Below, piece by piece: positions 1 through 64,000 of a stretch of 64,000 nucleotides of DNA. The notes under the pieces were generated by a model. The model was given only the letters and a program-made list of their open reading frames with translations, did not search any database and was not told the DNA's origin. Each line of letters opens with the position of its first letter. Position 1 is the stretch's first letter. The DNA is from Xanthomarina spongicola (GTDB taxonomy: Bacteria; Bacteroidota; Bacteroidia; Flavobacteriales; Flavobacteriaceae), in assembly GCF_003148645.1 (NCBI RefSeq), contig NZ_QGGP01000001.1, forward strand, positions 248,001-312,000, read 5' to 3'. The translations under genes were made by a program, and so were the position numbers.

Positions 1-1169
1 TTTCTAAAAGCTCTAACAACGCTATTAATTTTATTACCATTATTGCTGCAATTGGAGTTGTTTTAGGTTCAGCATCACTATTTATAGTGCTTTCAGGTTT
101 TGCGGGTTTAAAAGATTTTACACTTCAATTTACTTCTATTATAGATCCAGATTTAAAAGCTGAAGCATCAGTGGGTAAATCTTTTTTAATTTCTGAAGAT
201 GAGTTTTCTAAATTGAATAATTTGGAAACTGTCGCATTCTATTCTAAAATAATTGAAGAACGTGTCTTTATTACATTTGAAGACAAAAGCTATCCAAATG
301 GCTATATTAAAGGTGTTGACGAGAATTTTGAAATTGTAAATGCTATAGATTCTGTAGTTGTTTTGGGAAGCTGGATTACTCAAAAAACAAACCAGATAGT
401 TTCCGGATGGGGAATTGCAAATACGCTTTCTTTTGGTGTTTTAGATTATGGAAAGCGTGTAAATATTTATGTGCCTAAACCAGGAAAAGGGCAAATAACG
501 TCAGTAAAACAAGCTTTCAACACTTTTGATGCTGTTAATGTTGGTGTTTTTGATGTGAATGAAAACTTAAACGATAAGTACATTTATGCTCCTTTTGATA
601 TGGCAAGAGCACTTCTAAACTACAAAGAAAATGAAGTCTCTGCTATTGAATTTAAGCTGAAAGAAAACGCTACGGAAGAACAAGCCAGAAAAGAAATTAC
701 GTCTGTTCTAGGAGAAAAAATAACTTTGAAAAATAGTGCTCAATTAAACGATGCACTTTACAAAATGCTCAACACAGAAAATTTAGCTGTCTATTTAATC
801 TTTACACTTGTATTAATTATAGCTTTGTTTAATGTAATTGGCTCCATTATTATGATGATTCTGGATAAAAAAAATACCTTAAAAACGCTTTTCAACCTTG
901 GAGCAACCATACAAAATATTCGGAAAATTTTCTTTCTTCAAGGGAGTTTAATGTCTATTGTTGGAGGGTTGATTGGTTTGGTTTTGGGTTGCCTAATCGT
1001 TTGGTTACAAAAAACGTTTTCTTTGATTATGATTACACAATCTCTACCATATCCTGTGACTTTAAAAGCCGAAAACCTAATAATTGTGTTTGTTACTATT
1101 TCTGTTTTAGGTATTATCGCTTCAAAAATAGCTTCGGTAAGGATTTCTAAAAATCTAGTAGAAAATTAA
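1..1169 (+). CDS. ABC transporter permease, FtsX/LolC-like (5' end outside window)
   Basis: The reading frame is open from base 3, so the gene starts before the window. A GTG at base 87 is internal and is not the start. Visible are the rest of an N-terminal membrane helix (AAIGVVLGSASLFIVL), a long periplasmic domain, and three C-terminal hydrophobic segments around residues 230-255, 280-305 and 325-350 counted from base 87. This is the MacB/FtsX permease layout, as in LolC/LolE lipoprotein-release transporters. Lipoprotein release or another envelope export role is inferred. No ATPase partner is in view. The end overlaps the convergent dusB gene by 4 bp. Confidence 0.85.
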   Translation, partial: SKSSNNAINFITIIAAIGVVLGSASLFIVLSGFAGLKDFTLQFTSIIDPDLKAEASVGKSFLISEDEFSKLNNLETVAFYSKIIEERVFITFEDKSYPNGYIKGVDENFEIVNAIDSVVVLGSWITQKTNQIVSGWGIANTLSFGVLDYGKRVNIYVPKPGKGQITSVKQAFNTFDAVNVGVFDVNENLNDKYIYAPFDMARALLNYKENEVSAIEFKLKENATEEQARKEITSVLGEKITLKNSAQLNDALYKMLNTENLAVYLIFTLVLIIALFNVIGSIIMMILDKKNTLKTLFNLGATIQNIRKIFFLQGSLMSIVGGLIGLVLGCLIVWLQKTFSLIMITQSLPYPVTLKAENLIIVFVTISVLGIIASKIASVRISKNLVEN

Positions 1170-2158
1170 ACAAACTCATAATCTGAAAAAACATCTAAAA
1201 CCTCATCAAAGGCTGCAAATACATCTTTAGATTCGTCGCTTGTTACCATTTTCATTCTATATTCCTTAAAGTTTGGAATGCCTTTAAAATAATTTGTGTA
1301 ATGTCTTCTGGTTTCAAACACACCAAGGGTTTCCCCTTTCCAATCGATTGCCATTTGTAGATGACGTCTAGCAGCATCCACACGTTCTTCTAACGTTACA
1401 GGTTTTAAGTGTTCTCCTGTTTTAAAAAAGTGTTTTACTTGCTTAAAAAACCAAGGATTTCCAATAGTTGCACGACCAATCATACAGCCATCTAGACCAT
1501 ATACGTCTCTCATTTCCATAGCACGTTCTGGAGAATCTACGTCTCCATTTCCAAACACAGGAATATGCATTCTTGGGTTATTTTTTACTTCTGCAATAGG
1601 TTTCCAATCGGCTTCACCTTTATACATTTGTGCTCGAGTTCTCCCATGGATTGAAATTGCAGCACAACCAACATCTTGAAGTCTTTCGGCTACCTCAACA
1701 ATTCTAATAGAATCGTGATCCCAGCCTAAACGGGTTTTTACTGTAACTGGCAAATTGGTGCGTTTTACCATTTCTGCAGTTAGTTGCTCCATTAAGCAAA
1801 CATCTTTTAAAATACCTGCTCCTGCTCCTTTACTAACTACCTTTTTTACTGGACACCCAAAATTGATATCGATAATGTCTGGATTCGACTTTTCAACAAT
1901 ATCAATGGTTTGAAGCATGCTTTCTAAATTAGCTCCAAAAATTTGAATTCCAACTGGACGTTCTTTTTCATAGATATCCAGTTTCATGACGCTTTTTGCA
2001 GCATCACGAATCAAGCCTTCACTAGAAATAAATTCTGTGTAAACCACATCTGCACCTTGTTCCTTGCACAAAGCGCGAAAAGGAGGATCGCTAACATCTT
2101 CCATTGGAGCTAAAAGCAATGGAAAATCTGGAAGTTCTATGTTACCTATTTTTACCAA
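1166..2158 (-). CDS. dusB: tRNA-dihydrouridine synthase
   Basis: This flavoenzyme reduces specific uridines to dihydrouridine in the D-loop of tRNA. The 330-residue protein has the Dus N-terminal motif APMEDVSDPPFR, the tRNA-binding catalytic cysteine in NFGCPVKKV (around residue 100), and the FMN-barrel motifs VTVKTRLGW and SIHGRTR. The later segment FGNGDVDSPE is also typical. Length and motifs fit the DusB group. Its start lies 3 bp after the stop of the M28 peptidase gene upstream on the same strand, so the two are probably co-transcribed. Confidence 0.95.
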   Translation of the reverse strand: MVKIGNIELPDFPLLLAPMEDVSDPPFRALCKEQGADVVYTEFISSEGLIRDAAKSVMKLDIYEKERPVGIQIFGANLESMLQTIDIVEKSNPDIIDINFGCPVKKVVSKGAGAGILKDVCLMEQLTAEMVKRTNLPVTVKTRLGWDHDSIRIVEVAERLQDVGCAAISIHGRTRAQMYKGEADWKPIAEVKNNPRMHIPVFGNGDVDSPERAMEMRDVYGLDGCMIGRATIGNPWFFKQVKHFFKTGEHLKPVTLEERVDAARRHLQMAIDWKGETLGVFETRRHYTNYFKGIPNFKEYRMKMVTSDESKDVFAAFDEVLDVFSDYEFV

Positions 2159-2161
2159 ATC

Positions 2162-3385
2162 TTAAAAGTTGATGTTTGCTTGAATATCTTTTCCGTTTCT
2201 TTTAACCACAACTTGAGTAGAATCTCCAGCCTTGAAAACAGATAATGCTCTCATATAACTCATCATGTCAACAATTGTACTATCTCCAAGTTTAACAACA
2301 ATATCTCCTTTTTGCAAACCTGCTTTTTGCGCTGGTTTGTCTTCGCTTATGCCATCAACTCGCATACCTTCACCATCAAATAAATAATCTGGAACAACAC
2401 CTAAACCAACCTTAAAACGTGGTGTTTCTTCGCTTTCATTCTTCGTTTTTCTAAAAGCTAGCTTTCCACTTTTATCTAGTTCTGTTATGATATCAAAAAT
2501 ATAGTTTGAAATAGCATCCATACCTTCATAATTCAGCTTTTCTGTATCGTCTCCAGGTTTGTGGTAATCATCATGTTGACCAGTAAAAAAGTGTAACACA
2601 GGAATGTCTTGTAAATAAAAAGACGTGTGGTCACTTGGTCCAACACCTGATTCTTGTTCTACCAATTTAAAACCAGGATTTGTAGCAGATAGTGTTTGTT
2701 TCCAACGTGGTGATGTTCCAACGCCATAAACAGCTAAAGTGCTATCTTGCTTTAAACGTCCAACCATGTCCATATTAATCATGTAATTGGCTTTACTTAA
2801 ATCTAAAGTAGCATTTTTAGTAAAATAATTAGAACCTAATAAGCCCATTTCTTCACCAGAAAAAGCCATAAACAAATAGTTATTAGACGTGTTAGCATAT
2901 TTTAGTTTTCCAGCTAAATCTAACATCACTGCTACTCCACTTGCGTTATCGTCTGCTCCATTATGAATCTCTTTTTCACCTCTATGTAACGAACCATCAC
3001 TTCCAAAACCTAAATGATCGTAATGTGCTCCTATAATAATGGTGTTTTCGGCTTGATTATCTATATATGCCAGAACGTTTGTTCCTGTAATAGTAGAATC
3101 TTCAGCAATAGTTACATATTTAACTTCAGCATGTGGTTCGGTTTTAGGCTTAAAGCTAAAAGTTTGGTAAAAACCATTTGTACCTTTTGGTTGTAGTCCC
3201 ATTTCATTAAAACGTTCTACTAGATAGGCTGCAGCTTCCTGCTCTCCTTTAGTTCCTGTTTCTCTACCTTCTAGTTTATCGTCTGCAAGAAATGTAACAT
3301 CTTCTTTTATTCTATTTTCATGTTTATATTCTTGTTTACACCCTAAAAACGATATAAAAAGAACTAGTAACGATATTTTCTTCAT
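2162..3385 (-). CDS. M28-family zinc peptidase lipoprotein with C-terminal PDZ domain
   Basis: A lipobox (FLGC, Cys16) after a short hydrophobic signal predicts a lipoprotein in the cell envelope. The M28 aminopeptidase core carries the zinc ligands and catalytic residues: H121 and D123 in GAHYDH, D145/D146 in GADDNASG, E178/E179 in SGEEMG, D206 in NMDMVG and H253 in SDHTSF. Residues about 325-405 form a PDZ domain (GLQKGDIVVKLGD). The likely role is release of amino acids from peptides outside the cytoplasm; the substrate is unknown. It is the upstream partner of dusB and is divergent from the propeller lipoprotein gene. Confidence 0.92.
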   Translation of the reverse strand: MKKISLLVLFISFLGCKQEYKHENRIKEDVTFLADDKLEGRETGTKGEQEAAAYLVERFNEMGLQPKGTNGFYQTFSFKPKTEPHAEVKYVTIAEDSTITGTNVLAYIDNQAENTIIIGAHYDHLGFGSDGSLHRGEKEIHNGADDNASGVAVMLDLAGKLKYANTSNNYLFMAFSGEEMGLLGSNYFTKNATLDLSKANYMINMDMVGRLKQDSTLAVYGVGTSPRWKQTLSATNPGFKLVEQESGVGPSDHTSFYLQDIPVLHFFTGQHDDYHKPGDDTEKLNYEGMDAISNYIFDIITELDKSGKLAFRKTKNESEETPRFKVGLGVVPDYLFDGEGMRVDGISEDKPAQKAGLQKGDIVVKLGDSTIVDMMSYMRALSVFKAGDSTQVVVKRNGKDIQANINF

Positions 3386-3405
3386 ATTATTAATCTTATT
3401 TTTGG

Positions 3406-3413
3406 CAAAATTA
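3406..3413 (-). promoter_or_regulatory. Promoter -7 element (TAATTTTG) for the M28 peptidase-dusB unit
   Basis: On the minus strand this reads TAATTTTG, an exact match to the Bacteroidota TAnnTTTG element, 20 bp before the ATG. No clear -33 TTG is visible. Confidence 0.6.
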
Positions 3414-3446
3414 TGGAATAAATGCCATTTATTTAAACTTTAATCT

Positions 3447-4556
3447 ATGTCTATGTATTTAAGATTTTTTTATAGCTTATTATTAGTAACATTAATATTT
3501 TCTTGTAAAAACGATAAAACCCAATCTGCTGACGCAAAATCTGGTGCGACAAAATGGGTGGATACTTTAATATATTCAGATGAAGTTCATTTTAAATCTT
3601 TAAAACAAATCACCTTTGGTGGCGATAATGCAGAAGCTTATTGGAGTTTCGATGACAAACAATTAGTATTTCAATCTAACAATAAGGAATGGAATGTAGG
3701 TTGCGACCAAATGTTTTTAATGAATGTTGATGAAACATTTAAAGACAATATGCCTCCAATGGTTAGTACTGGAAAAGGTAGAACCACTTGTGCTTATTTC
3801 TTACCCGATAACAAACATATTATTTACGCTTCTACACATTTAGGTGGTGAAGAATGTCCTGAAACACCTTTACGTAAAAACGGAAAATACATTTGGCCAA
3901 TTTATGATACGTACGACATTTTTGTGGCAGATTTAAAAGGCAATATTGTAAATCAGCTTACTAATGAGCCTGGATACGATGCTGAACCAACTGTTTCGCC
4001 AAAAGGAGATAAAATTGTATTTACTTCAGATAGAAGTGGAGATATTGAATTGTACACGATGAATCTAGATGGTAGCGATGTAAAACAAATTACGTTTGAA
4101 TTAGGTTATGATGGTGGTGCATTCTTTTCGCCAGATGGCACAAAAATTATCTTCCGTTCTTCCAGACCTAAAACCGAAGAAGAAATTAAAGAATATAAAG
4201 ATTTGTTAGCTGAAGGATTAGTGCAACCAACAGAAATGGAATTATATATTTGTAATGCCGATGGTAGCGATTTACGTCAATTAACAGATTTAGGAAATGC
4301 TAATTGGAGTCCGTTTTTTCATCCTTCTGGTGAAAAGATTTTATTCTCTTCGAATTTCGAATCTGAACGTGGTTTTCCGTTTAATTTATACATGATTGAT
4401 TTGGATGGTAAAAACTTAGAGCGAGTAACACATAGCGATACATTTGATGCGTTTCCAGTGTTTTCTAACGATGGTAAGAAATTGATTTTCTCTTCCAACA
4501 GAAATAATGGTGGCGGACACGATACGAATTTGTTTATTGCTGAGTGGCAGGATTAA
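3447..4556 (+). CDS. TolB-like beta-propeller (PD40) lipoprotein
   Basis: The N-terminus is a lipoprotein signal ending in FSC (Cys20). The 369-residue protein contains at least four PD40/TolB-type propeller repeats, recognisable by segments such as SPKGDKIVFTSDRSG, SPDGTKIIFRSSRP, HPSGEKILFSSN and SNDGKKLIFSSNRN. Such propellers usually bind proteins or peptides in the periplasm or at the surface. No enzyme motif is visible. The gene is divergent from the M28 peptidase across 61 bp and convergent with the barrel protein gene downstream, with a 4-bp gap. The exact function is unknown. Confidence 0.85.
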   Translation: MSMYLRFFYSLLLVTLIFSCKNDKTQSADAKSGATKWVDTLIYSDEVHFKSLKQITFGGDNAEAYWSFDDKQLVFQSNNKEWNVGCDQMFLMNVDETFKDNMPPMVSTGKGRTTCAYFLPDNKHIIYASTHLGGEECPETPLRKNGKYIWPIYDTYDIFVADLKGNIVNQLTNEPGYDAEPTVSPKGDKIVFTSDRSGDIELYTMNLDGSDVKQITFELGYDGGAFFSPDGTKIIFRSSRPKTEEEIKEYKDLLAEGLVQPTEMELYICNADGSDLRQLTDLGNANWSPFFHPSGEKILFSSNFESERGFPFNLYMIDLDGKNLERVTHSDTFDAFPVFSNDGKKLIFSSNRNNGGGHDTNLFIAEWQD

Positions 4557-4560
4557 AGAA

Positions 4561-6984
4561 TTAATCTCTTTCTTTAATACGATCTCTTTCTTTAACTTCT
4601 TTTTGGCGTTCGTTAGTTTGTAATATGGTATTACCAAACTTGTACCTAAATCCAAATTTAACGAATCTGTTATCTAAATCTGTGTGGTTATAACTTCGTT
4701 GGTTTAAATATTCTGTAGTTGTTTCAAAATCTCCTAAATTGAATAAATCTGCTGCACTTAATGATATTACAGCTTTATCCTTTAAGATGGTTTTTGAGAT
4801 AGATAACTCAGATTCTAATCTTGCTCCAACATCTCTAAAACCTTGTAAGGCTTCCGATTGGTAGATAAACGTTAAGTTTACAGATAGGCTTCTATCTTCT
4901 AAAAACGAGAAGTCGTTGCTAAGCACACTATAGTTAGACCATTTATCTGCTTCTATAAAACCATTATCTGTGTTTTTTTCTTCTAGTGCGTTATAAAAAG
5001 ACGTTACAGCATACACAAACCAAGAGTCTGTAACATTAAAATAAGAAATAATATCAAAACCATACTCTATGGATTTATCTATATTAACTGGAGCATAAAC
5101 TATCTGGTTAGATAAATTGTCTTGAAGAGGAAGTTCGATAAAGTAATCCTTTTCATTAATATAATATGCCTCTAAGGTTAAAAAATAAGTTACAGAAGAA
5201 CCTATTACATAATGGTCTTTATAAGTTGGTTTTAAATTTGGATTACCAACAACCAACGTATTATCGTTTAAGAAAAAGGTAAATGGATTTAAATCTCTAT
5301 AGTTTGGTCTTACAATACTTCGTTTATAAGTTGTGTAAAAACTAAGTGCATTTTCTGTTTGGTATTTAATACTCGCTGTAGGAAACCAATCTAAATAACT
5401 TTGTTTGTTGGTTTGGTTATAAGTAATTGAGGTGCCTTTTATGTCTGTTTGTTCCATGCGCAAGCCTGCATTTAAGCCCCACTTCCCGAAAGTTTTATCA
5501 TAGTTAGAATATAATGCAAAGATATTTTCGTTATATTTAAAAGCACTTGAATTTGCAGTATTTAAAACCTCTTCATTAGTATTAAAATCATAATCATAAC
5601 GAGTTATATCGCTTTCAGATTGAATGCTTGAATATTTTGATCCAGCATCAAAATTCGATGTATCGTTAATTGGAAGTTTATAATCTAATTGAGCAGTAAC
5701 TATTTGTGTTTTTTGATTGGCATCTGTATTAAATGCTGTAGGTCCAATATAATTATTATTCTGGTCGTAATAGTTGCTTGAAGATTCTTGAAACCTGTTG
5801 TAATCGTATATAGTAAAATGACTATTAAAAGCCAAGCTGCTTTTTGTAAATTGATGAAGATAATCTAAATCGAATCCTAAATTGTATTTATCGTCGTTAG
5901 TTAAATTATCTGCTTCAAATCGAGATTGAAATTCATTATTAGCATCATATATATTGGTGTTATTATCAAGTTTATACTTAAAATAAGGTGTCCACAACAA
6001 GTTTGAAGACACACTTAATGTATTGTTCTCGTTTAATAGAAAATCGAGGTTAAAATTCAAGCTATGAGACTTGGTCCATGTATTTCTATTAGTTGAAGAT
6101 TTCCATACTTCATCAATTTGATTATTAGTATCGAAGTAATAAACACCATCGTCGTTATCTCTATTTATTTTATCGCTTGTATAGCTATAATTAGCAAATA
6201 AGTTGATTTTATCTGTTTTAAAATAATTAATCATTCCAAGGTTGTATCTAGGAAAAACGCCTTGAGTATAGTTTCCAGAAACACTTCCTCTGTATCCTGT
6301 TACCAAGTTTTTGGTCATAATAATATTTAAAACAATGCCACTTTCAGCATCATAACTAGCCGAAGGGTTAGTAATAACCTCAACAGATTTAATAGCATTT
6401 GCAGGAGAGCTTTCTAAGAGTTGCAATAATTCTTCAGTAGATAATTGTACTTTTCTATTATTTATATAAACAGAAGGCGACGAACCTTTTACCATTATTT
6501 GTCCATCTAAAACCAAAACACCTGGAGTGCTTTTTACAACTTGTAATAGGCTTCCTTCAGAAAGAGCCGTGTTCTCAACTCCAAAAACTAATTTGTCTGC
6601 TTCTTTCTTTACTATAGGTTTATTAACAACAATACTTACTTCGTCTAAAGCTTCGTTATTTTCATTTAAAATTATTTCTCCAAGATTTATATCTGTAGAT
6701 GAAGTAACTATAGATTTATAATAATCTGAATAACCAATAAAACTTACTTTTATATTGTAACTACCTTCCTTAATGTTCTTTATTTCAAAAAATCCGTTAT
6801 CGTTTGTGGAGGTTCCTTTAATTGCTGTAGAATCTTTTGCAGACAACAAAACAGTATTGGCAAAATAAATTGGATTGTTATCTTTATCTTTAACGGTTCC
6901 AGTTATAGATATATCCTGACTTAATACTGTAAAAGGTAGTAGTAAGAATAAAAATAAATGTAAGATATTCTGTTTAAAATTCAT
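4561..6984 (-). CDS. TonB-dependent-receptor-like outer membrane beta-barrel protein
   Basis: An 807-residue exported protein (signal MNFKQNILHLFLFLLLPFTV). Residues about 24-105 form a carboxypeptidase-regulatory-like beta sandwich (ITGTVKDKDNNPIYFANTVL). Residues about 120-230 resemble a plug domain, with KSTPGVLVLDGQIMVKG and VEVITNPSASYDAESGI. The rest is aromatic-rich beta strands of the 'outer membrane beta-barrel' (OMP_b-brl_3) family, ending in GFRYKFGN. It probably takes part in TonB-linked transport across the outer membrane. No SusD partner or sigma/anti-sigma pair is adjacent, so the ligand cannot be inferred. An inverted repeat lies upstream at 7029-7047. Confidence 0.85.
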   Translation of the reverse strand: MNFKQNILHLFLFLLLPFTVLSQDISITGTVKDKDNNPIYFANTVLLSAKDSTAIKGTSTNDNGFFEIKNIKEGSYNIKVSFIGYSDYYKSIVTSSTDINLGEIILNENNEALDEVSIVVNKPIVKKEADKLVFGVENTALSEGSLLQVVKSTPGVLVLDGQIMVKGSSPSVYINNRKVQLSTEELLQLLESSPANAIKSVEVITNPSASYDAESGIVLNIIMTKNLVTGYRGSVSGNYTQGVFPRYNLGMINYFKTDKINLFANYSYTSDKINRDNDDGVYYFDTNNQIDEVWKSSTNRNTWTKSHSLNFNLDFLLNENNTLSVSSNLLWTPYFKYKLDNNTNIYDANNEFQSRFEADNLTNDDKYNLGFDLDYLHQFTKSSLAFNSHFTIYDYNRFQESSSNYYDQNNNYIGPTAFNTDANQKTQIVTAQLDYKLPINDTSNFDAGSKYSSIQSESDITRYDYDFNTNEEVLNTANSSAFKYNENIFALYSNYDKTFGKWGLNAGLRMEQTDIKGTSITYNQTNKQSYLDWFPTASIKYQTENALSFYTTYKRSIVRPNYRDLNPFTFFLNDNTLVVGNPNLKPTYKDHYVIGSSVTYFLTLEAYYINEKDYFIELPLQDNLSNQIVYAPVNIDKSIEYGFDIISYFNVTDSWFVYAVTSFYNALEEKNTDNGFIEADKWSNYSVLSNDFSFLEDRSLSVNLTFIYQSEALQGFRDVGARLESELSISKTILKDKAVISLSAADLFNLGDFETTTEYLNQRSYNHTDLDNRFVKFGFRYKFGNTILQTNERQKEVKERDRIKERD

Positions 6985-7028
6985 CTTTCAGTTTGGGGTT
7001 ACAATATAAAAATAGTTTTGAACTTATT

Positions 7029-7047
7029 TTTACGGTTTTACCGTAAA
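7029..7047. promoter_or_regulatory. Inverted repeat TTTACGGT-ttt-ACCGTAAA in divergent intergenic region
   Basis: Perfect 8-bp arms separated by 3 bp lie 45 bp upstream of the barrel protein start and about 54 bp before the lepA -7 element. The dyad is GC-richer than its surroundings and has no U-tract, so it looks more like an operator than a terminator. The binding protein is unknown. Confidence 0.4.
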
Positions 7048-7100
7048 TAAAATATTTTCATTTAGTTAGTTATTAACATTTAAAGCTATTTTAAAACAAT

Positions 7101-7108
7101 TATATTTG
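7101..7108 (+). promoter_or_regulatory. Promoter -7 element (TATATTTG) for lepA
   Basis: Exact TAnnTTTG match 32 bp before the lepA ATG. The -33 region has no clear TTG. Confidence 0.6.
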
Positions 7109-7140
7109 CAAATTAGTTTTTTAGCTAGGATTTAGATTTT

Positions 7141-8937
7141 ATGAAGCACATTAGAAACTTTTGTATTATAGCACATATAGACCATGGTAAAAGCACCTTG
7201 GCAGATAGATTATTGGATTATACTGGTACAGTAACAGAGCGAGAAAAAAAAGAGCAACTTCTAGACAGTATGGATTTGGAACGTGAAAGAGGGATTACTA
7301 TCAAATCGCACGCAATACAAATGGAATATACGTATAAAGGAGAACACTATGTATTAAATTTAATAGATACTCCAGGTCACGTAGATTTCAGTTACGAAGT
7401 GTCTCGGTCTATTGCTGCATGCGAAGGCGCATTGTTAATTGTTGACGCTGCTCAAAGTATACAAGCACAAACAATATCTAATCTTTACTTAGCTTTAGAA
7501 AACGATTTAGAAATTATACCTGTACTTAATAAAGTAGATTTGCCTAGTGCAAATCCAGAAGAAGTAACCGACGATATTGTTGATTTGTTAGGTTGTAAGC
7601 CTGAAGATGTTATTCATGCAAGTGGCAAAACTGGTTTTGGTGTAGATAATATATTAGCAGCCATTATAGAAAAAGTTCCTGCTCCAAAAGGCAATCCAGA
7701 TGAACCTTTACAGGCTTTAATTTTCGATTCTGTTTACAACCCATTTCGTGGTGTAGAAACTTATTTTAGAGTTCTTAATGGTACTATAAAAAAAGGACAA
7801 AACATAAAGTTTATTGCAACTGGTAAAACTTATTTTGCCGATGAAATTGGCACCTTAAAACTCAAACAATTTCCAAGACAAGAAATTAAAGCTGGAGATG
7901 TTGGTTATGTTATTACTGGAATAAAAGAGGCTAAAGAAGTTAAAGTAGGAGACACCTTAACTGATGCTAAAAATCCAACAACAAACGTCATTGAAGGTTT
8001 TGAAGATGTAAAACCAATGGTTTTTGCTGGTATTTATCCAGTTGACACAGAAGATTACGAAGAGTTAAGAAACTCTATGGAAAAATTACAACTTAATGAT
8101 GCTTCTTTGGTATTTACACCTGAGAGTTCTGCTGCTTTAGGTTTTGGTTTCCGTTGTGGATTTCTTGGAATGCTTCATATGGAAATTATCCAAGAACGTT
8201 TAGAACGTGAGTTTGATATGACTGTTATTACAACAGTTCCAAACGTTAGTTACCATGCTTTTACAAGAAAACATCCAGAAGTTCCAGTAATTGTAAACAA
8301 TCCAACCGATTTACCAGATCCTTCTGGTTTAGATCGTGTTGAAGAACCATATATTAAAGCTACTATTATAACAAAAGCCGATTTTGTTGGAAATGTTATG
8401 TCTTTATGTATTGAAAAACGAGGCATGATTACTAATCAAACGTATTTAACTACTGAGCGAGTTGAAATGACTTTCGATATGCCACTTGCAGAAATTGTAT
8501 TTGATTTTTATGATCGATTAAAGACCGTTTCAAAAGGGTATGCTTCTTTTGATTATCATCCTATTGGCATGAAAACATCAAAATTGGTACGTGTAGATAT
8601 TCTTTTAAACTCTCAACCAGTTGATGCGCTTTCGGCATTAATTCATGCAGATAACGCACATAATATTGGTAAAAAAATGTGTGAAAAACTAAAAGAATTA
8701 ATTCCAAGACAACAATTCGATATTCCTATTCAGGCAGCCATTGGAGCAAAAATTATTTCACGTGAAACCATAAAAGCACTTCGTAAAGATGTAACTGCTA
8801 AATGTTATGGTGGAGATATTTCTAGAAAACGTAAACTTCTTGAAAAACAGAAAAAAGGTAAAAAACGTATGCGACAAGTTGGTAATGTTGAGATACCTCA
8901 ACAAGCATTTATGGCTGTATTAAAGTTGAACGATTAA
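7141..8937 (+). CDS. lepA: Elongation factor 4 (ribosomal back-translocase LepA)
   Basis: LepA is a ribosome-associated GTPase linked to translation under stress and ribosome assembly. The 598-residue protein has the G1 motif AHIDHGKST (residues ~10-18), G2 RGIT, G3 DTPGHVDF and G4 NKVDLP. It ends with the LepA-specific C-terminal domain, rich in basic residues ([22 protein letters not shown]). Length and full motif set match the family. It has its own promoter and is convergent with the antiporter gene, with no hairpin terminator visible in the 41-bp gap. Confidence 0.97.
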
Positions 8938-8978
8938 AACTTTTCTATTATATATTACAGCCTAGACATTAGAACTGT

Positions 8979-10838
8979 TTAAGCGCCATTGGTTTCTATT
9001 TTAACATTCTCAACATCAAAAGGTTTACCAATATAAACCAGTTTCCAGCCAGGTTCTATGTTTTCAAGAGTTTCTTCTTTATCAGCTTTTACAACAAACA
9101 AGTCGTCTTCATTATCTTTAATGAATAGTGGGATAATGTCTTGGTCTTTACTTGTAATATCAATTAAATCGTAATAATGTTCTTTGCTTTTTAATTCAAT
9201 CTCTTGAATGGAAGGATATTTATTAATTACGTTTGTTAAAGAATTAAAATCGTCTGAATATGAAAAAATACCTTCTGTTGGAATATCTGTATTTTCAAGC
9301 ACTTCGGTAGCTGTTAACAGTCTGTAAGAACCGTTTTCGCCAAACTTATCACCAAATTGCTTAATGGCATACTTATTAATATCTGTATTACCTGTTAGTG
9401 CCATTAAAAAACCCATATCATTAAGCTCGATATTATCTAATAATTTATCAGAATAAATATTAGTATTCATTGCTTCTAAGCCAAGTTCGTTAGCTTTAGT
9501 TATATTATTTTGGTTACTGTCTATTAAAACGACATGTCTGCCATTTTCTTCTAAATAATGCGCCAATAATCTTGGAAGCTTAGAAGCACCTACAATTAAA
9601 ATTCCTCTAGACTCGGTTAAAAACACACCAACTATTTTTGCAAACATTCTGGCTGTAGTAGCATTAAGGATAACAGTGCCTAAAACAATCATAAACACTA
9701 AAGGAGTAATGTATTCGGCTCCAGGAACGCCATCTTCAGCTAATTTCAATCCAAATAATGAAGCAATACCAGCAGCCACAATACCTCGTGGTCCTACCCA
9801 ACTAATAAAAAGTTTTTCTTTTAACTTCAAATTAGACCCTTGAGTACTTAAAAACACACCTATAGGCCGAATAACAAAAACAACTGCTGCAAAGAGAATA
9901 ACTGTATTCCAATTGTAAATTAAAAGTAAATCTTCAAAGTTAATATCTGCTGCAAGAAGAATAAAAAGTATGGATATTAACAAAACACTTAAAGACTCTT
10001 TAAAATAAAGTAATTCTTTTAAATAAGGAGATTTAGAGTTGCCTAAAACCATTCCCATAACCACTACTGCTAATAAACCAGATTCATGGGCAAACTCATC
10101 AGCTAAAATAAAAACACCTAAGACAGCTGCTAATGCAAACACATTCATTAAATAATGTGGTACCCATTTTTTATTAATAATTAAATTAAGTCCGTGTGCA
10201 AAAGTAAATCCAAAAGTTGTCCCAAATAAAACAATCTTTCCAAACTCAATAAAAACTGTTTTTGTATACTCTCCTCCAGCATCCACACTAATAAATTCAA
10301 ATACCAAAACAGCAACAAGAGCTCCAATTGGATCGATAAGAATACCTTCCCATTTTAATACAGCAGAAATATCTTTTTTAAGTGGAATATTCCTTAAGAT
10401 AGGCGTAATTACTGTTGGCCCAGTAACAATAATTAAAGCTGAAAATAAAAATGAAATTTCCCAGCTTAAATAAAAAACATAATGTGCTGCTATTGCAGCG
10501 CCAAAAAAGGTAACTATGGAACCTAATGTAATTAATTTTGTAATTACTGGTCCAACATTTTTTATCTCTCCTTTTTTAAGGGTTAAACCTCCTTCGAATA
10601 AAATAATACTAATAGCTAAAGACACAAAGTAAAACAGGCTACCACCTGGAAATAGTCCTTCTTCACCATTCCATCTAGGTTCAATCCATTTTGTACCATC
10701 TTCGCTTAAAAACTCTGCTGCAATAGGCCCAACAAACAATCCTATAAGAATCAATGGTAAAATGGCTGGAATTTTTAATTTCCAAGCTACCCATTGAGCA
10801 AGTATTCCTAAAATTATAATCCCTCCTAATTCTATCAT
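8979..10838 (-). CDS. CPA-family cation:proton antiporter with C-terminal RCK/TrkA-N domain
   Basis: Residues 1 to about 400 hold some 11-13 hydrophobic segments of the Na+(K+)/H+ exchanger domain, with motifs such as ALIIVTGPTVITPIL and FISWVGPRGIVAAG typical of NhaP-like antiporters. Residues about 410-530 form a Rossmann-like TrkA-N/RCK regulatory domain beginning RGILIVGASKLPRLL and including VVLIDSNQNN. A small C-terminal domain follows. The inferred role is monovalent cation/proton exchange gated by nucleotide binding. It is divergent from the Usp-SulP pair, which could be linked to pH or bicarbonate homeostasis. Confidence 0.9.
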   Translation of the reverse strand: MIELGGIIILGILAQWVAWKLKIPAILPLILIGLFVGPIAAEFLSEDGTKWIEPRWNGEEGLFPGGSLFYFVSLAISIILFEGGLTLKKGEIKNVGPVITKLITLGSIVTFFGAAIAAHYVFYLSWEISFLFSALIIVTGPTVITPILRNIPLKKDISAVLKWEGILIDPIGALVAVLVFEFISVDAGGEYTKTVFIEFGKIVLFGTTFGFTFAHGLNLIINKKWVPHYLMNVFALAAVLGVFILADEFAHESGLLAVVVMGMVLGNSKSPYLKELLYFKESLSVLLISILFILLAADINFEDLLLIYNWNTVILFAAVVFVIRPIGVFLSTQGSNLKLKEKLFISWVGPRGIVAAGIASLFGLKLAEDGVPGAEYITPLVFMIVLGTVILNATTARMFAKIVGVFLTESRGILIVGASKLPRLLAHYLEENGRHVVLIDSNQNNITKANELGLEAMNTNIYSDKLLDNIELNDMGFLMALTGNTDINKYAIKQFGDKFGENGSYRLLTATEVLENTDIPTEGIFSYSDDFNSLTNVINKYPSIQEIELKSKEHYYDLIDITSKDQDIIPLFIKDNEDDLFVVKADKEETLENIEPGWKLVYIGKPFDVENVKIETNGA

Positions 10839-10947
10839 GGGTTATTTTTTGATAAAACTACTATTAAATTTAGACATTTTTGTTTTAGTGCAATTATTTT
10901 TTAAAAAAATACTATCTTTCAAATCCTTAAAAATTTGATAATAAAAT

Positions 10948-11796
10948 TTGTCTTTTAAACCGTTTAAATCTGTTGGTATAGGTGTTACGTTCTCACCAAA
11001 TCTTAAAGCTAATATTTATGAAGCTTCAAGACTCTCTTTAATGTTTAATTCTAAACTTATACTTATCCATGTAGGAGAAGAAACTGCAGAAAAAAAAGAT
11101 ACGTTTACAAATATTTTAGCTCCTTTTTTAAATCAAAATCTATCAGTAGATATTATTTTCAAGTCAGGAAATCCTGTTGATGTTATTTTATCTGTATCTC
11201 AAAATAAAAACATTGATCTACTAATATTAGGTGCTCTAAAAAAAGAAAAGTTAGTAAATTATTATTTAGGATCAATTGCCAGAAAAATAACAAGAAAATC
11301 AAATTGTTCTATTCTGTTATTAATTAATCCATCTATAGAAAGAATTGCTTGTCAAAATATTGTTGTTAATGGATTAAAAGATCCTAAAACAGAACAAGCA
11401 ATAGAATCTGCTTTTTATATATCTCATTGTTTAGGCTCTAAAATGGTAACTATAGTTGAAGAAATTAATCAAGATGAAGTAGCTATAAAAGTTGAAGATG
11501 ATAAATCGTTAAGAAAAGCAACTATCTTAAAAGAACGTATAAAACTACGTGAAACCACAAGGATTAAATCAATCGTAGAGCATATTCCAAAAGAACATAC
11601 TGATTTAGTAACTATTAAATCTCAACCAATATTTGGAAAAAAAGGGTATTCCATTGGACATTATGCACAAATATCTAGAGCTGACCTTTTAGTCATGAAT
11701 GCGCCTTCAAAAACAACTATTTGGGATCGTATTTTTCCACACGATATTGAGCATATTTTAGCAGAACTCCCAACAGATGTTTTAATTATTCAATGA
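10948..11796 (+). CDS. Universal stress protein with tandem Usp domains
   Basis: The 282-residue protein has two Usp folds. The first runs from residue ~6 (KSVGIGVTFSPN) to ~125, with the nucleotide-binding-like segment GALKKEKLVNYYLGSIARKI and strand NCSILLLINP. The second ends TDVLIIQ. The start is a TTG: an in-frame stop lies one codon upstream, and the next ATG (residue 32) would delete the first beta strand. The stop overlaps the SulP start as ATGA, so the two are translationally coupled. Usp partners often regulate neighbouring transporters; that role is inferred here. Confidence 0.85.
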   Translation: MSFKPFKSVGIGVTFSPNLKANIYEASRLSLMFNSKLILIHVGEETAEKKDTFTNILAPFLNQNLSVDIIFKSGNPVDVILSVSQNKNIDLLILGALKKEKLVNYYLGSIARKITRKSNCSILLLINPSIERIACQNIVVNGLKDPKTEQAIESAFYISHCLGSKMVTIVEEINQDEVAIKVEDDKSLRKATILKERIKLRETTRIKSIVEHIPKEHTDLVTIKSQPIFGKKGYSIGHYAQISRADLLVMNAPSKTTIWDRIFPHDIEHILAELPTDVLIIQ

Positions 11797-13988
11797 GTCC
11801 AAAAAAACCAACAATAGTCGATTTTCTTAAAACATTACCAAAGAATATTTTTTCTGGTTTTGTAGTAAGCCTTATTGCTTTGCCTTTAGGATTAGGATTA
11901 GCTATGGCCAGCGATGCGCCTCCAATAGCAGGTATTATTGCAGCTGTAGTTGGAGGGCTTATGGTGTCTGTTTTAGGAGGAAGTCATGTAACCATCACTG
12001 GTCCTGGAAATGGTTTGGTTGGTGTTTTGTTAGTAGCTATTACAACCCTAGGCATTGAAAGTGCTTATGCAGCTATTATTTTTTCTGGTGTATTAGTGGC
12101 CATTTTAGGATTTTTAAGACTAGGTAAATTATCCGATTTCTTTCCATCTTCTGCAATTCAAGGTATGTTGGCAGCTATTGGTCTTATTATTTTAGGTAAA
12201 CAATTTCACATTATGTTAGCGCATAGGATAGAAAGAGAAGATACCATTGATTATTTATTAGAAATTCCATTTACCATTAACGATGCGCTTCATTATGAAA
12301 AAGAGGGACTTATTTTAGCAGCCCTTGCAGGTTTTTTTAGTTTTTTGATTATGGTATTTTATCCTAAAATAAGGAATAAGTATTTACAGCTAATTCCTGC
12401 TCCAATGTGGATAGTAATCCTCTCTATTGCTTTTAGTTATTATTTTGAACTATTTGTACATGAGTCTAATCCTATTGCAAAAAATTATATGATTTCCGGA
12501 ATACCAGAATTTAAGGAAATTATAGCCCAATTACCAACTGTTAACTTTGGTAAAATAGGACAATTCTCCTTTTGGTCAAGTGTTTTAGCACTTACACTTA
12601 TAGCTAGTATAGAATCTTTATTGAGCATAAAAGCAGTAGATAAATTAGATCCTGAAAAAAGACGTTCTAACGTAAATAGAGATCTTAAAGCATTAGGACT
12701 AGCCACTATTGGTAGTGGTTTTTTAGGAGGTTTAAATGTGGTAACTGTTATTGCAAGAAGCTCTGTTAATGTTAATAATAATGGGAGTAATCGGTCAGCA
12801 AATTTTTTCCATGCTATTTTTCTAATTATATTTATTGTGTTGTTTAGTTCGCAATTAACTAGAATTCCATTACCTGCTTTAATGGCAATTTTAGTATTTA
12901 CTGGTTATAAATTAGCATCACCAGAATCCATTAAAAAAATATTTTCAATAGGAAAAGAGCAGATAATAATATTTCTTGTAACACTCTTTGTTACTTTAAA
13001 AATAGGTTTAATATCAGGTATTTTATCTGGAGTATTAATTACTATTATAATCCATATAATTATAAATAAAAGCATTGGCTTATTTGCAAGAAACATACTT
13101 AAACCAAATGTTTTAATGTATCAAGAAACAGATACTGATGGAAATTATTATATAAGCGTAAAACACATTTGTAGTTTTTTAAATTATTATAAGCTAAAAA
13201 ATAAATTAGATGCTGTTCAAGAAAATCAAGACGTTATTGTTGATTTCTCTTTATGTGAATTTGTTGACCATACTGTTATGGAGAACCTAAATAGTTACAG
13301 AGATCTTTTCTTAAAACGAGGTGGACATTTTGAAGTTATAGGACTCGACATGCATGATACAGATTCTAAACATCCTTTTGCATTAAGGCGATTGCTTCCA
13401 GTACCAAATATTATTAAAAATAATTTAACAAGGCGTCAAACAAGTATAGAAGAACTAGCTGAAAATTACAATTTAAAATACCTTCATAAAAAACAAAAAG
13501 ACACACTTTTCTTAAATAATTTTATCTTTTTCAGAACAAAAAAAATTAATCATATAAACAATCAATTATTTACTAAAAATGATGTCATAACCATTTTTGA
13601 TATTGAATTTTCTGAAGGTGAATTCATTGCCAAGGAAGTGGTAAGAACTACTATGCTTCATATCTCATTAAATAAAACAATTCCTGAATTTACCTTAGAC
13701 CAAGAAGGTTTCTTAGAAAAAATATATGCATTTGCTGGTTTTAAAGATATACCTATTCAAGATCAAGTAGATTTCTCTAATCGCTTTTATCTTTTAGGAG
13801 AAGACGAAGAAGCAATAACAAAATTCTTTAACGAAGAACTCGTTCATTTTTTTGAGAGCAATCCATATTTCCATGTTGAATCTAATGGTAATGCCATGCT
13901 TGTATTTGGCAAAGAACGATTAGCAAGCATCAAAGAAATTAAAGTATTGTTTGATTTTGGTAAACGCTTAAAACAAGTAGTTAATTAA
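11793..13988 (+). CDS. SulP-family anion transporter with STAS domain and extra C-terminal domain
   Basis: The membrane domain (residues ~15-430) carries SulP features: VSLIALPLGLGLAMAS, GGSHVTITGPG near residues 63-73, and several helices. The STAS domain follows (about 440-560, DVIVDFSLCEFVDHTVM). Some 170 further residues after the STAS are unusual for SulP proteins and contain FSNRFYLLGEDEE and GNAMLVFGKERLAS. Bacterial SulP proteins carry sulfate, bicarbonate or C4-dicarboxylates. Here bicarbonate or another anion is a guess from the neighbouring proton antiporter and Usp. Translation is coupled to the upstream Usp gene. Confidence 0.87.
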   Translation: MSPKKPTIVDFLKTLPKNIFSGFVVSLIALPLGLGLAMASDAPPIAGIIAAVVGGLMVSVLGGSHVTITGPGNGLVGVLLVAITTLGIESAYAAIIFSGVLVAILGFLRLGKLSDFFPSSAIQGMLAAIGLIILGKQFHIMLAHRIEREDTIDYLLEIPFTINDALHYEKEGLILAALAGFFSFLIMVFYPKIRNKYLQLIPAPMWIVILSIAFSYYFELFVHESNPIAKNYMISGIPEFKEIIAQLPTVNFGKIGQFSFWSSVLALTLIASIESLLSIKAVDKLDPEKRRSNVNRDLKALGLATIGSGFLGGLNVVTVIARSSVNVNNNGSNRSANFFHAIFLIIFIVLFSSQLTRIPLPALMAILVFTGYKLASPESIKKIFSIGKEQIIIFLVTLFVTLKIGLISGILSGVLITIIIHIIINKSIGLFARNILKPNVLMYQETDTDGNYYISVKHICSFLNYYKLKNKLDAVQENQDVIVDFSLCEFVDHTVMENLNSYRDLFLKRGGHFEVIGLDMHDTDSKHPFALRRLLPVPNIIKNNLTRRQTSIEELAENYNLKYLHKKQKDTLFLNNFIFFRTKKINHINNQLFTKNDVITIFDIEFSEGEFIAKEVVRTTMLHISLNKTIPEFTLDQEGFLEKIYAFAGFKDIPIQDQVDFSNRFYLLGEDEEAITKFFNEELVHFFESNPYFHVESNGNAMLVFGKERLASIKEIKVLFDFGKRLKQVVN

Positions 13989-14149
13989 TAATTGAAATCT
14001 TTAATTGGTAATCTCTTAATTAGAATTCATGTTTAAAACAAGATTAAACATAACCAGTTGTTCTTTTTGGCTTATAAAATGTTAAAAAACATCTAATAAT
14101 ACCTCATTATTTTCACTTATATTACCTGTTTTAGTAATTTGCACTCCTT

Positions 14150-15019
14150 ATGAATTTATATCCTATTGAATCTGGAAATTTTAAGTTAGATGGAGGAGCC
14201 ATGTTTGGTGTTGTTCCTAAATCTTTATGGCAAAAAACAAACCCTGCCGACAGCAACAACATGATTGATATTGCTGCTAGATGCCTACTTATTGAAGATG
14301 GTAATAGACTTATTCTAGTAGATACTGGAATGGGTAATAAACAAAACGATAAGTTTTTTGGCTACTATTACCTTTGGGGAAATCATACCATAGATAAATC
14401 CTTAAAACAATATGGTTATCATCGAGATGATATAACAGATGTGTTTATGACACATCTTCACTTCGATCATTGTGGTGGAAGTGTTCAATGGAATAAAGAT
14501 AGAACAGGCTACGAACCTGCTTTTAAAAATGCTAAATTTTGGAGCAATCAAGCCCATTGGGAATGGGCAACACAGCCAAATAAAAGAGAAAAGGCTTCTT
14601 TTCTTAAAGAAAACATTCTTCCAATGGAAGAAAGTGGCCAGCTAAATTTCACGTCACTTCCTGAAATTGATTTATTAAAAAATTCAGAATTAGGTTTCGA
14701 TATTTTCTTTGCAAATGGACATACAGATAAACAAATGATTCCAATGATAAATTATAAAGGAAAAACCATTTGTTTTATGGCAGATTTATTACCAACTGCT
14801 GGTCATTTACCAATTCCTTTTGTTATGGGCTATGATACGAGGCCTCTTTTAACTTTAGACGAAAAAGAAAAATTCCTGAATTTAGCAGCAGATAATAATT
14901 ATTACTTATTTTTGGAGCACGATGCACATAACGAGATTATTACAGTAAAGCATACTGAAAAAGGCGTGCGACTAAATAATGTTTTTACTTGTAATGATAT
15001 TTTTAACTATAATACTTAA
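14150..15019 (+). CDS. Metallo-beta-lactamase-fold hydrolase
   Basis: The HxHxDH metal-binding motif is present as THLHFDHCGG (about residue 101-110), preceded by LILVDTGMG. Later metal ligands appear in NGHTDKQM and FMADLLPTAGH. The cytosolic 289-residue size and the layout resemble lactonase-like members of the superfamily. No signal peptide is seen. The substrate cannot be read from the sequence. It lies 7 bp upstream of the S8 protease start, so the two may form an operon. The 161 bp before it hold no clear promoter match. Confidence 0.85.
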   Translation: MNLYPIESGNFKLDGGAMFGVVPKSLWQKTNPADSNNMIDIAARCLLIEDGNRLILVDTGMGNKQNDKFFGYYYLWGNHTIDKSLKQYGYHRDDITDVFMTHLHFDHCGGSVQWNKDRTGYEPAFKNAKFWSNQAHWEWATQPNKREKASFLKENILPMEESGQLNFTSLPEIDLLKNSELGFDIFFANGHTDKQMIPMINYKGKTICFMADLLPTAGHLPIPFVMGYDTRPLLTLDEKEKFLNLAADNNYYLFLEHDAHNEIITVKHTEKGVRLNNVFTCNDIFNYNT

Positions 15020-15026
15020 TATTAAA

Positions 15027-16637
15027 ATGAAATTAATTAAACCTTTCTTCCTTTCAGTTCTTGTAGCTACAGCTTTATCTAGTTGTGGTGGTGGTGCTGA
15101 TATTGTTTCAACTCCTGTTGAAAACATTGATTCTGTTCCTTTAAAAGTATCAGAATTAACTGAAAATGAAAAACACACTTGGGGACATTTAGATCTTGTA
15201 AAAGATACAATTCCAGGAATGAGTGTTGAAAAAGCATATGCTGAAATTATAAAAAGTAAAAAAGGGCAAACTGTTATTGTTGCAGTAATTGATTCTGGTA
15301 TCGATATCGAACACGAAGATTTAAATGACGTTGTTTGGGTAAATGAAGACGAAATTGCAGGTAATGGAATAGACGATGATAAAAACGGCTATGTAGACGA
15401 TATTCATGGTTGGAACTTTTTAGGAGATGCCTACGACGAGCAATTAGAATATGTTAGAATACTTGCAAGTGGAGACAAAACTAATCCTGAATTTGCTAGA
15501 GCTCAAGCAGAATACGATAAAGAATATGAAGAAACTGTTGCTAGAAAAGCACAATACGATCAAATTTATGAGCAAGTAAAAAATGCAAATGAAGTGATTT
15601 CTGAATATCTAGGTAAAGACGATTATACTGCAGATGAAGTAAACGCTATTGAATCTGATGATGAAGCAGTAACAAAAGCTGTTGGAGTTATGAACTTTAT
15701 GTATGGAAATGGTTTCGATTCTACTGAGACAGCTTTAAAATCAATAAAAGGTGGAGTAGATTATTTTACAGATAAATTAAATGCAAACATAAACATAGAC
15801 TTCAATGGAAGAACAACTGGCGATGATCCAAACGACCTTACTGATGTAGGTTATGGAAATGGTAACGTGCTTCCTTCTGAAAAAGGCGAAAGTCATGGAA
15901 CTCACGTAGCTGGAATTATTGCTGCAGAACGTGGTAATGGATTAGGTGTAGATGGTGTAGCAAATAATGTAAAAATTATGAGCTTAAGAGCAGTTCCTAA
16001 TGGCGATGAGTACGATAAAGATATTGCATTAGCTATTAGATACGCTGTAGATAATGGTGCAAAAGTTATTAACGGAAGTTTTGGTAAATACTACTCACCA
16101 CATAGCGACTGGGTAAGAGATGCTATAGCTTATGCTGGTAAAAACGATGTGGTATTCGTAAATGCTGCAGGAAACGAAGGTCAAGATTTAGACCAGAAAG
16201 AATGTTATCCAAACGATCAAGTAAATAGTGGTCCTGAAGTATCTGATACTTTTATTACTGTTGGTGCATTAGAGCCTAAATATGGTTCTAATATGGTTGC
16301 TGGTTTTTCTAACTACGGAAAAATTAACGTAGATGTTTTTGCTCCTGGAGCAAAAATTTACTCGACAACTCCAGAAAATGAATACGACACTAAAGGTGGT
16401 ACTTCAATGGCTGCTCCTGCAGTAGCTGGTGTAGTTGCATTAATACGTTCTTACTATCCAAAACTATCTGCTGCTCAAGTAAAACAAATAATACTTGACT
16501 CTGGTTTAGCTTTATCTACTAAAGTTGTTGTTGGAGGAGATTCAGAAAACATTCAACCAATTGGTGACTTATCTAAATCTGGAAAAATAATGAATGCATA
16601 CAATGCGCTAATCATGGCGCAGCAAATGTCTAAATAA
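15027..16637 (+). CDS. Subtilisin-like (S8) serine protease, lipoprotein
   Basis: The start at 15027 gives a clean lipoprotein signal (lipobox LSSC, Cys20). The longer open frame back to 14979 would overlap the upstream gene and bury the signal. The catalytic set is complete: D89 (AVIDSGID), H290 (GESHGTHVAG), oxyanion N383 (AAGNEG) and S460 (GGTSMAAP). The Asp-to-His distance, about 200 residues, is much longer than in subtilisin because of an acidic insertion at ~130-270. The enzyme is likely an envelope-anchored endopeptidase. A terminator follows at 16653-16684. Confidence 0.92.
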   Translation: MKLIKPFFLSVLVATALSSCGGGADIVSTPVENIDSVPLKVSELTENEKHTWGHLDLVKDTIPGMSVEKAYAEIIKSKKGQTVIVAVIDSGIDIEHEDLNDVVWVNEDEIAGNGIDDDKNGYVDDIHGWNFLGDAYDEQLEYVRILASGDKTNPEFARAQAEYDKEYEETVARKAQYDQIYEQVKNANEVISEYLGKDDYTADEVNAIESDDEAVTKAVGVMNFMYGNGFDSTETALKSIKGGVDYFTDKLNANINIDFNGRTTGDDPNDLTDVGYGNGNVLPSEKGESHGTHVAGIIAAERGNGLGVDGVANNVKIMSLRAVPNGDEYDKDIALAIRYAVDNGAKVINGSFGKYYSPHSDWVRDAIAYAGKNDVVFVNAAGNEGQDLDQKECYPNDQVNSGPEVSDTFITVGALEPKYGSNMVAGFSNYGKINVDVFAPGAKIYSTTPENEYDTKGGTSMAAPAVAGVVALIRSYYPKLSAAQVKQIILDSGLALSTKVVVGGDSENIQPIGDLSKSGKIMNAYNALIMAQQMSK

Positions 16638-16652
16638 ATATATTTAACCTCT

Positions 16653-16684
16653 AAAACCTCATCATTAAAACGATGGGGTTTTTT
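16653..16684 (+). terminator. Rho-independent terminator after the S8 protease gene
   Basis: An 11-bp stem (AAAACCTCATC with GATGGGGTTTT, one G-T pair) is followed by T residues. It includes a spurious ATG at 16673, which argues that the next gene starts downstream at 16697. Confidence 0.8.
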
Positions 16685-16696
16685 AATTCATTTAAA

Positions 16697-18529
16697 ATGA
16701 AAAAATTCTTTTTATTCCTTTTTAGTTTAAGCTTTCTTATTTCTACTGCCAATCCCAAAGAAATAGAGCCAAATAAAACAACCAGTAACTCTAGTTATTG
16801 GCAACAACATGTAGATTACAAAATGGATATAACCATGGATGTAAATAACTACAGATACAATGGAACACAACAATTGGTTTATACAAACAACTCTCCAGAT
16901 GTGTTAAATCGTGTGTATTATCATTTATACTTTAATGCCTTTCAACCAGGAAGCGAAATGGATATTAGATCTCAAAATATAGCAGATCCAGATGGTCGTG
17001 TTGGAGATAGAATTAGCAAATTAACACCAGAAGAAATTGGTTATTTAAAAGTTACATCGCTAAAACAAAATGGCATTATTTTAAATTACGATGTGGTTGG
17101 AACAGTATTAGAAGTACAGCTAAACGAACCTATTCAACCAGGAGAAAAAGTAACTTTCGATATGGTTTTTAATGGGCAAGTACCTGTACAAATTCGTCGT
17201 TCTGGTAGAAATAATGCTGAAGGTGTTGCGTTATCTATGACACAATGGTATCCAAAATTAGCAGAATACGATTTTGAAGGTTGGCATGCAGATCCTTACA
17301 TAGGAAGAGAGTTTCATGGTGTTTGGGGAGATTTTGACGTTACTATTAACATCGATAAAAACTATACAATAGGAGGCTCTGGTTATTTACAAAACCCAAA
17401 TGAAATTGGTCATGGTTATGAAACTGGAGAAGTAAATCAACCTAAAGGAGACATGCTTTCTTGGCATTTTTTAGCACCTAAAGTACACGACTTTACTTGG
17501 GCTGCAGATCCAGAATTTATTCATGATACAATGCAAGTGCCAGATGGACCAATGCTGCATTTTTTATATAAAAAGAATTTAGAAGCAGAGTATTTAGAAA
17601 ACTGGAAACAATTACAGCCTAAAACAGTTGAGCTAATGAACTATTTTAGTGAAAACATAGGTATGTATCCTTACAAGCAATATTCTGTAATTCAAGGAGG
17701 AGATGGAGGCATGGAATATGCTATGTGCACCTTAATTACTGGAAAACGTAAATTAGGTAGTTTAATAGGTGTTACAGCTCACGAATTAGCTCATGCATGG
17801 TTTCAGTTTTTATTGGCAACTAACGAGCTTAAACACTACTGGATGGACGAAGGTTTTACAAGTTATATTAGCGATTATGCCATGGATGCAGTTATGGGAA
17901 CAAACGAAGATAATCCTACTACTAATGCTTATAGAGGTTATCTTTATTTAGCTACTTCTGGAAAAGAACAACCACTTACAACGCAAGCAGACCGTTTTGA
18001 GTACAATCAAGCCTATGGTATTTCAGCTTATAGTAAAGGTGAAGTTTTTATGGCACAATTAGGCTATGTTATTGGCGAAGACAATTTAAAGGCAACCATT
18101 AAAAAGTATTTTAATGATTTTGCTTTTAAACATCCAACACCGAATGATTTTATTCGTACTGCTGAAAAAATTACAGATTTTGAATTAGATTGGTATTTAA
18201 TAGATTTTGCTCAAACAACAAATACTATTGATTATGGTGTTAAAGCTGTAAGCGATAAAACTATTATGTTAGAACGTATTGGACTAATGCCAATGCCTTT
18301 AGACTTAACAGTTACTTATACAGATGGAACAACTGAAGATTATTACATTCCATTACGTATGATGCGTGGAAAAAAGCCAACAACGGCTACAACCATATCT
18401 AATTGGGCTTGGGCTTACCCAACCTATACTTTTGAAGCATCTAAAACTATTAAATCGGTTCAAATAGACCCAAAAGAATGGATGGCAGATGTTAACAAAG
18501 AGAATAATAAATTTGAGAAACAAGACTAA
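16697..18529 (+). CDS. M1-family zinc metallopeptidase (exported)
   Basis: The start at 16697 is preferred because an upstream in-frame ATG lies inside the preceding terminator stem; from 16697 the protein begins with a standard signal peptide (MKKFFLFLFSLSFLISTA). The gluzincin site HELAH is at about residues 362-366, with the third zinc ligand Glu at ~385 (MDEGFTSY), giving the standard 18-residue spacing. The exopeptidase-type motif appears as GGDGGMEYAM. It is 610 residues long and is probably a periplasmic or surface aminopeptidase. A bidirectional terminator follows. Confidence 0.92.
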   Translation: MKKFFLFLFSLSFLISTANPKEIEPNKTTSNSSYWQQHVDYKMDITMDVNNYRYNGTQQLVYTNNSPDVLNRVYYHLYFNAFQPGSEMDIRSQNIADPDGRVGDRISKLTPEEIGYLKVTSLKQNGIILNYDVVGTVLEVQLNEPIQPGEKVTFDMVFNGQVPVQIRRSGRNNAEGVALSMTQWYPKLAEYDFEGWHADPYIGREFHGVWGDFDVTINIDKNYTIGGSGYLQNPNEIGHGYETGEVNQPKGDMLSWHFLAPKVHDFTWAADPEFIHDTMQVPDGPMLHFLYKKNLEAEYLENWKQLQPKTVELMNYFSENIGMYPYKQYSVIQGGDGGMEYAMCTLITGKRKLGSLIGVTAHELAHAWFQFLLATNELKHYWMDEGFTSYISDYAMDAVMGTNEDNPTTNAYRGYLYLATSGKEQPLTTQADRFEYNQAYGISAYSKGEVFMAQLGYVIGEDNLKATIKKYFNDFAFKHPTPNDFIRTAEKITDFELDWYLIDFAQTTNTIDYGVKAVSDKTIMLERIGLMPMPLDLTVTYTDGTTEDYYIPLRMMRGKKPTTATTISNWAWAYPTYTFEASKTIKSVQIDPKEWMADVNKENNKFEKQD

Positions 18530-18544
18530 AGTCTTAATTCAAAT

Positions 18545-18582
18545 AAAAAAACCACTTGAAAAGGTATCAAGTGGTTTTTTTA
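18545..18582. terminator. Bidirectional terminator between M1 peptidase and aspartoacylase-like gene
   Basis: The stem ACCACTTGA / TCAAGTGGT (18551-18559 with 18567-18575) is flanked by A6 on one side and T7 on the other. It can therefore serve both convergent genes. Confidence 0.85.
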
Positions 18583-18585
18583 TTT

Positions 18586-19779
18586 CTATTTAAACCAAGT
18601 TTCATTTTTATATAAATCTACTCTAGAAACACGTTCTCTATTATAAAGTAACATGCGTGTTTTATCCAATTGTTGACTTCTAAAACCAAAAACATGAAAG
18701 ATTTGTTTGGCTAGGTATTTGGTGACTTTTAAATTAACAGATAAGATGCCTTTTTTTCTATCGTGCCATGAAATTCCTGGTAATAACACCAATAAATTAT
18801 CTCCTTTATATCTTCTTAATAACTCAGACATTTTTAAAAAAATTGGTTTTATTGTTTTAATTAAAAAAAAGCCTTCTTCGCCTTGTGATTGATATAATGG
18901 CATAAATATTCTTGCATTATATTCAGAAAAAATATCTTTATTGTTACTAATAGCTAATCGTTTTCCTTTTGCAATTTTTTGAAAGCTATTAAAACCATTA
19001 ACCATTTTAAAATTGTCGTTTTGTTTAATTTTATGCAAATAAGTTACTTCAAATACATGATTGTTGTTTTGAGATTGATGTTTTAATCTATTATAATGAA
19101 TTTCAAAATCTACCAAATCGTTTTTATTTAATACTTCAGCAAAAACCAATGTTAAATATATAAAAGACAACCCATTTAACACAGCATCCACATCGTCATG
19201 TTGACCAGATTCAAACCCAAGAGAGACGTAGCCTAATTGATTGATATAACTTAATAAAGGGCCTGATAAATATTCTTCAATTCCTAAAACAATAGGTACT
19301 GGAAATTGTTGCGAAAATTTTCTATTAATAAGCGCATCGTTAATAGTTATAAAAGGCAATGTTTTACTAGATGTGGTGTGCAAATCTATAAAGTAGATAG
19401 GTCCAGAATGCTTGTCTTTTATTTCTTTTAAAAGATTGTATAAATCTAGTTGCTCTAAGTTTTCGGCTTTTAAATTATTATTAGATATTAAATTTTCTAA
19501 ATTATCTTGAGTCCAAAGCCTGTTTAAGTCTTGTTCTATAAATCTCTTATTAACAGAAAGTGCTTCTAAATTTCCTGCTATAGCATATAGATTTCCTTTT
19601 AAATTTTCTAGTGCATCACTTTTTAAAAATTCGTTTAAAGCAAAAACACCAGCTGTTTCATTTCCATGAATTCCTGCAAAAAAAACTATAGTTGGCCTAT
19701 TTAAAGAGCTGGAAAAATTAGTAATAATCCGTTCTACTTCAATCTGTTTATTAAGTGCTTTACTAATAACTTTTACCAT
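18586..19779 (-). CDS. Succinylglutamate desuccinylase/aspartoacylase-family protein
   Basis: The zinc-carboxypeptidase-like AstE/AspA motif FFAGIHGNETAG (around residues 34-45) and the later FIDLHTT segment supply the expected metal ligands. Family members cleave N-acyl amino acids. This 397-residue protein is longer than typical members, with about 100 extra C-terminal residues rich in basic side chains. Its start codon overlaps the stop of the GCS2-CBS gene by 1 bp (TAATG), so the two products are made together and probably act in one pathway. The substrate is unknown. Confidence 0.82.
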   Translation of the reverse strand: MVKVISKALNKQIEVERIITNFSSSLNRPTIVFFAGIHGNETAGVFALNEFLKSDALENLKGNLYAIAGNLEALSVNKRFIEQDLNRLWTQDNLENLISNNNLKAENLEQLDLYNLLKEIKDKHSGPIYFIDLHTTSSKTLPFITINDALINRKFSQQFPVPIVLGIEEYLSGPLLSYINQLGYVSLGFESGQHDDVDAVLNGLSFIYLTLVFAEVLNKNDLVDFEIHYNRLKHQSQNNNHVFEVTYLHKIKQNDNFKMVNGFNSFQKIAKGKRLAISNNKDIFSEYNARIFMPLYQSQGEEGFFLIKTIKPIFLKMSELLRRYKGDNLLVLLPGISWHDRKKGILSVNLKVTKYLAKQIFHVFGFRSQQLDKTRMLLYNRERVSRVDLYKNETWFK

Positions 19780-21635
19780 TAATCTAAAAAATCTTTTGAA
19801 GTTAATAAGCCTATTAATTTGCCTTTTTCAATAACTGGTAAGCAATTTATTTGATTGGTTATCATCAATATTTTGGCTGTTTCTAAAGTTTCGTATTGAC
19901 CAATTGTTATAAGCTCTTTGGTCATAATATCTTCTACTGATACGCCTTTGTCTATATAATGGTTAGAAAGCCCTTTAACATCTGTAGTGGTAATGAGCCC
20001 AATAATATGTTTATCTCCATCAATTACTGGCATGTGTCTAATTTTTTTCCATTTCATAATGTTTACTACAAGCTGTAAACTATCATCTTTAAAAACCGAA
20101 AATATATCTGTACTCATGGCGTGTTTAACAACATGATTTTCTTTATTGTCTGGAATCTCATTTTTATTAATCATACTCCAAGAACCAATTGGATAATTTA
20201 GTTCTTGCTTTTCATATAACTGAGAAGTTAAAACTTGAGCAGATTCAAATTTGGTTCTTTCTTTATTTAAATGTCTGTAATTCTTAATAAGCCATTGCGA
20301 ACCATTATGAGATGTAACTCTATTTTCAATAATGGTTAAATATTTTTCAACATCAGCAGGATTTACTCCAACACTATACAGACCTCTATATGCCATTGGT
20401 AATAATTCGTCTAAAATTAATTGATGACTAGAAATGTATTTTCCATCCCATAAAAATTGCGTTGCCATGCCATATCTAGCTGCACTAAAAAAGTTTGATT
20501 TTACATCTTTAAAATTCCATTTCTCATGAATATTATCAAATTTTGAAGGTTTTCCATGCATAAGTCCAACCCAAAACATCATATTGGCAATTTCATCTGT
20601 AACTGTTGGTCCTGAGGCTATGTATCTGTTTTCAATTCTTAAATGTGGTTTGCCTCCACCAACGCCATAACATACGCGATTCCATTTATAAACTGTTCCA
20701 CTATGTAGGCTTAATGCCTTTAATTTAGGGATTTCACCTCTTTCAATCATATCTACACTATCTGTAATATATTCTGAGGTTACTAAGCTTCTAAACCTAG
20801 AAATATTATCTCTAAAAACATCTGTAACACTTCCTGTTTCCCAATTGTTACCAAAACTAACTCGAGATTGATTTTCATTTAGCATAATAGAATTAGCTCT
20901 AGTATCTACACTTTGAGTAAATAAAGCTATTCGAGATTCTGCCCAAAGTTCTTTTCCAAATAATAACGGAGAATTTGTACAAATACTAAGTACAGGACCA
21001 GAAATAGCCTGAGCCCAATTATAGCTGTCTATAAAATTATCTGGATGTATCTGTAAATGCATTTGAAAACTTGTGTTACAGCCTTCTAGCATAACAGAAT
21101 CGTGTTGAAAATTAAGCTCGTCTACACCTTTAATATGAATATTAAAATCTTGATTTCTAGATTCTTTAATAGCTTCGTTTAGCACATAATAACGCTGAAT
21201 AGGCGTCATATTATCTATAGTAATATGCTTTAAAGATAAAGTTGGCAACATACCTGTTAATATAACCTTAGAATTGTATTTATTAGCAGATTCCTTTGCT
21301 TTATCTAATAGAGTTGTTAACTGTTCTTCTAGTTTAGAAAAACAATCTGTTTTAAGTTCCTGAGGATCTAAATTAATCTCTAAATTAAAGTTTCCTATTT
21401 CGGTTGTAAAATGATCATCGTTAATGTCTTCAAGAATTTCAAGCGCATTATTATTAGGAAAAAAGGAATCGTTAACAATAAAAAACTCTTGCTCTGCTCC
21501 TATTCTTATAGGTTCTTTTTCAATTAAATCCTGCTGAAGCATGAGATCTAAAGCCTCAATATCATTCATTAAATGATAAATATAATTAGCGTGTTCTTTT
21601 TTGTTTTGAAGTTTTGTAACATTTAAATTTCCCAT
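19779..21635 (-). CDS. Glutamate-cysteine-ligase-like (GCS2) enzyme fused to two CBS domains
   Basis: Residues about 40-440 match the GCS2 carboxylate-amine ligase fold: RIGAEQEFFIV near 45-55, EINLDP near 106, TSFQMHLQIHP near 209, and SGPVLSICTNSPLLFG. Residues about 500-618 are two CBS repeats (MKWKKIRHMPVIDGDKHIIG and ITNQINCLPVIEKGKLIG). CBS pairs usually bind adenine nucleotides and regulate the attached domain. The reaction is inferred to be ATP-dependent amide bond formation on a glutamate-like substrate. True glutathione synthesis is not proven, and no glutathione synthetase is nearby. The gene is coupled to the aspartoacylase-like gene. Confidence 0.82.
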   Translation of the reverse strand: MGNLNVTKLQNKKEHANYIYHLMNDIEALDLMLQQDLIEKEPIRIGAEQEFFIVNDSFFPNNNALEILEDINDDHFTTEIGNFNLEINLDPQELKTDCFSKLEEQLTTLLDKAKESANKYNSKVILTGMLPTLSLKHITIDNMTPIQRYYVLNEAIKESRNQDFNIHIKGVDELNFQHDSVMLEGCNTSFQMHLQIHPDNFIDSYNWAQAISGPVLSICTNSPLLFGKELWAESRIALFTQSVDTRANSIMLNENQSRVSFGNNWETGSVTDVFRDNISRFRSLVTSEYITDSVDMIERGEIPKLKALSLHSGTVYKWNRVCYGVGGGKPHLRIENRYIASGPTVTDEIANMMFWVGLMHGKPSKFDNIHEKWNFKDVKSNFFSAARYGMATQFLWDGKYISSHQLILDELLPMAYRGLYSVGVNPADVEKYLTIIENRVTSHNGSQWLIKNYRHLNKERTKFESAQVLTSQLYEKQELNYPIGSWSMINKNEIPDNKENHVVKHAMSTDIFSVFKDDSLQLVVNIMKWKKIRHMPVIDGDKHIIGLITTTDVKGLSNHYIDKGVSVEDIMTKELITIGQYETLETAKILMITNQINCLPVIEKGKLIGLLTSKDFLD

Positions 21636-21689
21636 ACTTAAAGCCGTTTAATTATAAGCTATTAAATTACTGCAATTCAATAAAATAAA

Positions 21690-21707
21690 ATATGATTTAT
21701 ATCATAT
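21690..21707. promoter_or_regulatory. Crp/Fnr-like inverted repeat ATATGATTTATATCATAT
   Basis: A perfect 7-bp dyad with a 4-bp centre. Its core TGAT-N4-ATCA matches the inner part of the Fnr-type consensus TTGAT-N4-ATCAA. It lies 55 bp upstream of the GCS2-CBS start and 15 bp upstream of the rnpA -33 element, so it could control either divergent unit. Confidence 0.4.
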
Positions 21708-21721
21708 AGAAAAAGGATGGC

Positions 21722-21750
21722 TTGAAGATTGCTGGTAATTGTTACTTTTG
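21722..21750 (+). promoter_or_regulatory. Full Bacteroidota promoter (TTG-N18-TACTTTTG) for rnpA
   Basis: A -33 TTG at 21722-21724 and a -7 TACTTTTG at 21743-21750 are separated by 18 bp, within the normal range, 15 bp before the rnpA ATG. Confidence 0.75.
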
Positions 21751-21765
21751 CTTTATCTGTAAATT

Positions 21766-22143
21766 ATGAGTACAACCTATTCACATAAAGAAAAACTTAA
21801 AAGCGAAAAACTTATTTCGCAATTATTTCTTGAAGGAAAATCTGTTTCGGCTTATCCTTTAAGAATGGTTTATTTAAAAACCACTTTTACTGATGCTGTA
21901 AAAATTAAAGCTGGTGTTTCAGTTTCTAAAAGAAATTTTAAAAAAGCTGTGGATAGAAACCGAATTAAACGTTTATTGCGTGAGGCTTATAGATTAGAAA
22001 AAGACTCTTTTTTTAACAACATGACAACACAATATGCGTTTATGATTTTGTACATTGGGAAAGAAAAACCAACTTACACAGAGGTGGAGATAAAAATGAA
22101 GCAACTGTTACAAAAATTTATAGAAAAAAGTACAAAAGAATAA
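21766..22143 (+). CDS. rnpA: Ribonuclease P protein component
   Basis: RnpA is the basic protein subunit that assists RNase P RNA in 5' processing of tRNA precursors. The 125-residue sequence has the hallmark RNR-type motif (AVDRNRIKRLLREAYR, around residues 61-76) and the N-terminal segment LKSEKLISQLF. In many bacteria rnpA follows rpmH close to the origin. Here rpmH is absent, and rnpA heads a unit with the S41 protease, 6 bp downstream. Confidence 0.95.
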   Translation: MSTTYSHKEKLKSEKLISQLFLEGKSVSAYPLRMVYLKTTFTDAVKIKAGVSVSKRNFKKAVDRNRIKRLLREAYRLEKDSFFNNMTTQYAFMILYIGKEKPTYTEVEIKMKQLLQKFIEKSTKE

Positions 22144-22149
22144 TTTAGA

Positions 22150-23787
22150 ATGAAAAACAGACTAAAAAAAATAATTATCATTCCTGTATTAGCTGTCACC
22201 ATCTTTTTTACAGGAACTGCTTTCCAGAACGATTTCTTTGAAATAGCTAAACAAATAGAAATTTTTACAACATTATTCAAAGAAATTAATATGAATTATG
22301 TTGATGAAACCAATCCTGCCGATTTAATGGATACTGCTATAAAAAGCATGTTAAAAGATCTAGATCCTTATACAAATTTTTATAACGAACAAGATGTTGA
22401 AGCAGAACGTATAAGAAGAACTGGAGATTACACAGGAATTGGAGCTAAAGTAAGAACCTTACAAGACAGGCTTGTTATAGTAGAGCCTTATAAAGACTAT
22501 CCAGCAGATAAAGCTGGATTAAAGGCTGGTGATGAAATAATTAAAATTGGAGACATAGTAATTGATTCTTACGAAGAAGATGCAGGAGACTTACTTAAAG
22601 GGACTCCAAATACAGCTGTAGAAGTTACATATGTGCGTCAGGGAAAAGAAAACATTACAACCATTACACGTACTGAAGTTGAAATTGATGCTGTTCCTCA
22701 TTTTTCTATGATAGATGCTAAAACAGGTTATATTGTTTTAAGTACTTTTAATAGCAAAGCATCTACTCAAACTGGTTATGCGCTTAAAGATTTAAAGGCT
22801 CAAGGTGCAGAGAGTATTATTTTAGATCTTAGAAATAATCTTGGAGGCTTACTACACGAAGCTGTAAATGTGGTTAATTTGTTTGTCCCAAAAGGTCAGC
22901 TAGTTGTTACAACTAAATCTAAAGTTAAAAAATACAACAGAACCTATTACACACAAAAAGATGCTATTGATACAGAAATACCTTTAGTGGTTTTAATTAA
23001 TGGAAGTAGTGCATCTGCCAGCGAAATTGTATCTGGTTCATTACAGGATTTAGATAGAGCTGTAATTGTAGGTTCTCGTAGTTTTGGTAAAGGCTTAGTA
23101 CAACGTCCAAAACCTCTAACTTATGGCACACAAATAAAAATAACTATCTCAAGATATTACACGCCTTCTGGTCGTTGTATTCAAGCACTAGATTACTGGA
23201 ATAGAGACGAAAAAGGAAATGCTGTTAGAATTGATAGCGAAAAATACCATGAGTTTAAAACCAAAAATGGTCGTCCAGTTTTCGATGGAGGAGGTGTTCT
23301 TCCAGACGAATCATTGGAAATTTCTAAAAATTCTGCCATTACAAATGCTATTATAGAAGACTTTTTAATCTTTGATTTTGCAACAGATTATTACTATAAA
23401 AACCCTAATGTAACAGATGTTAATAAATTAGAATTAACCAATACAGATTTTAAAAACTTTAATAATTACCTATCAACAAATAATTTTTCTTTTATAACTG
23501 AAACTGAAAAATCCTTAAAAAAAGTACTTGAAAATGCTAAAAAAGAGGAACTAGACGATAACATAAAAACAGACTATAATACCTTATTAACTAATTTGAA
23601 TAATTCGAAAGAATTGGCTATATCAGAAAATAAAGATCAAATTCTATACTTATTAACCGACGAAATTGTAAAGCGTTATGTTTATAGAGAAGGATTATAT
23701 GATTATTATAAAATTCATAATCCAGAAATTAGAAAAGCCACAGAAATTCTTTCAAATCCTTCAAAATATAATAGTTATTTAAGATAA
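22150..23787 (+). CDS. S41-family C-terminal processing peptidase (CtpA-like)
   Basis: An exported 545-residue protease with an N-terminal hydrophobic anchor or signal (IIIIPVLAVTIFFTGTAF). It has a PDZ domain around residues 95-170 (GLKAGDEIIKIGD) and the S41 catalytic core. The Ser/Lys dyad is visible in NGSSASASEIVSG (around residue 290) and FGKGLVQ (about 25 residues later). CtpA-type enzymes trim or degrade periplasmic proteins from the C-terminus. It follows rnpA by 6 bp, a common flavobacterial arrangement. Confidence 0.93.
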   Translation: MKNRLKKIIIIPVLAVTIFFTGTAFQNDFFEIAKQIEIFTTLFKEINMNYVDETNPADLMDTAIKSMLKDLDPYTNFYNEQDVEAERIRRTGDYTGIGAKVRTLQDRLVIVEPYKDYPADKAGLKAGDEIIKIGDIVIDSYEEDAGDLLKGTPNTAVEVTYVRQGKENITTITRTEVEIDAVPHFSMIDAKTGYIVLSTFNSKASTQTGYALKDLKAQGAESIILDLRNNLGGLLHEAVNVVNLFVPKGQLVVTTKSKVKKYNRTYYTQKDAIDTEIPLVVLINGSSASASEIVSGSLQDLDRAVIVGSRSFGKGLVQRPKPLTYGTQIKITISRYYTPSGRCIQALDYWNRDEKGNAVRIDSEKYHEFKTKNGRPVFDGGGVLPDESLEISKNSAITNAIIEDFLIFDFATDYYYKNPNVTDVNKLELTNTDFKNFNNYLSTNNFSFITETEKSLKKVLENAKKEELDDNIKTDYNTLLTNLNNSKELAISENKDQILYLLTDEIVKRYVYREGLYDYYKIHNPEIRKATEILSNPSKYNSYLR

Positions 23788-23852
23788 ATTAGTATCATTT
23801 AAAATATTGTTTGTAAATACTTATATTTACTTGTAATTTCATGTGACCTACT

Positions 23853-24704
23853 ATGAAACATCTTTTATTTATATCATTCTTTCTTTACAGTTTATTAACA
23901 ACTGTACAAGCTCAATTAACTCATGAAGTTTATTTTGAGACAGATAAGTTTGAAGTGCCTCCAACAGAACATAATAGATTATTAATGTTTCTTTCAGAAA
24001 TTGAAGGTTTAGATATTCAAAAAATATCAATTTATGGATTTACAGACGATAGAGGTAGCGACTCTTATAATCTAGTCTTATCTCAAGAAAGAGCTAATTC
24101 AATTAAAACCATTTTTTCTAATAACGAATTCGACGAATCTATAATTACAAATGTCGATGGTAAAGGAGAGATTTTAATAAAACTTGTTAAAGAACAAGAC
24201 TTAAATAAAATAAGAGGATTAAATAGAAAGGTTGAAATTATTGTGCAACCATATGATCCTCCAAGAGATCTTACTGTTAAGCCAGAAAAGAAAAATACAA
24301 CAGAATCCATACTTGACGAAAATTTAAAAGCTGGAGATAAAATTCTTTTGGAAAATATTTTATTTAAAACAGGTTATAGTGTGTTGTTACCTGAGTCTAA
24401 AAAAACTCTGGAAGATATTGCTAATGTTTTAGTAACTAGAAAAGATATTTATTTTACCATTCAAGGTCATGTTTGTTGTACTCAAAACAGTAGAGATGCT
24501 TTAGATAGAAAAACCAAACAACGTAATTTATCTGTGGCTCGAGCTAAATATATTTACGATTATTTAGCAAAAAAAGGAGTTGATAAAAAACGAATGAAAT
24601 TTGTTGGAATGCGTAGAAAATTCCCTCTTGGTGGCGAACCAAAATTCGATAGACGTGTGGAAATATTAATTACTTATGTTGGCGAAACAAATCAAAGACA
24701 TTAA
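23853..24704 (+). CDS. Exported protein with two OmpA-like peptidoglycan-binding domains
   Basis: A signal peptide (MKHLLFISFFLYSLLTTVQA) is followed by two OmpA-C-like regions. The first, about residues 25-130, has ISIYGFTDDRGSDSYN and LSQERANSI. The second, about 160-280, has LFKTGYSVLLPESKKTL, TIQGHVCC and a final RRVEILI. OmpA-C domains hold outer membrane or lipoproteins to peptidoglycan. No barrel is present, so it is probably a periplasmic structural protein. It converges on the GNAT gene with a 4-bp overlap. Confidence 0.85.
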   Translation: MKHLLFISFFLYSLLTTVQAQLTHEVYFETDKFEVPPTEHNRLLMFLSEIEGLDIQKISIYGFTDDRGSDSYNLVLSQERANSIKTIFSNNEFDESIITNVDGKGEILIKLVKEQDLNKIRGLNRKVEIIVQPYDPPRDLTVKPEKKNTTESILDENLKAGDKILLENILFKTGYSVLLPESKKTLEDIANVLVTRKDIYFTIQGHVCCTQNSRDALDRKTKQRNLSVARAKYIYDYLAKKGVDKKRMKFVGMRRKFPLGGEPKFDRRVEILITYVGETNQRH

Positions 24705-25144
24705 TTTCTTATCATTGCTATATGTGGAATACCATCTTCTAAGTATTCTTCGCCAGTTTCTTTAAAACCTAAATTATTATAAAACCTTTTTAAGTAACAT
24801 TGGGCTGAAATTTTAATAAGAGTTTCATTAAACTCTTCTTTTATAGCTTTTATAGAAGCCTCCATAATTTCATAACCATATTTAAATTGTCTTTGTTTTT
24901 CTGCAACTACAACTCTACCTATACTTGACTCTTTAAAATAATCACCTGGTTTAAAAATACGTGTATAAGCTACTAATACATTGTCTTTATATCCTAAAAC
25001 ATGCCAAGCTTTCTGGTCTTTACCATCTACATCTTGATACACACAATCCTGTTCTACTACAAAAACTTCAGCTCTTAATTGAAGTACATCGTAGAGTTCT
25101 TGTGTGCTTAATTCATTAAAGGTTTTCGTAACTATTAATAGCAT
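24701..25144 (-). CDS. GNAT-family N-acetyltransferase, ElaA-like
   Basis: A 147-residue single-domain GNAT protein. Typical ElaA features are the N-terminal LYDVLQLRAEVFVVEQDCVYQDVDGKD and the acetyl-CoA-binding segment IGRVVVAEKQRQFKYGYEIM, followed by YNNLGFKETGEEYLEDGIPHI. The substrate is unknown. It starts 46 bp after the rpiB stop on the same strand, with no terminator between, and is probably co-transcribed with rpiB. Confidence 0.88.
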   Translation of the reverse strand: MLLIVTKTFNELSTQELYDVLQLRAEVFVVEQDCVYQDVDGKDQKAWHVLGYKDNVLVAYTRIFKPGDYFKESSIGRVVVAEKQRQFKYGYEIMEASIKAIKEEFNETLIKISAQCYLKRFYNNLGFKETGEEYLEDGIPHIAMIRN

Positions 25145-25190
25145 GGCTTTATTAGACTATAAATGGATTATTTTGTTAAATAATACGCAT

Positions 25191-25625
25191 TTAACAAGAT
25201 GCTGGAATTTTATTTACTCGGTTTTGATGTCTACCACCTTCAAATAAAGTTTCTAAAAAGGTATCAACCATTTGTATTACTTGTGGAATGGCAGTATATC
25301 TTGCTGGAATACACATAATATTAGCATTATTATGTTGTCTAGTTAGTTCTGTTATTTCTTTCATCCAACAAATTCCAGCTCTTACATTTTGATATTTATT
25401 TGCAGTCATAGCAACACCATTTGCACTTCCACAAATTAAAATACCATAATCTACTTTTTTATCATTAACATCCTTAGCTACTGGATGAACAAAATCTGGA
25501 AAATCCACACTATCATTTGTGTCTGTTCCATAATTTATAACAGTATAGCCTTTAGCTTCTAAATGTTTTATTATAGCAAATTTGTATTCTGTCCCAGCGT
25601 GATCGTTACCAATAGAAATTTTCAT
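25191..25625 (-). CDS. rpiB: Ribose 5-phosphate isomerase B
   Basis: RpiB interconverts ribose 5-phosphate and ribulose 5-phosphate in the pentose phosphate pathway. The 144-residue sequence shows the N-terminal IGNDHAGTEYK, DFPDFVHPVA, the catalytic Cys in LICGSANGVAMTANK (about residues 68-82), and HNNANIMCIPAR. It is the last minus-strand gene before the AT-rich intergenic block and points away from it. Confidence 0.96.
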   Translation of the reverse strand: MKISIGNDHAGTEYKFAIIKHLEAKGYTVINYGTDTNDSVDFPDFVHPVAKDVNDKKVDYGILICGSANGVAMTANKYQNVRAGICWMKEITELTRQHNNANIMCIPARYTAIPQVIQMVDTFLETLFEGGRHQNRVNKIPASC

Positions 25626-26364
25626 TTTTTAAGTTGTGTATTTGTTATTGTAAAGGTACAAAATGTAGTTAGATAGCTCTACTTTTTTTATACCTTTAGT
25701 AAATAAGATTATCTAATTGTTAATAGCTTCATCTTATAAAACCCATAACCTGTTAATAACTGTTTATAATTATTTAAAACTAAAATATTGTTTATTCAAT
25801 AAATTTTTCAATCAAAAATAGAGATGAAATAACCTAAATATAACTCTGTTATTTTTAGATAAGTTTTCAGACAAAATTTTAAGTTTATAAACAGTAATTT
25901 ATTTAATAGTTATGAATATTTACTATTAAAAACCACTTATTAACAACTATTAAAAACTGTTAATAGTTTTAATAAAAGGTATGGAAATGAAGCTCTTAAA
26001 TATAAAATAATTGTTAACTATATATTAATAGAACGTCAACAAGATAACATCAAAATAAAACTTAAAAAAGTTATACCTTTATTAACAAGCAATCATAATC
26101 ATTATTTATTTTTTAAATTTTAAAAGAAAAAATATGATTGTATATATAAATGTGGATAACTAGTTTTTAAAGATTAAATATTAATTAATTATTAAATTTT
26201 TGAAGTTAAAAAAGTATTTAATATTAAAAACGTAGCTTTGCAGTATTCTTAATGAATTGATTTAAAAGAATTCATAGTAAATTAAACAGACTTCCTATAT
26301 TAAAACATTCGTCCGAATAGAGAAAATTCAGTTTCATTAAGATTAATAAATGATTACAAAATAA
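25626..26364. other. AT-rich non-coding block with DnaA-box cluster: candidate replication origin
   Basis: These 739 bp between divergent rpiB and rnr contain no credible gene. A perfect DnaA box (TTATCCACA, minus strand) lies at 26151-26159. Five further sites fit the relaxed pattern TTATNNACA: 25751-25759 and 25761-25769 (minus), and 25885-25893, 25937-25945 and 26079-26087 (plus). Long A/T runs flank them, notably at 26160-26230. rnpA is about 4 kb left; mnmG and parS sites are 13-20 kb right. dnaA itself is not in the window. Function as oriC is an inference. Confidence 0.5.
26233..26240 (+). promoter_or_regulatory. Promoter -7 element (TAGCTTTG) for rnr
   Basis: Exact TAnnTTTG match at the right edge of the AT-rich block. 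It implies a 5' leader of about 118 nt before the rnr ATG. Confidence 0.55.
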
Positions 26365-28602
26365 ATGACAAAAAAGAAAAAAAGGAAACCTTCACATAAC
26401 CAGATTTCCAACCTTACAAATACCATTCTAAGTATTTTAAAAAAAGATAGAAACCAATCCTTCAACTATAAACAAATTGCTGCTAAACTTGGTGTAAACG
26501 ACGCAAGTAGTCGCAATCAAATTATTAAAAAACTTCAACAACTTAAAGCAAAACAAGAAATTGAAGAAGTAGAACGGGGTAAATTTAAAGCCATTGTTAA
26601 TACCGAATATCACACAGGAATTCTGGATATGGCTTCAAAAGGTACTGGATATATTATTAGCGACGATTTTGAAGATGATATTTATATATCTTCAAATAAT
26701 ATGAACAAAGCGCTTCATGGAGATCAAGTCGAGTTTTATGCTTACAAACGCTTAAAACGTGGTAGACGTGAAGGCGAAATTACAAATATTATCAAGCGTG
26801 CTAAAAGCGAGTATGTTGGTGTAATTCAATTCAGTAAAAATAATAATTTCGCTTTTGTAGTTGTTGATTCAAATAAAATGTACAAAGATATTTTTGTACC
26901 AATTAATAAAATTAACAAAGCTGAAGATGGAGATAAAGTTCTAGTTTCTTTAGACGATTGGCCTGAAAATTCCGATTCACCAAATGGTCGTATTTTAAAA
27001 GTTTTAGGAAAACCTGGAGAGCATAATACAGAAATCCATTCTATTTTAGCCGAATATGGTTTGCCTTACGAGTTTCCTCACGAAGTAGAAGATTATGCAA
27101 ACAAATTAGATACCTCAATTACAAAAGAAGAAATAGCAAAACGTCGCGATATGCGAGATGTTTTGACTTTTACAATAGATCCTAAAGATGCTAAAGATTT
27201 TGACGATGCCTTATCGTTTCAAATCATGGATAATGGCTTATTTGAAATAGGAATTCATATTGCAGATGTCTCACATTATGTGCAACCAGATACGGTTTTA
27301 GACGATGAAGCTTACGAGAGAGCTACTTCAGTTTATTTAGTAGATCGTGTGGTACCAATGCTTCCAGAAGTATTATCTAACAATGCATGTTCTTTAAGAC
27401 CACTTGAAGAAAAATACACCTTTTCTGCTGTTTTTCAAATGAATGATAAAGGCGAAGTTAAAAATGAATGGTTTGGAAGAACCGTTACCTATAGTGATGC
27501 CAGATTTGCTTACGAAGAAGCGCAAGCTATTATAGAAAATAATCCAAATCTCACATCGAGCGCAATCGAGATGTCTCAAATAAATAGAACAATTCCAGCT
27601 GAAGTTTCTCTTACAGGAAAAGAATATCAAACCACACCAGAAATTGCACAAGCTACTCTTAAGTTAGACGAATTAGCAAAAATCATGCGAAGAAAACGTA
27701 TGAATTCTGGAGCTATTTCTTTCGATAAAGTAGAGGTGAAATTCAATTTAGACGCACAAGCTAATCCAGTTGGTGTTTTCTTTAAAACAAGTAAAGATGC
27801 TAATAAATTAATTGAAGAATTTATGTTATTAGCTAATAGAAAAGTGGCTGAATTTATAGGAAAACAATCTCCTAAAAAAACCTTTATTTATCGCGTTCAC
27901 GACGAACCAGACGATAGTAAATTAGCAGCATTACAAAATGTTGTAAGTCGTTTTGGATATAAATTAAACTTTAAAGATAGAAAGAGTATTGCTTCATCTT
28001 TAAACAATTTATTAAGTGAAGTAAATGGTAAAAAAGAACAGAATTTAGTTGATACGTTAACTATTAGAACTATGAGTAAAGCTGAATATACAACTAAGAA
28101 TATTGGGCATTATGGTTTAGCTTTCGATTATTACAGTCACTTTACCTCTCCAATTAGAAGATATCCAGATGTTATGGCACATCGTTTGTTACAACATTAT
28201 CTAGATGGTCAAAAATCGGCTAACGAAGAAGTTTACGAAGATAAATGTAACCATTCCAGTAATATGGAAAATCTAGCTACAAAAGCAGAAAGAGATTCTA
28301 TTAAATACATGCAAATTAGATTTATGCAAGATCATAAAGATGAAGAATTTGTAGGTGTTATTTCAGGTGTTACCGATTGGGGAATTTATGTTGAAATTAT
28401 TGAGAATAAATGCGAAGGTATGGTTAGTGTTCGAGACATGAAAGACGATCATTATGTATTTGATGATGACCATTATGCTTTAATAGGAAAAAATTCTAAA
28501 ACCATGTATCAACTTGGCGACGAAGTAATTGTAAAAGTGAAAGATACAGACTTAGTTAAAAAGCATTTAGACTTTACCTTAATTGGTAAAAACGAAGATT
28601 AA
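26365..28602 (+). CDS. rnr: Ribonuclease R (3'-5' exoribonuclease)
   Basis: RNase R degrades structured RNA processively. The 745-residue protein shows an N-terminal winged-helix region (about 1-80, NYKQIAAKLGV), cold-shock-type domains (about 80-225), the RNB catalytic domain with the acidic cluster TIDPKDAKDFDDALSF near residue 270, and a C-terminal S1 domain (EFVGVISGVTDWGIYVEI). A lysine-rich N-terminus is usual. It is transcribed away from the candidate origin. Confidence 0.96.
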   Translation: MTKKKKRKPSHNQISNLTNTILSILKKDRNQSFNYKQIAAKLGVNDASSRNQIIKKLQQLKAKQEIEEVERGKFKAIVNTEYHTGILDMASKGTGYIISDDFEDDIYISSNNMNKALHGDQVEFYAYKRLKRGRREGEITNIIKRAKSEYVGVIQFSKNNNFAFVVVDSNKMYKDIFVPINKINKAEDGDKVLVSLDDWPENSDSPNGRILKVLGKPGEHNTEIHSILAEYGLPYEFPHEVEDYANKLDTSITKEEIAKRRDMRDVLTFTIDPKDAKDFDDALSFQIMDNGLFEIGIHIADVSHYVQPDTVLDDEAYERATSVYLVDRVVPMLPEVLSNNACSLRPLEEKYTFSAVFQMNDKGEVKNEWFGRTVTYSDARFAYEEAQAIIENNPNLTSSAIEMSQINRTIPAEVSLTGKEYQTTPEIAQATLKLDELAKIMRRKRMNSGAISFDKVEVKFNLDAQANPVGVFFKTSKDANKLIEEFMLLANRKVAEFIGKQSPKKTFIYRVHDEPDDSKLAALQNVVSRFGYKLNFKDRKSIASSLNNLLSEVNGKKEQNLVDTLTIRTMSKAEYTTKNIGHYGLAFDYYSHFTSPIRRYPDVMAHRLLQHYLDGQKSANEEVYEDKCNHSSNMENLATKAERDSIKYMQIRFMQDHKDEEFVGVISGVTDWGIYVEIIENKCEGMVSVRDMKDDHYVFDDDHYALIGKNSKTMYQLGDEVIVKVKDTDLVKKHLDFTLIGKNED

Positions 28603-28630
28603 ATATTACCTTTATAAAAAATTAATCCAC

Positions 28631-29305
28631 ATGAAAAATATAGTAACAATTGCATTAATATTAGTATCAACTGTATTTTTTGCACAAAGTCCAATTACTA
28701 CAACAGTAGGTAAATTTAAAGAACTTAAAGTTTACGATTTAATAGATGTTAATTTAGTACCATCAAACGAAGACAAAATTATTATTTCTGGTAAAAACAC
28801 AGATAAAGTGGTTTTTGTTAATAAAAATGGTGTTTTAAAAATAAAGATGAGTATTGATGCACTTTATAATGGAGATGATACAACAGTTACTTTACATTAT
28901 ACTGGAGTAGATATTTTAGATGTTAACGAAGGAGCGTCTATTTCTTCTAATGATACAATTAAACAATTCGAAATAAATTTAAATGCTCAAGAAGGTGGAA
29001 CTATTGAGGTTAGTTTAGATGTATCATATACTAATGTTAAATCCATATCAGGAGGGAATATAAAAGCTTCTGGAGTTTCAAAAAACCAGAATATATCTAT
29101 AAAAACTGGTGGTGTTTATAATGGTAAAGAACTTAAAACGGAAACAACAGATGTTACTGTTACAGCTGCTGGCGAAGCACGTATACATGCAAGTGGTTTA
29201 GTAACTGCTAAAGTAACAGCTGGTGGTAATGTGTATATTTATGGAAACCCTAAATCTGTAGATGAAAGTAAAGTTATGGGAGGAAATATAAAACGTATGG
29301 ATTAA
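28631..29305 (+). CDS. Exported GIN-domain (DUF2807) protein
   Basis: From the ATG at 28631 the protein has a signal peptide (MKNIVTIALILVSTVFFAQS). The longer open frame back to 28583 would overlap rnr and hide the signal. The rest is a repetitive right-handed beta structure typical of the 'head GIN' family: FKELKVYDLIDVNLVPSNED, then repeated short turns such as GGNIKASG and GGNVYIYG. Function is unknown; members are secreted or envelope proteins in Bacteroidota. Confidence 0.82.
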   Translation: MKNIVTIALILVSTVFFAQSPITTTVGKFKELKVYDLIDVNLVPSNEDKIIISGKNTDKVVFVNKNGVLKIKMSIDALYNGDDTTVTLHYTGVDILDVNEGASISSNDTIKQFEINLNAQEGGTIEVSLDVSYTNVKSISGGNIKASGVSKNQNISIKTGGVYNGKELKTETTDVTVTAAGEARIHASGLVTAKVTAGGNVYIYGNPKSVDESKVMGGNIKRMD

Positions 29306-29321
29306 ATCCATAGAGATTTCC

Positions 29322-29329
29322 TAAATTTG
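29322..29329 (+). promoter_or_regulatory. Promoter -7 element (TAAATTTG) for the LysE-family gene
   Basis: Exact TAnnTTTG match 16 bp upstream of the start codon. Confidence 0.55.
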
Positions 29330-29345
29330 TGTAAACACCATATGT

Positions 29346-30029
29346 ATGCAAGATGCTATTCTTAAAGCAATTCCCTTCGGTATACTATTATCGTTCACTA
29401 TTGGACCTGTTTTTTTTGTGCTATTAGAAACTAGTGCAACAAAAGGTTTAAAAAGTGCTTTAATATTCGATTTTGGTGTTATTATAGCAGACATATTCTT
29501 TATAGTTGTTGCATTTTATAGTACTACTAAACTTTTAGATAAAATAAAAGACGACCCAAATTTTCTTATTTTTGGAGGTGTTCTACTAGCTGTGTATGGG
29601 TTTATTTCTTTTATAAAAACCTCAAAATCTTTTCGAGATATTGTTAGAGAATATCATACTGTCGAAATAAAAAAGAAATTTGGAAAACTATTTATTAAAG
29701 GATTTCTACTTAATTTTATTAACGTTGGTGTGCTTTTAGGCTGGCTAGGTTTTATAGTTATAGGTAATTCTTTAACAGAAACTAATCAAGAACTTTGGGT
29801 ATTTCTAGGAACCATATTAGCAGTTTATTTTTTAGTAGATTTACTTAAAATTATAGCTGCAAAAACCCTTAAAAGCAAATTAACTCCTAGACGTATTTTT
29901 AAAACTAAAAAAATAGTCTCATTAGTTATTTTAGGATTTGGTATTTTATTACTAGTACAAGGATTTTTTCCTGAAGAGAAAGAACTAATTAAAGATAAGC
30001 TAGAACAAATTAATCCTATTAAAAAGTAA
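29346..30029 (+). CDS. LysE-family amino acid exporter
   Basis: A 227-residue integral membrane protein with about six helices. The N-terminus has the LysE signature (AIPFGILLSFTIGPVFFVLLETSATKG, given here only as its start and end: AIPFG and ETSATKG). The loop region LDKIKDDPNF and FIKTSKSFRD precedes the second helix set. LysE/RhtB proteins export basic amino acids, homoserine lactones or other small metabolites; the substrate here is unknown. Two ATGs overlap (29342 and 29346); only the second is in frame. Confidence 0.85.
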   Translation: MQDAILKAIPFGILLSFTIGPVFFVLLETSATKGLKSALIFDFGVIIADIFFIVVAFYSTTKLLDKIKDDPNFLIFGGVLLAVYGFISFIKTSKSFRDIVREYHTVEIKKKFGKLFIKGFLLNFINVGVLLGWLGFIVIGNSLTETNQELWVFLGTILAVYFLVDLLKIIAAKTLKSKLTPRRIFKTKKIVSLVILGFGILLLVQGFFPEEKELIKDKLEQINPIKK

Positions 30030-30073
30030 ATAGTATTATCATACATTAGTTAAGCTTTTATTTACTTTATAAA

Positions 30074-30424
30074 ATGCCAAAAGTCCAATATCATATTTAT
30101 GTTGTAGAACTATCTAAACGTGTTTTTACAGAAAACCGAAAATTTAGAGAAGCCAATCCGCAATTTAATGGTGTTTTAGAATGTTTATATGTTGGCATTA
30201 CAAGTAAAACACCAAAAGAAAGATTTGAACAACATAAAACTGGATATAGAAACAAAAAAGGATACAAACTTTCCTCGAATATTGTTGAAAAATATGGTTC
30301 CTATTTAAGACCAAGCCTCTACAATCACATAGATCCAATGAGCTCCAGAGCAGAAGCCCTTAAAATGGAAGAACAATTAGCTTTAGAATTAAGAAGACAA
30401 CGTTACGCTGTTTGGTACAACTGA
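30074..30424 (+). CDS. GIY-YIG-like small protein
   Basis: A 116-residue protein with a divergent GIY-YIG pattern: HIYVVEL near the N-terminus, then CLYVGITSKTPKERFEQHK, with a conserved arginine and histidine following as in GIY-YIG nucleases. The two strand motifs are separated by about 30 residues, longer than in standard members. EALKMEEQLALELRRQ near the C-terminus could supply the acidic residue. Nuclease activity is unproven. A hairpin at 30449-30479 can terminate transcription. Confidence 0.6.
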   Translation: MPKVQYHIYVVELSKRVFTENRKFREANPQFNGVLECLYVGITSKTPKERFEQHKTGYRNKKGYKLSSNIVEKYGSYLRPSLYNHIDPMSSRAEALKMEEQLALELRRQRYAVWYN

Positions 30425-30448
30425 TTTATCTTAAAAACTTATAATAAA

Positions 30449-30479
30449 AAACCTTTAAGTTTATCTTGAAGGTTTTTTT
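30449..30479. terminator. Terminator after the GIY-YIG-like gene, also outermost hairpin of the tRNA-Cys array
   Basis: AAAACCTT and AAGGTTTT arms, with A and T runs on opposite flanks, make it functional in both directions. Confidence 0.7.
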
Positions 30480-30525
30480 GGTGTCGATTTTAAATATTAT
30501 TAAACGCTATAGCTGGTGTATAAAC
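30479..30525 (-). pseudogene. Decayed tRNA-Cys 3' part, copy 1 (most distal)
   Basis: Retains GGTGTCG (acceptor 3' strand on the minus strand) and CTATAGCTGGTGT (variable region and anticodon-stem 3' side), separated by 20 AT-rich bp where the T-arm should be. No D-arm or 5' acceptor strand is recognisable. Confidence 0.7.
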
Positions 30526-30554
30526 TTCAATTAATTTTTTTAAAAATTAGCATA

Positions 30555-30588
30555 AAAAAAAGAGCTACTGTTAAGTAACTCTTTCTTG
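30555..30588 (-). terminator. Terminator hairpin in tRNA-Cys array (unit 2)
   Basis: AAAGAG-CTAC / GTAA-CTCTTT type stem with a long A run on its left flank, which is a U-tract for minus-strand transcripts. This unit has a different stem sequence from the other hairpins. Confidence 0.6.
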
Positions 30589-30635
30589 AGGTGTCGAGTG
30601 AAAAATATTTTACACGCTTTAGATGGTGTATTAAC
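30589..30635 (-). pseudogene. Decayed tRNA-Cys 3' part, copy 2
   Basis: AGGTGTCG and CTTTAGATGGTGT are kept exactly or nearly so. The 20-bp segment between can fold into a hairpin (GTG-a-AAAAT / ATTTT-a-CAC) in place of the T-arm. Confidence 0.75.
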
Positions 30636-30663
30636 TTTAAATAAATTTTTATAAAAATTAGAT

Positions 30664-30699
30664 ATAAAAAAACCTCCAACTTAATTTGAAGGTTTCTTG
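30664..30699 (-). terminator. Terminator hairpin in tRNA-Cys array (unit 3)
   Basis: AAACCTcCAACTT / AATTTGAAGGTTT type stem with a long A run to the left, which is a U-tract for minus-strand transcripts. Confidence 0.65.
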
Positions 30700-30747
30700 A
30701 GGTGTCGTTTTAATAAACATTCTTACAAGCTGTAGATGGTGTGCAAA
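30700..30747 (-). pseudogene. Decayed tRNA-Cys 3' part, copy 3 (proximal)
   Basis: AGGTGTCG and CTGTAGATGGTGT match the intact gene exactly. The 22 bp between have lost the T-arm sequence. Confidence 0.75.
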
Positions 30748-30780
30748 TTTTAATTAATTTTTCTTAAAAATTTAAAATAA

Positions 30781-30812
30781 AAAAAACCTCCAAACAATGT
30801 TTAAAGGTTTTT
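30781..30812 (-). terminator. Terminator directly after tRNA-Cys
   Basis: On the minus strand the hairpin AACCTTTAAAC / GTTTGGAGGTT is followed by a run of eight T, starting just after the tRNA 3' end. Confidence 0.7.
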
Positions 30813-30813
30813 G

Positions 30814-30884
30814 AGGTGTCGAGCGGATTCGAACCGCTGTAGATGGTGTTGCAGACCACTGCCTAGCCACTCGGCCACGACACC
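30814..30884 (-). tRNA. tRNA-Cys (anticodon GCA)
   Basis: A 71-nt cloverleaf: acceptor GGTGTCG/CGACACC, discriminator U73 as expected for tRNA-Cys, anticodon stem GTGGT/ACCAT with loop CTGCAAC (anticodon at 30850-30852 on the plus strand), and T-arm AGCGG-TTCGAAT-CCGCT. The CCA end is not encoded (CAA follows). It is the only tRNA gene I find in the window. Confidence 0.95.
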
Positions 30885-30934
30885 TAATAAGACAGCAAAT
30901 GTAAAAAAAATAAAGTTTTTACACTATTCAGAAC

Positions 30935-31297
30935 TTACTTTTTACGCTTTTCTGTCATTTTTATTGTAACCATTTCAACATCACCACCAATAGGAGGGTT
31001 TAGTTTACTAACTTTAACAGTGGCTTTGGTAATATGTCCATCTTCAATAAATATTCTTCCTAAAATACGCTTAGCAACTGTTTCAAGTAGATAAGAAGGA
31101 ATTTGCATTTCTTCTCTTACAATTTTATTTAAAAAAACATAATCTACTGTATCACTTAAGCTATCAGATTTTGCTGAAGTTTGTAAATTTGCTTTTACTT
31201 CTAAATCTACGCGATAATCACTACCAATTGCTGTTTCCTCTTTTAAACAGCCATGATGTGCAAAAATGCGTATATTTTCAACTTTTATTATTCCCAT
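30935..31297 (-). CDS. folB: Dihydroneopterin aldolase
   Basis: FolB cleaves dihydroneopterin to 6-hydroxymethyl-dihydropterin in folate synthesis. The 120-residue protein has the family N-terminus (VENIRIFAHHGCLKEE), the central LSDTVDYVFLNKIV, the catalytic-region segment LLETVAKRI, and the C-terminal VKVSKLNPPIGG. Size is normal. A possible TATTTTTG promoter element (31302-31309, minus) lies only 5 bp from the ATG, which would give an almost leaderless mRNA. Confidence 0.95.
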   Translation of the reverse strand: MGIIKVENIRIFAHHGCLKEETAIGSDYRVDLEVKANLQTSAKSDSLSDTVDYVFLNKIVREEMQIPSYLLETVAKRILGRIFIEDGHITKATVKVSKLNPPIGGDVEMVTIKMTEKRKK

Positions 31298-31365
31298 ATC
31301 ACAAAAATACTATTCAGAACGTCACTTCGAAATAAATTCTAAAAGAAATTAATATATAGAAGTTA

Positions 31366-31575
31366 TTAATTTGTAAAAAAGTCAAAAATATTAGTTATGC
31401 TGCTTGTTTTTGCTTTAAAAAATTCTGTATAAGTGCATTTTGTACAGGTTACAGAAGTAAATTTTTTGTTTTGTATGTTAAAAAGTTTTGTAAAAAGACC
31501 TCCTGTTGCTTGCATTTGATCCATTTCGTAAGTACGATTATGGCATTTTGGACACTCGTAATTTCTATGTTGCAT
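31366..31575 (-). CDS. Small zinc-ribbon protein
   Basis: A 69-residue protein with two CxxC pairs (CPKCHN near residue 8 and CTKCTY near residue 44), the spacing of a zinc ribbon. Between them is a basic and hydrophobic linker, GGLFTKLFNIQNKKF. Similar short ribbon proteins are widespread in bacteria; the function is unknown, with nucleic acid or protein binding possible. It is upstream of folB on the same strand with a 68-bp gap. Confidence 0.75.
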   Translation of the reverse strand: MQHRNYECPKCHNRTYEMDQMQATGGLFTKLFNIQNKKFTSVTCTKCTYTEFFKAKTSSITNIFDFFTN

Positions 31576-31638
31576 GATTTAAGTTTTAATTATAGGTATG
31601 AAAAACCATTCAGATGTTACAATTAGTCTAAAATTACC

Positions 31639-31646
31639 TAATTTTG
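31639..31646 (+). promoter_or_regulatory. Promoter -7 element (TAATTTTG) for glnS
   Basis: Exact TAnnTTTG match 28 bp before the glnS ATG. Confidence 0.6.
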
Positions 31647-31674
31647 TGCTTCATATTTCGAATAGAGAATATTT

Positions 31675-33684
31675 ATGTCTGAAGAATCAAAATCACTCAA
31701 TTTTATTGAGCATATTATAGAAGAAGATTTAGCTAATGGCTTAAAAAAAGAAGCCTTACGTTTTCGTTTTCCACCAGAACCAAATGGGTATTTACACATT
31801 GGTCACACGAAAGCTATTGGTATTAGTTTTGGTTTAGGTGAAAAATATAACGCTCCTGTAAACCTTCGTTTCGACGATACCAATCCAGCAAAAGAAGAGC
31901 AGGAATATGTAGATGCTATTAAAGAAGATATTTCTTGGTTAGGCTATAAATGGGCTAATGAGCTGTATTCTTCAGATTATTTTCAGCAGTTATACGATTG
32001 GGCAGTTCTGTTAATCAAAGAAGGTAAAGCCTATGTAGATTCGCAATCTAGTGAAGCTATGGCTGAACAAAAAGGAACACCTACACAACCAGGAATTGAT
32101 GGTCCATATAGAAACCGAAGTATTGAAGAAAATTTAGATTTATTTCAACGTATGAAGGATGGCGAATTCAATGAAGGGACTCACGTGCTTCGTGCAAAAA
32201 TAGACATGCAACATCCAAACATGTTGATGCGTGATCCTTTGATGTATAGAATTTTAAAGAAAGCGCATCATAGAACTGGAACCGATTGGTGTATTTATCC
32301 TATGTACGACTGGACACATGGCGAAAGCGATTATATAGAACAGATTTCTCATTCTCTTTGTTCGCTTGAATTTAAGCCTCACAGAGAGCTTTATGACTGG
32401 TTCAAGGACCAAGTATATAAATATCAACCAGAAGCGCTTCCAATGCTTCCAAAACAACGTGAGTTTGCACGTTTAAACTTAAGTTATACCATTATGAGTA
32501 AACGTAAGTTGCTTAAATTGGTAGAGGAGAAGATTGTATCAGGTTGGGACGATCCTAGAATGCCTACTATTTCAGGACTTCGTCGTCGAGGTTATACGCC
32601 AAATTCCATTAGAAAATTTGTAGAAACCGTAGGTGTTGCAAAGCGTGATAATGTGATAGATGTAGCATTATTAGAATTTTGTATTCGCGAAGATTTAAAC
32701 AAAACAGCTCCAAGAGTGATGGCTGTTTTAGATCCAGTTAAGGTAGTAATCACCAATTATCCTGAAAACAAAGTAGAATGGCTGGAAGCTGAAAATAATC
32801 AAGAAGATGAATCTGCTGGATTTAGAAAAGTGCCTTTTTCTCGTGAAATTTATATTGAAAAAGACGACTTTAAGGAACAAGCTGGCAATAAATATTTTAG
32901 ACTAACTCTAGGAAAACAAGTGCGTTTAAAAAATGCATATATCATTAAAGGCGAAAGCGTTGTTAAAGATAATCAAGGACATATTACAGAAATTCATTGT
33001 ACATATACTGAAGATACTTCCATAAAAGTAAAAGGTACTTTGCATTGGGTCTCTATTTCTCATGCTATAAAAGCTGAAGTTAGAGAGTATGATCGATTGT
33101 TTTTAGACGAAGCTCCAGATGCACATCCAGACAAAGATTTTATGGACTTTATAAATCCTGAATCCTTAAAAATAGTTGAGGCTTATGTAGAACCTAGTTT
33201 AGCAGATGCCAAAGTAGGAGACAGGTTCCAATTCCAACGTTTGGGTTATTTTAATGTAGATAATGATACGACATCAGAAAAACTTATTTTCAATAAAACA
33301 GTTGGGTTAAAAGATTCTTGGGCAAAGCAACAACCAGCCCAAAATAAGAATCAAAACCAACAGCAACCAAAACAAAATATTCCACAGAGAAAAGCTATTG
33401 ATGTTATTCAGCAATTAGGAAAAAAATACACCAATCTACCTGAAGCAAAACAGCAAAAAGTAAAAGCTGAAATATTAGAACTTGCTAATAAAGTTAGTTA
33501 CGAAGAATTAGAGCCTTTGTTTAATACAGCCGTTAAAAAGGTTGGAACACGTATTGCTGCTATGTTAGCTTTAAGTGTTCTAATTAAAAATGGGCAAGAG
33601 AAAAACTCTGCTGTTGTTGAGTTTATTGAGAAAGCTTTAGACGATAAAAATGAGCTTTTAGTAGCTGAAGCTAAAGCGATTTAA
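31675..33684 (+). CDS. glnS: Glutaminyl-tRNA synthetase with C-terminal extension
   Basis: This class I synthetase charges tRNA-Gln directly. Signature HIGH is at residues 41-44 (PPEPNGYLHIGH) and the KMSKS-type loop is TIMSKRK near residue 274. The anticodon-binding beta domains run to about residue 560. A Gln/Asn-rich linker (around 550-575) then leads to about 95 extra helical residues (KAIDVIQQLGKKYTNLPEAK to the end). Some GlnRS proteins carry a YqeY-like tail; this one may be a divergent version. At 669 residues it is more than 100 longer than the E. coli enzyme. Confidence 0.95.
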   Translation: MSEESKSLNFIEHIIEEDLANGLKKEALRFRFPPEPNGYLHIGHTKAIGISFGLGEKYNAPVNLRFDDTNPAKEEQEYVDAIKEDISWLGYKWANELYSSDYFQQLYDWAVLLIKEGKAYVDSQSSEAMAEQKGTPTQPGIDGPYRNRSIEENLDLFQRMKDGEFNEGTHVLRAKIDMQHPNMLMRDPLMYRILKKAHHRTGTDWCIYPMYDWTHGESDYIEQISHSLCSLEFKPHRELYDWFKDQVYKYQPEALPMLPKQREFARLNLSYTIMSKRKLLKLVEEKIVSGWDDPRMPTISGLRRRGYTPNSIRKFVETVGVAKRDNVIDVALLEFCIREDLNKTAPRVMAVLDPVKVVITNYPENKVEWLEAENNQEDESAGFRKVPFSREIYIEKDDFKEQAGNKYFRLTLGKQVRLKNAYIIKGESVVKDNQGHITEIHCTYTEDTSIKVKGTLHWVSISHAIKAEVREYDRLFLDEAPDAHPDKDFMDFINPESLKIVEAYVEPSLADAKVGDRFQFQRLGYFNVDNDTTSEKLIFNKTVGLKDSWAKQQPAQNKNQNQQQPKQNIPQRKAIDVIQQLGKKYTNLPEAKQQKVKAEILELANKVSYEELEPLFNTAVKKVGTRIAAMLALSVLIKNGQEKNSAVVEFIEKALDDKNELLVAEAKAI

Positions 33685-33705
33685 AAGTAAAATATAAAAC
33701 AAATT

Positions 33706-33739
33706 AAAGCCTTGAAGATATTGATTTTGAGGCTTTTTT
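33706..33739 (+). terminator. Terminator after glnS
   Basis: AAAGCCT (33706-33712) and AGGCTTT (33730-33736) arms with a 17-nt loop, then a T run. Confidence 0.7.
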
Positions 33740-33784
33740 GTTTATTTTAAGTATCTTTAGCAAACTAACTAACAATCTCAAATT

Positions 33785-34267
33785 ATGGAAATTAATTTTT
33801 TAGCAATTATTGCTGCTGCAATTTCAGCTTTAGTTGTTGGGTTTATTTGGTATAACCCAAAAGTGTTTGGAAACGCATGGATGCAAGCTGCAGGCATGAG
33901 TGAAGAAAAAATTAAAGGTGGAAATATGGCTAAAATTTTTGGTTTAGCTTTATTTTTTGCAATTCTTTTAGCATTCTCGCTACAATTTTTAACTATTCAT
34001 CAAACTGGTGCTTTAGGAATGATTGGAGGAGATCCAGCTACAGCTCTTCCATCTTATAACGCTTTTATGGCTGATTATGGTACTGCTTTTAGAACTTTTA
34101 AACATGGAGCGTTACATGGAACAATTGCAGGTTTATTTATTGCTCTACCAATAATTGGAACTAACGCACTATTTGAGCGTAAAAGCGCAAAATACATTTT
34201 TATTAATTCAGGCTATTGGATTGTTACACTCGCAATTATGGGTGGCATTGTTTGTGGCTGGGTCTAA
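33785..34267 (+). CDS. DUF1761-family membrane protein
   Basis: A 160-residue protein with about four hydrophobic segments (residues ~5-22, ~50-70, ~110-128, ~138-158). The N-terminal pattern IAAAISALVVGFIWYNPKVF followed by WMQAAGMSEEKIK is characteristic of DUF1761. Function is unknown. Monocistronic, with terminators on both sides. Confidence 0.8.
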   Translation: MEINFLAIIAAAISALVVGFIWYNPKVFGNAWMQAAGMSEEKIKGGNMAKIFGLALFFAILLAFSLQFLTIHQTGALGMIGGDPATALPSYNAFMADYGTAFRTFKHGALHGTIAGLFIALPIIGTNALFERKSAKYIFINSGYWIVTLAIMGGIVCGWV

Positions 34268-34290
34268 TTTTGTAATGATTTAACTTATTT

Positions 34291-34322
34291 AAAGACTGAA
34301 AGATTTTATTTCAGTCTTTTTC
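34291..34322 (+). terminator. Terminator after the DUF1761 gene
   Basis: A perfect 11-bp stem AAAGACTGAAA / TTTCAGTCTTT with a 7-nt loop and trailing T residues. It ends 11 bp before the TTG start of the next gene. Confidence 0.85.
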
Positions 34323-34332
34323 ATTTTTCACT

Positions 34333-35490
34333 TTGATAAACTTTAAAATCTTTAATTCTTCTAAGCAATTACCTCTTGAATGGGATGGTTTTGTTATAGA
34401 AGATATTTTTCTACAAACGGCTTATTTTAAATCTTTAGAACAGGCCTCTCCAAAAAATATATCTATGAATTATGTTGGAGTTTTTAAAGACGAAACTCTT
34501 GTTGGTATTGCTATTATTCAGCGTGTGGAATTATATTTAAAAGATATGTTTAGAAATGAAACAGATTCTTTTTTTGTTGAAAATTTTAAAAACGGGGTTT
34601 CAAAACTCTTAAAAGGAAACTTGCTTGTTGCTGGTAATTTGACTCATACTGGACAACATGGTTTGTATTTTAATATTGAAAGTATTTCACAAAAAGAGTT
34701 TTTATTTCAAATCTATCAAGCAATCCTTCAACTTAAAAAAGAGATAAAAATTAAAGATAAAAAGCGAATTCGAATGATAATGTTGAAAGACTTTTTTTTC
34801 GATGATGCTGTACATCAAGAATTTGATTTATTTAGTGAGAATCAAATTCATAAGGTGACTGTTCAGCCCAACATGATTATGGAAGTTAAAACCCATTGGA
34901 ACCATTTTGATGATTATTTAGCCGATTTAAATAAAAAGTATCGAGACAGATTTAAATCAGCCAGAAAAAAAGCTAAAAATATTGAAAAGAGAGAATTAGA
35001 TTTAGAAGACATCAAAGAAAATTCCCCATTGCTTCACAAGCTTTATAAAAACGTTTCAGATAATGCAAAAATTAATACGTTTATACTACCAGAGAATCAT
35101 TTTTACAGCTATAAAAAACATCTGGATGAGAATTTTAAAGTTTTTGCTTACTATTTAGATAATAAGCTGATTGGCTTTTACAGTTTAATTTTAAATAAGA
35201 CAGAATTAGAAACCTATTTTTTAGGTTACCACAAAGAACATCAATATACAAATCAGTTATATCTTAACATGCTTTACGATATGGCTTCTTTTGGTATTGA
35301 AAACAATTTTTCTTCAATTGTTTATGCAAGAACAGCTATGGCGATTAAAAGTTCGGTTGGCGCACATCCTAAAAAAATGTTTATTTATATGAAACATACT
35401 AATTGGGTTATGAATACGCTATTAAAATATATTTTTAAACTAATGAACCCAAAACAAAACTGGGAAGAACGACACCCATTTAAATTTTAA
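34333..35490 (+). CDS. GNAT/FemAB-like acyltransferase, uncharacterised
   Basis: The 385-residue protein has a layout recalling FemAB/peptidoglycan-bridge-type double GNAT proteins: an N-terminal part with QTAYFKSLEQASP, a basic helix pair DLNKKYRDRFKSARKKAKN near residues 197-215, and a C-terminal acetyltransferase-like part (LIGFYSLILNKTELETYFLGY). The start is a TTG just after the preceding terminator; the next ATG (residue 44) would remove conserved-looking sequence. The substrate is unknown. A weak hairpin (35501-35524) follows. Confidence 0.65.
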   Translation: MINFKIFNSSKQLPLEWDGFVIEDIFLQTAYFKSLEQASPKNISMNYVGVFKDETLVGIAIIQRVELYLKDMFRNETDSFFVENFKNGVSKLLKGNLLVAGNLTHTGQHGLYFNIESISQKEFLFQIYQAILQLKKEIKIKDKKRIRMIMLKDFFFDDAVHQEFDLFSENQIHKVTVQPNMIMEVKTHWNHFDDYLADLNKKYRDRFKSARKKAKNIEKRELDLEDIKENSPLLHKLYKNVSDNAKINTFILPENHFYSYKKHLDENFKVFAYYLDNKLIGFYSLILNKTELETYFLGYHKEHQYTNQLYLNMLYDMASFGIENNFSSIVYARTAMAIKSSVGAHPKKMFIYMKHTNWVMNTLLKYIFKLMNPKQNWEERHPFKF

Positions 35491-35551
35491 AATACATCAT
35501 TTTCAAAATCTTATAATTTTGAAAGATTAGCTATTTTCACTATCTTTTAAG

Positions 35552-35568
35552 TTCTTATAGTATAAGAA
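35552..35568. promoter_or_regulatory. 17-bp perfect palindrome TTCTTATAGTATAAGAA
   Basis: Perfect 8-bp arms around a single G, 13 bp upstream of the GTG start of the 64-residue gene. It has no U-tract and could be an operator overlapping the promoter. Confidence 0.4.
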
Positions 35569-35581
35569 TAATATAAAAAAC

Positions 35582-35776
35582 GTGAAAGAGTTACTAGCAG
35601 AAATATCAGAGTTATTACTTTATATTAAGAAGAAGTATCCAGTTAGTTATAAATATTTAGACGAAAACCCGATTACTATTCCTAATATAGAAAACCCAAA
35701 CATATCTACTGTAGAGTTGGAAAAATATTTAGCACTTTTAAAAGATTTAATAGCTAAAAGAGAAAATAAAAATTAA
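35582..35776 (+). CDS. Small hypothetical protein (64 aa)
   Basis: I do not recognise this protein. It starts with GTG and has a leucine/isoleucine-rich helix (ELLAEISELLLYIKKKYP), a proline/asparagine-rich middle (NPITIPNIENPNIS) and a second charged helix (ELEKYLALLKDLIAKRE). The helices could pair as a helical hairpin. No signal, membrane segment or metal motif is seen. A strong terminator begins at its stop codon and a palindrome lies just upstream, so it appears to be a real single-gene unit. Confidence 0.6.
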   Translation: MKELLAEISELLLYIKKKYPVSYKYLDENPITIPNIENPNISTVELEKYLALLKDLIAKRENKN

Positions 35777-35808
35777 AAACCTCCAACTTTTATAATTGGA
35801 GGTTTTTT
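35776..35808. terminator. Terminator after the 64-aa gene
   Basis: An 11-bp stem AAAACCTCCAA / TTGGAGGTTTT with a 9-nt loop and following T run. The A-rich left side could also stop the convergent SPFH gene. Confidence 0.85.
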
Positions 35809-35828
35809 GTATTGTTTGTAATATTAAA

Positions 35829-36752
35829 CTAGTCTTCTTTTTTCTTATTGGTATTCTTCATGGCTTCCCCAATTTGATTACTTGCTGTAAAACTTGCAAC
35901 CATATCGTTTAACATATTGCTTCCAGCTTGAGGAGAATTTGGTAATAAAATTAAATTCGTGTTTGTTTCACTTCCAATAGCTTGTAAGGTATCGTAATGT
36001 TGCGTTACCACAATTAATGCAGATGCTTCTTGACTATTAATTCCTACACGATTCAGGACGTCAACAGACTCTTCCAGACCTCTAGCAATTTCACGTCGTT
36101 GGTCTGCAATTCCTTGTCCTTGTAAACGTTTACTTTCAGCTTCAGCTTTTGCTTTTTCAACAATTAATATTCTGGCAGCATCACCTTCAAATTGCGCAGC
36201 AATTTTTTCACGTTCTGATGCGTTAATTCGGTTCATGGCTTGTTTTACCTGAGCATCTGGATCTATGTCTGTAACAAGCGTTTTTATAATATCGAAACCA
36301 TAATCAGACATGGCATCGTTTAGTTCAGCTTTTACGGCTAAAGCAATATCATCTTTTTTAACAAATACATCGTCTAATTTCATTTTTGGAACTTCAGCTC
36401 GAACCACATCAAATACATAACTGGTTATTTGTTCGTGTGGATAATCTAGCTTGTAAAAAGCATCATATACCTTTTCTTTAATAACTTTATATTGCACAGA
36501 TACTTTTAATCTAACAAATACATCATCTAAGGTTTTTGTTTCAATGATAACATCTAATTGTTGGATTTTTAAACTCAATCTTCCAGCTATTCTATCAACT
36601 AAAGGAATTTTTAATTGTAAGCCAGATTGACGAATGCTTTGAAATTTTCCAAAACGTTCTACAATAACTGCTGTTTGTTGTTTTACTATAAAAAACAAAG
36701 AGATAAAAATAAACAAACAAAGGATTATAATAGGGATAGATAGAATGGACAT
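35829..36752 (-). CDS. SPFH/band-7 (stomatin-like) membrane protein
   Basis: An N-terminal hydrophobic anchor (residues ~4-24) is followed by the SPFH domain: TAVIVERFGKFQSI, GLQLKIPLVDRI, VRLKVSVQYKV and DVVRAEVPKMKLDDVF. A helical region rich in Ala/Glu (ARILIVEKAKAEAESKRL) forms the oligomerising part. Family members assemble membrane microdomains or partner with NfeD-type proteases; no NfeD partner is in the window. 307 residues, divergent from the outer membrane protein gene. Confidence 0.92.
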   Translation of the reverse strand: MSILSIPIIILCLFIFISLFFIVKQQTAVIVERFGKFQSIRQSGLQLKIPLVDRIAGRLSLKIQQLDVIIETKTLDDVFVRLKVSVQYKVIKEKVYDAFYKLDYPHEQITSYVFDVVRAEVPKMKLDDVFVKKDDIALAVKAELNDAMSDYGFDIIKTLVTDIDPDAQVKQAMNRINASEREKIAAQFEGDAARILIVEKAKAEAESKRLQGQGIADQRREIARGLEESVDVLNRVGINSQEASALIVVTQHYDTLQAIGSETNTNLILLPNSPQAGSNMLNDMVASFTASNQIGEAMKNTNKKKED

Positions 36753-36798
36753 AATAGGATTTTTTAAGGTTGTAAAATAATTGACTACTAATTTAAGT

Positions 36799-36806
36799 TA
36801 TATTTG
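36799..36806 (+). promoter_or_regulatory. Promoter -7 element (TATATTTG) for the outer membrane protein gene
   Basis: Exact TAnnTTTG match. A TTG at 36781-36783 is 15 bp upstream, slightly short for a -33 element. The site lies inside the longer open frame, so the true start is downstream at 36829. Confidence 0.6.
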
Positions 36807-36828
36807 TCACAATCTCATAAAAACAATT

Positions 36829-37512
36829 ATGCAAAAAAGACAACTTATATTATTAGTAGCAATATGTATTGGTTTTGTTACAGTTTCGTTTGGACAACAT
36901 AAAACATATAGAATTCAAAACGGTTTTGGAATCTATGGAGGTATTACACAATATGATATTATTACAGACAATTTTACCACAAAGAAAGACAATGGATGGC
37001 AAGCTGGAGCTTCAGCAACGGTTGATATTCCTCATAAATGGTACAATGTAAGTTACACCATTCAATTATCTGAAAACCATGTTGGCATAGCTGCAAGACC
37101 ACTTCCAATTAGTTTAAGTGAAGAGTTTGTAGATTATAAAATATTTACGGCTCAAATTGCTTTATTGATGCATGTTAAATTGATACAAAGCTTTTTAACC
37201 ATTGATGTTGGACCTATGATTCAATATAACGGAGACATGGAAATGAAAGACAAAGCGTACGAGAATTATATTATTAACTCTTACGATAACTTATTAGCTA
37301 AAGACATTAAAGACATTACTAATTTTAATGTGGATGGAGCTATAGGAGTTTCGGCTGGATATGCTTTTTTTAGATTAAAAGCTCAATATATTTATGGGTT
37401 TACTAATATGTTAAATAAATTAAACGATAGTAATTTAGACCTCACTGGAAACGATAAAAAGATTAAAGGAAACCAATCGATGTTTGCTTTTACAGCTATG
37501 ATTACGTTTTAA
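36829..37512 (+). CDS. Predicted outer membrane beta-barrel protein
   Basis: From 36829 the protein has a signal peptide (MQKRQLILLVAICIGFVTVSFG) and about 205 further residues made of alternating amphipathic strands with Gly/aromatic turns (FGIYGGITQYDI, IGVSAGYAFFRLKAQYIYGF), ending in a terminal Phe (FTAMITF) as in outer membrane barrels. I do not recognise a specific family. The longer open frame starting at 36781 contains the promoter and is not used. A terminator shared with gltX follows. Confidence 0.75.
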   Translation: MQKRQLILLVAICIGFVTVSFGQHKTYRIQNGFGIYGGITQYDIITDNFTTKKDNGWQAGASATVDIPHKWYNVSYTIQLSENHVGIAARPLPISLSEEFVDYKIFTAQIALLMHVKLIQSFLTIDVGPMIQYNGDMEMKDKAYENYIINSYDNLLAKDIKDITNFNVDGAIGVSAGYAFFRLKAQYIYGFTNMLNKLNDSNLDLTGNDKKIKGNQSMFAFTAMITF

Positions 37513-37530
37513 TAGAATAAAGATATGAGA

Positions 37531-37560
37531 AAAAAAGCGACCATTAGGTCGCTTTTTTTT
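37531..37560. terminator. Bidirectional terminator between outer membrane protein gene and gltX
   Basis: A 12-bp stem AAAAAAGCGACC / GGTCGCTTTTTT with loop ATTA. The gltX stop codon touches its right end. Confidence 0.9.
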
Positions 37561-39073
37561 ATGATAACGTATGAATCAAATTCTCAATACGTCGTATACT
37601 TTCATTTTTCCCAATTAAATACATAATATCGAAAACATCTGGTCCTTGTAAGGCACCAACCAATGCTAAACGCAAAGGCATCATGACTTTTCCAAAACCT
37701 ATTTCTTTTGAAGCAATCCAGCCCTTAATCGCTGTTTGAAGGCTTTCTACAGAATAATCTTCAACATTAGAAATAACTGATATGAGTTCTTTCATTAATT
37801 CTGAAGAATCTTCTTTCCAGGCTTTTTTAACAGCTTTTTCATCTAAATCTGAAGGTGTTTCGAAGAAAAAATGACCTAAATCCCAAAAATCGGTTACAAA
37901 AGTAGCTCGTTCTTTTATGAGATTGATAGCCATAGCAATGTAGTTAACATCAATATCTTTTAATTCTGTAAAAAGCGATTTAAATTGTTCTGCAAGGTCA
38001 ACGTTGTCTTGCTCTTGCATATAATGATGGTTAAACCATTTTATTTTATCTGGATCAAAACGTGCTCCAGCTTTGTTAACACGACTTAAATCGAAAGCTT
38101 GAATCAATTCCTCCAAGCTAAAAATTTCTTGTTCAGTTCCTGGATTCCATCCCAAAAAGGCTAAAAAGTTTACAACAGCTTCAGGAAAATAACCATCTTC
38201 TCTATAACCACGAGACACTTCGTCTGTTTTATGGTCTTTATATGCTAATGGAAATACAGGAAAACCTAATTTATCGCCATCACGTTTGCTTAATTTTCCT
38301 TTACCTGTAGGTTTTAATATAAGTGGTAAATGCGCAAATTCAGGAGCTTTCCAGCCAAATGCTTTATATAATTGATAATGTAAAGCTAAAGAAGGCAACC
38401 ATTCTTCACCACGAATAACATGTGAGATTTCCATTAAATGGTCGTCCACAATATTTGCTAAATGATATGTTGGCATGCCATCGCTTTTAAACAAAACTTT
38501 ATCGTCTAATACATTGGTATCAATCGTAATATTTCCACGAATAATATCTGTTAAATGCAAGGTTTCGTCTTGAGGTGATTTAAAACGAATCACATAATCT
38601 TCGCCAGCATCAAGTTTTTCTTGAGTTTCCTCAGCTGAAAGTGATAAAGAATTATCTAACTTCAAACGGTTATGCCAATTATAGATAAAGGTTTTACCTT
38701 TTTCTTCATGATCTTTTCTATGAAAATCTAAAGCTTCAGAAGTATCAAAAGCATAATAAGCATTTCCAGAAGCAATAAGTTTATCAGCATATTCTTTATA
38801 TATATGCTTACGCTCGCTTTGTCTGTAAGGGCCAAATTTTTCATTTTTCCCTGGACCTTCATCAAAAGAAATTCCACACCAATTTAAAGATTCTACTATG
38901 TAATTTTCAGCACCTTCAACATATCTATTTTGATCTGTATCTTCAATTCTTAGGATAAAAGTTCCGTTGTGTTTTTTAGCAAAAAGGTAGTTGAAAAGGG
39001 CTGTTCTAACACCTCCAATATGTAAAGGTCCTGTTGGACTTGGTGCAAAACGCACTCTAACTTGTTTTGACAT
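37559..39073 (-). CDS. gltX: Glutamyl-tRNA synthetase
   Basis: This class I synthetase charges tRNA-Glu. The 504-residue protein has the HIGH-type motif FAPSPTGPLHIGGVRTALF (residues ~8-26) and the KMSKS-type motif GKLSKRDG near residue 265. The C-terminal helical anticodon-binding domain is complete. glnS is also in the window, so Gln-tRNA need not be made by transamidation of Glu-tRNA-Gln. It has its own promoter. Confidence 0.96.
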   Translation of the reverse strand: MSKQVRVRFAPSPTGPLHIGGVRTALFNYLFAKKHNGTFILRIEDTDQNRYVEGAENYIVESLNWCGISFDEGPGKNEKFGPYRQSERKHIYKEYADKLIASGNAYYAFDTSEALDFHRKDHEEKGKTFIYNWHNRLKLDNSLSLSAEETQEKLDAGEDYVIRFKSPQDETLHLTDIIRGNITIDTNVLDDKVLFKSDGMPTYHLANIVDDHLMEISHVIRGEEWLPSLALHYQLYKAFGWKAPEFAHLPLILKPTGKGKLSKRDGDKLGFPVFPLAYKDHKTDEVSRGYREDGYFPEAVVNFLAFLGWNPGTEQEIFSLEELIQAFDLSRVNKAGARFDPDKIKWFNHHYMQEQDNVDLAEQFKSLFTELKDIDVNYIAMAINLIKERATFVTDFWDLGHFFFETPSDLDEKAVKKAWKEDSSELMKELISVISNVEDYSVESLQTAIKGWIASKEIGFGKVMMPLRLALVGALQGPDVFDIMYLIGKNESIRRIENLIHTLS

Positions 39074-39092
39074 TTTGTTTCGTTTGAAGTTG

Positions 39093-39123
39093 CAAAGATA
39101 GATTTTTGAAGTTTTAAGTTCAA
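39093..39123 (-). promoter_or_regulatory. Full promoter (TTG-N20-TATCTTTG) for gltX
   Basis: On the minus strand the -7 TATCTTTG is at 39093-39100 and the -33 TTG at 39121-39123, a spacing of 20 bp. It lies 19 bp upstream of the gltX ATG. Confidence 0.7.
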
Positions 39124-39142
39124 AGTTTAAAGTTTAAAGTTT
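39122..39142. repeat. Short tandem repeat (AAAGTTT)x3
   Basis: Three perfect 7-bp units, with degenerate copies to the left, directly upstream of and touching the gltX -33 element. Confidence 0.75.
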
Positions 39143-39172
39143 CTCAAAAGGCAAACCAGAACTGAAAACAAG

Positions 39173-40213
39173 TCAAGAAATCATTTCACGTGGAACACGC
39201 TTATTCATTATATTAAACCACAAAGGAGGAAAGAGCGAGATAACCATTGAAGCTGGATAGCCATATGGCATTTGAGGGCTATCTTCATAACTGTCCAAAA
39301 TTTGATATTTTTTAGACGATTTATAATGATGATCGCTATGTCTTGTCAGTTCATAAAGTACGATACGTCCTATAGCATGATTGGAATTCCAAGAATGTAT
39401 TTCACGAACACGTTCGTATCTTCCTGAAGGTAATTTTAAACGCAATAAACCATAATGTTCAATATAATTAACAGTTTCTAACAAAATAAAACCAACAATT
39501 CCAGAAGCAAGAGCAAATAAGAATCCGATTGTTCCAAAAAAGACAAAAATAAGTATGAGATAACTTAGTTGAAAAATGCCATACCAAAGCATGTCGTTTT
39601 TAACAGAAAAGAAGGGTTTCTTATTATTTTTTAAAAGCATTTTCTGAATCTTCCAAGAATTAAAATATTGTCTAAATGTGGAAGTAAACCAAAAAGAATA
39701 AACTGTTTGATTGTATTTTGCTGTAGCTGGATCTTCAGGAGTTGCTGCATGTAAGTGATGACCAAAATTATGCTCTATATAAAAGTGCATATAAAATGAT
39801 GGAAGCAGTAAAGCTTTGCCTAAAAAGCGTTCGTTTGTTGTTTGTCTGTGGCCAAGTTCATGAGCGACATTGATTCCGTTAACGGCTAAAACAATACCAA
39901 CGGAAAAAATCAATCCAATAAATTCAAACAATTCTAAATGAATTGTAGAAACTGTTATTAAAGCAAACAAAACCAACCCATAAACTACTGGAAGATTTAA
40001 GTACAATAACCAATCGAACAGTTTGTTTTTAAGTTTTGTGGTAACTTCTTCTGGAGTTGGATTAGAAGTATCCATCGGAAATAACAAATCAAGTGTAGGT
40101 AAGATTATAAACGCATAAACTGGAGTTAAAAACACAAAAGAGCCTTTAAAATAGACACCAATAAATGCCATAATTGGAATAGATAAAGCAGCTAAATATT
40201 TCAAATCTTTCAT
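39173..40213 (-). CDS. AlkB-type membrane alkane/fatty-acyl hydroxylase
   Basis: A membrane di-iron monooxygenase with several hydrophobic helices and the AlkB histidine boxes: HELGH (118-122), HNFGHHLHAATPEDPA (148-163), NYIEHYG near residue 247, and HSDHH (292-296). These set it apart from general fatty acid desaturases and support terminal hydroxylation of alkanes or similar chains. Rubredoxin and rubredoxin reductase are not adjacent. 346 residues. A parS-like sequence overlaps its last codons. Confidence 0.88.
   Translation of the reverse strand: MKDLKYLAALSIPIMAFIGVYFKGSFVFLTPVYAFIILPTLDLLFPMDTSNPTPEEVTTKLKNKLFDWLLYLNLPVVYGLVLFALITVSTIHLELFEFIGLIFSVGIVLAVNGINVAHELGHRQTTNERFLGKALLLPSFYMHFYIEHNFGHHLHAATPEDPATAKYNQTVYSFWFTSTFRQYFNSWKIQKMLLKNNKKPFFSVKNDMLWYGIFQLSYLILIFVFFGTIGFLFALASGIVGFILLETVNYIEHYGLLRLKLPSGRYERVREIHSWNSNHAIGRIVLYELTRHSDHHYKSSKKYQILDSYEDSPQMPYGYPASMVISLFPPLWFNIMNKRVPREMIS
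39182..39197. promoter_or_regulatory. parS-like ParB-binding site inside the hydroxylase gene
   Basis: CATTTCACGTGGAACA matches the two sites beside mnmG (TGTTTCACGTGGAACA) at 14 of 16 positions, missing the first two. It encodes the VPRE residues near the protein C-terminus. Confidence 0.6.
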
Positions 40214-40251
40214 AAAATGGAATCTTTCACTGAAAATTAACTAAGTTTTAC

Positions 40252-40259
40252 CAAATCTA
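40252..40259 (-). promoter_or_regulatory. Promoter -7 element (TAGATTTG) for the AlkB-type gene
   Basis: Exact TAnnTTTG on the minus strand, 38 bp before the ATG. Confidence 0.5.
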
Positions 40260-40322
40260 AACAATTCAGAGTAAAAATAATATTGTAGTTTTATTGGTTA
40301 AGACAACATGCATATAATTTAC

Positions 40323-43300
40323 ATGACAAAATTTGCAGACATACAATTAAAATTAGAGCAATTTATTAAGCGATTTTATGCAAATGAATTGCTTAAAGGA
40401 GCTATTCTCTTTTTTGCTATTGGATTTTTGTATCTTTTATTCACACTTTTTGTGGAATATGTATTGTGGTTAAATCCAACAGCCAGAACCATTTTGTTTT
40501 GGGTATTTATTGGTGTGGAGTTGGCGTTGTTTTATAAATTTATTGCTATACCATTGGCGAAGTTATTTAAACTCCAAAAAGGGATTGATTTTAAAGAAGC
40601 ATCAAAAATTATTGGAAACCATTTCCCTGAAGTTAACGACAAGCTTCTTAATATGCTTCAGCTTAAAGACGATTCAGCCGAATCGGAATTATTACTGGCA
40701 AGTATCGAGCAAAAATCTACCGAATTACAGCCTATTCCCTTTAAACTAGCAGTCAATTTTAAATCGAATTTAAAGTATTTAAAATACGCAGCCATTCCTG
40801 TTATTATTCTGCTTCTAACTTTTGTAACAGGGCATATTAATTGGTTTAGCGACAGTTATAATCGTGTTGTAAATTACAAGACAGCCTACGAGCCACCAGC
40901 ACCTTTTCAATTTTTTGTTATAAATGAAGATTTAAATGTAATTGAAAATAAAGATTTTAAATTAATGGTTTCTACAGTTGGAGAAGTTGTTCCCGAAAAT
41001 GTAAAAATTACTTTTAATAACGAATCTTATTTATTACAACAAGTAAACTCAGGGAATTTCGAATATGTTTTTTCAAAACCTAAACAGAATGTAGAGTTTC
41101 AACTTTCTGCTAATAATGTTATCTCTAAGCCATACGAACTTCTAGTAACCGAAGTACCGAGTTTGCTTGGCTTTGATATGGTTTTAGACTATCCATCATA
41201 TATTAAAAAAACAGATGAGGTTTTAAAAAGCACTGGAAACGCAGTTGTTCCACATGGAACAAACATTACCTGGAAATTACAAACAAAAGCGACCAATCAA
41301 GTACAATGGATTTCAAAAGATACAACGCTATTAACTAAAACAGATTCAGATAATTTTGAAATAACAAAACAAATCTTTAATCAAACAATCTATAGTTTAA
41401 GCACAAGCAATAAAAACATAAATAATTACGAAACATTAGCATTTCAAATAGAAGTAATAAAAGACGAATATCCAGAACTTAATATAAAAATGGCTGTTGA
41501 TAGTTTAGATCAGCAATCCCTTTATTTTCATGGTCAAGCGAGCGATGATTATGGTTTGAGTAAACTTCAATTAGTATATTATCCTGCAGAAAATGAAGCA
41601 GATAAACTAATAGAACCAATTTCAATTACCTCTTCAAATATTGCAGAATTTATAAGCGCATTTCCAAATCAGTTACAACTAAAAGAAGGAATAAGTTATA
41701 ATTTATACTTTCAAGTGTTTGATAATGATGCCTTAAATAGATTTAAAAGCACTAAAAGTAATGTTTACTCTTATAGAAAACTTACTAAAGAAGAAGAAGA
41801 GGAAAAGCAATTAGAACAACAAAACGAAACCATTCAGGATTTAGATAAATCTATGGAGAAGCTTGAAGAAAGACAAAAAGAATTAGAGTCTTTATCTAAA
41901 ACCCAAAAAGAAAAATCTGAACTTAATTTTAATGATAAACGTCAGTTAGAAAATTTCCTTAAACGTCAAGAACAACAAGAGGAAATGATGAAAAACTTCA
42001 ATAAGAAATTGCAAGAAAACTTAGAGGATTTTCAAAAAGAAAATGAAAAGGAAGACACTTTTAAAGAAGATTTAAAAGAACGCTTAAAAGACAATGAAGA
42101 GCAATTAAAAAAAGACGAAAAGCTACTTGAAGAATTAGAAAAACTTCAAGAAAAGATAAATAAGGAAGAGTTAACAGAAAAGCTAGAAAAATTAGCCAAG
42201 CAAAACAAAAATCAGAAACGAAGTTTAGAGCAATTACTAGAGTTAACTAAGAGGTATTATGTAGCAAAAAAACTAGAAAAACTTCAGAAGGAATTAGAAG
42301 ACTTAGCTGAAAAACAATTAGAGCTTTCTAACGAAACAAAAGAAAACAACACAAAAGAAAAGCAGGATGAATTAAATAAAGAATTTGACGACTTTAAAAA
42401 AGAAATGGAAGACCTTCAAAAAGAAAATGATGACTTGAAGCAACCAATGAAGATACCTGACGATGAAAAGCAAAAAGAAGACATTAAAAAAGATCAAGAA
42501 GCAGCGTCAGATGAATTAGAGAAAAAAGAAGAAAACGAAGAGCAGAATCAAGAACAAGATGCTCAGGAAAACCAAAAGAATGCTTCTAAAAAGCAAAAGC
42601 AAGCTGGTCAGAAAATGAAAAACATGAGTGAGAAAATGCAGGCTAGCATGCAAATGATGGGAGGAGGAGAACAAATGCAGGAAGATATTGAGATGCTTCG
42701 TCAGATATTAGACAACTTAATTGTCTTTTCATTAGACCAAGAAGCCTTAATGAATCAGTTTAAAGTTATTGAAGTTAATCATAATAAATATGCTACATAT
42801 CTTAGAAAGCAATACACATTAAAAGAGCACTTTTCTCATATTGACGACAGTTTATTCGCGTTATCGTTAAGGCAACCTAAGCTATCAGAATTTGTAAATA
42901 AGGAAATTTCTGAAGTGTTTTATAATATAGATAAATCTTTAGACCAATTTTCTGAAAATAGAATATTTCAAGGTGTTTCTAATCAACAGTATACGATTAC
43001 TGCTGCTAATAATTTAGCCGATTTTTTAAGTAACATAATGAATTCTATGCAAATGCAGGCTAGTGGTCAAGGTCAAGGCCAAGGACAGCCAGAACAAGGA
43101 CTTCCAGATATTATTATGAGCCAAGAGGAGCTTAACAAGCAAATGCAAGATGGCATGAAGAAAAGTCAAGAAGGAAAGCCAAAAGATGGAGAAGAAGGTA
43201 AAGAAGGTGAAAAAGAAGGTGAAGAAGGAGAGTCTGGAAAGGAAGGTAAGGATGGTAAAGAGGGTGAATCTGGAAAAGAAGGGAAAGAAGGAAAACAACA

Positions 43301-43742
43301 AGGTGAAGGTGAAGGTTCTATGTCTGAAGAAATGCATGGCGAATTATTTCAAATTTACCAAAGACAACAACAAATTAGACAAGCTTTAAAAGACAAGTTG
43401 GCAAAAGAAGGTATTAATCCAAATGCAAATAATTTATTAAAGCAAATGGAAGATGTTGAAATGGATTTATTGAATAAAGGTTTTACACAGCGTACTTTAG
43501 AAAAAATGATGAATTTACAACATCAATTATTAAAACTAGAAAATGCAACCTTTCAGCAAGGTATGGATACAAAAAGAAAATCTGAAAGCAATAAAAAACA
43601 GTTTGATAACAATACAAATAATCAAATTCCAACTGCTAAAGAATATTTTAATACCAATGAAATTTTAAACAGACAAAGTTTACCTTTGCAACCAGTTTAT
43701 AATAAAAAAGTACAAGAATATTTTAAGCAGGAAAATGATTAG
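40323..43742 (+). CDS. DUF4175-family large membrane protein
   Basis: About 1,139 residues. Three N-terminal hydrophobic segments (about 25-45, 50-70 and 150-170) are followed by a periplasmic-like beta-rich region to ~490. A very long Glu/Lys/Gln-rich coiled coil spans roughly 490-780, then helices, then a low-complexity Gly/Glu/Lys tract near 960-1005 (GEEGKEGEKEGEEG-like). The start at 40323 is preferred over an ATG five codons upstream because sequence before MTKFADIQ looks non-conserved. Function is unknown; the gene is usually seen with ybeY and mnmG in Bacteroidota. It overlaps ybeY by 8 bp. Confidence 0.85.
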   Translation: MTKFADIQLKLEQFIKRFYANELLKGAILFFAIGFLYLLFTLFVEYVLWLNPTARTILFWVFIGVELALFYKFIAIPLAKLFKLQKGIDFKEASKIIGNHFPEVNDKLLNMLQLKDDSAESELLLASIEQKSTELQPIPFKLAVNFKSNLKYLKYAAIPVIILLLTFVTGHINWFSDSYNRVVNYKTAYEPPAPFQFFVINEDLNVIENKDFKLMVSTVGEVVPENVKITFNNESYLLQQVNSGNFEYVFSKPKQNVEFQLSANNVISKPYELLVTEVPSLLGFDMVLDYPSYIKKTDEVLKSTGNAVVPHGTNITWKLQTKATNQVQWISKDTTLLTKTDSDNFEITKQIFNQTIYSLSTSNKNINNYETLAFQIEVIKDEYPELNIKMAVDSLDQQSLYFHGQASDDYGLSKLQLVYYPAENEADKLIEPISITSSNIAEFISAFPNQLQLKEGISYNLYFQVFDNDALNRFKSTKSNVYSYRKLTKEEEEEKQLEQQNETIQDLDKSMEKLEERQKELESLSKTQKEKSELNFNDKRQLENFLKRQEQQEEMMKNFNKKLQENLEDFQKENEKEDTFKEDLKERLKDNEEQLKKDEKLLEELEKLQEKINKEELTEKLEKLAKQNKNQKRSLEQLLELTKRYYVAKKLEKLQKELEDLAEKQLELSNETKENNTKEKQDELNKEFDDFKKEMEDLQKENDDLKQPMKIPDDEKQKEDIKKDQEAASDELEKKEENEEQNQEQDAQENQKNASKKQKQAGQKMKNMSEKMQASMQMMGGGEQMQEDIEMLRQILDNLIVFSLDQEALMNQFKVIEVNHNKYATYLRKQYTLKEHFSHIDDSLFALSLRQPKLSEFVNKEISEVFYNIDKSLDQFSENRIFQGVSNQQYTITAANNLADFLSNIMNSMQMQASGQGQGQGQPEQGLPDIIMSQEELNKQMQDGMKKSQEGKPKDGEEGKEGEKEGEEGESGKEGKDGKEGESGKEGKEGKQQGEGEGSMSEEMHGELFQIYQRQQQIRQALKDKLAKEGINPNANNLLKQMEDVEMDLLNKGFTQRTLEKMMNLQHQLLKLENATFQQGMDTKRKSESNKKQFDNNTNNQIPTAKEYFNTNEILNRQSLPLQPVYNKKVQEYFKQEND

Positions 43743-44154
43743 TTTTAATTCGGAAAACACCTTTAACATAGATAACGAAGAGCACTTAAGTGAATGGCTA
43801 GAGCAAGTAATTTTAAGTGAAGATAAAAAGTTAGGAGAAATAAATTTTGTTTTTTGTAACGATGATTATTTACACAAAATGAATGTTGAATTTTTAAATC
43901 ACGACACTCTAACAGACATAATAAGCTTCGATTATACTGTAGGAAAAATAATACAAGGAGATGTTTTTATCTCTACTGAAAGAGTAGCAGATAACGCATT
44001 GGATTTTAAAGTTACATTCGAAGAAGAATTGCATCGAGTTATGGTTCATGGTATTTTACACTATTGTGGCTACAAAGACAAAACAGAAGCAGACGCGACT
44101 ATCATGCGAAGCAAAGAAAATCATTATCTACAGTTGCTAGCTAATATTCAGTAA
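43735..44154 (+). CDS. ybeY: rRNA maturation endoribonuclease YbeY
   Basis: YbeY is a metal-dependent RNase involved in 16S rRNA 3'-end maturation and ribosome quality control. The motif appears as HGILHYCGYKDKT (near residues 109-121): the first two histidine ligands are present, but the third position is Asp rather than His, which I believe is common in Bacteroidota. The segment NHDTLTDIISFDY, written here from residue ~50, is the usual preceding motif. 139 residues, translationally overlapped with the DUF4175 gene. Confidence 0.93.
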   Translation: MISFNSENTFNIDNEEHLSEWLEQVILSEDKKLGEINFVFCNDDYLHKMNVEFLNHDTLTDIISFDYTVGKIIQGDVFISTERVADNALDFKVTFEEELHRVMVHGILHYCGYKDKTEADATIMRSKENHYLQLLANIQ

Positions 44155-44161
44155 ATCAGCG

Positions 44162-44169
44162 TATATTTG
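44162..44169 (+). promoter_or_regulatory. Promoter -7 element (TATATTTG) for mnmG
   Basis: Exact TAnnTTTG match, 112 bp before the ATG. The parS site at 44197-44212 would fall in the transcribed leader. Confidence 0.6.
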
Positions 44170-44196
44170 CAAACTTAAAATTATTTTAACTGAAAT

Positions 44197-44212
44197 TGTT
44201 TCACGTGGAACA
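44197..44212. promoter_or_regulatory. parS site upstream of mnmG
   Basis: TGTTTCACGTGGAACA differs by one base from the widely conserved ParB-binding consensus TGTTTCACGTGAAACA and fits the variant TGTTCCACGTGAAACA on the other strand. Flanking bases extend the dyad (AAAT on the left, ATTT on the right). Confidence 0.88.
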
Positions 44213-44281
44213 ATTTTTAATTCTGTATTATTTCAGAAAAGATGAAAGTAATTTTTAATATTAAAGAATAAAGAAATTATC

Positions 44282-46153
44282 ATGTTTCAAACAGAGTATG
44301 ACGTTATAGTAGTTGGTGGAGGACATGCAGGAAGCGAAGCTGCTGCAGCTGCTGCCAATATGGGAAGCAAAACATTACTTGTTACCATGAATTTACAAAA
44401 CATTGCACAAATGTCTTGTAATCCTGCTATGGGAGGAATTGCTAAAGGCCAAATTGTTCGTGAGATTGATGCACTTGGTGGTTATAGTGGAATTGTAAGC
44501 GATACATCTGCTATTCAGTTTAAAATGCTAAATAAATCTAAAGGACCTGCTATGTGGAGTCCTAGAGTTCAAAGTGATCGTATGCGTTTTGCTGAAGATT
44601 GGCGCTTAATGTTAGAAAACACACCAAATTTAGATTTTTATCAAGAAATGGTTTCTGGTCTTATTGTGGAGAATAATATTGTAAAAGGAGTTAAAACATC
44701 TCTTGGATTAGAAATAAAAGCCAAGTCTGTTGTGTTAACAAATGGCACTTTTCTAAATGGATTAATACATATTGGAGATAAAAATTTTGGTGGAGGAAGA
44801 GCAGGTGAAAAGGCGGCTACTGGAATTACAGAACAATTGGTAAGTTTCGGTTTTGAATCTGGTAGAATGAAAACAGGAACACCTCCAAGGGTTGATGGAA
44901 GATCTTTAGATTATTCAAAAATGATTGAACAACCAGGAGATGAAAATCCTGAAAAGTTTTCTTATTTAGATATTACTAAACCTCTTACAAAACAACGTTC
45001 TTGTTTTATGAGTTATACAAGTCCGGAAGTTCACGATTTACTTCGTGAAGGATTTGAAAGATCACCAATGTTTAACGGAAGAATAAAAAGTCTAGGACCT
45101 AGATATTGCCCATCGATTGAAGATAAAATAAATCGATTTGCAGACAAAGATAGGCATCAGTTATTTATTGAACCAGAGGGATGGAATACGGTTGAAATGT
45201 ATATCAATGGTTTCTCGACTTCTTTACCTGAAGATGTTCAATTTAAAGCTTTAAGTTCTGTAGCAGGATTTAAAAACGTGAAGTTTTTTAGACCAGGTTA
45301 TGCTATTGAATACGATTATTTTCCACCAACACAATTACAGCATACTTTAGAGACTAAGCTAATTGAAGGTTTGTATTTTGCTGGTCAGATTAATGGAACC
45401 ACAGGTTATGAAGAAGCAGCATCGCAAGGGCTGATGGCAGGAATAAATGCAGCTTTAAAAATTCAAGAAAGAGAGGCATTTATTTTAAGTAGAAGCGAAG
45501 CATATATTGGTGTTTTAATTGACGATTTAATTACTAAAGGAACAGAAGAGCCTTATCGTATGTTTACTTCTCGAGCAGAATACAGAACTTTATTGCGTCA
45601 GGATAATGCAGATTTTAGATTAACTCCAAAAGCATTTGAGCTAGGTTTAGCATCAGAAAAGAGGTTAAAACGCATGGAGGAAAAACAGAATAAGGCTGAA
45701 GCATTTGTTATGTTTTTTGCAGACACTAGTGTGAAACATGAAGAGATAAATCCTATTTTAGAATCTAAAGACTCAGCTTTAATGAAGCAATCTGATAAGA
45801 TGCAAAAGATTTTTTCTCGTCCAAATATCACCATAGACGATATGCGAAAAGTAGCTTCGGTTGAGACCTATATTCAAGAAAATAATCTAGATAACGAAGT
45901 AATAGAACAAGCAGAAATTCAAATAAAATATTCTGGTTATATTGAAAAGGAAAAGAATAATGCTGATAAATTAAATAGATTAGAAAATATTAAAATCCCT
46001 AAAAATTTCGATTATTCTAAGCTTAAATCTATGAGTTTAGAAGCAAGAGAAAAACTAAACAAAATACAACCTGTAACTATTTCTCAAGCATCAAGAATTA
46101 GTGGTGTTTCTCCTAGCGATGTGTCTGTGCTTTTAGTTTATATGGGAAGATAG
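44282..46153 (+). CDS. mnmG: tRNA uridine-5-carboxymethylaminomethyl modification enzyme MnmG (GidA)
   Basis: This FAD enzyme works with MnmE to modify the wobble uridine of certain tRNAs. The 623-residue protein has the FAD-binding GGGHAGSEAA (residues 12-21), the family signatures CNPAMGGIAKGQIVREIDALGG (quoted here by its ends, CNPAMGG and EIDALGG) and GQINGTTGYEEAASQG, and a complete C-terminal helical domain ending SDVSVLLVYMGR. In many bacteria this gene lies close to the replication origin. parS sites flank it on both sides. Confidence 0.97.
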   Translation: MFQTEYDVIVVGGGHAGSEAAAAAANMGSKTLLVTMNLQNIAQMSCNPAMGGIAKGQIVREIDALGGYSGIVSDTSAIQFKMLNKSKGPAMWSPRVQSDRMRFAEDWRLMLENTPNLDFYQEMVSGLIVENNIVKGVKTSLGLEIKAKSVVLTNGTFLNGLIHIGDKNFGGGRAGEKAATGITEQLVSFGFESGRMKTGTPPRVDGRSLDYSKMIEQPGDENPEKFSYLDITKPLTKQRSCFMSYTSPEVHDLLREGFERSPMFNGRIKSLGPRYCPSIEDKINRFADKDRHQLFIEPEGWNTVEMYINGFSTSLPEDVQFKALSSVAGFKNVKFFRPGYAIEYDYFPPTQLQHTLETKLIEGLYFAGQINGTTGYEEAASQGLMAGINAALKIQEREAFILSRSEAYIGVLIDDLITKGTEEPYRMFTSRAEYRTLLRQDNADFRLTPKAFELGLASEKRLKRMEEKQNKAEAFVMFFADTSVKHEEINPILESKDSALMKQSDKMQKIFSRPNITIDDMRKVASVETYIQENNLDNEVIEQAEIQIKYSGYIEKEKNNADKLNRLENIKIPKNFDYSKLKSMSLEAREKLNKIQPVTISQASRISGVSPSDVSVLLVYMGR

Positions 46154-46171
46154 ATGCAAATTATTTATAAA

Positions 46172-46187
46172 TGTTTCACGTGGAACA
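46172..46187. promoter_or_regulatory. parS site downstream of mnmG
   Basis: A second copy of TGTTTCACGTGGAACA, identical to the one at 44197, again with an extended dyad (AAA and TTT flanks). It lies in the 65-bp gap between mnmG and the methyltransferase gene. Confidence 0.88.
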
Positions 46188-46218
46188 TTTAATTTCTGAA
46201 GAGCAGAAACCTTAATTT

Positions 46219-47070
46219 ATGAGTAAAAAGAATGTGTATTTAGAAGTAAAAGATTACTCTGTTTCTGGAGAAGAATTTCAACTTTTACATAATTTGGAAT
46301 TAGATATGTTAGAAACTTTTCCTCAACCAAAAGAGGATAAGTTACCAGATTATTATAAAACCGAAGATTATATTTCGCATACAGATTCTAAAAGAAACCT
46401 CTTTGAAAAAGTATATCATCTAGTTAGATCTATTTCATTAAAACGGAAATTAAACTTAATTAATTCGTTCAATTCAACAGAAAAAAATCTTTTAGATGTT
46501 GGTTGTGGCACTGGAGATTTTTTAAAAATTGCATTAAATAATAATTGGAACGTTTCAGGAATTGAGCCAAATCCAGATGCAAGAAAAATTGCAAATTCTA
46601 AAACAAATAATTCTGTATTTGAAATCGATCAATTATTAAAATTTAAGCCTAATAGTTTCGATGTAATTACACTTTGGCATGTGTTAGAACATTTGCCAAA
46701 TTTAGATAACCATTTATCAGTTTTTAAACAGTTATTAAAAGCTAATGGAACATTAATTATTGCTGTTCCTAATTTTAAAAGTTTTGATGCTTTGTATTAC
46801 AAAAACTTTTGGGCAGCTTTTGATGTGCCAAGACACCTTTGGCATTTTTCGCAACAATCCATTTCAAAATTAGTTTCTAAGAAAGAAATGAAAGTTACAA
46901 AAACACTTCCTATGACTTTTGACTCTTTTTATGTTAGTATGCTTTCAGAAAAATATAAAAAAGGATCCTTAAATATTTTTAATGCGTTTCGTGTTGGATT
47001 GCTATCAAATTTAAAAGCTAAACGCTCTGGAGAGTATTCTTCTTTAATTTATGTTATAAAAAACAAGTAA
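46219..47070 (+). CDS. Class I SAM-dependent methyltransferase
   Basis: The SAM-binding motif I is LLDVGCGTGDFLK (about residues 91-103), followed by the acidic motif in SGIEPNPDA and motif IV-like ITLWHVLEHLPNLD. The N-terminal YYKTEDYISHTDSKRNLFEK is shared by a Bacteroidota group of such enzymes. The substrate is unknown. It may be read from the mnmG promoter, since no terminator is seen in the gap, which holds a parS site. Confidence 0.85.
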   Translation: MSKKNVYLEVKDYSVSGEEFQLLHNLELDMLETFPQPKEDKLPDYYKTEDYISHTDSKRNLFEKVYHLVRSISLKRKLNLINSFNSTEKNLLDVGCGTGDFLKIALNNNWNVSGIEPNPDARKIANSKTNNSVFEIDQLLKFKPNSFDVITLWHVLEHLPNLDNHLSVFKQLLKANGTLIIAVPNFKSFDALYYKNFWAAFDVPRHLWHFSQQSISKLVSKKEMKVTKTLPMTFDSFYVSMLSEKYKKGSLNIFNAFRVGLLSNLKAKRSGEYSSLIYVIKNK

Positions 47071-47267
47071 TACTTAATTTTAAACTTCGTGCAAGCAGAT
47101 TTTAACCTCAAACGATTACTTGTTACTATTTTTTTTAAAAGTATCTTAAATGGCTTAAAACAAAGCAATATCTAATAAAGATTAACTATAGCTTAATTAA
47201 GCATTAATAAATTTACCTTATAGTGTAAATTATGTGTAATTTTTAAAAACTATCAAGTTTACTTTTT

Positions 47268-47275
47268 TACATTTG
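47268..47275 (+). promoter_or_regulatory. Promoter -7 element (TACATTTG) for the OmpH-family gene
   Basis: Exact TAnnTTTG match 26 bp before the ATG. The rest of the 231-bp gap before it holds no gene that I can see. Confidence 0.6.
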
Positions 47276-47301
47276 CGCCATAAAAAATAAAATAACAAAA
47301 A

Positions 47302-47817
47302 ATGAAAAACATATTTATAGTTGTATTAGCAATTGCAACTTTAGTTTCATGTGAGCAATCACTTAAAACAGGATTTATTGATAATTCAGAAGTAATCAAT
47401 AATTATCAAGAGAAATTAGATATTGAAGCTAAATATAAAGCTAAGATTGAAGCATTTCAAAAAAGAACGGATAGCACAAGTAAAGCGTTTCAAATGGAAG
47501 CTCAAGAATTCCAATTAAAAGCACAAAGTTTACCAGATGCTCAAGCGCAAAAAGAATACCAAGTATTAAGTCAGAAACAACAAATGCTACAACAACGTAT
47601 TCAATTTGAAGAGCAACAAATCCAACAAGAAAGTCAAGTTGAAATAGACTCTTTAATTTCTAAAGTAAAGAACTTTGTTTCAGATTATGGAAAAACAAAT
47701 GGTTACTCTTATATTTTTGGAAGTAATGAAGGTGGATCTGTTATGTATGGAGCTGAAGAAAACGAAGTGACTCAAATAATACTTGATGCATTAAATGCCG
47801 AGTATAAAAAAGACTAA
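47302..47817 (+). CDS. OmpH/Skp-family periplasmic chaperone, lipoprotein
   Basis: A lipobox (LVSC, Cys17) precedes the Skp-like domain: a short strand (TGFIDNSEVINNY), a long Gln/Lys/Glu-rich helical hairpin (about residues 35-120) and a C-terminal segment with FVSDYGKTNGYSYIFGS. Skp/OmpH proteins hold unfolded outer membrane proteins. Its lipid anchor differs from soluble E. coli Skp. Monocistronic, with its own promoter and a strong terminator. Confidence 0.88.
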   Translation: MKNIFIVVLAIATLVSCEQSLKTGFIDNSEVINNYQEKLDIEAKYKAKIEAFQKRTDSTSKAFQMEAQEFQLKAQSLPDAQAQKEYQVLSQKQQMLQQRIQFEEQQIQQESQVEIDSLISKVKNFVSDYGKTNGYSYIFGSNEGGSVMYGAEENEVTQIILDALNAEYKKD

Positions 47818-47835
47818 ATTCTAAAATTAATTTAG

Positions 47836-47867
47836 AAAACGCCAAACGAAAGTTTGGCGTTTTTTTG
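47836..47867. terminator. Bidirectional terminator between OmpH-family and lipid kinase genes
   Basis: A stem of at least 11 bp, AAACGCCAAAC / GTTTGGCGTTT, with loop GAAA, followed by a T run. Confidence 0.9.
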
Positions 47868-47868
47868 T

Positions 47869-48789
47869 TTAACAGTAAAACGAAAAGGCTTTTGGAATTA
47901 TTGAAATCTCTAAATTTCCCGTACCAATTAATTCTCCATCAGCTTGAATATATGGTTTGTTAATATCTGTTATTACAACACTAATTGTTTTGCTTTTATA
48001 GGTTTCTACTTTTTTATGATTTGTAATCTTACCATTAAAAAGATTCACGACATTTTTAAGAATATCTATCTTTCCTATATTTTTTACTATACTAATATCA
48101 AGCAAACCATCAAACGGATTTGGTGTTTTTGTTAATTGCATACCTCCTCCAGAATATTGACAAATACCGATTAAAATCATTAATGTTTTAGATTCAATAA
48201 TAGATGAATTGACACGAACTTTAGAATGGAAATTTTTAAAAGAAAACAATCCTAAAAGCGCTCCAGAAAGATAAGCAATAGCTCCAAGATGCTTGTATTT
48301 ATTGACTTTGCTAACCACAAAACCATCAAAACCAATTCCTGCAAGATTTATAAAATATGTTGGATCTTTGTCTATATTATTAAGAATAATTTTACCAACA
48401 TCTTGTATTTTTAAATGCCCATTTTTAATAGTTTGAATGGCATTTTCTAAGTTGTTAGAAACACCATGAGTTTTAACCCAATCGTTTCCAGTTCCAATAG
48501 GAATAACACCAATATGAACTTGATTATAAGGTACTTTATTTTGGAGCATAATACCATTTACAATATTATGCAAGGTGCCATCTCCTCCAATACAGATAAT
48601 CCTGTTAAACCCTTGAATAATAGCATTTTGAACTAATTCAATGCTATGGTTTTTGTGTTTAGTAAATTCAAATTCAAACTCAAATTTATAAGTTTTTAAA
48701 AGCTTTTCAATCTCAGGCCATTTTTTCTTGCTTGCTCCATTTCCAGAAGTAGGATTAATAATAACAAACCATGAGTTAGAGTTTGCCAT
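47869..48789 (-). CDS. Diacylglycerol/lipid kinase family protein (YegS-like)
   Basis: The DAGK catalytic motif IGGDGTLHNIVNG lies near residues 74-86, preceded by the N-terminal FVIINPTSGNG and followed by IPIGTGNDW. This fits bacterial lipid kinases that phosphorylate diacylglycerol, sphingoid bases or similar lipids; the substrate is unknown. The start at 48789 is preferred because the alternative ATG at 48798 would overlap holB. The genes are 1 bp apart, so they are co-transcribed. Confidence 0.9.
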   Translation of the reverse strand: MANSNSWFVIINPTSGNGASKKKWPEIEKLLKTYKFEFEFEFTKHKNHSIELVQNAIIQGFNRIICIGGDGTLHNIVNGIMLQNKVPYNQVHIGVIPIGTGNDWVKTHGVSNNLENAIQTIKNGHLKIQDVGKIILNNIDKDPTYFINLAGIGFDGFVVSKVNKYKHLGAIAYLSGALLGLFSFKNFHSKVRVNSSIIESKTLMILIGICQYSGGGMQLTKTPNPFDGLLDISIVKNIGKIDILKNVVNLFNGKITNHKKVETYKSKTISVVITDINKPYIQADGELIGTGNLEISIIPKAFSFYC

Positions 48790-48790
48790 T

Positions 48791-49945
48791 TTAAGCATCT
48801 TTTTTATGAAGTAATCTGGTAAGTTTTATAGAAAGATCTGTAAGAATTATTTTAGAATTACCATTGCGTTCAATATGATAAATAGCGTCTTGCAGCTCTT
48901 GAGTAATTTCTACAATATTATTACCATGTACAAAAGGAGCAAAATTCTTTAGATTGAAACCTTCTTCTTTAGTTTCTATATAAACCAAATTGTTTGCTTG
49001 ATAATTCATAAGCATGGCTTGTCTAAAAAAGGTCATGCAAAATTGTAAAAACTGTTTCTGTGTTTCTCTACCTGTTTTAGAGATGTCTTCGCTCCAGGAA
49101 ATTAAATCGTGTATGGCGCTTTTATTTCCTTTGGCTTTAAATGCACTTCTAATCCAGAAAATAAACCATTTTTCAAAAGGTGTGTCTTCACTATCATGAT
49201 AGACTAAATCGCATGCTTTATTATAATTTCCATTAGCTTGGTGTGCAATTTTTGTAGCTATGGTATTTTCTAAACTATAATTTTTTATAATAGCATCTTT
49301 AATAACATCTTCGGCTAAAGGAGGAAAATGTAACACTTGACATCTAGATCTAATAGTGTTAATAATTTGTTCTTCGTCTTCGGCAATAAGGATAAAAACC
49401 GTTTTACTTGGTGGTTCTTCTATTAGTTTTAATAATTTATTTGCGGCCGATGTATTCATTTTTTCAGCCATCCAAATCAGCATGACTTTGTAACCACCTT
49501 CATAAGATTTTAAGGCTAAAGATTTTACAATTTCAGAAGCTTCATCTACACCAATTTGACCTTGTTTATTATCTACACCAAGCTTTTTATACCAATCAAA
49601 CAAGTTTCCATAAGGTTGTTCGGCTAGAAGTTCTCTCCATTCTTCTAAAAAATAATTAGAAACAGGATGCTTTTTTACCTTATCGTTTGTAGCAACAGGA
49701 AATGCAAAATGTAAATCTGGATGAGAAAAATGTTCAAATTTTAAATTACAAGAATCGTTTCCACCTGTATTTTCACCATTTATGTTTTTACATAATAAAT
49801 ATTGTGCATAAGCAATAGCCATTGGCAATGTGCCACAACCTTCAGGACCTACAAAAAGTTGCGCATGTGGAACACGACCATTTTCGGCACTTTGTGTTAA
49901 ATGGGTTTTTATATGTTCTTGACCAAGAATTTCATGAAATTGCAT
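48791..49945 (-). CDS. holB: DNA polymerase III delta' subunit
   Basis: HolB is part of the clamp loader. The 384-residue protein begins FHEILGQEHIKTHLTQ, has the P-loop-like region FVGPEGCGTLPMAIAYA (around residues 31-47; the Walker A lysine is missing, as in non-hydrolysing delta'), a Cys-containing region and the sensor segment NKLLKLIEEPPSKTVFILIAE. The ends match family length. It precedes the lipid kinase gene and is divergent from pgk. Confidence 0.92.
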   Translation of the reverse strand: MQFHEILGQEHIKTHLTQSAENGRVPHAQLFVGPEGCGTLPMAIAYAQYLLCKNINGENTGGNDSCNLKFEHFSHPDLHFAFPVATNDKVKKHPVSNYFLEEWRELLAEQPYGNLFDWYKKLGVDNKQGQIGVDEASEIVKSLALKSYEGGYKVMLIWMAEKMNTSAANKLLKLIEEPPSKTVFILIAEDEEQIINTIRSRCQVLHFPPLAEDVIKDAIIKNYSLENTIATKIAHQANGNYNKACDLVYHDSEDTPFEKWFIFWIRSAFKAKGNKSAIHDLISWSEDISKTGRETQKQFLQFCMTFFRQAMLMNYQANNLVYIETKEEGFNLKNFAPFVHGNNIVEITQELQDAIYHIERNGNSKIILTDLSIKLTRLLHKKDA

Positions 49946-49992
49946 AAGGCAAAGATAACAGAAATCATCTCTTTTTTTTGAAATGAAAAAAT

Positions 49993-50000
49993 TATATTTG
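49993..50000 (+). promoter_or_regulatory. Promoter -7 element (TATATTTG) for pgk
   Basis: Exact TAnnTTTG match 19 bp before the pgk ATG. Confidence 0.6.
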
Positions 50001-50019
50001 TCTCTTAAAATTTGATTTT

Positions 50020-51207
50020 ATGAAAACACTAAATGACTTTAATTTCGAAAACAAAAAAGCCCTTATTCGTGTAGATTTTAATGTGCCTTTAAATGATGAA
50101 TTTAAGGTTACAGATGCTACAAGAATTTTATCTGCAAAACCAACTATTATTAAAATTCTTGAAGATGGAGGGTCTTGTATATTAATGTCTCATTTAGGAA
50201 GACCTAAAGGTGTAGATGAAGCATTTTCATTAAAACATATAGTAGATAAAGTAGAAGATATTTTAGGTGTAGAAGTAATATTCGCTTCAAATTGTATTGG
50301 AGAAGAGGCTACTAATGCTGCAAATAATTTAGAAGCTGGACAAATATTATTACTTGAAAATTTACGATTTCATGAAGAAGAAACAGCTGGAGATGTAGAT
50401 TTTGCAAAACAACTTTCAACCTTAGGAGATATATATGTAAATGATGCTTTTGGTACTGCGCATAGAGCACATGCTTCTACAACTATAGTGGCTCAATTTT
50501 TTCCAGACAACAAGTGTTTTGGATATTTACTTGCTCAAGAAATTGAAAGTATAGAAAAGGTAATGAAAACAGGAGAAAAACCTGTTTGTGCAATTCTTGG
50601 AGGAGCAAAAGTGTCTTCTAAAATCACGATTATTGATAATATTTTAGATAAAATAGATCATTTAATTATTGGTGGAGGCATGACCTTTACTTTTATAAAA
50701 GCTCAAGGAGGAAAAATTGGAAGCTCCTTAGTTGAAGACGATAAAATGCAGTTAGCTAAAGAAATATTGGAGAAAGCTAAATCAAAAAACGTACAAGTAC
50801 ATCTTCCTGTAGATGCTATTATTGCTGATGCTTTTAGTAATAATGCACATACAAATACATGTGATATTAACAATATTCCAGATGGTTGGATGGGATTAGA
50901 TATTGGGCCAAATACCGAAGAGCTATTTGCACAAGTTATTAAAGATTCTAAAACTATTTTGTGGAATGGACCTTTAGGTGTTTTTGAATTTGCAAATTTT
51001 GCTAAAGGAACCATAGCTTTAGGTTATGCTATAGCAGAAGCCACAAAAGAAGGCGCATTTTCTCTTGTTGGTGGTGGAGACTCGGTTGCAGCAGTAAAAC
51101 AGTTTGGTTTTGAAGACAAAGTAAGTTATGTAAGTACAGGTGGAGGAGCTATGTTAGAAAGTCTTGAAGGGAAAACACTACCTGGAATTGCAGCCATATT
51201 AGATTAA
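50020..51207 (+). CDS. pgk: Phosphoglycerate kinase
   Basis: PGK makes ATP from 1,3-bisphosphoglycerate in glycolysis. The 395-residue protein shows the N-terminal signature [13 protein letters not shown] (residues ~12-24), [31 protein letters not shown] and the C-terminal nucleotide-binding VGGGDSVAA and STGGGAMLE. All key motifs are present at normal length. It has its own promoter. Confidence 0.98.
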
Positions 51208-51294
51208 GACTTTAATATTGTATATTTATAATTGTTATTAAAGTAAGAATTTAATAGTAATTACGTTTTCCGTTTAATAAACATATTAAGCCCT

Positions 51295-52887
51295 ATGTAT
51301 TTATATAAAACCTTAACCTTTTTATTTATTTTAAGCATTAGTATTACATATGCTCAAGATTCTTTAGTTACTAAAAAGAAAGCAAGCAAACTTTCAGACT
51401 CAGAGCTAGTTGCTGGAGAAAAGTATATAGTAGATACAATTATAGATGGTAAAACATTATATAAATTACAAATTGAAGCTATTCCAAAAATTTCAGAATT
51501 AGATTCTTTAAAAGATCATGAGCTGGCACAACAATTTGATGAGAAGTGGTTGGAAGAATTATATAACAACAGTTTGTACGATACCATCTACAAAACGGTT
51601 TCGGAGTTAGAATATAATGACATTGATTATCCAGAACTTTCAACAGATACTTTAAAAGCTAGGCTTAAAAGATTAGATGCTAAAACACCTTTTAATGTTG
51701 CATATAATCCATCTTTAGAAAGCGTTATTAAAAACTTTTTAAAAAATAGAAGGTCTTATTTTGAACGTATTATGGGTTTAAGCTATTACTATTTCCCAAT
51801 GTTTGAGCGAGAGTTTGATGCTAAAGACATTCCTCTTGAGATGAAATATTTAGCCATAGTAGAATCTGCTTTAAAACCCAGAGCTAAATCTAGAGTTGGT
51901 GCAACAGGCTTATGGCAATTTATGTTTGCTACTGGAAAGCAATATGGATTAGATGTTAGTAGTTATGTTGACGAACGTAGTGATCCAATAAAATCTACAA
52001 AAACTGCAGCTGTATATTTATCTAAATTGTATGAGATTTTTGGAGATTGGGATTTGGCATTAGCAGCATATAATTCTGGTCCAGGTAATGTGTCTAAAGC
52101 TATTCGACGTTCTGGAGGTTATGAAAACTATTGGAACATTCGTCATAATTTGCCAAGAGAAACAGCTGGATATGTTCCAGCGTTTTTAGCCACTATGTAT
52201 ATTTTTGAGTATGCAGATGAACACGGATTTAAACCTGAAAAACCTTTATTTCATATTATAGAAACAGATACCATTAGAGTGAAACAATTAATTACTCTCG
52301 ATCAAGTTTCTGAAGCAACTGAAGTACCAATTGAAGAACTTCAGTTTTTAAATCCTTCATATAAATTAGATATTATACCATATATAGAAGGCAAAAATTA
52401 TTATTTAAGATTACCAAGAACAGCTATAGGGAGTTTTGTAAATAATGAGGAAGCAATTTATGCATCTGCCAAAGCAGAAATTGATGAAAAAGAAAAACCT
52501 TTACCTCAATTTTTTGAATCGCAATCTAAAATTAGTTATCGTGTAAAGAGTGGCGATAATTTAGGGTTTATTGCTAGAAAATATAGTGTTAGAGTTAGCG
52601 ACTTAAAAAAATGGAATGGCTTACGTAGTAATAATATTAGAATTGGACAAAGACTAACTATTTATCCAAGAAATCCTGCAGCAAGTCAAGCTTCAACAGT
52701 AAATAAAACAGCTAACACCACCACTTCATCAAGTGGAGCAAGCATATATACAGTTAAAAGTGGAGACTCTCTTTGGAGTATCTCTCAAAAATTTCCAGGA
52801 GTTTCTGTTCAAAATATTCGAGATTGGAACGATATTAGTGGGAATAACTTAAAGCCAGGAATGAAACTTAAAGTTTCTAAAGGTTAA
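51295..52887 (+). CDS. LysM-containing lytic transglycosylase (MltD-like)
   Basis: A signal peptide (MYLYKTLTFLFILSISITYA) precedes an SLT domain with catalytic Glu190 in AIVESALKP, followed by GATGLWQFM and LALAAYNSGPGNV. Two LysM peptidoglycan-binding domains follow, at about residues 416-460 (SYRVKSGDNLGFIA) and 484-529 (YTVKSGDSLWSIS), with a Ser/Thr-rich linker. The protein cleaves peptidoglycan strands in the periplasm. 530 residues. It begins the group with the DUF4837 gene 28 bp downstream. Confidence 0.93.
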   Translation: MYLYKTLTFLFILSISITYAQDSLVTKKKASKLSDSELVAGEKYIVDTIIDGKTLYKLQIEAIPKISELDSLKDHELAQQFDEKWLEELYNNSLYDTIYKTVSELEYNDIDYPELSTDTLKARLKRLDAKTPFNVAYNPSLESVIKNFLKNRRSYFERIMGLSYYYFPMFEREFDAKDIPLEMKYLAIVESALKPRAKSRVGATGLWQFMFATGKQYGLDVSSYVDERSDPIKSTKTAAVYLSKLYEIFGDWDLALAAYNSGPGNVSKAIRRSGGYENYWNIRHNLPRETAGYVPAFLATMYIFEYADEHGFKPEKPLFHIIETDTIRVKQLITLDQVSEATEVPIEELQFLNPSYKLDIIPYIEGKNYYLRLPRTAIGSFVNNEEAIYASAKAEIDEKEKPLPQFFESQSKISYRVKSGDNLGFIARKYSVRVSDLKKWNGLRSNNIRIGQRLTIYPRNPAASQASTVNKTANTTTSSSGASIYTVKSGDSLWSISQKFPGVSVQNIRDWNDISGNNLKPGMKLKVSKG

Positions 52888-52915
52888 GCTTTAAAACCAA
52901 CAAAATTTCAAACAC

Positions 52916-53893
52916 ATGAAACAATCACTTTTATTATTGTCATTTTTATTCATTTTTAGTTGTGGAAATAAAAAATCTTCAAACCAAAAAATCTTATCAG
53001 ATTCTTCAGGAAACATTAATAATTTATCGGTTGTTATAGATAACAATCTTTGGGAAGGAAATGTTGGCGAAGCTATTAGAGATGTATTAGCCGCACCATT
53101 AGATGGCTTACCTCAAGATGAGCCATTATTTAACATGAGTCAGATTCCACCTGCTGTTTTTTCTGGATTTGTTACACATAATAGAACGGTTTTTAAAGTA
53201 GAAAAAGGAGGAGAAGCATCAGTAAAAATAGCTTCAGATGTTTTTGCAAGACCTCAAAAATTAGTCTTGATTACTGGCAAAACAAACGAAGAAATAATAC
53301 AACAGATTCAAGAGAATTCTCAAAAAATAATTGCAGCTTTTAAAAGTGAAGAAATTAAAGAAAAACAAAGACGTATAAATTTATCTCTTCATAAAAACAA
53401 TAACTTGAAAGCTAAATTAGGTGTTTCTTTAAATTTTCCAACAGCATATAGAATTGCTAAAGAAGAAGATGATTTTTTCTGGATAAGAAAAGATATTACT
53501 ACAGGAACAACCAATTTAATGATATTTGAATTGCCTTATAATGCCGTAAAAAAAGGAGACAGTTTGGTGGATCAAATTATAAAATTAAGAGACTCTATTG
53601 GGCAAGCTCATATTCCAGGACCAACAGAGGGAACTTATATGATAACAGAAGAAGCTTATGCTCCTGCAGTTTTCGAAACTATTATTGATAACAAACCAGC
53701 TATTGAAACAAAAGGGCTTTGGGATGTTAAAAATGCCTTTATGTCTGGACCATTTATTAACTATATTATTGACGATGAAATTAATAATAGACTATTAGTT
53801 ATAGAAGGTTTTGCATTTGCGCCTTCTGTAGAAAAAAGAGATTATATGTTTGAGTTAGAAGCTATTATTAGATCGCTTAAAATAGAAAATTAA
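52916..53893 (+). CDS. DUF4837-family lipoprotein
   Basis: A 325-residue protein with a lipobox (FSC, Cys16). The body contains the family-like segments NNLWEGNVGEAIRDVL, QIPPAVFSGFVTHNRTV and LKAKLGVSLNFPTAYRIAKE. I recognise it as DUF4837, usually found with LysM transglycosylase and tatA in flavobacteria. Function is unknown; an envelope location is likely. A bidirectional terminator follows. Confidence 0.8.
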   Translation: MKQSLLLLSFLFIFSCGNKKSSNQKILSDSSGNINNLSVVIDNNLWEGNVGEAIRDVLAAPLDGLPQDEPLFNMSQIPPAVFSGFVTHNRTVFKVEKGGEASVKIASDVFARPQKLVLITGKTNEEIIQQIQENSQKIIAAFKSEEIKEKQRRINLSLHKNNNLKAKLGVSLNFPTAYRIAKEEDDFFWIRKDITTGTTNLMIFELPYNAVKKGDSLVDQIIKLRDSIGQAHIPGPTEGTYMITEEAYAPAVFETIIDNKPAIETKGLWDVKNAFMSGPFINYIIDDEINNRLLVIEGFAFAPSVEKRDYMFELEAIIRSLKIEN

Positions 53894-53920
53894 GATTATT
53901 AGATAAAATAAAAATCACAA

Positions 53921-53957
53921 AAAAGCCCAACAAATAAATAATATTTGTTGGGCTTTA
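53921..53957. terminator. Bidirectional terminator between DUF4837 gene and tatA
   Basis: A 15-bp stem from AAAGCCCAACAAATA (53922-53936) and its complement (53942-53956), flanked by A and T residues. Confidence 0.88.
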
Positions 53958-53976
53958 TTTCGTTATAATAAGAACA

Positions 53977-54159
53977 CTATTCTTTTGTGTCTTTTGTTTT
54001 GTCTTCTTCTTTGCTAGCGTCTTTAAATTCTTTAATTCCACTACCTAGGCCACGCATTAATTCTGGTATTTTTTTCCCACCAAATAATAATAACACAATA
54101 ACAACTATTAATGCTATTTGCCATGGTCCAATTGCTAAGGGTAACATATATAAACTCAT
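53977..54159 (-). CDS. tatA: Twin-arginine translocase subunit TatA/TatE
   Basis: A 60-residue protein with the TatA layout: a single N-terminal membrane helix ([12 protein letters not shown]), the [17 protein letters not shown] hinge and amphipathic helix, and a charged tail. TatA oligomers form the translocation pathway for folded proteins. tatB and tatC are not in this window. It is convergent with the DUF4837 gene and divergent from the M23 gene. Confidence 0.93.
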
Positions 54160-54261
54160 ATTGATTTAATTTAAAGTGCAAAGTTAATAATTAAAGTTTA
54201 ATATTATCGTTTTAACAAGAACTTTAGCATAAAGCAAGTCAACAAGTGTCATATTTTTATT

Positions 54262-54269
54262 TAATTTTG
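54262..54269 (+). promoter_or_regulatory. Promoter -7 element (TAATTTTG) for the M23 peptidase gene
   Basis: Exact TAnnTTTG match only 8 bp before the ATG, which predicts a leader of a few nucleotides at most. Confidence 0.55.
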
Positions 54270-54277
54270 TTTATATA

Positions 54278-55147
54278 ATGACAGAGAATAAAAAAACAAA
54301 AAAAAAGTTTAAAAAGAAACTACTTCATAAGTATCGCTTAGTCATACTTAACGAAGACACTTTTGAAGAGCGTTTATCTTTCAAGTTAACACGTTTAAAT
54401 GTGTTTGTATTATTGTCATTATCTTCCATATTGCTAATTACAGCAACTACCATATTAATAGCATTTACATCTTTAAGAGAATATATTCCAGGCTATTCTT
54501 CAACAGCATTAAAAAAACAAGCTGTCGAATTAAATTATAAAACAGATTCCTTGCAGCAGTTAATTGCAGTTAATGAGAGATATTATTCTTCTATTAAAAA
54601 GGTCCTTCAAGGAGAAATAAGTTCAGTAGATTTTAATAGAGACTCTATTATAGAAGAAGCAAAGCAGTTTGCATCACAAATAGATTTAAGACCATCAAAA
54701 GAAGATTCACTATTGAGAGAAAAAGTAGCAAAAGAAGATAAATATAATTTGTTTGAGGAAGCAACATCAAAAATAAATTTTGTTTTATTTCCACCTGTTA
54801 CAGGAAATATTTCTGAAGATTATGACTTTGAAAACAAGCATTATGCTGTTGATATAATTGTTGAAAGTAATACACCTGTAAAATCCACTGCCGATGGAAC
54901 TGTTATTTTTGCTGAATGGACGGTTGAAACTGGAAATGTTATAATTATTGAACATAGAAACGGACTTATTTCGGTATATAAGCATAACGAGTCGCTTACA
55001 AAATCTCAAGGAGAATTAGTTAAATCGGGAGAAGTAATAGCAACATCAGGAAATACTGGAGAATTGTCTTCAGGACCACATTTACATTTTGAACTTTGGA
55101 AAGATGGTTATCCTATTAATCCAACCAACTTTATAGACTTTAATTAA
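54278..55147 (+). CDS. M23-family (LytM-like) peptidase, membrane-anchored
   Basis: A lysine-rich N-terminus precedes one membrane helix (about residues 45-68), then a helical stalk and the LytM domain. Metal ligands are visible as HYAVD near residue 188 and HLHFELWKDG near the C-terminus, with GTVIFAEW between; the usual glycine in HxGxD is Ala here. It probably cuts peptide cross-links in peptidoglycan or activates amidases. Its stop overlaps the GH3 start by 1 bp (TAATG). Confidence 0.9.
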   Translation: MTENKKTKKKFKKKLLHKYRLVILNEDTFEERLSFKLTRLNVFVLLSLSSILLITATTILIAFTSLREYIPGYSSTALKKQAVELNYKTDSLQQLIAVNERYYSSIKKVLQGEISSVDFNRDSIIEEAKQFASQIDLRPSKEDSLLREKVAKEDKYNLFEEATSKINFVLFPPVTGNISEDYDFENKHYAVDIIVESNTPVKSTADGTVIFAEWTVETGNVIIIEHRNGLISVYKHNESLTKSQGELVKSGEVIATSGNTGELSSGPHLHFELWKDGYPINPTNFIDFN

Positions 55148-56649
55148 TGTTATCACTTAAAGCAGCACTTGCTAAGCCTTTTGCCAAACGTGTTTATAAA
55201 TCTGTCCAAAAATGGGCAAATAACCCTATTGAAACACAAGAAAAAGTTTTTCAAGAATTAATAAGTAGTGCTACATCAACACAGTTTGGAAAAGACCACG
55301 ATTTTATAAGTATCAATACACATAAAGATTTTGTAAAACGAGTTCCTGTAAGAGATTATGAAGAATTAAAACCTTATGTCGAGCGTGTAGTTGCTGGAGA
55401 AGAAAATATATTATGGAAAGGAAAGCCCATTTATTTTGCTAAAACTTCTGGAACAACTTCTGGAGCAAAATACATTCCTATTACTAAAGAAAGTATGCCA
55501 ACACATGTAGAGGCAGCTAGAAACGCTATTTTATTGTATATAGCAGAAACTGGTAATGCCAAATTTGTTGACGGTAAAATGATATTTCTACAAGGAAGCC
55601 CCATCTTAGAAAAAAAACATGGTATTCAGTTAGGAAGATTGTCAGGTATTGTAGCACATTATGTGCCTAAATATCTTCAAAAAAACAGAATGCCTTCTTG
55701 GGAAACTAATTGTATAGAAGACTGGGAAACAAAAGTAAATGCTATTGTTGAAGAAACGCTACCCGAAAACATGACTATTATTTCAGGCATTCCATCTTGG
55801 GTTCAAATGTATTTTGAAAAAATTCAGGAAAGAACAGGTAAAAAAGTAGGAGATGTTTTTAAGAATTTCAATCTATTTATTTTTGGAGGTGTAAACTACG
55901 AACCATACAGAGCTAAATTCGAAAATTTAATTGGACGGAAAGTAGATAGTATAGAACTGTTTCCTGCTAGCGAAGGGTTTTTTGCATTTCAAGACAAGCA
56001 GAACGAGAAAGGCATGTTGCTTCAGCTAAATTCAGGGATTTTTTATGAATTTATCAAAGCAGACGAATTTTTTAACAAGAACCCAAAACGTTTTACCATT
56101 AAAGATGTAGAGCTTGGAATTAATTACGTTATGATAGTTTCAACAAATGCTGGTCTTTGGGCTTATAATGTTGGAGATACTGTAGAATTTACTTCAACAA
56201 AACCCTATCGTGTAATTGTATCTGGTAGAATAAAACATTTTATTTCTGCCTTTGGAGAACATGTTATTGGAAAAGAAGTTGAGCAAGCATTACAAGAAGC
56301 AGTTAAAGAAAGTGATGCTCAAGTTACAGAATTTACTGTAGCGCCAAAAATAAATCCAGATTCAGGTTTACCTTATCATGAATGGTTTATAGAATTTGAA
56401 AAAGAACCATCAGATATTGAAGAATTTTCTAATAAAATTGATGCTTCGCTTCAAAAACAAAACAGTTATTATTTCGACCTAATAAAGGGAAAAGTTTTGC
56501 AGCCTTTAAAAATATCTCAGGTAAAGAAGAATGGATTTCAAGATTATATGAAATCTATTGGAAAGTTAGGAGGTCAGAACAAAATAGCTAGACTTTCTAA
56601 TGATAGGAAAATAGCAGATATTTTAGATGCACAAAATCTGATTAAATAA
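55147..56649 (+). CDS. GH3-family acyl-adenylate-forming enzyme
   Basis: The 500-residue protein belongs to the GH3 auxin-responsive-promoter family by segments such as PIYFAKTSGTTSGAKYIPIT (an ATP-binding loop, near residues 95-114), SGIPSWVQMYFEK, ELFPASEGFFAFQD and GDTVEFTSTKPYRVIVSGR. Plant GH3 enzymes join amino acids to hormones. Bacterial members are widespread in Bacteroidota but their substrates are unknown. Its coupling to the M23 peptidase suggests an envelope-related role, which is inference. Confidence 0.88.
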   Translation: MLSLKAALAKPFAKRVYKSVQKWANNPIETQEKVFQELISSATSTQFGKDHDFISINTHKDFVKRVPVRDYEELKPYVERVVAGEENILWKGKPIYFAKTSGTTSGAKYIPITKESMPTHVEAARNAILLYIAETGNAKFVDGKMIFLQGSPILEKKHGIQLGRLSGIVAHYVPKYLQKNRMPSWETNCIEDWETKVNAIVEETLPENMTIISGIPSWVQMYFEKIQERTGKKVGDVFKNFNLFIFGGVNYEPYRAKFENLIGRKVDSIELFPASEGFFAFQDKQNEKGMLLQLNSGIFYEFIKADEFFNKNPKRFTIKDVELGINYVMIVSTNAGLWAYNVGDTVEFTSTKPYRVIVSGRIKHFISAFGEHVIGKEVEQALQEAVKESDAQVTEFTVAPKINPDSGLPYHEWFIEFEKEPSDIEEFSNKIDASLQKQNSYYFDLIKGKVLQPLKISQVKKNGFQDYMKSIGKLGGQNKIARLSNDRKIADILDAQNLIK

Positions 56650-56652
56650 TAT

Positions 56653-56660
56653 TATATTTG
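56653..56660 (+). promoter_or_regulatory. Promoter -7 element (TATATTTG) for the 562-aa hypothetical gene
   Basis: Exact TAnnTTTG match, 3 bp after the GH3 stop and 16 bp before the next ATG. Confidence 0.6.
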
Positions 56661-56676
56661 TTGCTAAATACAATGT

Positions 56677-58365
56677 ATGAGTAAAATTAAACGCCATGAA
56701 AGAACGAGAGCTCAAGAGAGTTCAAATGCGATAGAAAGAATGTATATTACCATGAGACACTTGTTTAACAGAGGGTTTTACAAGCCAATGGGAGTTTCTG
56801 GCGAAACACTTCGCGAAGCATTATTATTATTAAGACCAGAAATTTACGGTTCTATAGGAGAAGAAAAAGCTGAGTTAGAAGGCTTACTTTATGTGATAGA
56901 CAGATTACCTCAAGGTATTGAAGAATGTACTTTCATTAACTTAACAAGTGATGAAGGCTATGCAAATTCTCATTTCAAGCCAATTATTCCACCAAAGAGA
57001 AGGCGCAATTGTTATCGCATAGATAGTGAACAGATGAATATTGAAATCACTCGTGGACGTTCGGAAATATACGACATTCTTACACATCTTACTTTTATAT
57101 TTATTGAGTCTCATAAAATTAGTAAACGTGTACTAATTGATGAAAATGGCAATACAACTAGAGATTGGAAAAAACTTGAAAAAGCCGTTCTTTCCAAAAA
57201 AAAACTAACCCAAGAAGAAAGAGAAATTGCTATTTCTCATACTGCAAATATTTTAGGAAGAACTTTTAATGAGATTGTTACAGTTTACAGTCAGTTCGCA
57301 TTAGAATCTCAGCCTGAAAGGTTATTACATATTGTTTATTGGTTAGGTAAATTAGCCATTGAAGAGGTGGTAAACAACAATAAAAGAACCGTAACATTTA
57401 GTCCAGTTTTAAGAGAGCGTTTAGGTCATCATATTCATGGGGAAATATGGTCTAATAACATAAAAGAAATTCTAAATAATAACGGACTACTTGAAAGACC
57501 AATTCATATTATTAGCGCTAACATGCATAGTGTTATGAATTCTCTTTTTGCTTCATCAGCCTTAAAAACTTTTGCAAAAAAGAAAACCATCTTTGAAATT
57601 TACGAAGCTATAAGTCAAAAAAATAATCAAGAATTACGCAATAAAGTAACTAAAGAAGCGTTGCAAAATGGAATGATTTATGTTCCAGACACATCTGGAA
57701 CAAATATAGATGTTCAAATTTTTGATACAGAAAAAATAGATTTTTCAAAATTAGATATTGAGGTAAGTGAGTCGTTTAAAAAATCAGAAAAGCCAGTTAT
57801 ATTCGTTATGGATTATGCTTTTGGAGAGCAAGCTTATGAAACTATAGATGAACTATTAAAACCTATTCACTTTAATGGAAAGAAAACCCATTTTAATGTA
57901 GAGTCTATTTCTATAATGGGTAAAGCAGGGATTTTAGAAGGTGGGAAAGGAGATATCATGATACCTTCGGCTCATATTTTTGAAGGAACTGCAGATAATT
58001 ACCCTTTTAAAAACGAATTGAGTAAAAATGATTTTGAAGAATCTGGAGTTGCGGTATACGAAGGAGCAATGATTACAGTTTTAGGAACCTCTTTACAAAA
58101 CAAAGAGATTTTGAAATTTTTCTTTAATTCAACTTGGAATGTTATAGGATTAGAAATGGAAGGAGCACATTACCAGAAAGCAATTCAAGCAGCTTCCAAA
58201 GTAAGAAGAAGTATCAATCCAAAGGTAAAAGTAAGATATGCATATTACGCAAGTGATAACCCGTTAGAAACTGGAAGTACACTAGCATCTGGAGGTTTAG
58301 GGACCTCAGGTGTTAAACCTACATATTTAATAACAAGAAAAATATTACAACAAATTTTTAATTAA
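56677..58365 (+). CDS. Conserved hypothetical protein, C-terminus like nucleoside phosphorylases
   Basis: A 562-residue cytosolic protein that I believe belongs to a Bacteroidota-specific family (DUF6909). The N-terminal half is helical and basic (MSKIKRHERTRAQESSNAIE, MRHLFNRGFYKP). The C-terminal part, from about residue 355, has VIFVMDYAFGEQAYETIDEL, SIMGKAGILEGGKGDIM and VIGLEMEGAHYQKAI; the EMEG motif and order resemble nucleoside phosphorylase folds. No enzymatic function is proven. It has its own promoter and lies 14 bp upstream of the Wzz-like gene. Confidence 0.7.
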   Translation: MSKIKRHERTRAQESSNAIERMYITMRHLFNRGFYKPMGVSGETLREALLLLRPEIYGSIGEEKAELEGLLYVIDRLPQGIEECTFINLTSDEGYANSHFKPIIPPKRRRNCYRIDSEQMNIEITRGRSEIYDILTHLTFIFIESHKISKRVLIDENGNTTRDWKKLEKAVLSKKKLTQEEREIAISHTANILGRTFNEIVTVYSQFALESQPERLLHIVYWLGKLAIEEVVNNNKRTVTFSPVLRERLGHHIHGEIWSNNIKEILNNNGLLERPIHIISANMHSVMNSLFASSALKTFAKKKTIFEIYEAISQKNNQELRNKVTKEALQNGMIYVPDTSGTNIDVQIFDTEKIDFSKLDIEVSESFKKSEKPVIFVMDYAFGEQAYETIDELLKPIHFNGKKTHFNVESISIMGKAGILEGGKGDIMIPSAHIFEGTADNYPFKNELSKNDFEESGVAVYEGAMITVLGTSLQNKEILKFFFNSTWNVIGLEMEGAHYQKAIQAASKVRRSINPKVKVRYAYYASDNPLETGSTLASGGLGTSGVKPTYLITRKILQQIFN

Positions 58366-58379
58366 TACCAACCATTAAG

Positions 58380-59438
58380 ATGAGTGATAAAATACCAGAT
58401 CAAAATAATTCAGAGGAAGTAGATTTAGGCCAGCTATTTACCCTAATTGGAAATGCTTTTAATAAATTATTTTCTTTTATAGCTTCTATATTTAAAACTA
58501 TTTTTTCTGTAATTGTTTTAACACTTAAAGCCTTTATAGTAAATTTTAAAATTATAGTAATCACTATGATTATTGCTGGTGTTCTAGGCTTTTTTTTAGA
58601 TAAATACAAGCCAAATTTATACAGTTCAACAATGTTGGTTAAACCATATTTCGACTCTAAGTATCAATTAGTAAATACCATCAATTATTATAATGCGCTT
58701 TTAGAAAGTGAAGAATATGGAACATTATCTAAAGTTTTTAGTTTAGAAGAAGAAGAAGTTAAAGAAATCTCAACTTTTGAAGTTAATCCAGGACCAGAGA
58801 CTGAAAACGAACAAATTGTTCAATATAATAACTTTTTAAAATCTGTTGACAGTGTTTATGCAAGCGAAATTACCTTTGATGATTTTGTAGAAAATAGAAG
58901 TATATATTCAGGTGAGTTATTTGAAATTAAAGTTTTTTCATACAAAAAAGATATCTTTCAAAAGCTTGAAGAAGGATTGGGAGGATCGTTTACAAACGTT
59001 TATTCAGAAAAGAAAATGAAGAAACGAGATTCTTTAATTTCAATTCAAAAAGAAAATATAATGGAACAATTAAGAGGTGTAGCTTCTTTACAAAATGTTT
59101 ACATTAAAGTGTTAGAGGAAGAATCCAAATCAGCCCCAACCGAGGTTAGTATTGGAGGCGAAGGACTAACGTTTAATAAAGATAAAACCCAAACCAAAGA
59201 GTTTGAGCTATTAAATACTGAAATTAAATTACGGAACGAATTGAAGGCTTTAGATGAGCAAAAAGTAGAAGAAGATGTCTTTTTTGATGTCATTGCAAGT
59301 TTTCAACAAGTTGGAAGTAGAGATATAGAATGGCATCAAATGTATAAGCTAATATTTCCTATACTCGCCTTTGTCTTCTTGTGTTTTGTATATTTAACAA
59401 ATAGGTTAGTTAGATTTGTGAAACAATATGAAGCATAA
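58380..59438 (+). CDS. Wzz-like polysaccharide chain-length/envelope membrane protein
   Basis: The 352-residue protein has two membrane helices, one at about residues 52-75 (IVITMIIAGVLGFFL) and one near the C-terminus (ILAFVFLCFVYL), bounding a periplasmic domain with coiled-coil character. This is the general plan of Wzz/chain-length regulators. Before the first helix is an extra hydrophobic helix-rich stretch (LFSFIASIFKTIFSVIVLTL). It overlaps rfbB by 11 bp, so a role in surface polysaccharide assembly is likely but inferred. Confidence 0.65.
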   Translation: MSDKIPDQNNSEEVDLGQLFTLIGNAFNKLFSFIASIFKTIFSVIVLTLKAFIVNFKIIVITMIIAGVLGFFLDKYKPNLYSSTMLVKPYFDSKYQLVNTINYYNALLESEEYGTLSKVFSLEEEEVKEISTFEVNPGPETENEQIVQYNNFLKSVDSVYASEITFDDFVENRSIYSGELFEIKVFSYKKDIFQKLEEGLGGSFTNVYSEKKMKKRDSLISIQKENIMEQLRGVASLQNVYIKVLEEESKSAPTEVSIGGEGLTFNKDKTQTKEFELLNTEIKLRNELKALDEQKVEEDVFFDVIASFQQVGSRDIEWHQMYKLIFPILAFVFLCFVYLTNRLVRFVKQYEA

Positions 59439-60483
59439 AAAAAATATATTAATAACAGGAGGAGCAGGTTTTATTGGATCTCATGTTGTTAGATTATTTG
59501 TAAATAAATATCCAGAATACAACATTTTTAATTTAGACAAATTAACATATGCTGGAAATCTGGAGAATCTTATAGATATTGAACACAAAACAAATTATAC
59601 ATTCCTAAAGGCTGATATTAATAATCAATCAGAAATTAATTCACTTTTTAATAAGTATAAATTTGATTGTGTTATCCATTTAGCTGCAGAATCTCATGTA
59701 GATAGGTCTATAGAAGATCCTTTAGCATTTGTAAAAACAAATGTCATAGGAACTATGAACTTATTGAATGCTTTTAAAAATATTTGGAAAGATGATTTTA
59801 CAGATAAGCTATTCTATCATATAAGTACAGATGAGGTTTATGGCACATTAGGAAAAACAGGCTTGTTTACAGAAACAACACCTTACGATCCAAACTCACC
59901 ATATTCTGCATCAAAAGCAAGTTCAGATCATTTTGTAAGAGCATATGGCGAAACTTATGGCTTGCCTTATGTTATTACTAATTGTTCTAACAATTATGGT
60001 CAAAATCAATTCCCAGAAAAACTCATTCCATTATTTATAAATAACATAATAAATAATAAACCTTTACCAGTTTATGGTGACGGTAACTACACTAGAGATT
60101 GGCTATATGTAAAAGATCATGCAGTAGCAATAGACATGGTTTTTCATAAAGGAAAAAAATCTGAAACATACAACATTGGAGGCTTTAACGAATGGAAGAA
60201 TATAGATTTAGTTAAAGTTCTCTGTGGACAAATGGATATAAAACTAAACAGACCTAATGGCACATCTGAGAAATTAATTACTTATGTTAAAGATAGACCT
60301 GGACACGATTTAAGATATGCTATAGACGCATCTAAAATAAAAAATGAGTTAGGTTGGCAGCCTTCAGTTACTTTTCAAGAAGGCCTATTACTAACAATTG
60401 ATTGGTATTTAGAGAATGAAAGGTGGTTGGTAAACGTCACAAGTGGTGAGTACCAAGAATATTACGAAAAACAATATCAATAA
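59428..60483 (+). CDS. rfbB: dTDP-glucose 4,6-dehydratase
   Basis: Second step of dTDP-L-rhamnose synthesis. An extended short-chain dehydrogenase with the NAD-binding [11 protein letters not shown] (residues 9-19), the catalytic region STDEVYGTL and the YxxxK motif [11 protein letters not shown], and the nucleotide-sugar segment [15 protein letters not shown]. 351 residues, complete. It opens the rfbBACD run and overlaps the Wzz-like gene. Confidence 0.97.
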
Positions 60484-60485
60484 TT

Positions 60486-61355
60486 ATGAAAGGAATTATT
60501 CTAGCTGGTGGATCTGGAACAAGACTACACCCTTTAACTTTATCTATAAGTAAGCAATTAATGCCTATTTATGATAAACCGATGATATATTATCCCCTTT
60601 CAACATTAATGTATGCTGGAATAAAAGAAATTTTAATTATCTCAACACCTAAAGATTTACCTTTATTCAAAGACCTTTTAGGAGATGGCAGTAAATATGG
60701 TTGCACCTTTCAATATGAAATTCAGGAAGAGCCAAACGGATTAGCTGAAGCTTTTATAATTGGTGAGAAATTTATTGGAAAAGATAAAGTGGCTTTAATT
60801 TTAGGAGATAATATTTTTTACGGAACAGGTTTAGCAACTTTATTGCAAAGTAACAACAATCCAGAAGGAGGCATTATTTACGCATATCGAGTTCATGATC
60901 CTGAACGTTACGGTGTTGTTGAATTTGATAATGAAGGACAGGCAATTTCTATTGAAGAAAAACCTAAGAATCCAAAATCAAATTTTGCTGTTCCAGGGAT
61001 TTATTTTTATGATAATTCGGTAGTTGAAATTGCAAAAAACATTAAACCAAGTCACAGAGGAGAACTTGAAATTACTGATGTTAATAGAGAATACCTAAAA
61101 CAAGGAAAATTAAGTGTGAGTATTTTAGACAGAGGAACTGCTTGGTTAGATACTGGAACATTTCAATCTTTAATGCAAGCATCTCAATTTATTGAAGTAA
61201 TTGAAGAAAGGCAGGGGTTGAAAATAGGATCGATAGAAGCTGCTGCGTTTGAAATGAACTATATAAATAAAGAACAGTTTGTAGCCTTAGCAGAACCATT
61301 ACTTAAAAGTGGCTATGGTAAAAATTTGTTAGGCCTAATAAATAATGATGTATGA
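60486..61355 (+). CDS. rfbA: Glucose-1-phosphate thymidylyltransferase
   Basis: First step of dTDP-L-rhamnose synthesis, from glucose 1-phosphate and dTTP. The N-terminal [11 protein letters not shown], then [25 protein letters not shown] and the C-terminal GTAWLDTGT motifs are all present in 289 residues. It starts 2 bp after rfbB and overlaps rfbC by 4 bp (ATGA). Confidence 0.97.
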
Positions 61356-61897
61356 CAGTGATAGAGACCAAATTAAAAGGTTGTTTTATTATTGAACCTA
61401 CAATATTTAAAGATAAACGAGGTTATTTTTTTGAAAGTTTTAATGAACAAAAATTCAATGAAGCTTTAAATTTAAACAGTCGTTTTATTCAAGATAATGA
61501 GTCTTTTTCAACCAAAGGCGTCTTGAGAGGATTACATTATCAAACGGGAAATTCTGCCCAAGCAAAACTCGTAAGAGTTGTAAAAGGTAAGGTTTTAGAC
61601 ATAGCTGTAGATATTAGAAAAGAATCTCCAACTTTTGGGCAATACATCTCAATAGAATTAACTGAAGAAAACAAAAAACAAATTTTCGTCCCAAGAGGTT
61701 TTGCTCATGGATTTGTTGTGTTAAGCGATACAGCCATATTATCATATAAATGCGATAATTTTTATAATAAAGAATCTGAAGAAGGCATTATTTATAACGA
61801 CACGACTTTAAATATAGATTGGAAACTTCCTCCAGAATCTCTTATTATATCAGAAAAAGATATTGATTTACCGAGTTTCGAAGAAGCAATATTATAA
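61352..61897 (+). CDS. rfbC: dTDP-4-dehydrorhamnose 3,5-epimerase
   Basis: Third step of dTDP-L-rhamnose synthesis. A 181-residue cupin-like protein with the family signatures GVLRGLHYQ (around residues 57-65, containing the catalytic His), [15 protein letters not shown] and [14 protein letters not shown]. The C-terminal tail [13 protein letters not shown] is normal. Translation is coupled to rfbA. Confidence 0.96.
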
Positions 61898-61906
61898 AAC
61901 TTAAAG

Positions 61907-62758
61907 ATGAAAACAGTTCTAGTTACTGGTGGAGATGGGCAACTAGCTAGTTGTATAAAAGATATTGAATCTAATTATTTAGATTTTAAATTTATTTATA
62001 AGAACGCTTCAGAATTAGACATTACAAATCAAGAACAAATTAGAAACTTATTTGAATCTAATCATTTTGATTGGTGTATAAATTGTGCTGCATACACAGC
62101 TGTAGATAAAGCAGAGGCTGAACCAGAATTAGCCTTCAAAATTAATGCTGAAGGCGCTAAATTTTTAGCAGAAGCTTCTAGAAAACACAAGGTTAAATTA
62201 ATTCACATTTCAACAGATTTTGTTTTTGATGGAAATGAAACATATCCATACTCAGAACAAGACCGACCTAATCCTATAAATGTTTATGGTGCTTCAAAAT
62301 TACAAGGAGAAAAACATATAGAATCTATATTAAAAGAACATTTTATCATTCGCACCTCATGGTTATATTCTAAACATGGGAATAATTTTGTAAAAACAAT
62401 GCTAAAATTATCTCAAGATAGAGATAAAATTAATGTTGTAAACGATCAAATTGGATCACCAACACATGCTTTAGATTTAGCTCATGCCATATTAAAAATT
62501 ATAAACAAAAACAACAATGCATTTGGCCTATATCATTTTAGCAATCAAGGAGAAATAAGTTGGTATCATTTTGCTACAGCCATCTTTAGTGTTTTTAATA
62601 GAAAGATAAATGTTCAACCAATACCTTCCAGTAAATATAAAACATTAGCTAAAAGACCTAGATATTCTGTATTAGAAACTAATAAAATTGCGACAGAGTT
62701 TCAAGTAGAAATTAAAGGTTGGAAAACGGCATTAGCTGAGTTTGTTCAACTCCAATAA
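61907..62758 (+). CDS. rfbD: dTDP-4-dehydrorhamnose reductase
   Basis: Final step, reducing to dTDP-L-rhamnose with NAD(P)H. The 283-residue protein has the Rossmann motif VTGGDGQLASCI, NCAAYTAVDKAE, HISTDFVFDG and the active-site YGASKLQGE. It ends the rfbBACD set. The 172 bp after it hold no gene and no clear hairpin terminator; no exact TAnnTTTG promoter is obvious for cysQ. Confidence 0.95.
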   Translation: MKTVLVTGGDGQLASCIKDIESNYLDFKFIYKNASELDITNQEQIRNLFESNHFDWCINCAAYTAVDKAEAEPELAFKINAEGAKFLAEASRKHKVKLIHISTDFVFDGNETYPYSEQDRPNPINVYGASKLQGEKHIESILKEHFIIRTSWLYSKHGNNFVKTMLKLSQDRDKINVVNDQIGSPTHALDLAHAILKIINKNNNAFGLYHFSNQGEISWYHFATAIFSVFNRKINVQPIPSSKYKTLAKRPRYSVLETNKIATEFQVEIKGWKTALAEFVQLQ

Positions 62759-62930
62759 ATTAATACATCATTATACTTTTTAAAGCGTTTTTTTTGTGGT
62801 AATTTTACACGTTAAAAATATAGTAAAAGAACTTTGTTTTAGAAATTAATTCTAAAATTAAAGTAGCATTAATTTCATGAATATGGAATTATGATGAAGG
62901 GTTTAAAATGTATTGCTTTAAATGTAAAAA

Positions 62931-63731
62931 ATGAATAAAAATCTACAAACAGCCATAGAAGCTTCTTTAAAAGCGGGTCAAGTTATTATGGAAGTTTATA
63001 ACACCCCTTTTAATGTCGAGTTAAAAGATGATAAATCTCCCTTAACAGAGGCAGATAAAAAAGCGAATGATATTATTAATTCTTTTTTAATTCCTACGCA
63101 AATTCCAATCATTAGCGAGGAAAATAAACAAACAGATTATTCAGTTAGAAAAGACTGGAAACTTTGTTGGGTTGTAGACCCTGTAGACGGAACTAAAGAA
63201 TTTATTAAACGTAATGGTGAGTTTACAGTAAATATAGCTTTAGTAAGTAACGGAAGACCAATATTAGGAGTCATTTATGTGCCTGCTACTAAAGTTTTAT
63301 ATTATGCAGATGTTACACTTCAAAAAGGATATAAAGTAAATTTAAAATCTCATGAAGTAAGTATCCAAAAAATTACAGAAAGCGCAACACCATTGAAACC
63401 TAAAGCAGGAAATACAGATCTTATTCAAGTTGTTGGAAGCCGTTCTCATATGAGTCAAGAAACATTAGATTTTATGGAGACACTAAAAGTAAACGGAACT
63501 CAAGTAGAAGTAGTTTCAAAAGGAAGTTCATTAAAATTTTGTTTGGTTTCAGAAGGGAACGCCGATATCTATCCTCGTTTTGCTCCAACTATGGAGTGGG
63601 ATACTGCAGCTGGTCAAGCTATATGTAATGCTGTTGGTATAGAAGTTATCTCTAAAGAAACTAATAAACCACTTTTATATAATAAAGAGAATCTCTTAAA
63701 CCCATGGTTTATAGTTTCTAAAATCAACTAA
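62931..63731 (+). CDS. cysQ: 3'(2'),5'-bisphosphate nucleotidase CysQ
   Basis: CysQ removes phosphate from 3'-phosphoadenosine 5'-phosphate, a by-product of sulfate assimilation. The inositol-monophosphatase-family motifs are present: LTEADKKANDI, the metal-binding WVVDPVDGTKEFIKRNGEF and the second motif in EWDTAAGQAI. 266 residues. It is 1 bp from the DUF2061 gene, an arrangement seen beside sulfate activation genes; those would lie beyond the window end. Confidence 0.93.
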   Translation: MNKNLQTAIEASLKAGQVIMEVYNTPFNVELKDDKSPLTEADKKANDIINSFLIPTQIPIISEENKQTDYSVRKDWKLCWVVDPVDGTKEFIKRNGEFTVNIALVSNGRPILGVIYVPATKVLYYADVTLQKGYKVNLKSHEVSIQKITESATPLKPKAGNTDLIQVVGSRSHMSQETLDFMETLKVNGTQVEVVSKGSSLKFCLVSEGNADIYPRFAPTMEWDTAAGQAICNAVGIEVISKETNKPLLYNKENLLNPWFIVSKIN

Positions 63732-63732
63732 T

Positions 63733-64000
63733 ATGTCTCCATATAAAAAAGAATCACATTTTCGGAGTATTATAAAAGGCATTTCTTGGAGAATCGTTGC
63801 TACTACAGACACTATTTTAGTTGTACTTTTAGTAACTTGTCTTACCGGAGAATGTAGCATAGAGAATGCCTTAAAGATTGGTTTATTTGAATTTATTATA
63901 AAACTAGCAATCTATTATTTCCACGAAAGAGTATGGTTAAACATATTAAAAAAACAAGCTACAACAAATAAAGAAATAGTTTATAAATCTATTTCTTGGA
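63733..64000 (+). CDS. DUF2061-family membrane protein (3' end outside window)
   Basis: The first 89 codons are visible. The start ATG follows the cysQ stop by 1 bp. The sequence reads SIIKGISWRIVATTDTILVV, with a membrane segment, then KIGLFEFIIKLAIYYFHERVW, the DUF2061 pattern. The last visible codons (VYKSISW) look like the beginning of a second copy of the same domain. Membership in a cysQ-linked sulfate assimilation unit is inferred. Confidence 0.8.
   Translation, partial: MSPYKKESHFRSIIKGISWRIVATTDTILVVLLVTCLTGECSIENALKIGLFEFIIKLAIYYFHERVWLNILKKQATTNKEIVYKSISW

Follow-up and report, generated by a model that had tools for sequence, protein, structure and literature searches.

A tandem array of partial tRNA-Cys copies in Xanthomarina spongicola and its possible kinship with tRNA-linked repeats of Flavobacteriaceae

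Tandem repeats that carry the 3' end of a tRNA are known behind the tRNA at the tyrT locus of E. coli and Salmonella as the rtT repeats. PMC2658671 has a table entry for a 175 bp VNTR at rtT RNA. Another related system is SegB of phages T4 and T6, a free-standing GIY-YIG homing endonuclease encoded close to tRNA genes. In phage T6, as passages of PMC13096335 report, SegB cuts within tRNA genes with a preference for the motif RAWTSGAAC (23 of 83 sites), and both its nuclease activity and homologous recombination are required for its tRNA segment to be amplified in tandem; the terms "palindrom", "direct repeat" and "T-loop" are absent from the main text of that paper.

The window analysed here is a stretch of 64,000 nucleotides from Xanthomarina spongicola (NZ_QGGP01000001.1, positions 248,001 to 312,000), taken from a draft genome of 3.16 Mb (G000). 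Its sole tRNA is a tRNA-Cys(gca), and a search with this gene as query gave a single tRNA-Cys match in the genome. The minus-strand order is folB (upstream of the array), tRNA-Cys from 30884 to 30813, three partial copies of it and a last terminator, beyond which lie a GIY-YIG ORF and a LysE-type gene, both convergent with the array. The features are as follows.

30813..30884, minus strand: intact tRNA-Cys(gca) (ARAGORN; genome search with the gene as query)
30701..30812, minus strand: unit 1, 112 nt, composed of terminator 1, AT-rich spacer and pseudo 3' half (alignment, shuffles); left flank 30729-30742, T-arm 30708-30728, acceptor strand 30701-30707
30778..30812, minus strand: terminator 1, immediately 3' of tRNA-Cys (-12.7 kcal/mol, z -3.5; also in the strict scan)
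30590..30700, minus strand: unit 2, 111 nt, composed of terminator 2, AT-rich spacer and pseudo 3' half (alignment, shuffles, fold); left flank 30616-30629, T-arm 30597-30615, acceptor strand 30590-30596
30480..30589, minus strand: unit 3, 110 nt, composed of terminator 3, AT-rich spacer and pseudo 3' half (alignment, shuffles, fold); left flank 30506-30519, T-arm 30487-30505, acceptor strand 30480-30486
30440..30479, minus strand: terminator 4, end of the array (fold; alignment to G007)
30074..30424, plus strand: GIY-YIG ORF (PF01541, 23.6 bits, cut-off 22.6), convergent with the array

An earlier note on this DNA had described tRNA-Cys followed by three decayed copies in a tandem array of about 111 bp, with the block GGTGTCG at 30480, 30590 and 30701 and, in the intact tRNA, at 30815. 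All four positions were confirmed, the fourth block being the intact gene itself, and TRF reported a period of 111 with 3.0 copies (score 312). The note had also proposed that the units be aligned pairwise against chance; identities were 75, 71 and 76%, while 200 dinucleotide-preserving shuffles per pair reached at most 60% (z 10.1, 8.1 and 10.4).

Each unit runs from a terminator through the AT-rich spacer and a 14-base left flank to a T-arm substitute of 19-21 nt and the 7-base acceptor strand. The statement that only 3' parts of the tRNA are recognisable holds true, the units carrying the 3' half with its T-arm replaced. Of the 14 bases directly 3' of the anticodon, units 1, 2 and 3 retain 14, 13 and 12, and the acceptor 3' strand retains 7/7 bases in every unit. 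The T-arm substitute, longer than the 14 nt of tRNA-Cys, has a sequence unlike the tRNA's. Identity between units is 88% (37/42) and 100% (21/21) in the two tRNA flanks; outside them it is 68% (42/62) in the T-arm and 71% (163/230) in the remainder. A hairpin test on the T-arms gave p values of 0.46, 0.034 and 0.66 for units 1 to 3, and of 0.28 and 0.008 for the genus relatives G001 and G006. In the window the T-arms are thus expanded, AT-rich and without a clear palindrome. A partial copy on the same strand as the neighbouring tRNA and a replaced T-loop are both found in the window array. With units of 110-112 nt there is no GIY-YIG ORF between tRNA and copy, and no nuclease gene lies within the array, the nearest GIY-YIG ORF being convergent and outside.

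The four U-tailed hairpins have folding energies of -12.7, -13.0, -14.5 and -10.0 kcal/mol (z -3.5 to -6.0), which bears out the claim that every unit has a terminator hairpin with a U-tract on the minus strand; a stricter terminator scan requiring at least 3 G-C pairs returned the first of the four and one unrelated site. Terminator 4 with its flank aligns with the terminator and flank immediately behind tRNA-Cys of G007, a site without the array (93 of 118 columns identical). Because the last terminator of the window genome aligns with the one right behind tRNA-Cys in G007, the array must have been inserted, or have expanded locally, between tRNA-Cys and the old terminator. In the Rfam scan tRNA was the only family to reach its cut-off; matches to PsrR1 (29615-29695) and Phe_leader (30664-30721) fell below theirs and were discarded.

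The ORF at 30074-30424 is probably not part of the array but a neighbour outside it. It is a GIY-YIG ORF of another type, and by eye it also stands behind tRNA-Cys in G001, G003, G006 and G007, with a truncated remnant in G004. Being convergent, weak in Pfam score and present in the array-less G007, it was rejected as the array's own nuclease.

Relatives had been proposed as a place to look for the same array, and it was found in part of the genus and in other genera of the family. The comparison within the genus covered eight genomes, including the window's own, with units counted by eye. Three units stand behind tRNA-Cys in the window genome and one clear unit in G001; G006 has one clear unit plus decayed ones, the flanks being gone from the later units. 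G002 carries one unit whose T-arm is partly retained, G005 has a relic near a contig end, and in G003, G004 and G007 no copy rose above shuffles (p 0.51, 0.52 and 0.40). The array is unstable in the genus, with fewer or decayed units in relatives and three of eight genomes without a detectable copy, which speaks against a conserved RNA function.

The comparison with rtT made in the earlier note is apt as anatomy: both consist of tandem repeats that follow a tRNA and contain its 3' end, and in both the copy number varies. Unlike rtT, the window array has the T-loop replaced and a terminator in each unit, the tRNA is that for Cys, and kindred copies stand behind many other tRNAs.

A tRNA-Cys gene was found in 58 of 60 relatives. 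The sequence downstream of it was compared in 50 of these 58, and besides the genus, G014 and G020 exceeded all 200 shuffles. We also searched 397 family genomes with an open-insert pattern (CAGCGGTTC, 12-42 free bases, YGAYRCCTC). It matched in 12 genomes; six matches are arrays behind tRNA-Cys (G014, G421, G020, G273, G423 and G378), and the remaining six may be chance matches. Together with G307, arrays or single copies behind tRNA-Cys thus occur in at least seven genomes of other genera, so the remark that no equivalent was known for tRNA-Cys in Bacteroidota no longer stands. G273 has five near-identical units of 116-117 bp and then a decayed sixth, and G014 four units of ~148 bp and then a decayed fifth. 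In all six arrays the insert is the palindrome YCCCGA-N-TCGGGR, placed right after GGTTC where it replaces GAATC, and no GIY-YIG ORF was present among the tRNA-Cys arrays examined. In G020 the array occurs and a Phe-type GIY-YIG match is absent. The AT-rich spacers of the window-genus arrays resemble those of the g14 arrays (p ≤0.008 in all 9 comparisons), although the tRNA-like parts follow the tRNA of their own host. This shared spacer is the best direct tie between the AT-rich version of the window and the palindromic version.

Copies with a palindrome in the T-loop recur behind many tRNAs of the family. GGTTC followed by the palindrome was found in 31 of 397 Flavobacteriaceae genomes, from 26 of 237 genera, and a reversed-pattern control gave 0 among the matches listed. 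The retrieved loci contain 77 distinct matches. A tRNA on the same strand lies no more than 1 kb upstream of 67 of them, and for 56 of these 67 what follows the palindrome is the 3' end of that very tRNA, compared with 0.4% of permuted pairs in which flanks were swapped between tRNA types; ten matches are without such a tRNA, and eleven have a tRNA but no 3'-end match. The 56 copies belong to Phe (17), Leu (9), Cys (7), Pro (5), Val (5), Ala (5), Gly (4), Tyr (3) and Thr (1). The T-loop is substituted at one same point behind nine tRNA types, and both flanks remain tRNA-like. Clusters of odd tRNAs, perhaps phage-like, were seen at L143/L188, L145/L189 and L124/L187, with a whole tRNA-like gene that bears the palindrome in the T-loop.

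REP-type dispersed palindromes resemble the family in that YCCCGA-N-TCGGGR also occurs away from tRNAs; the family palindrome, unlike theirs, stands at a fixed point of a tRNA copy. The motif was counted at 13 to 29 places per genome in G020, G273, G423, G014, G378 and G421, and at 1 to 3 places in each of three window-genus genomes.

The window genome holds other tRNA copies. When 34 of its tRNAs were tested, six beat all 100 shuffles. Two of these matches, for Cys and Gly(tcc), are copies; the remaining four lie, by position, inside neighbouring tRNA genes. tRNA-Gly(tcc) at C3:279067 has one partial 3' copy ~80 nt behind it, with a duplicated terminator and a REP-like stretch that replaces the T-loop. 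tRNA-Ala(ggc) (C1:132600-134700) is preceded by a GIY-YIG ORF (Pfam 2e-14) and by its own 5' copy, which has a hairpin in the D-loop. A GIY-YIG remnant was also noted immediately 5' of tRNA-Arg (C3:226700-228800).

Small GIY-YIG genes are associated with such copies at tRNA-Phe and at some other tRNAs. Behind tRNA-Phe of G378 there are units of ~370 bp, each composed of a terminator, a 94-codon GIY-YIG ORF and a tRNA-Phe 3' copy with a broken T-loop. In this genome the palindrome at tRNA-Cys, where no ORF lies, is the reverse complement of the one at tRNA-Phe, where an ORF is present. Relatives of the G378 protein were found in 51 of 118 genomes, and 23 of the best 30 loci have a same-strand tRNA; a scan of viral_contigs with this nuclease revealed no relative. 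On reading these loci, we found that the hairpin replaces the T-loop in partial tRNA-Phe copies, the anticodon arm in copies of Arg (L220, L235, L199), Val (L195, L198, L205) and Pro (L215, L216), the anticodon loop in a Met copy (L210), the variable loop in Asn copies (L196, L207) and the D-loop region of a 5' Arg copy (L206, L219). At L220, near 165-600, tRNA-Pro and tRNA-Arg are duplicated as a pair, followed by tandem units of GIY-YIG size with anticodon-arm hairpins.

Seven Phe-type proteins, used as queries against the named genomes, led to 46 loci, from Flavobacterium, Maribacter, Croceitalea, Psychroflexus, Winogradskyella, Christiangramia, Leeuwenhoekiella, Moheibacter and others. The Phe-type gene is also present in a strain of F. 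johnsoniae (L279). In 42 of them tRNA-Phe stands just upstream of the ~94-residue GIY-YIG gene, and three of the other four are near a contig end. A strict pattern revealed T-loop-broken copies in 37 of the 46 loci. All 40 distinct copies have a 16-nt insert with an outer pair of either C-G (19 copies) or T-A (21 copies), and one inner pair is broken once. Protein, not palindrome, served to choose these loci, so their selection does not by itself link the nuclease to the broken T-loop. The broader idea that small GIY-YIG genes are all tRNA-bound failed, as in general a same-strand tRNA or tmRNA was found at only 5/29 and 4/24 loci. In G006 a GIY-YIG gene (L242) lies directly behind tmRNA.

Like SegB, for which cleavage of tRNA genes at a T-loop-like motif and tandem amplification are published, the family has a small GIY-YIG nuclease beside tRNAs. 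SegB, however, belongs to phages, whereas the family resides in bacterial chromosomes and has partial tRNA copies in which a hairpin replaces an arm, and the window array is nuclease-less. The reverse complement of the SegB motif, GTTCSAWTY, fits T-loops such as GTTCGAATC of tRNA-Cys, and the fitting stretch is broken mid-way in the copies. The motif fits 39 of the 56 host tRNAs of palindromic copies (6 misses were not parseable) against 15 of 31 tRNAs of the window genome, and so failed as a sharp test for singling out the affected tRNAs; a match is weak evidence because the motif hardly differs from the consensus of T-loops in general. The open-access literature, represented mostly by titles and the openings of abstracts, yielded no account of tRNA copies of this kind, and the wider family of hairpin-bearing tRNA copies is apparently undescribed so far.

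The reading that we put forward, with conviction and doubt in equal parts, is that the array is a tandem scar of breakage and repair at tRNA-Cys, a nuclease-less member of a tRNA-linked repeat family of Flavobacteriaceae. A duplication would have placed the 3' half of tRNA-Cys, together with its terminator, behind the intact gene; the T-loop in this copy would have been destroyed, and recombination would then have multiplied the copy. In full members of the family, where a small GIY-YIG gene lies between the intact tRNA and a hairpin-bearing partial copy, the nuclease would break the tRNA gene at the T-loop, anticodon arm, variable loop or D-loop. Repair would retain one intact gene because the cell needs the tRNA; the leftover copy could not be cut any more, and the segment would expand in tandem. 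We infer that the nuclease made the copies and that the hairpin protects them, and also that the AT-rich T-arms of the window belong in the same series. More tentatively, and with doubt outweighing belief, these may be new minimal mobile elements that home into bacterial tRNA genes: a GIY-YIG nuclease of ~80-125 residues would cut one arm, the part carried by the element would rebuild the gene, and the displaced hairpin copy would be immune, the nuclease-less tandem arrays such as that of tRNA-Cys being derivatives.

A rival without any nuclease is simple tandem duplication behind a tRNA, as in rtT, through slippage during replication or through unequal crossing-over; the T-arms would then have decayed or been hit by dispersed palindromes by chance. 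It fits with the lack of an ORF in the tRNA-Cys arrays examined, with the different copy numbers of close relatives, with AT-rich T-arms that have no significant palindrome in three of five units tested, and with the dispersal of similar palindromes, which number 13 to 29 per genome in six array genomes. We nevertheless consider it rather unlikely, since the T-loop is replaced at the same point behind nine tRNA types and chance decay would not spare the flanks, which in the window are 88 and 100% identical between units against 68% in the T-arm and 71% in the rest. More improbable still is a functional RNA array, made either of tandem fail-safe terminators or of small RNAs that imitate the tRNA-Cys 3' half and so pair with the 5' half. 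The four stable U-tailed hairpins agree with it, the retained flanks are strands that pair in the tRNA, and the whole array folds at z -7.1, a figure that includes the tRNA and terminators; yet G003, G004 and G007 have no detectable copy, the later G006 units have lost their flanks, and no non-tRNA Rfam family reached its cut-off. A conserved small RNA or terminator function was rejected as the leading reading on account of copies absent or decayed in the genus. Of the roles named in the earlier note, fail-safe termination is possible, but nothing needs it, the array being missing or decayed in close relatives, and the same distribution lends no support to a source of useful small RNA.

The note's further suggestion, scars of repeated integration, comes closest to the evidence as far as repeated events at the tRNA 3' end are meant; what is unlikely is a tyrosine integrase as the agent. 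tRNA 3' ends are common attachment sites, and elements with such an integrase could have integrated there and been lost repeatedly. However, the full unit of ~111 bp is repeated with terminator and spacer, beyond an attachment core, and no integrase gene was noted among the ORFs of at least 60 aa at 26000-35000, by eye and in four Pfam scans. We regard these scars as highly improbable and rejected them because the repeat unit is too long and too complete. The likely agent is recombination, perhaps GIY-YIG-started, rather than a tyrosine integrase.

If breakage and repair is the right explanation, a small selfish nuclease would have marked many tRNA genes of Flavobacteriaceae, a large family, each time breaking an essential gene yet leaving it intact. 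This would be a testable cellular counterpart to the phage SegB system, would account for unexplained repeats behind tRNAs, and would offer one-gene, one-site models for the origin of tandem arrays.
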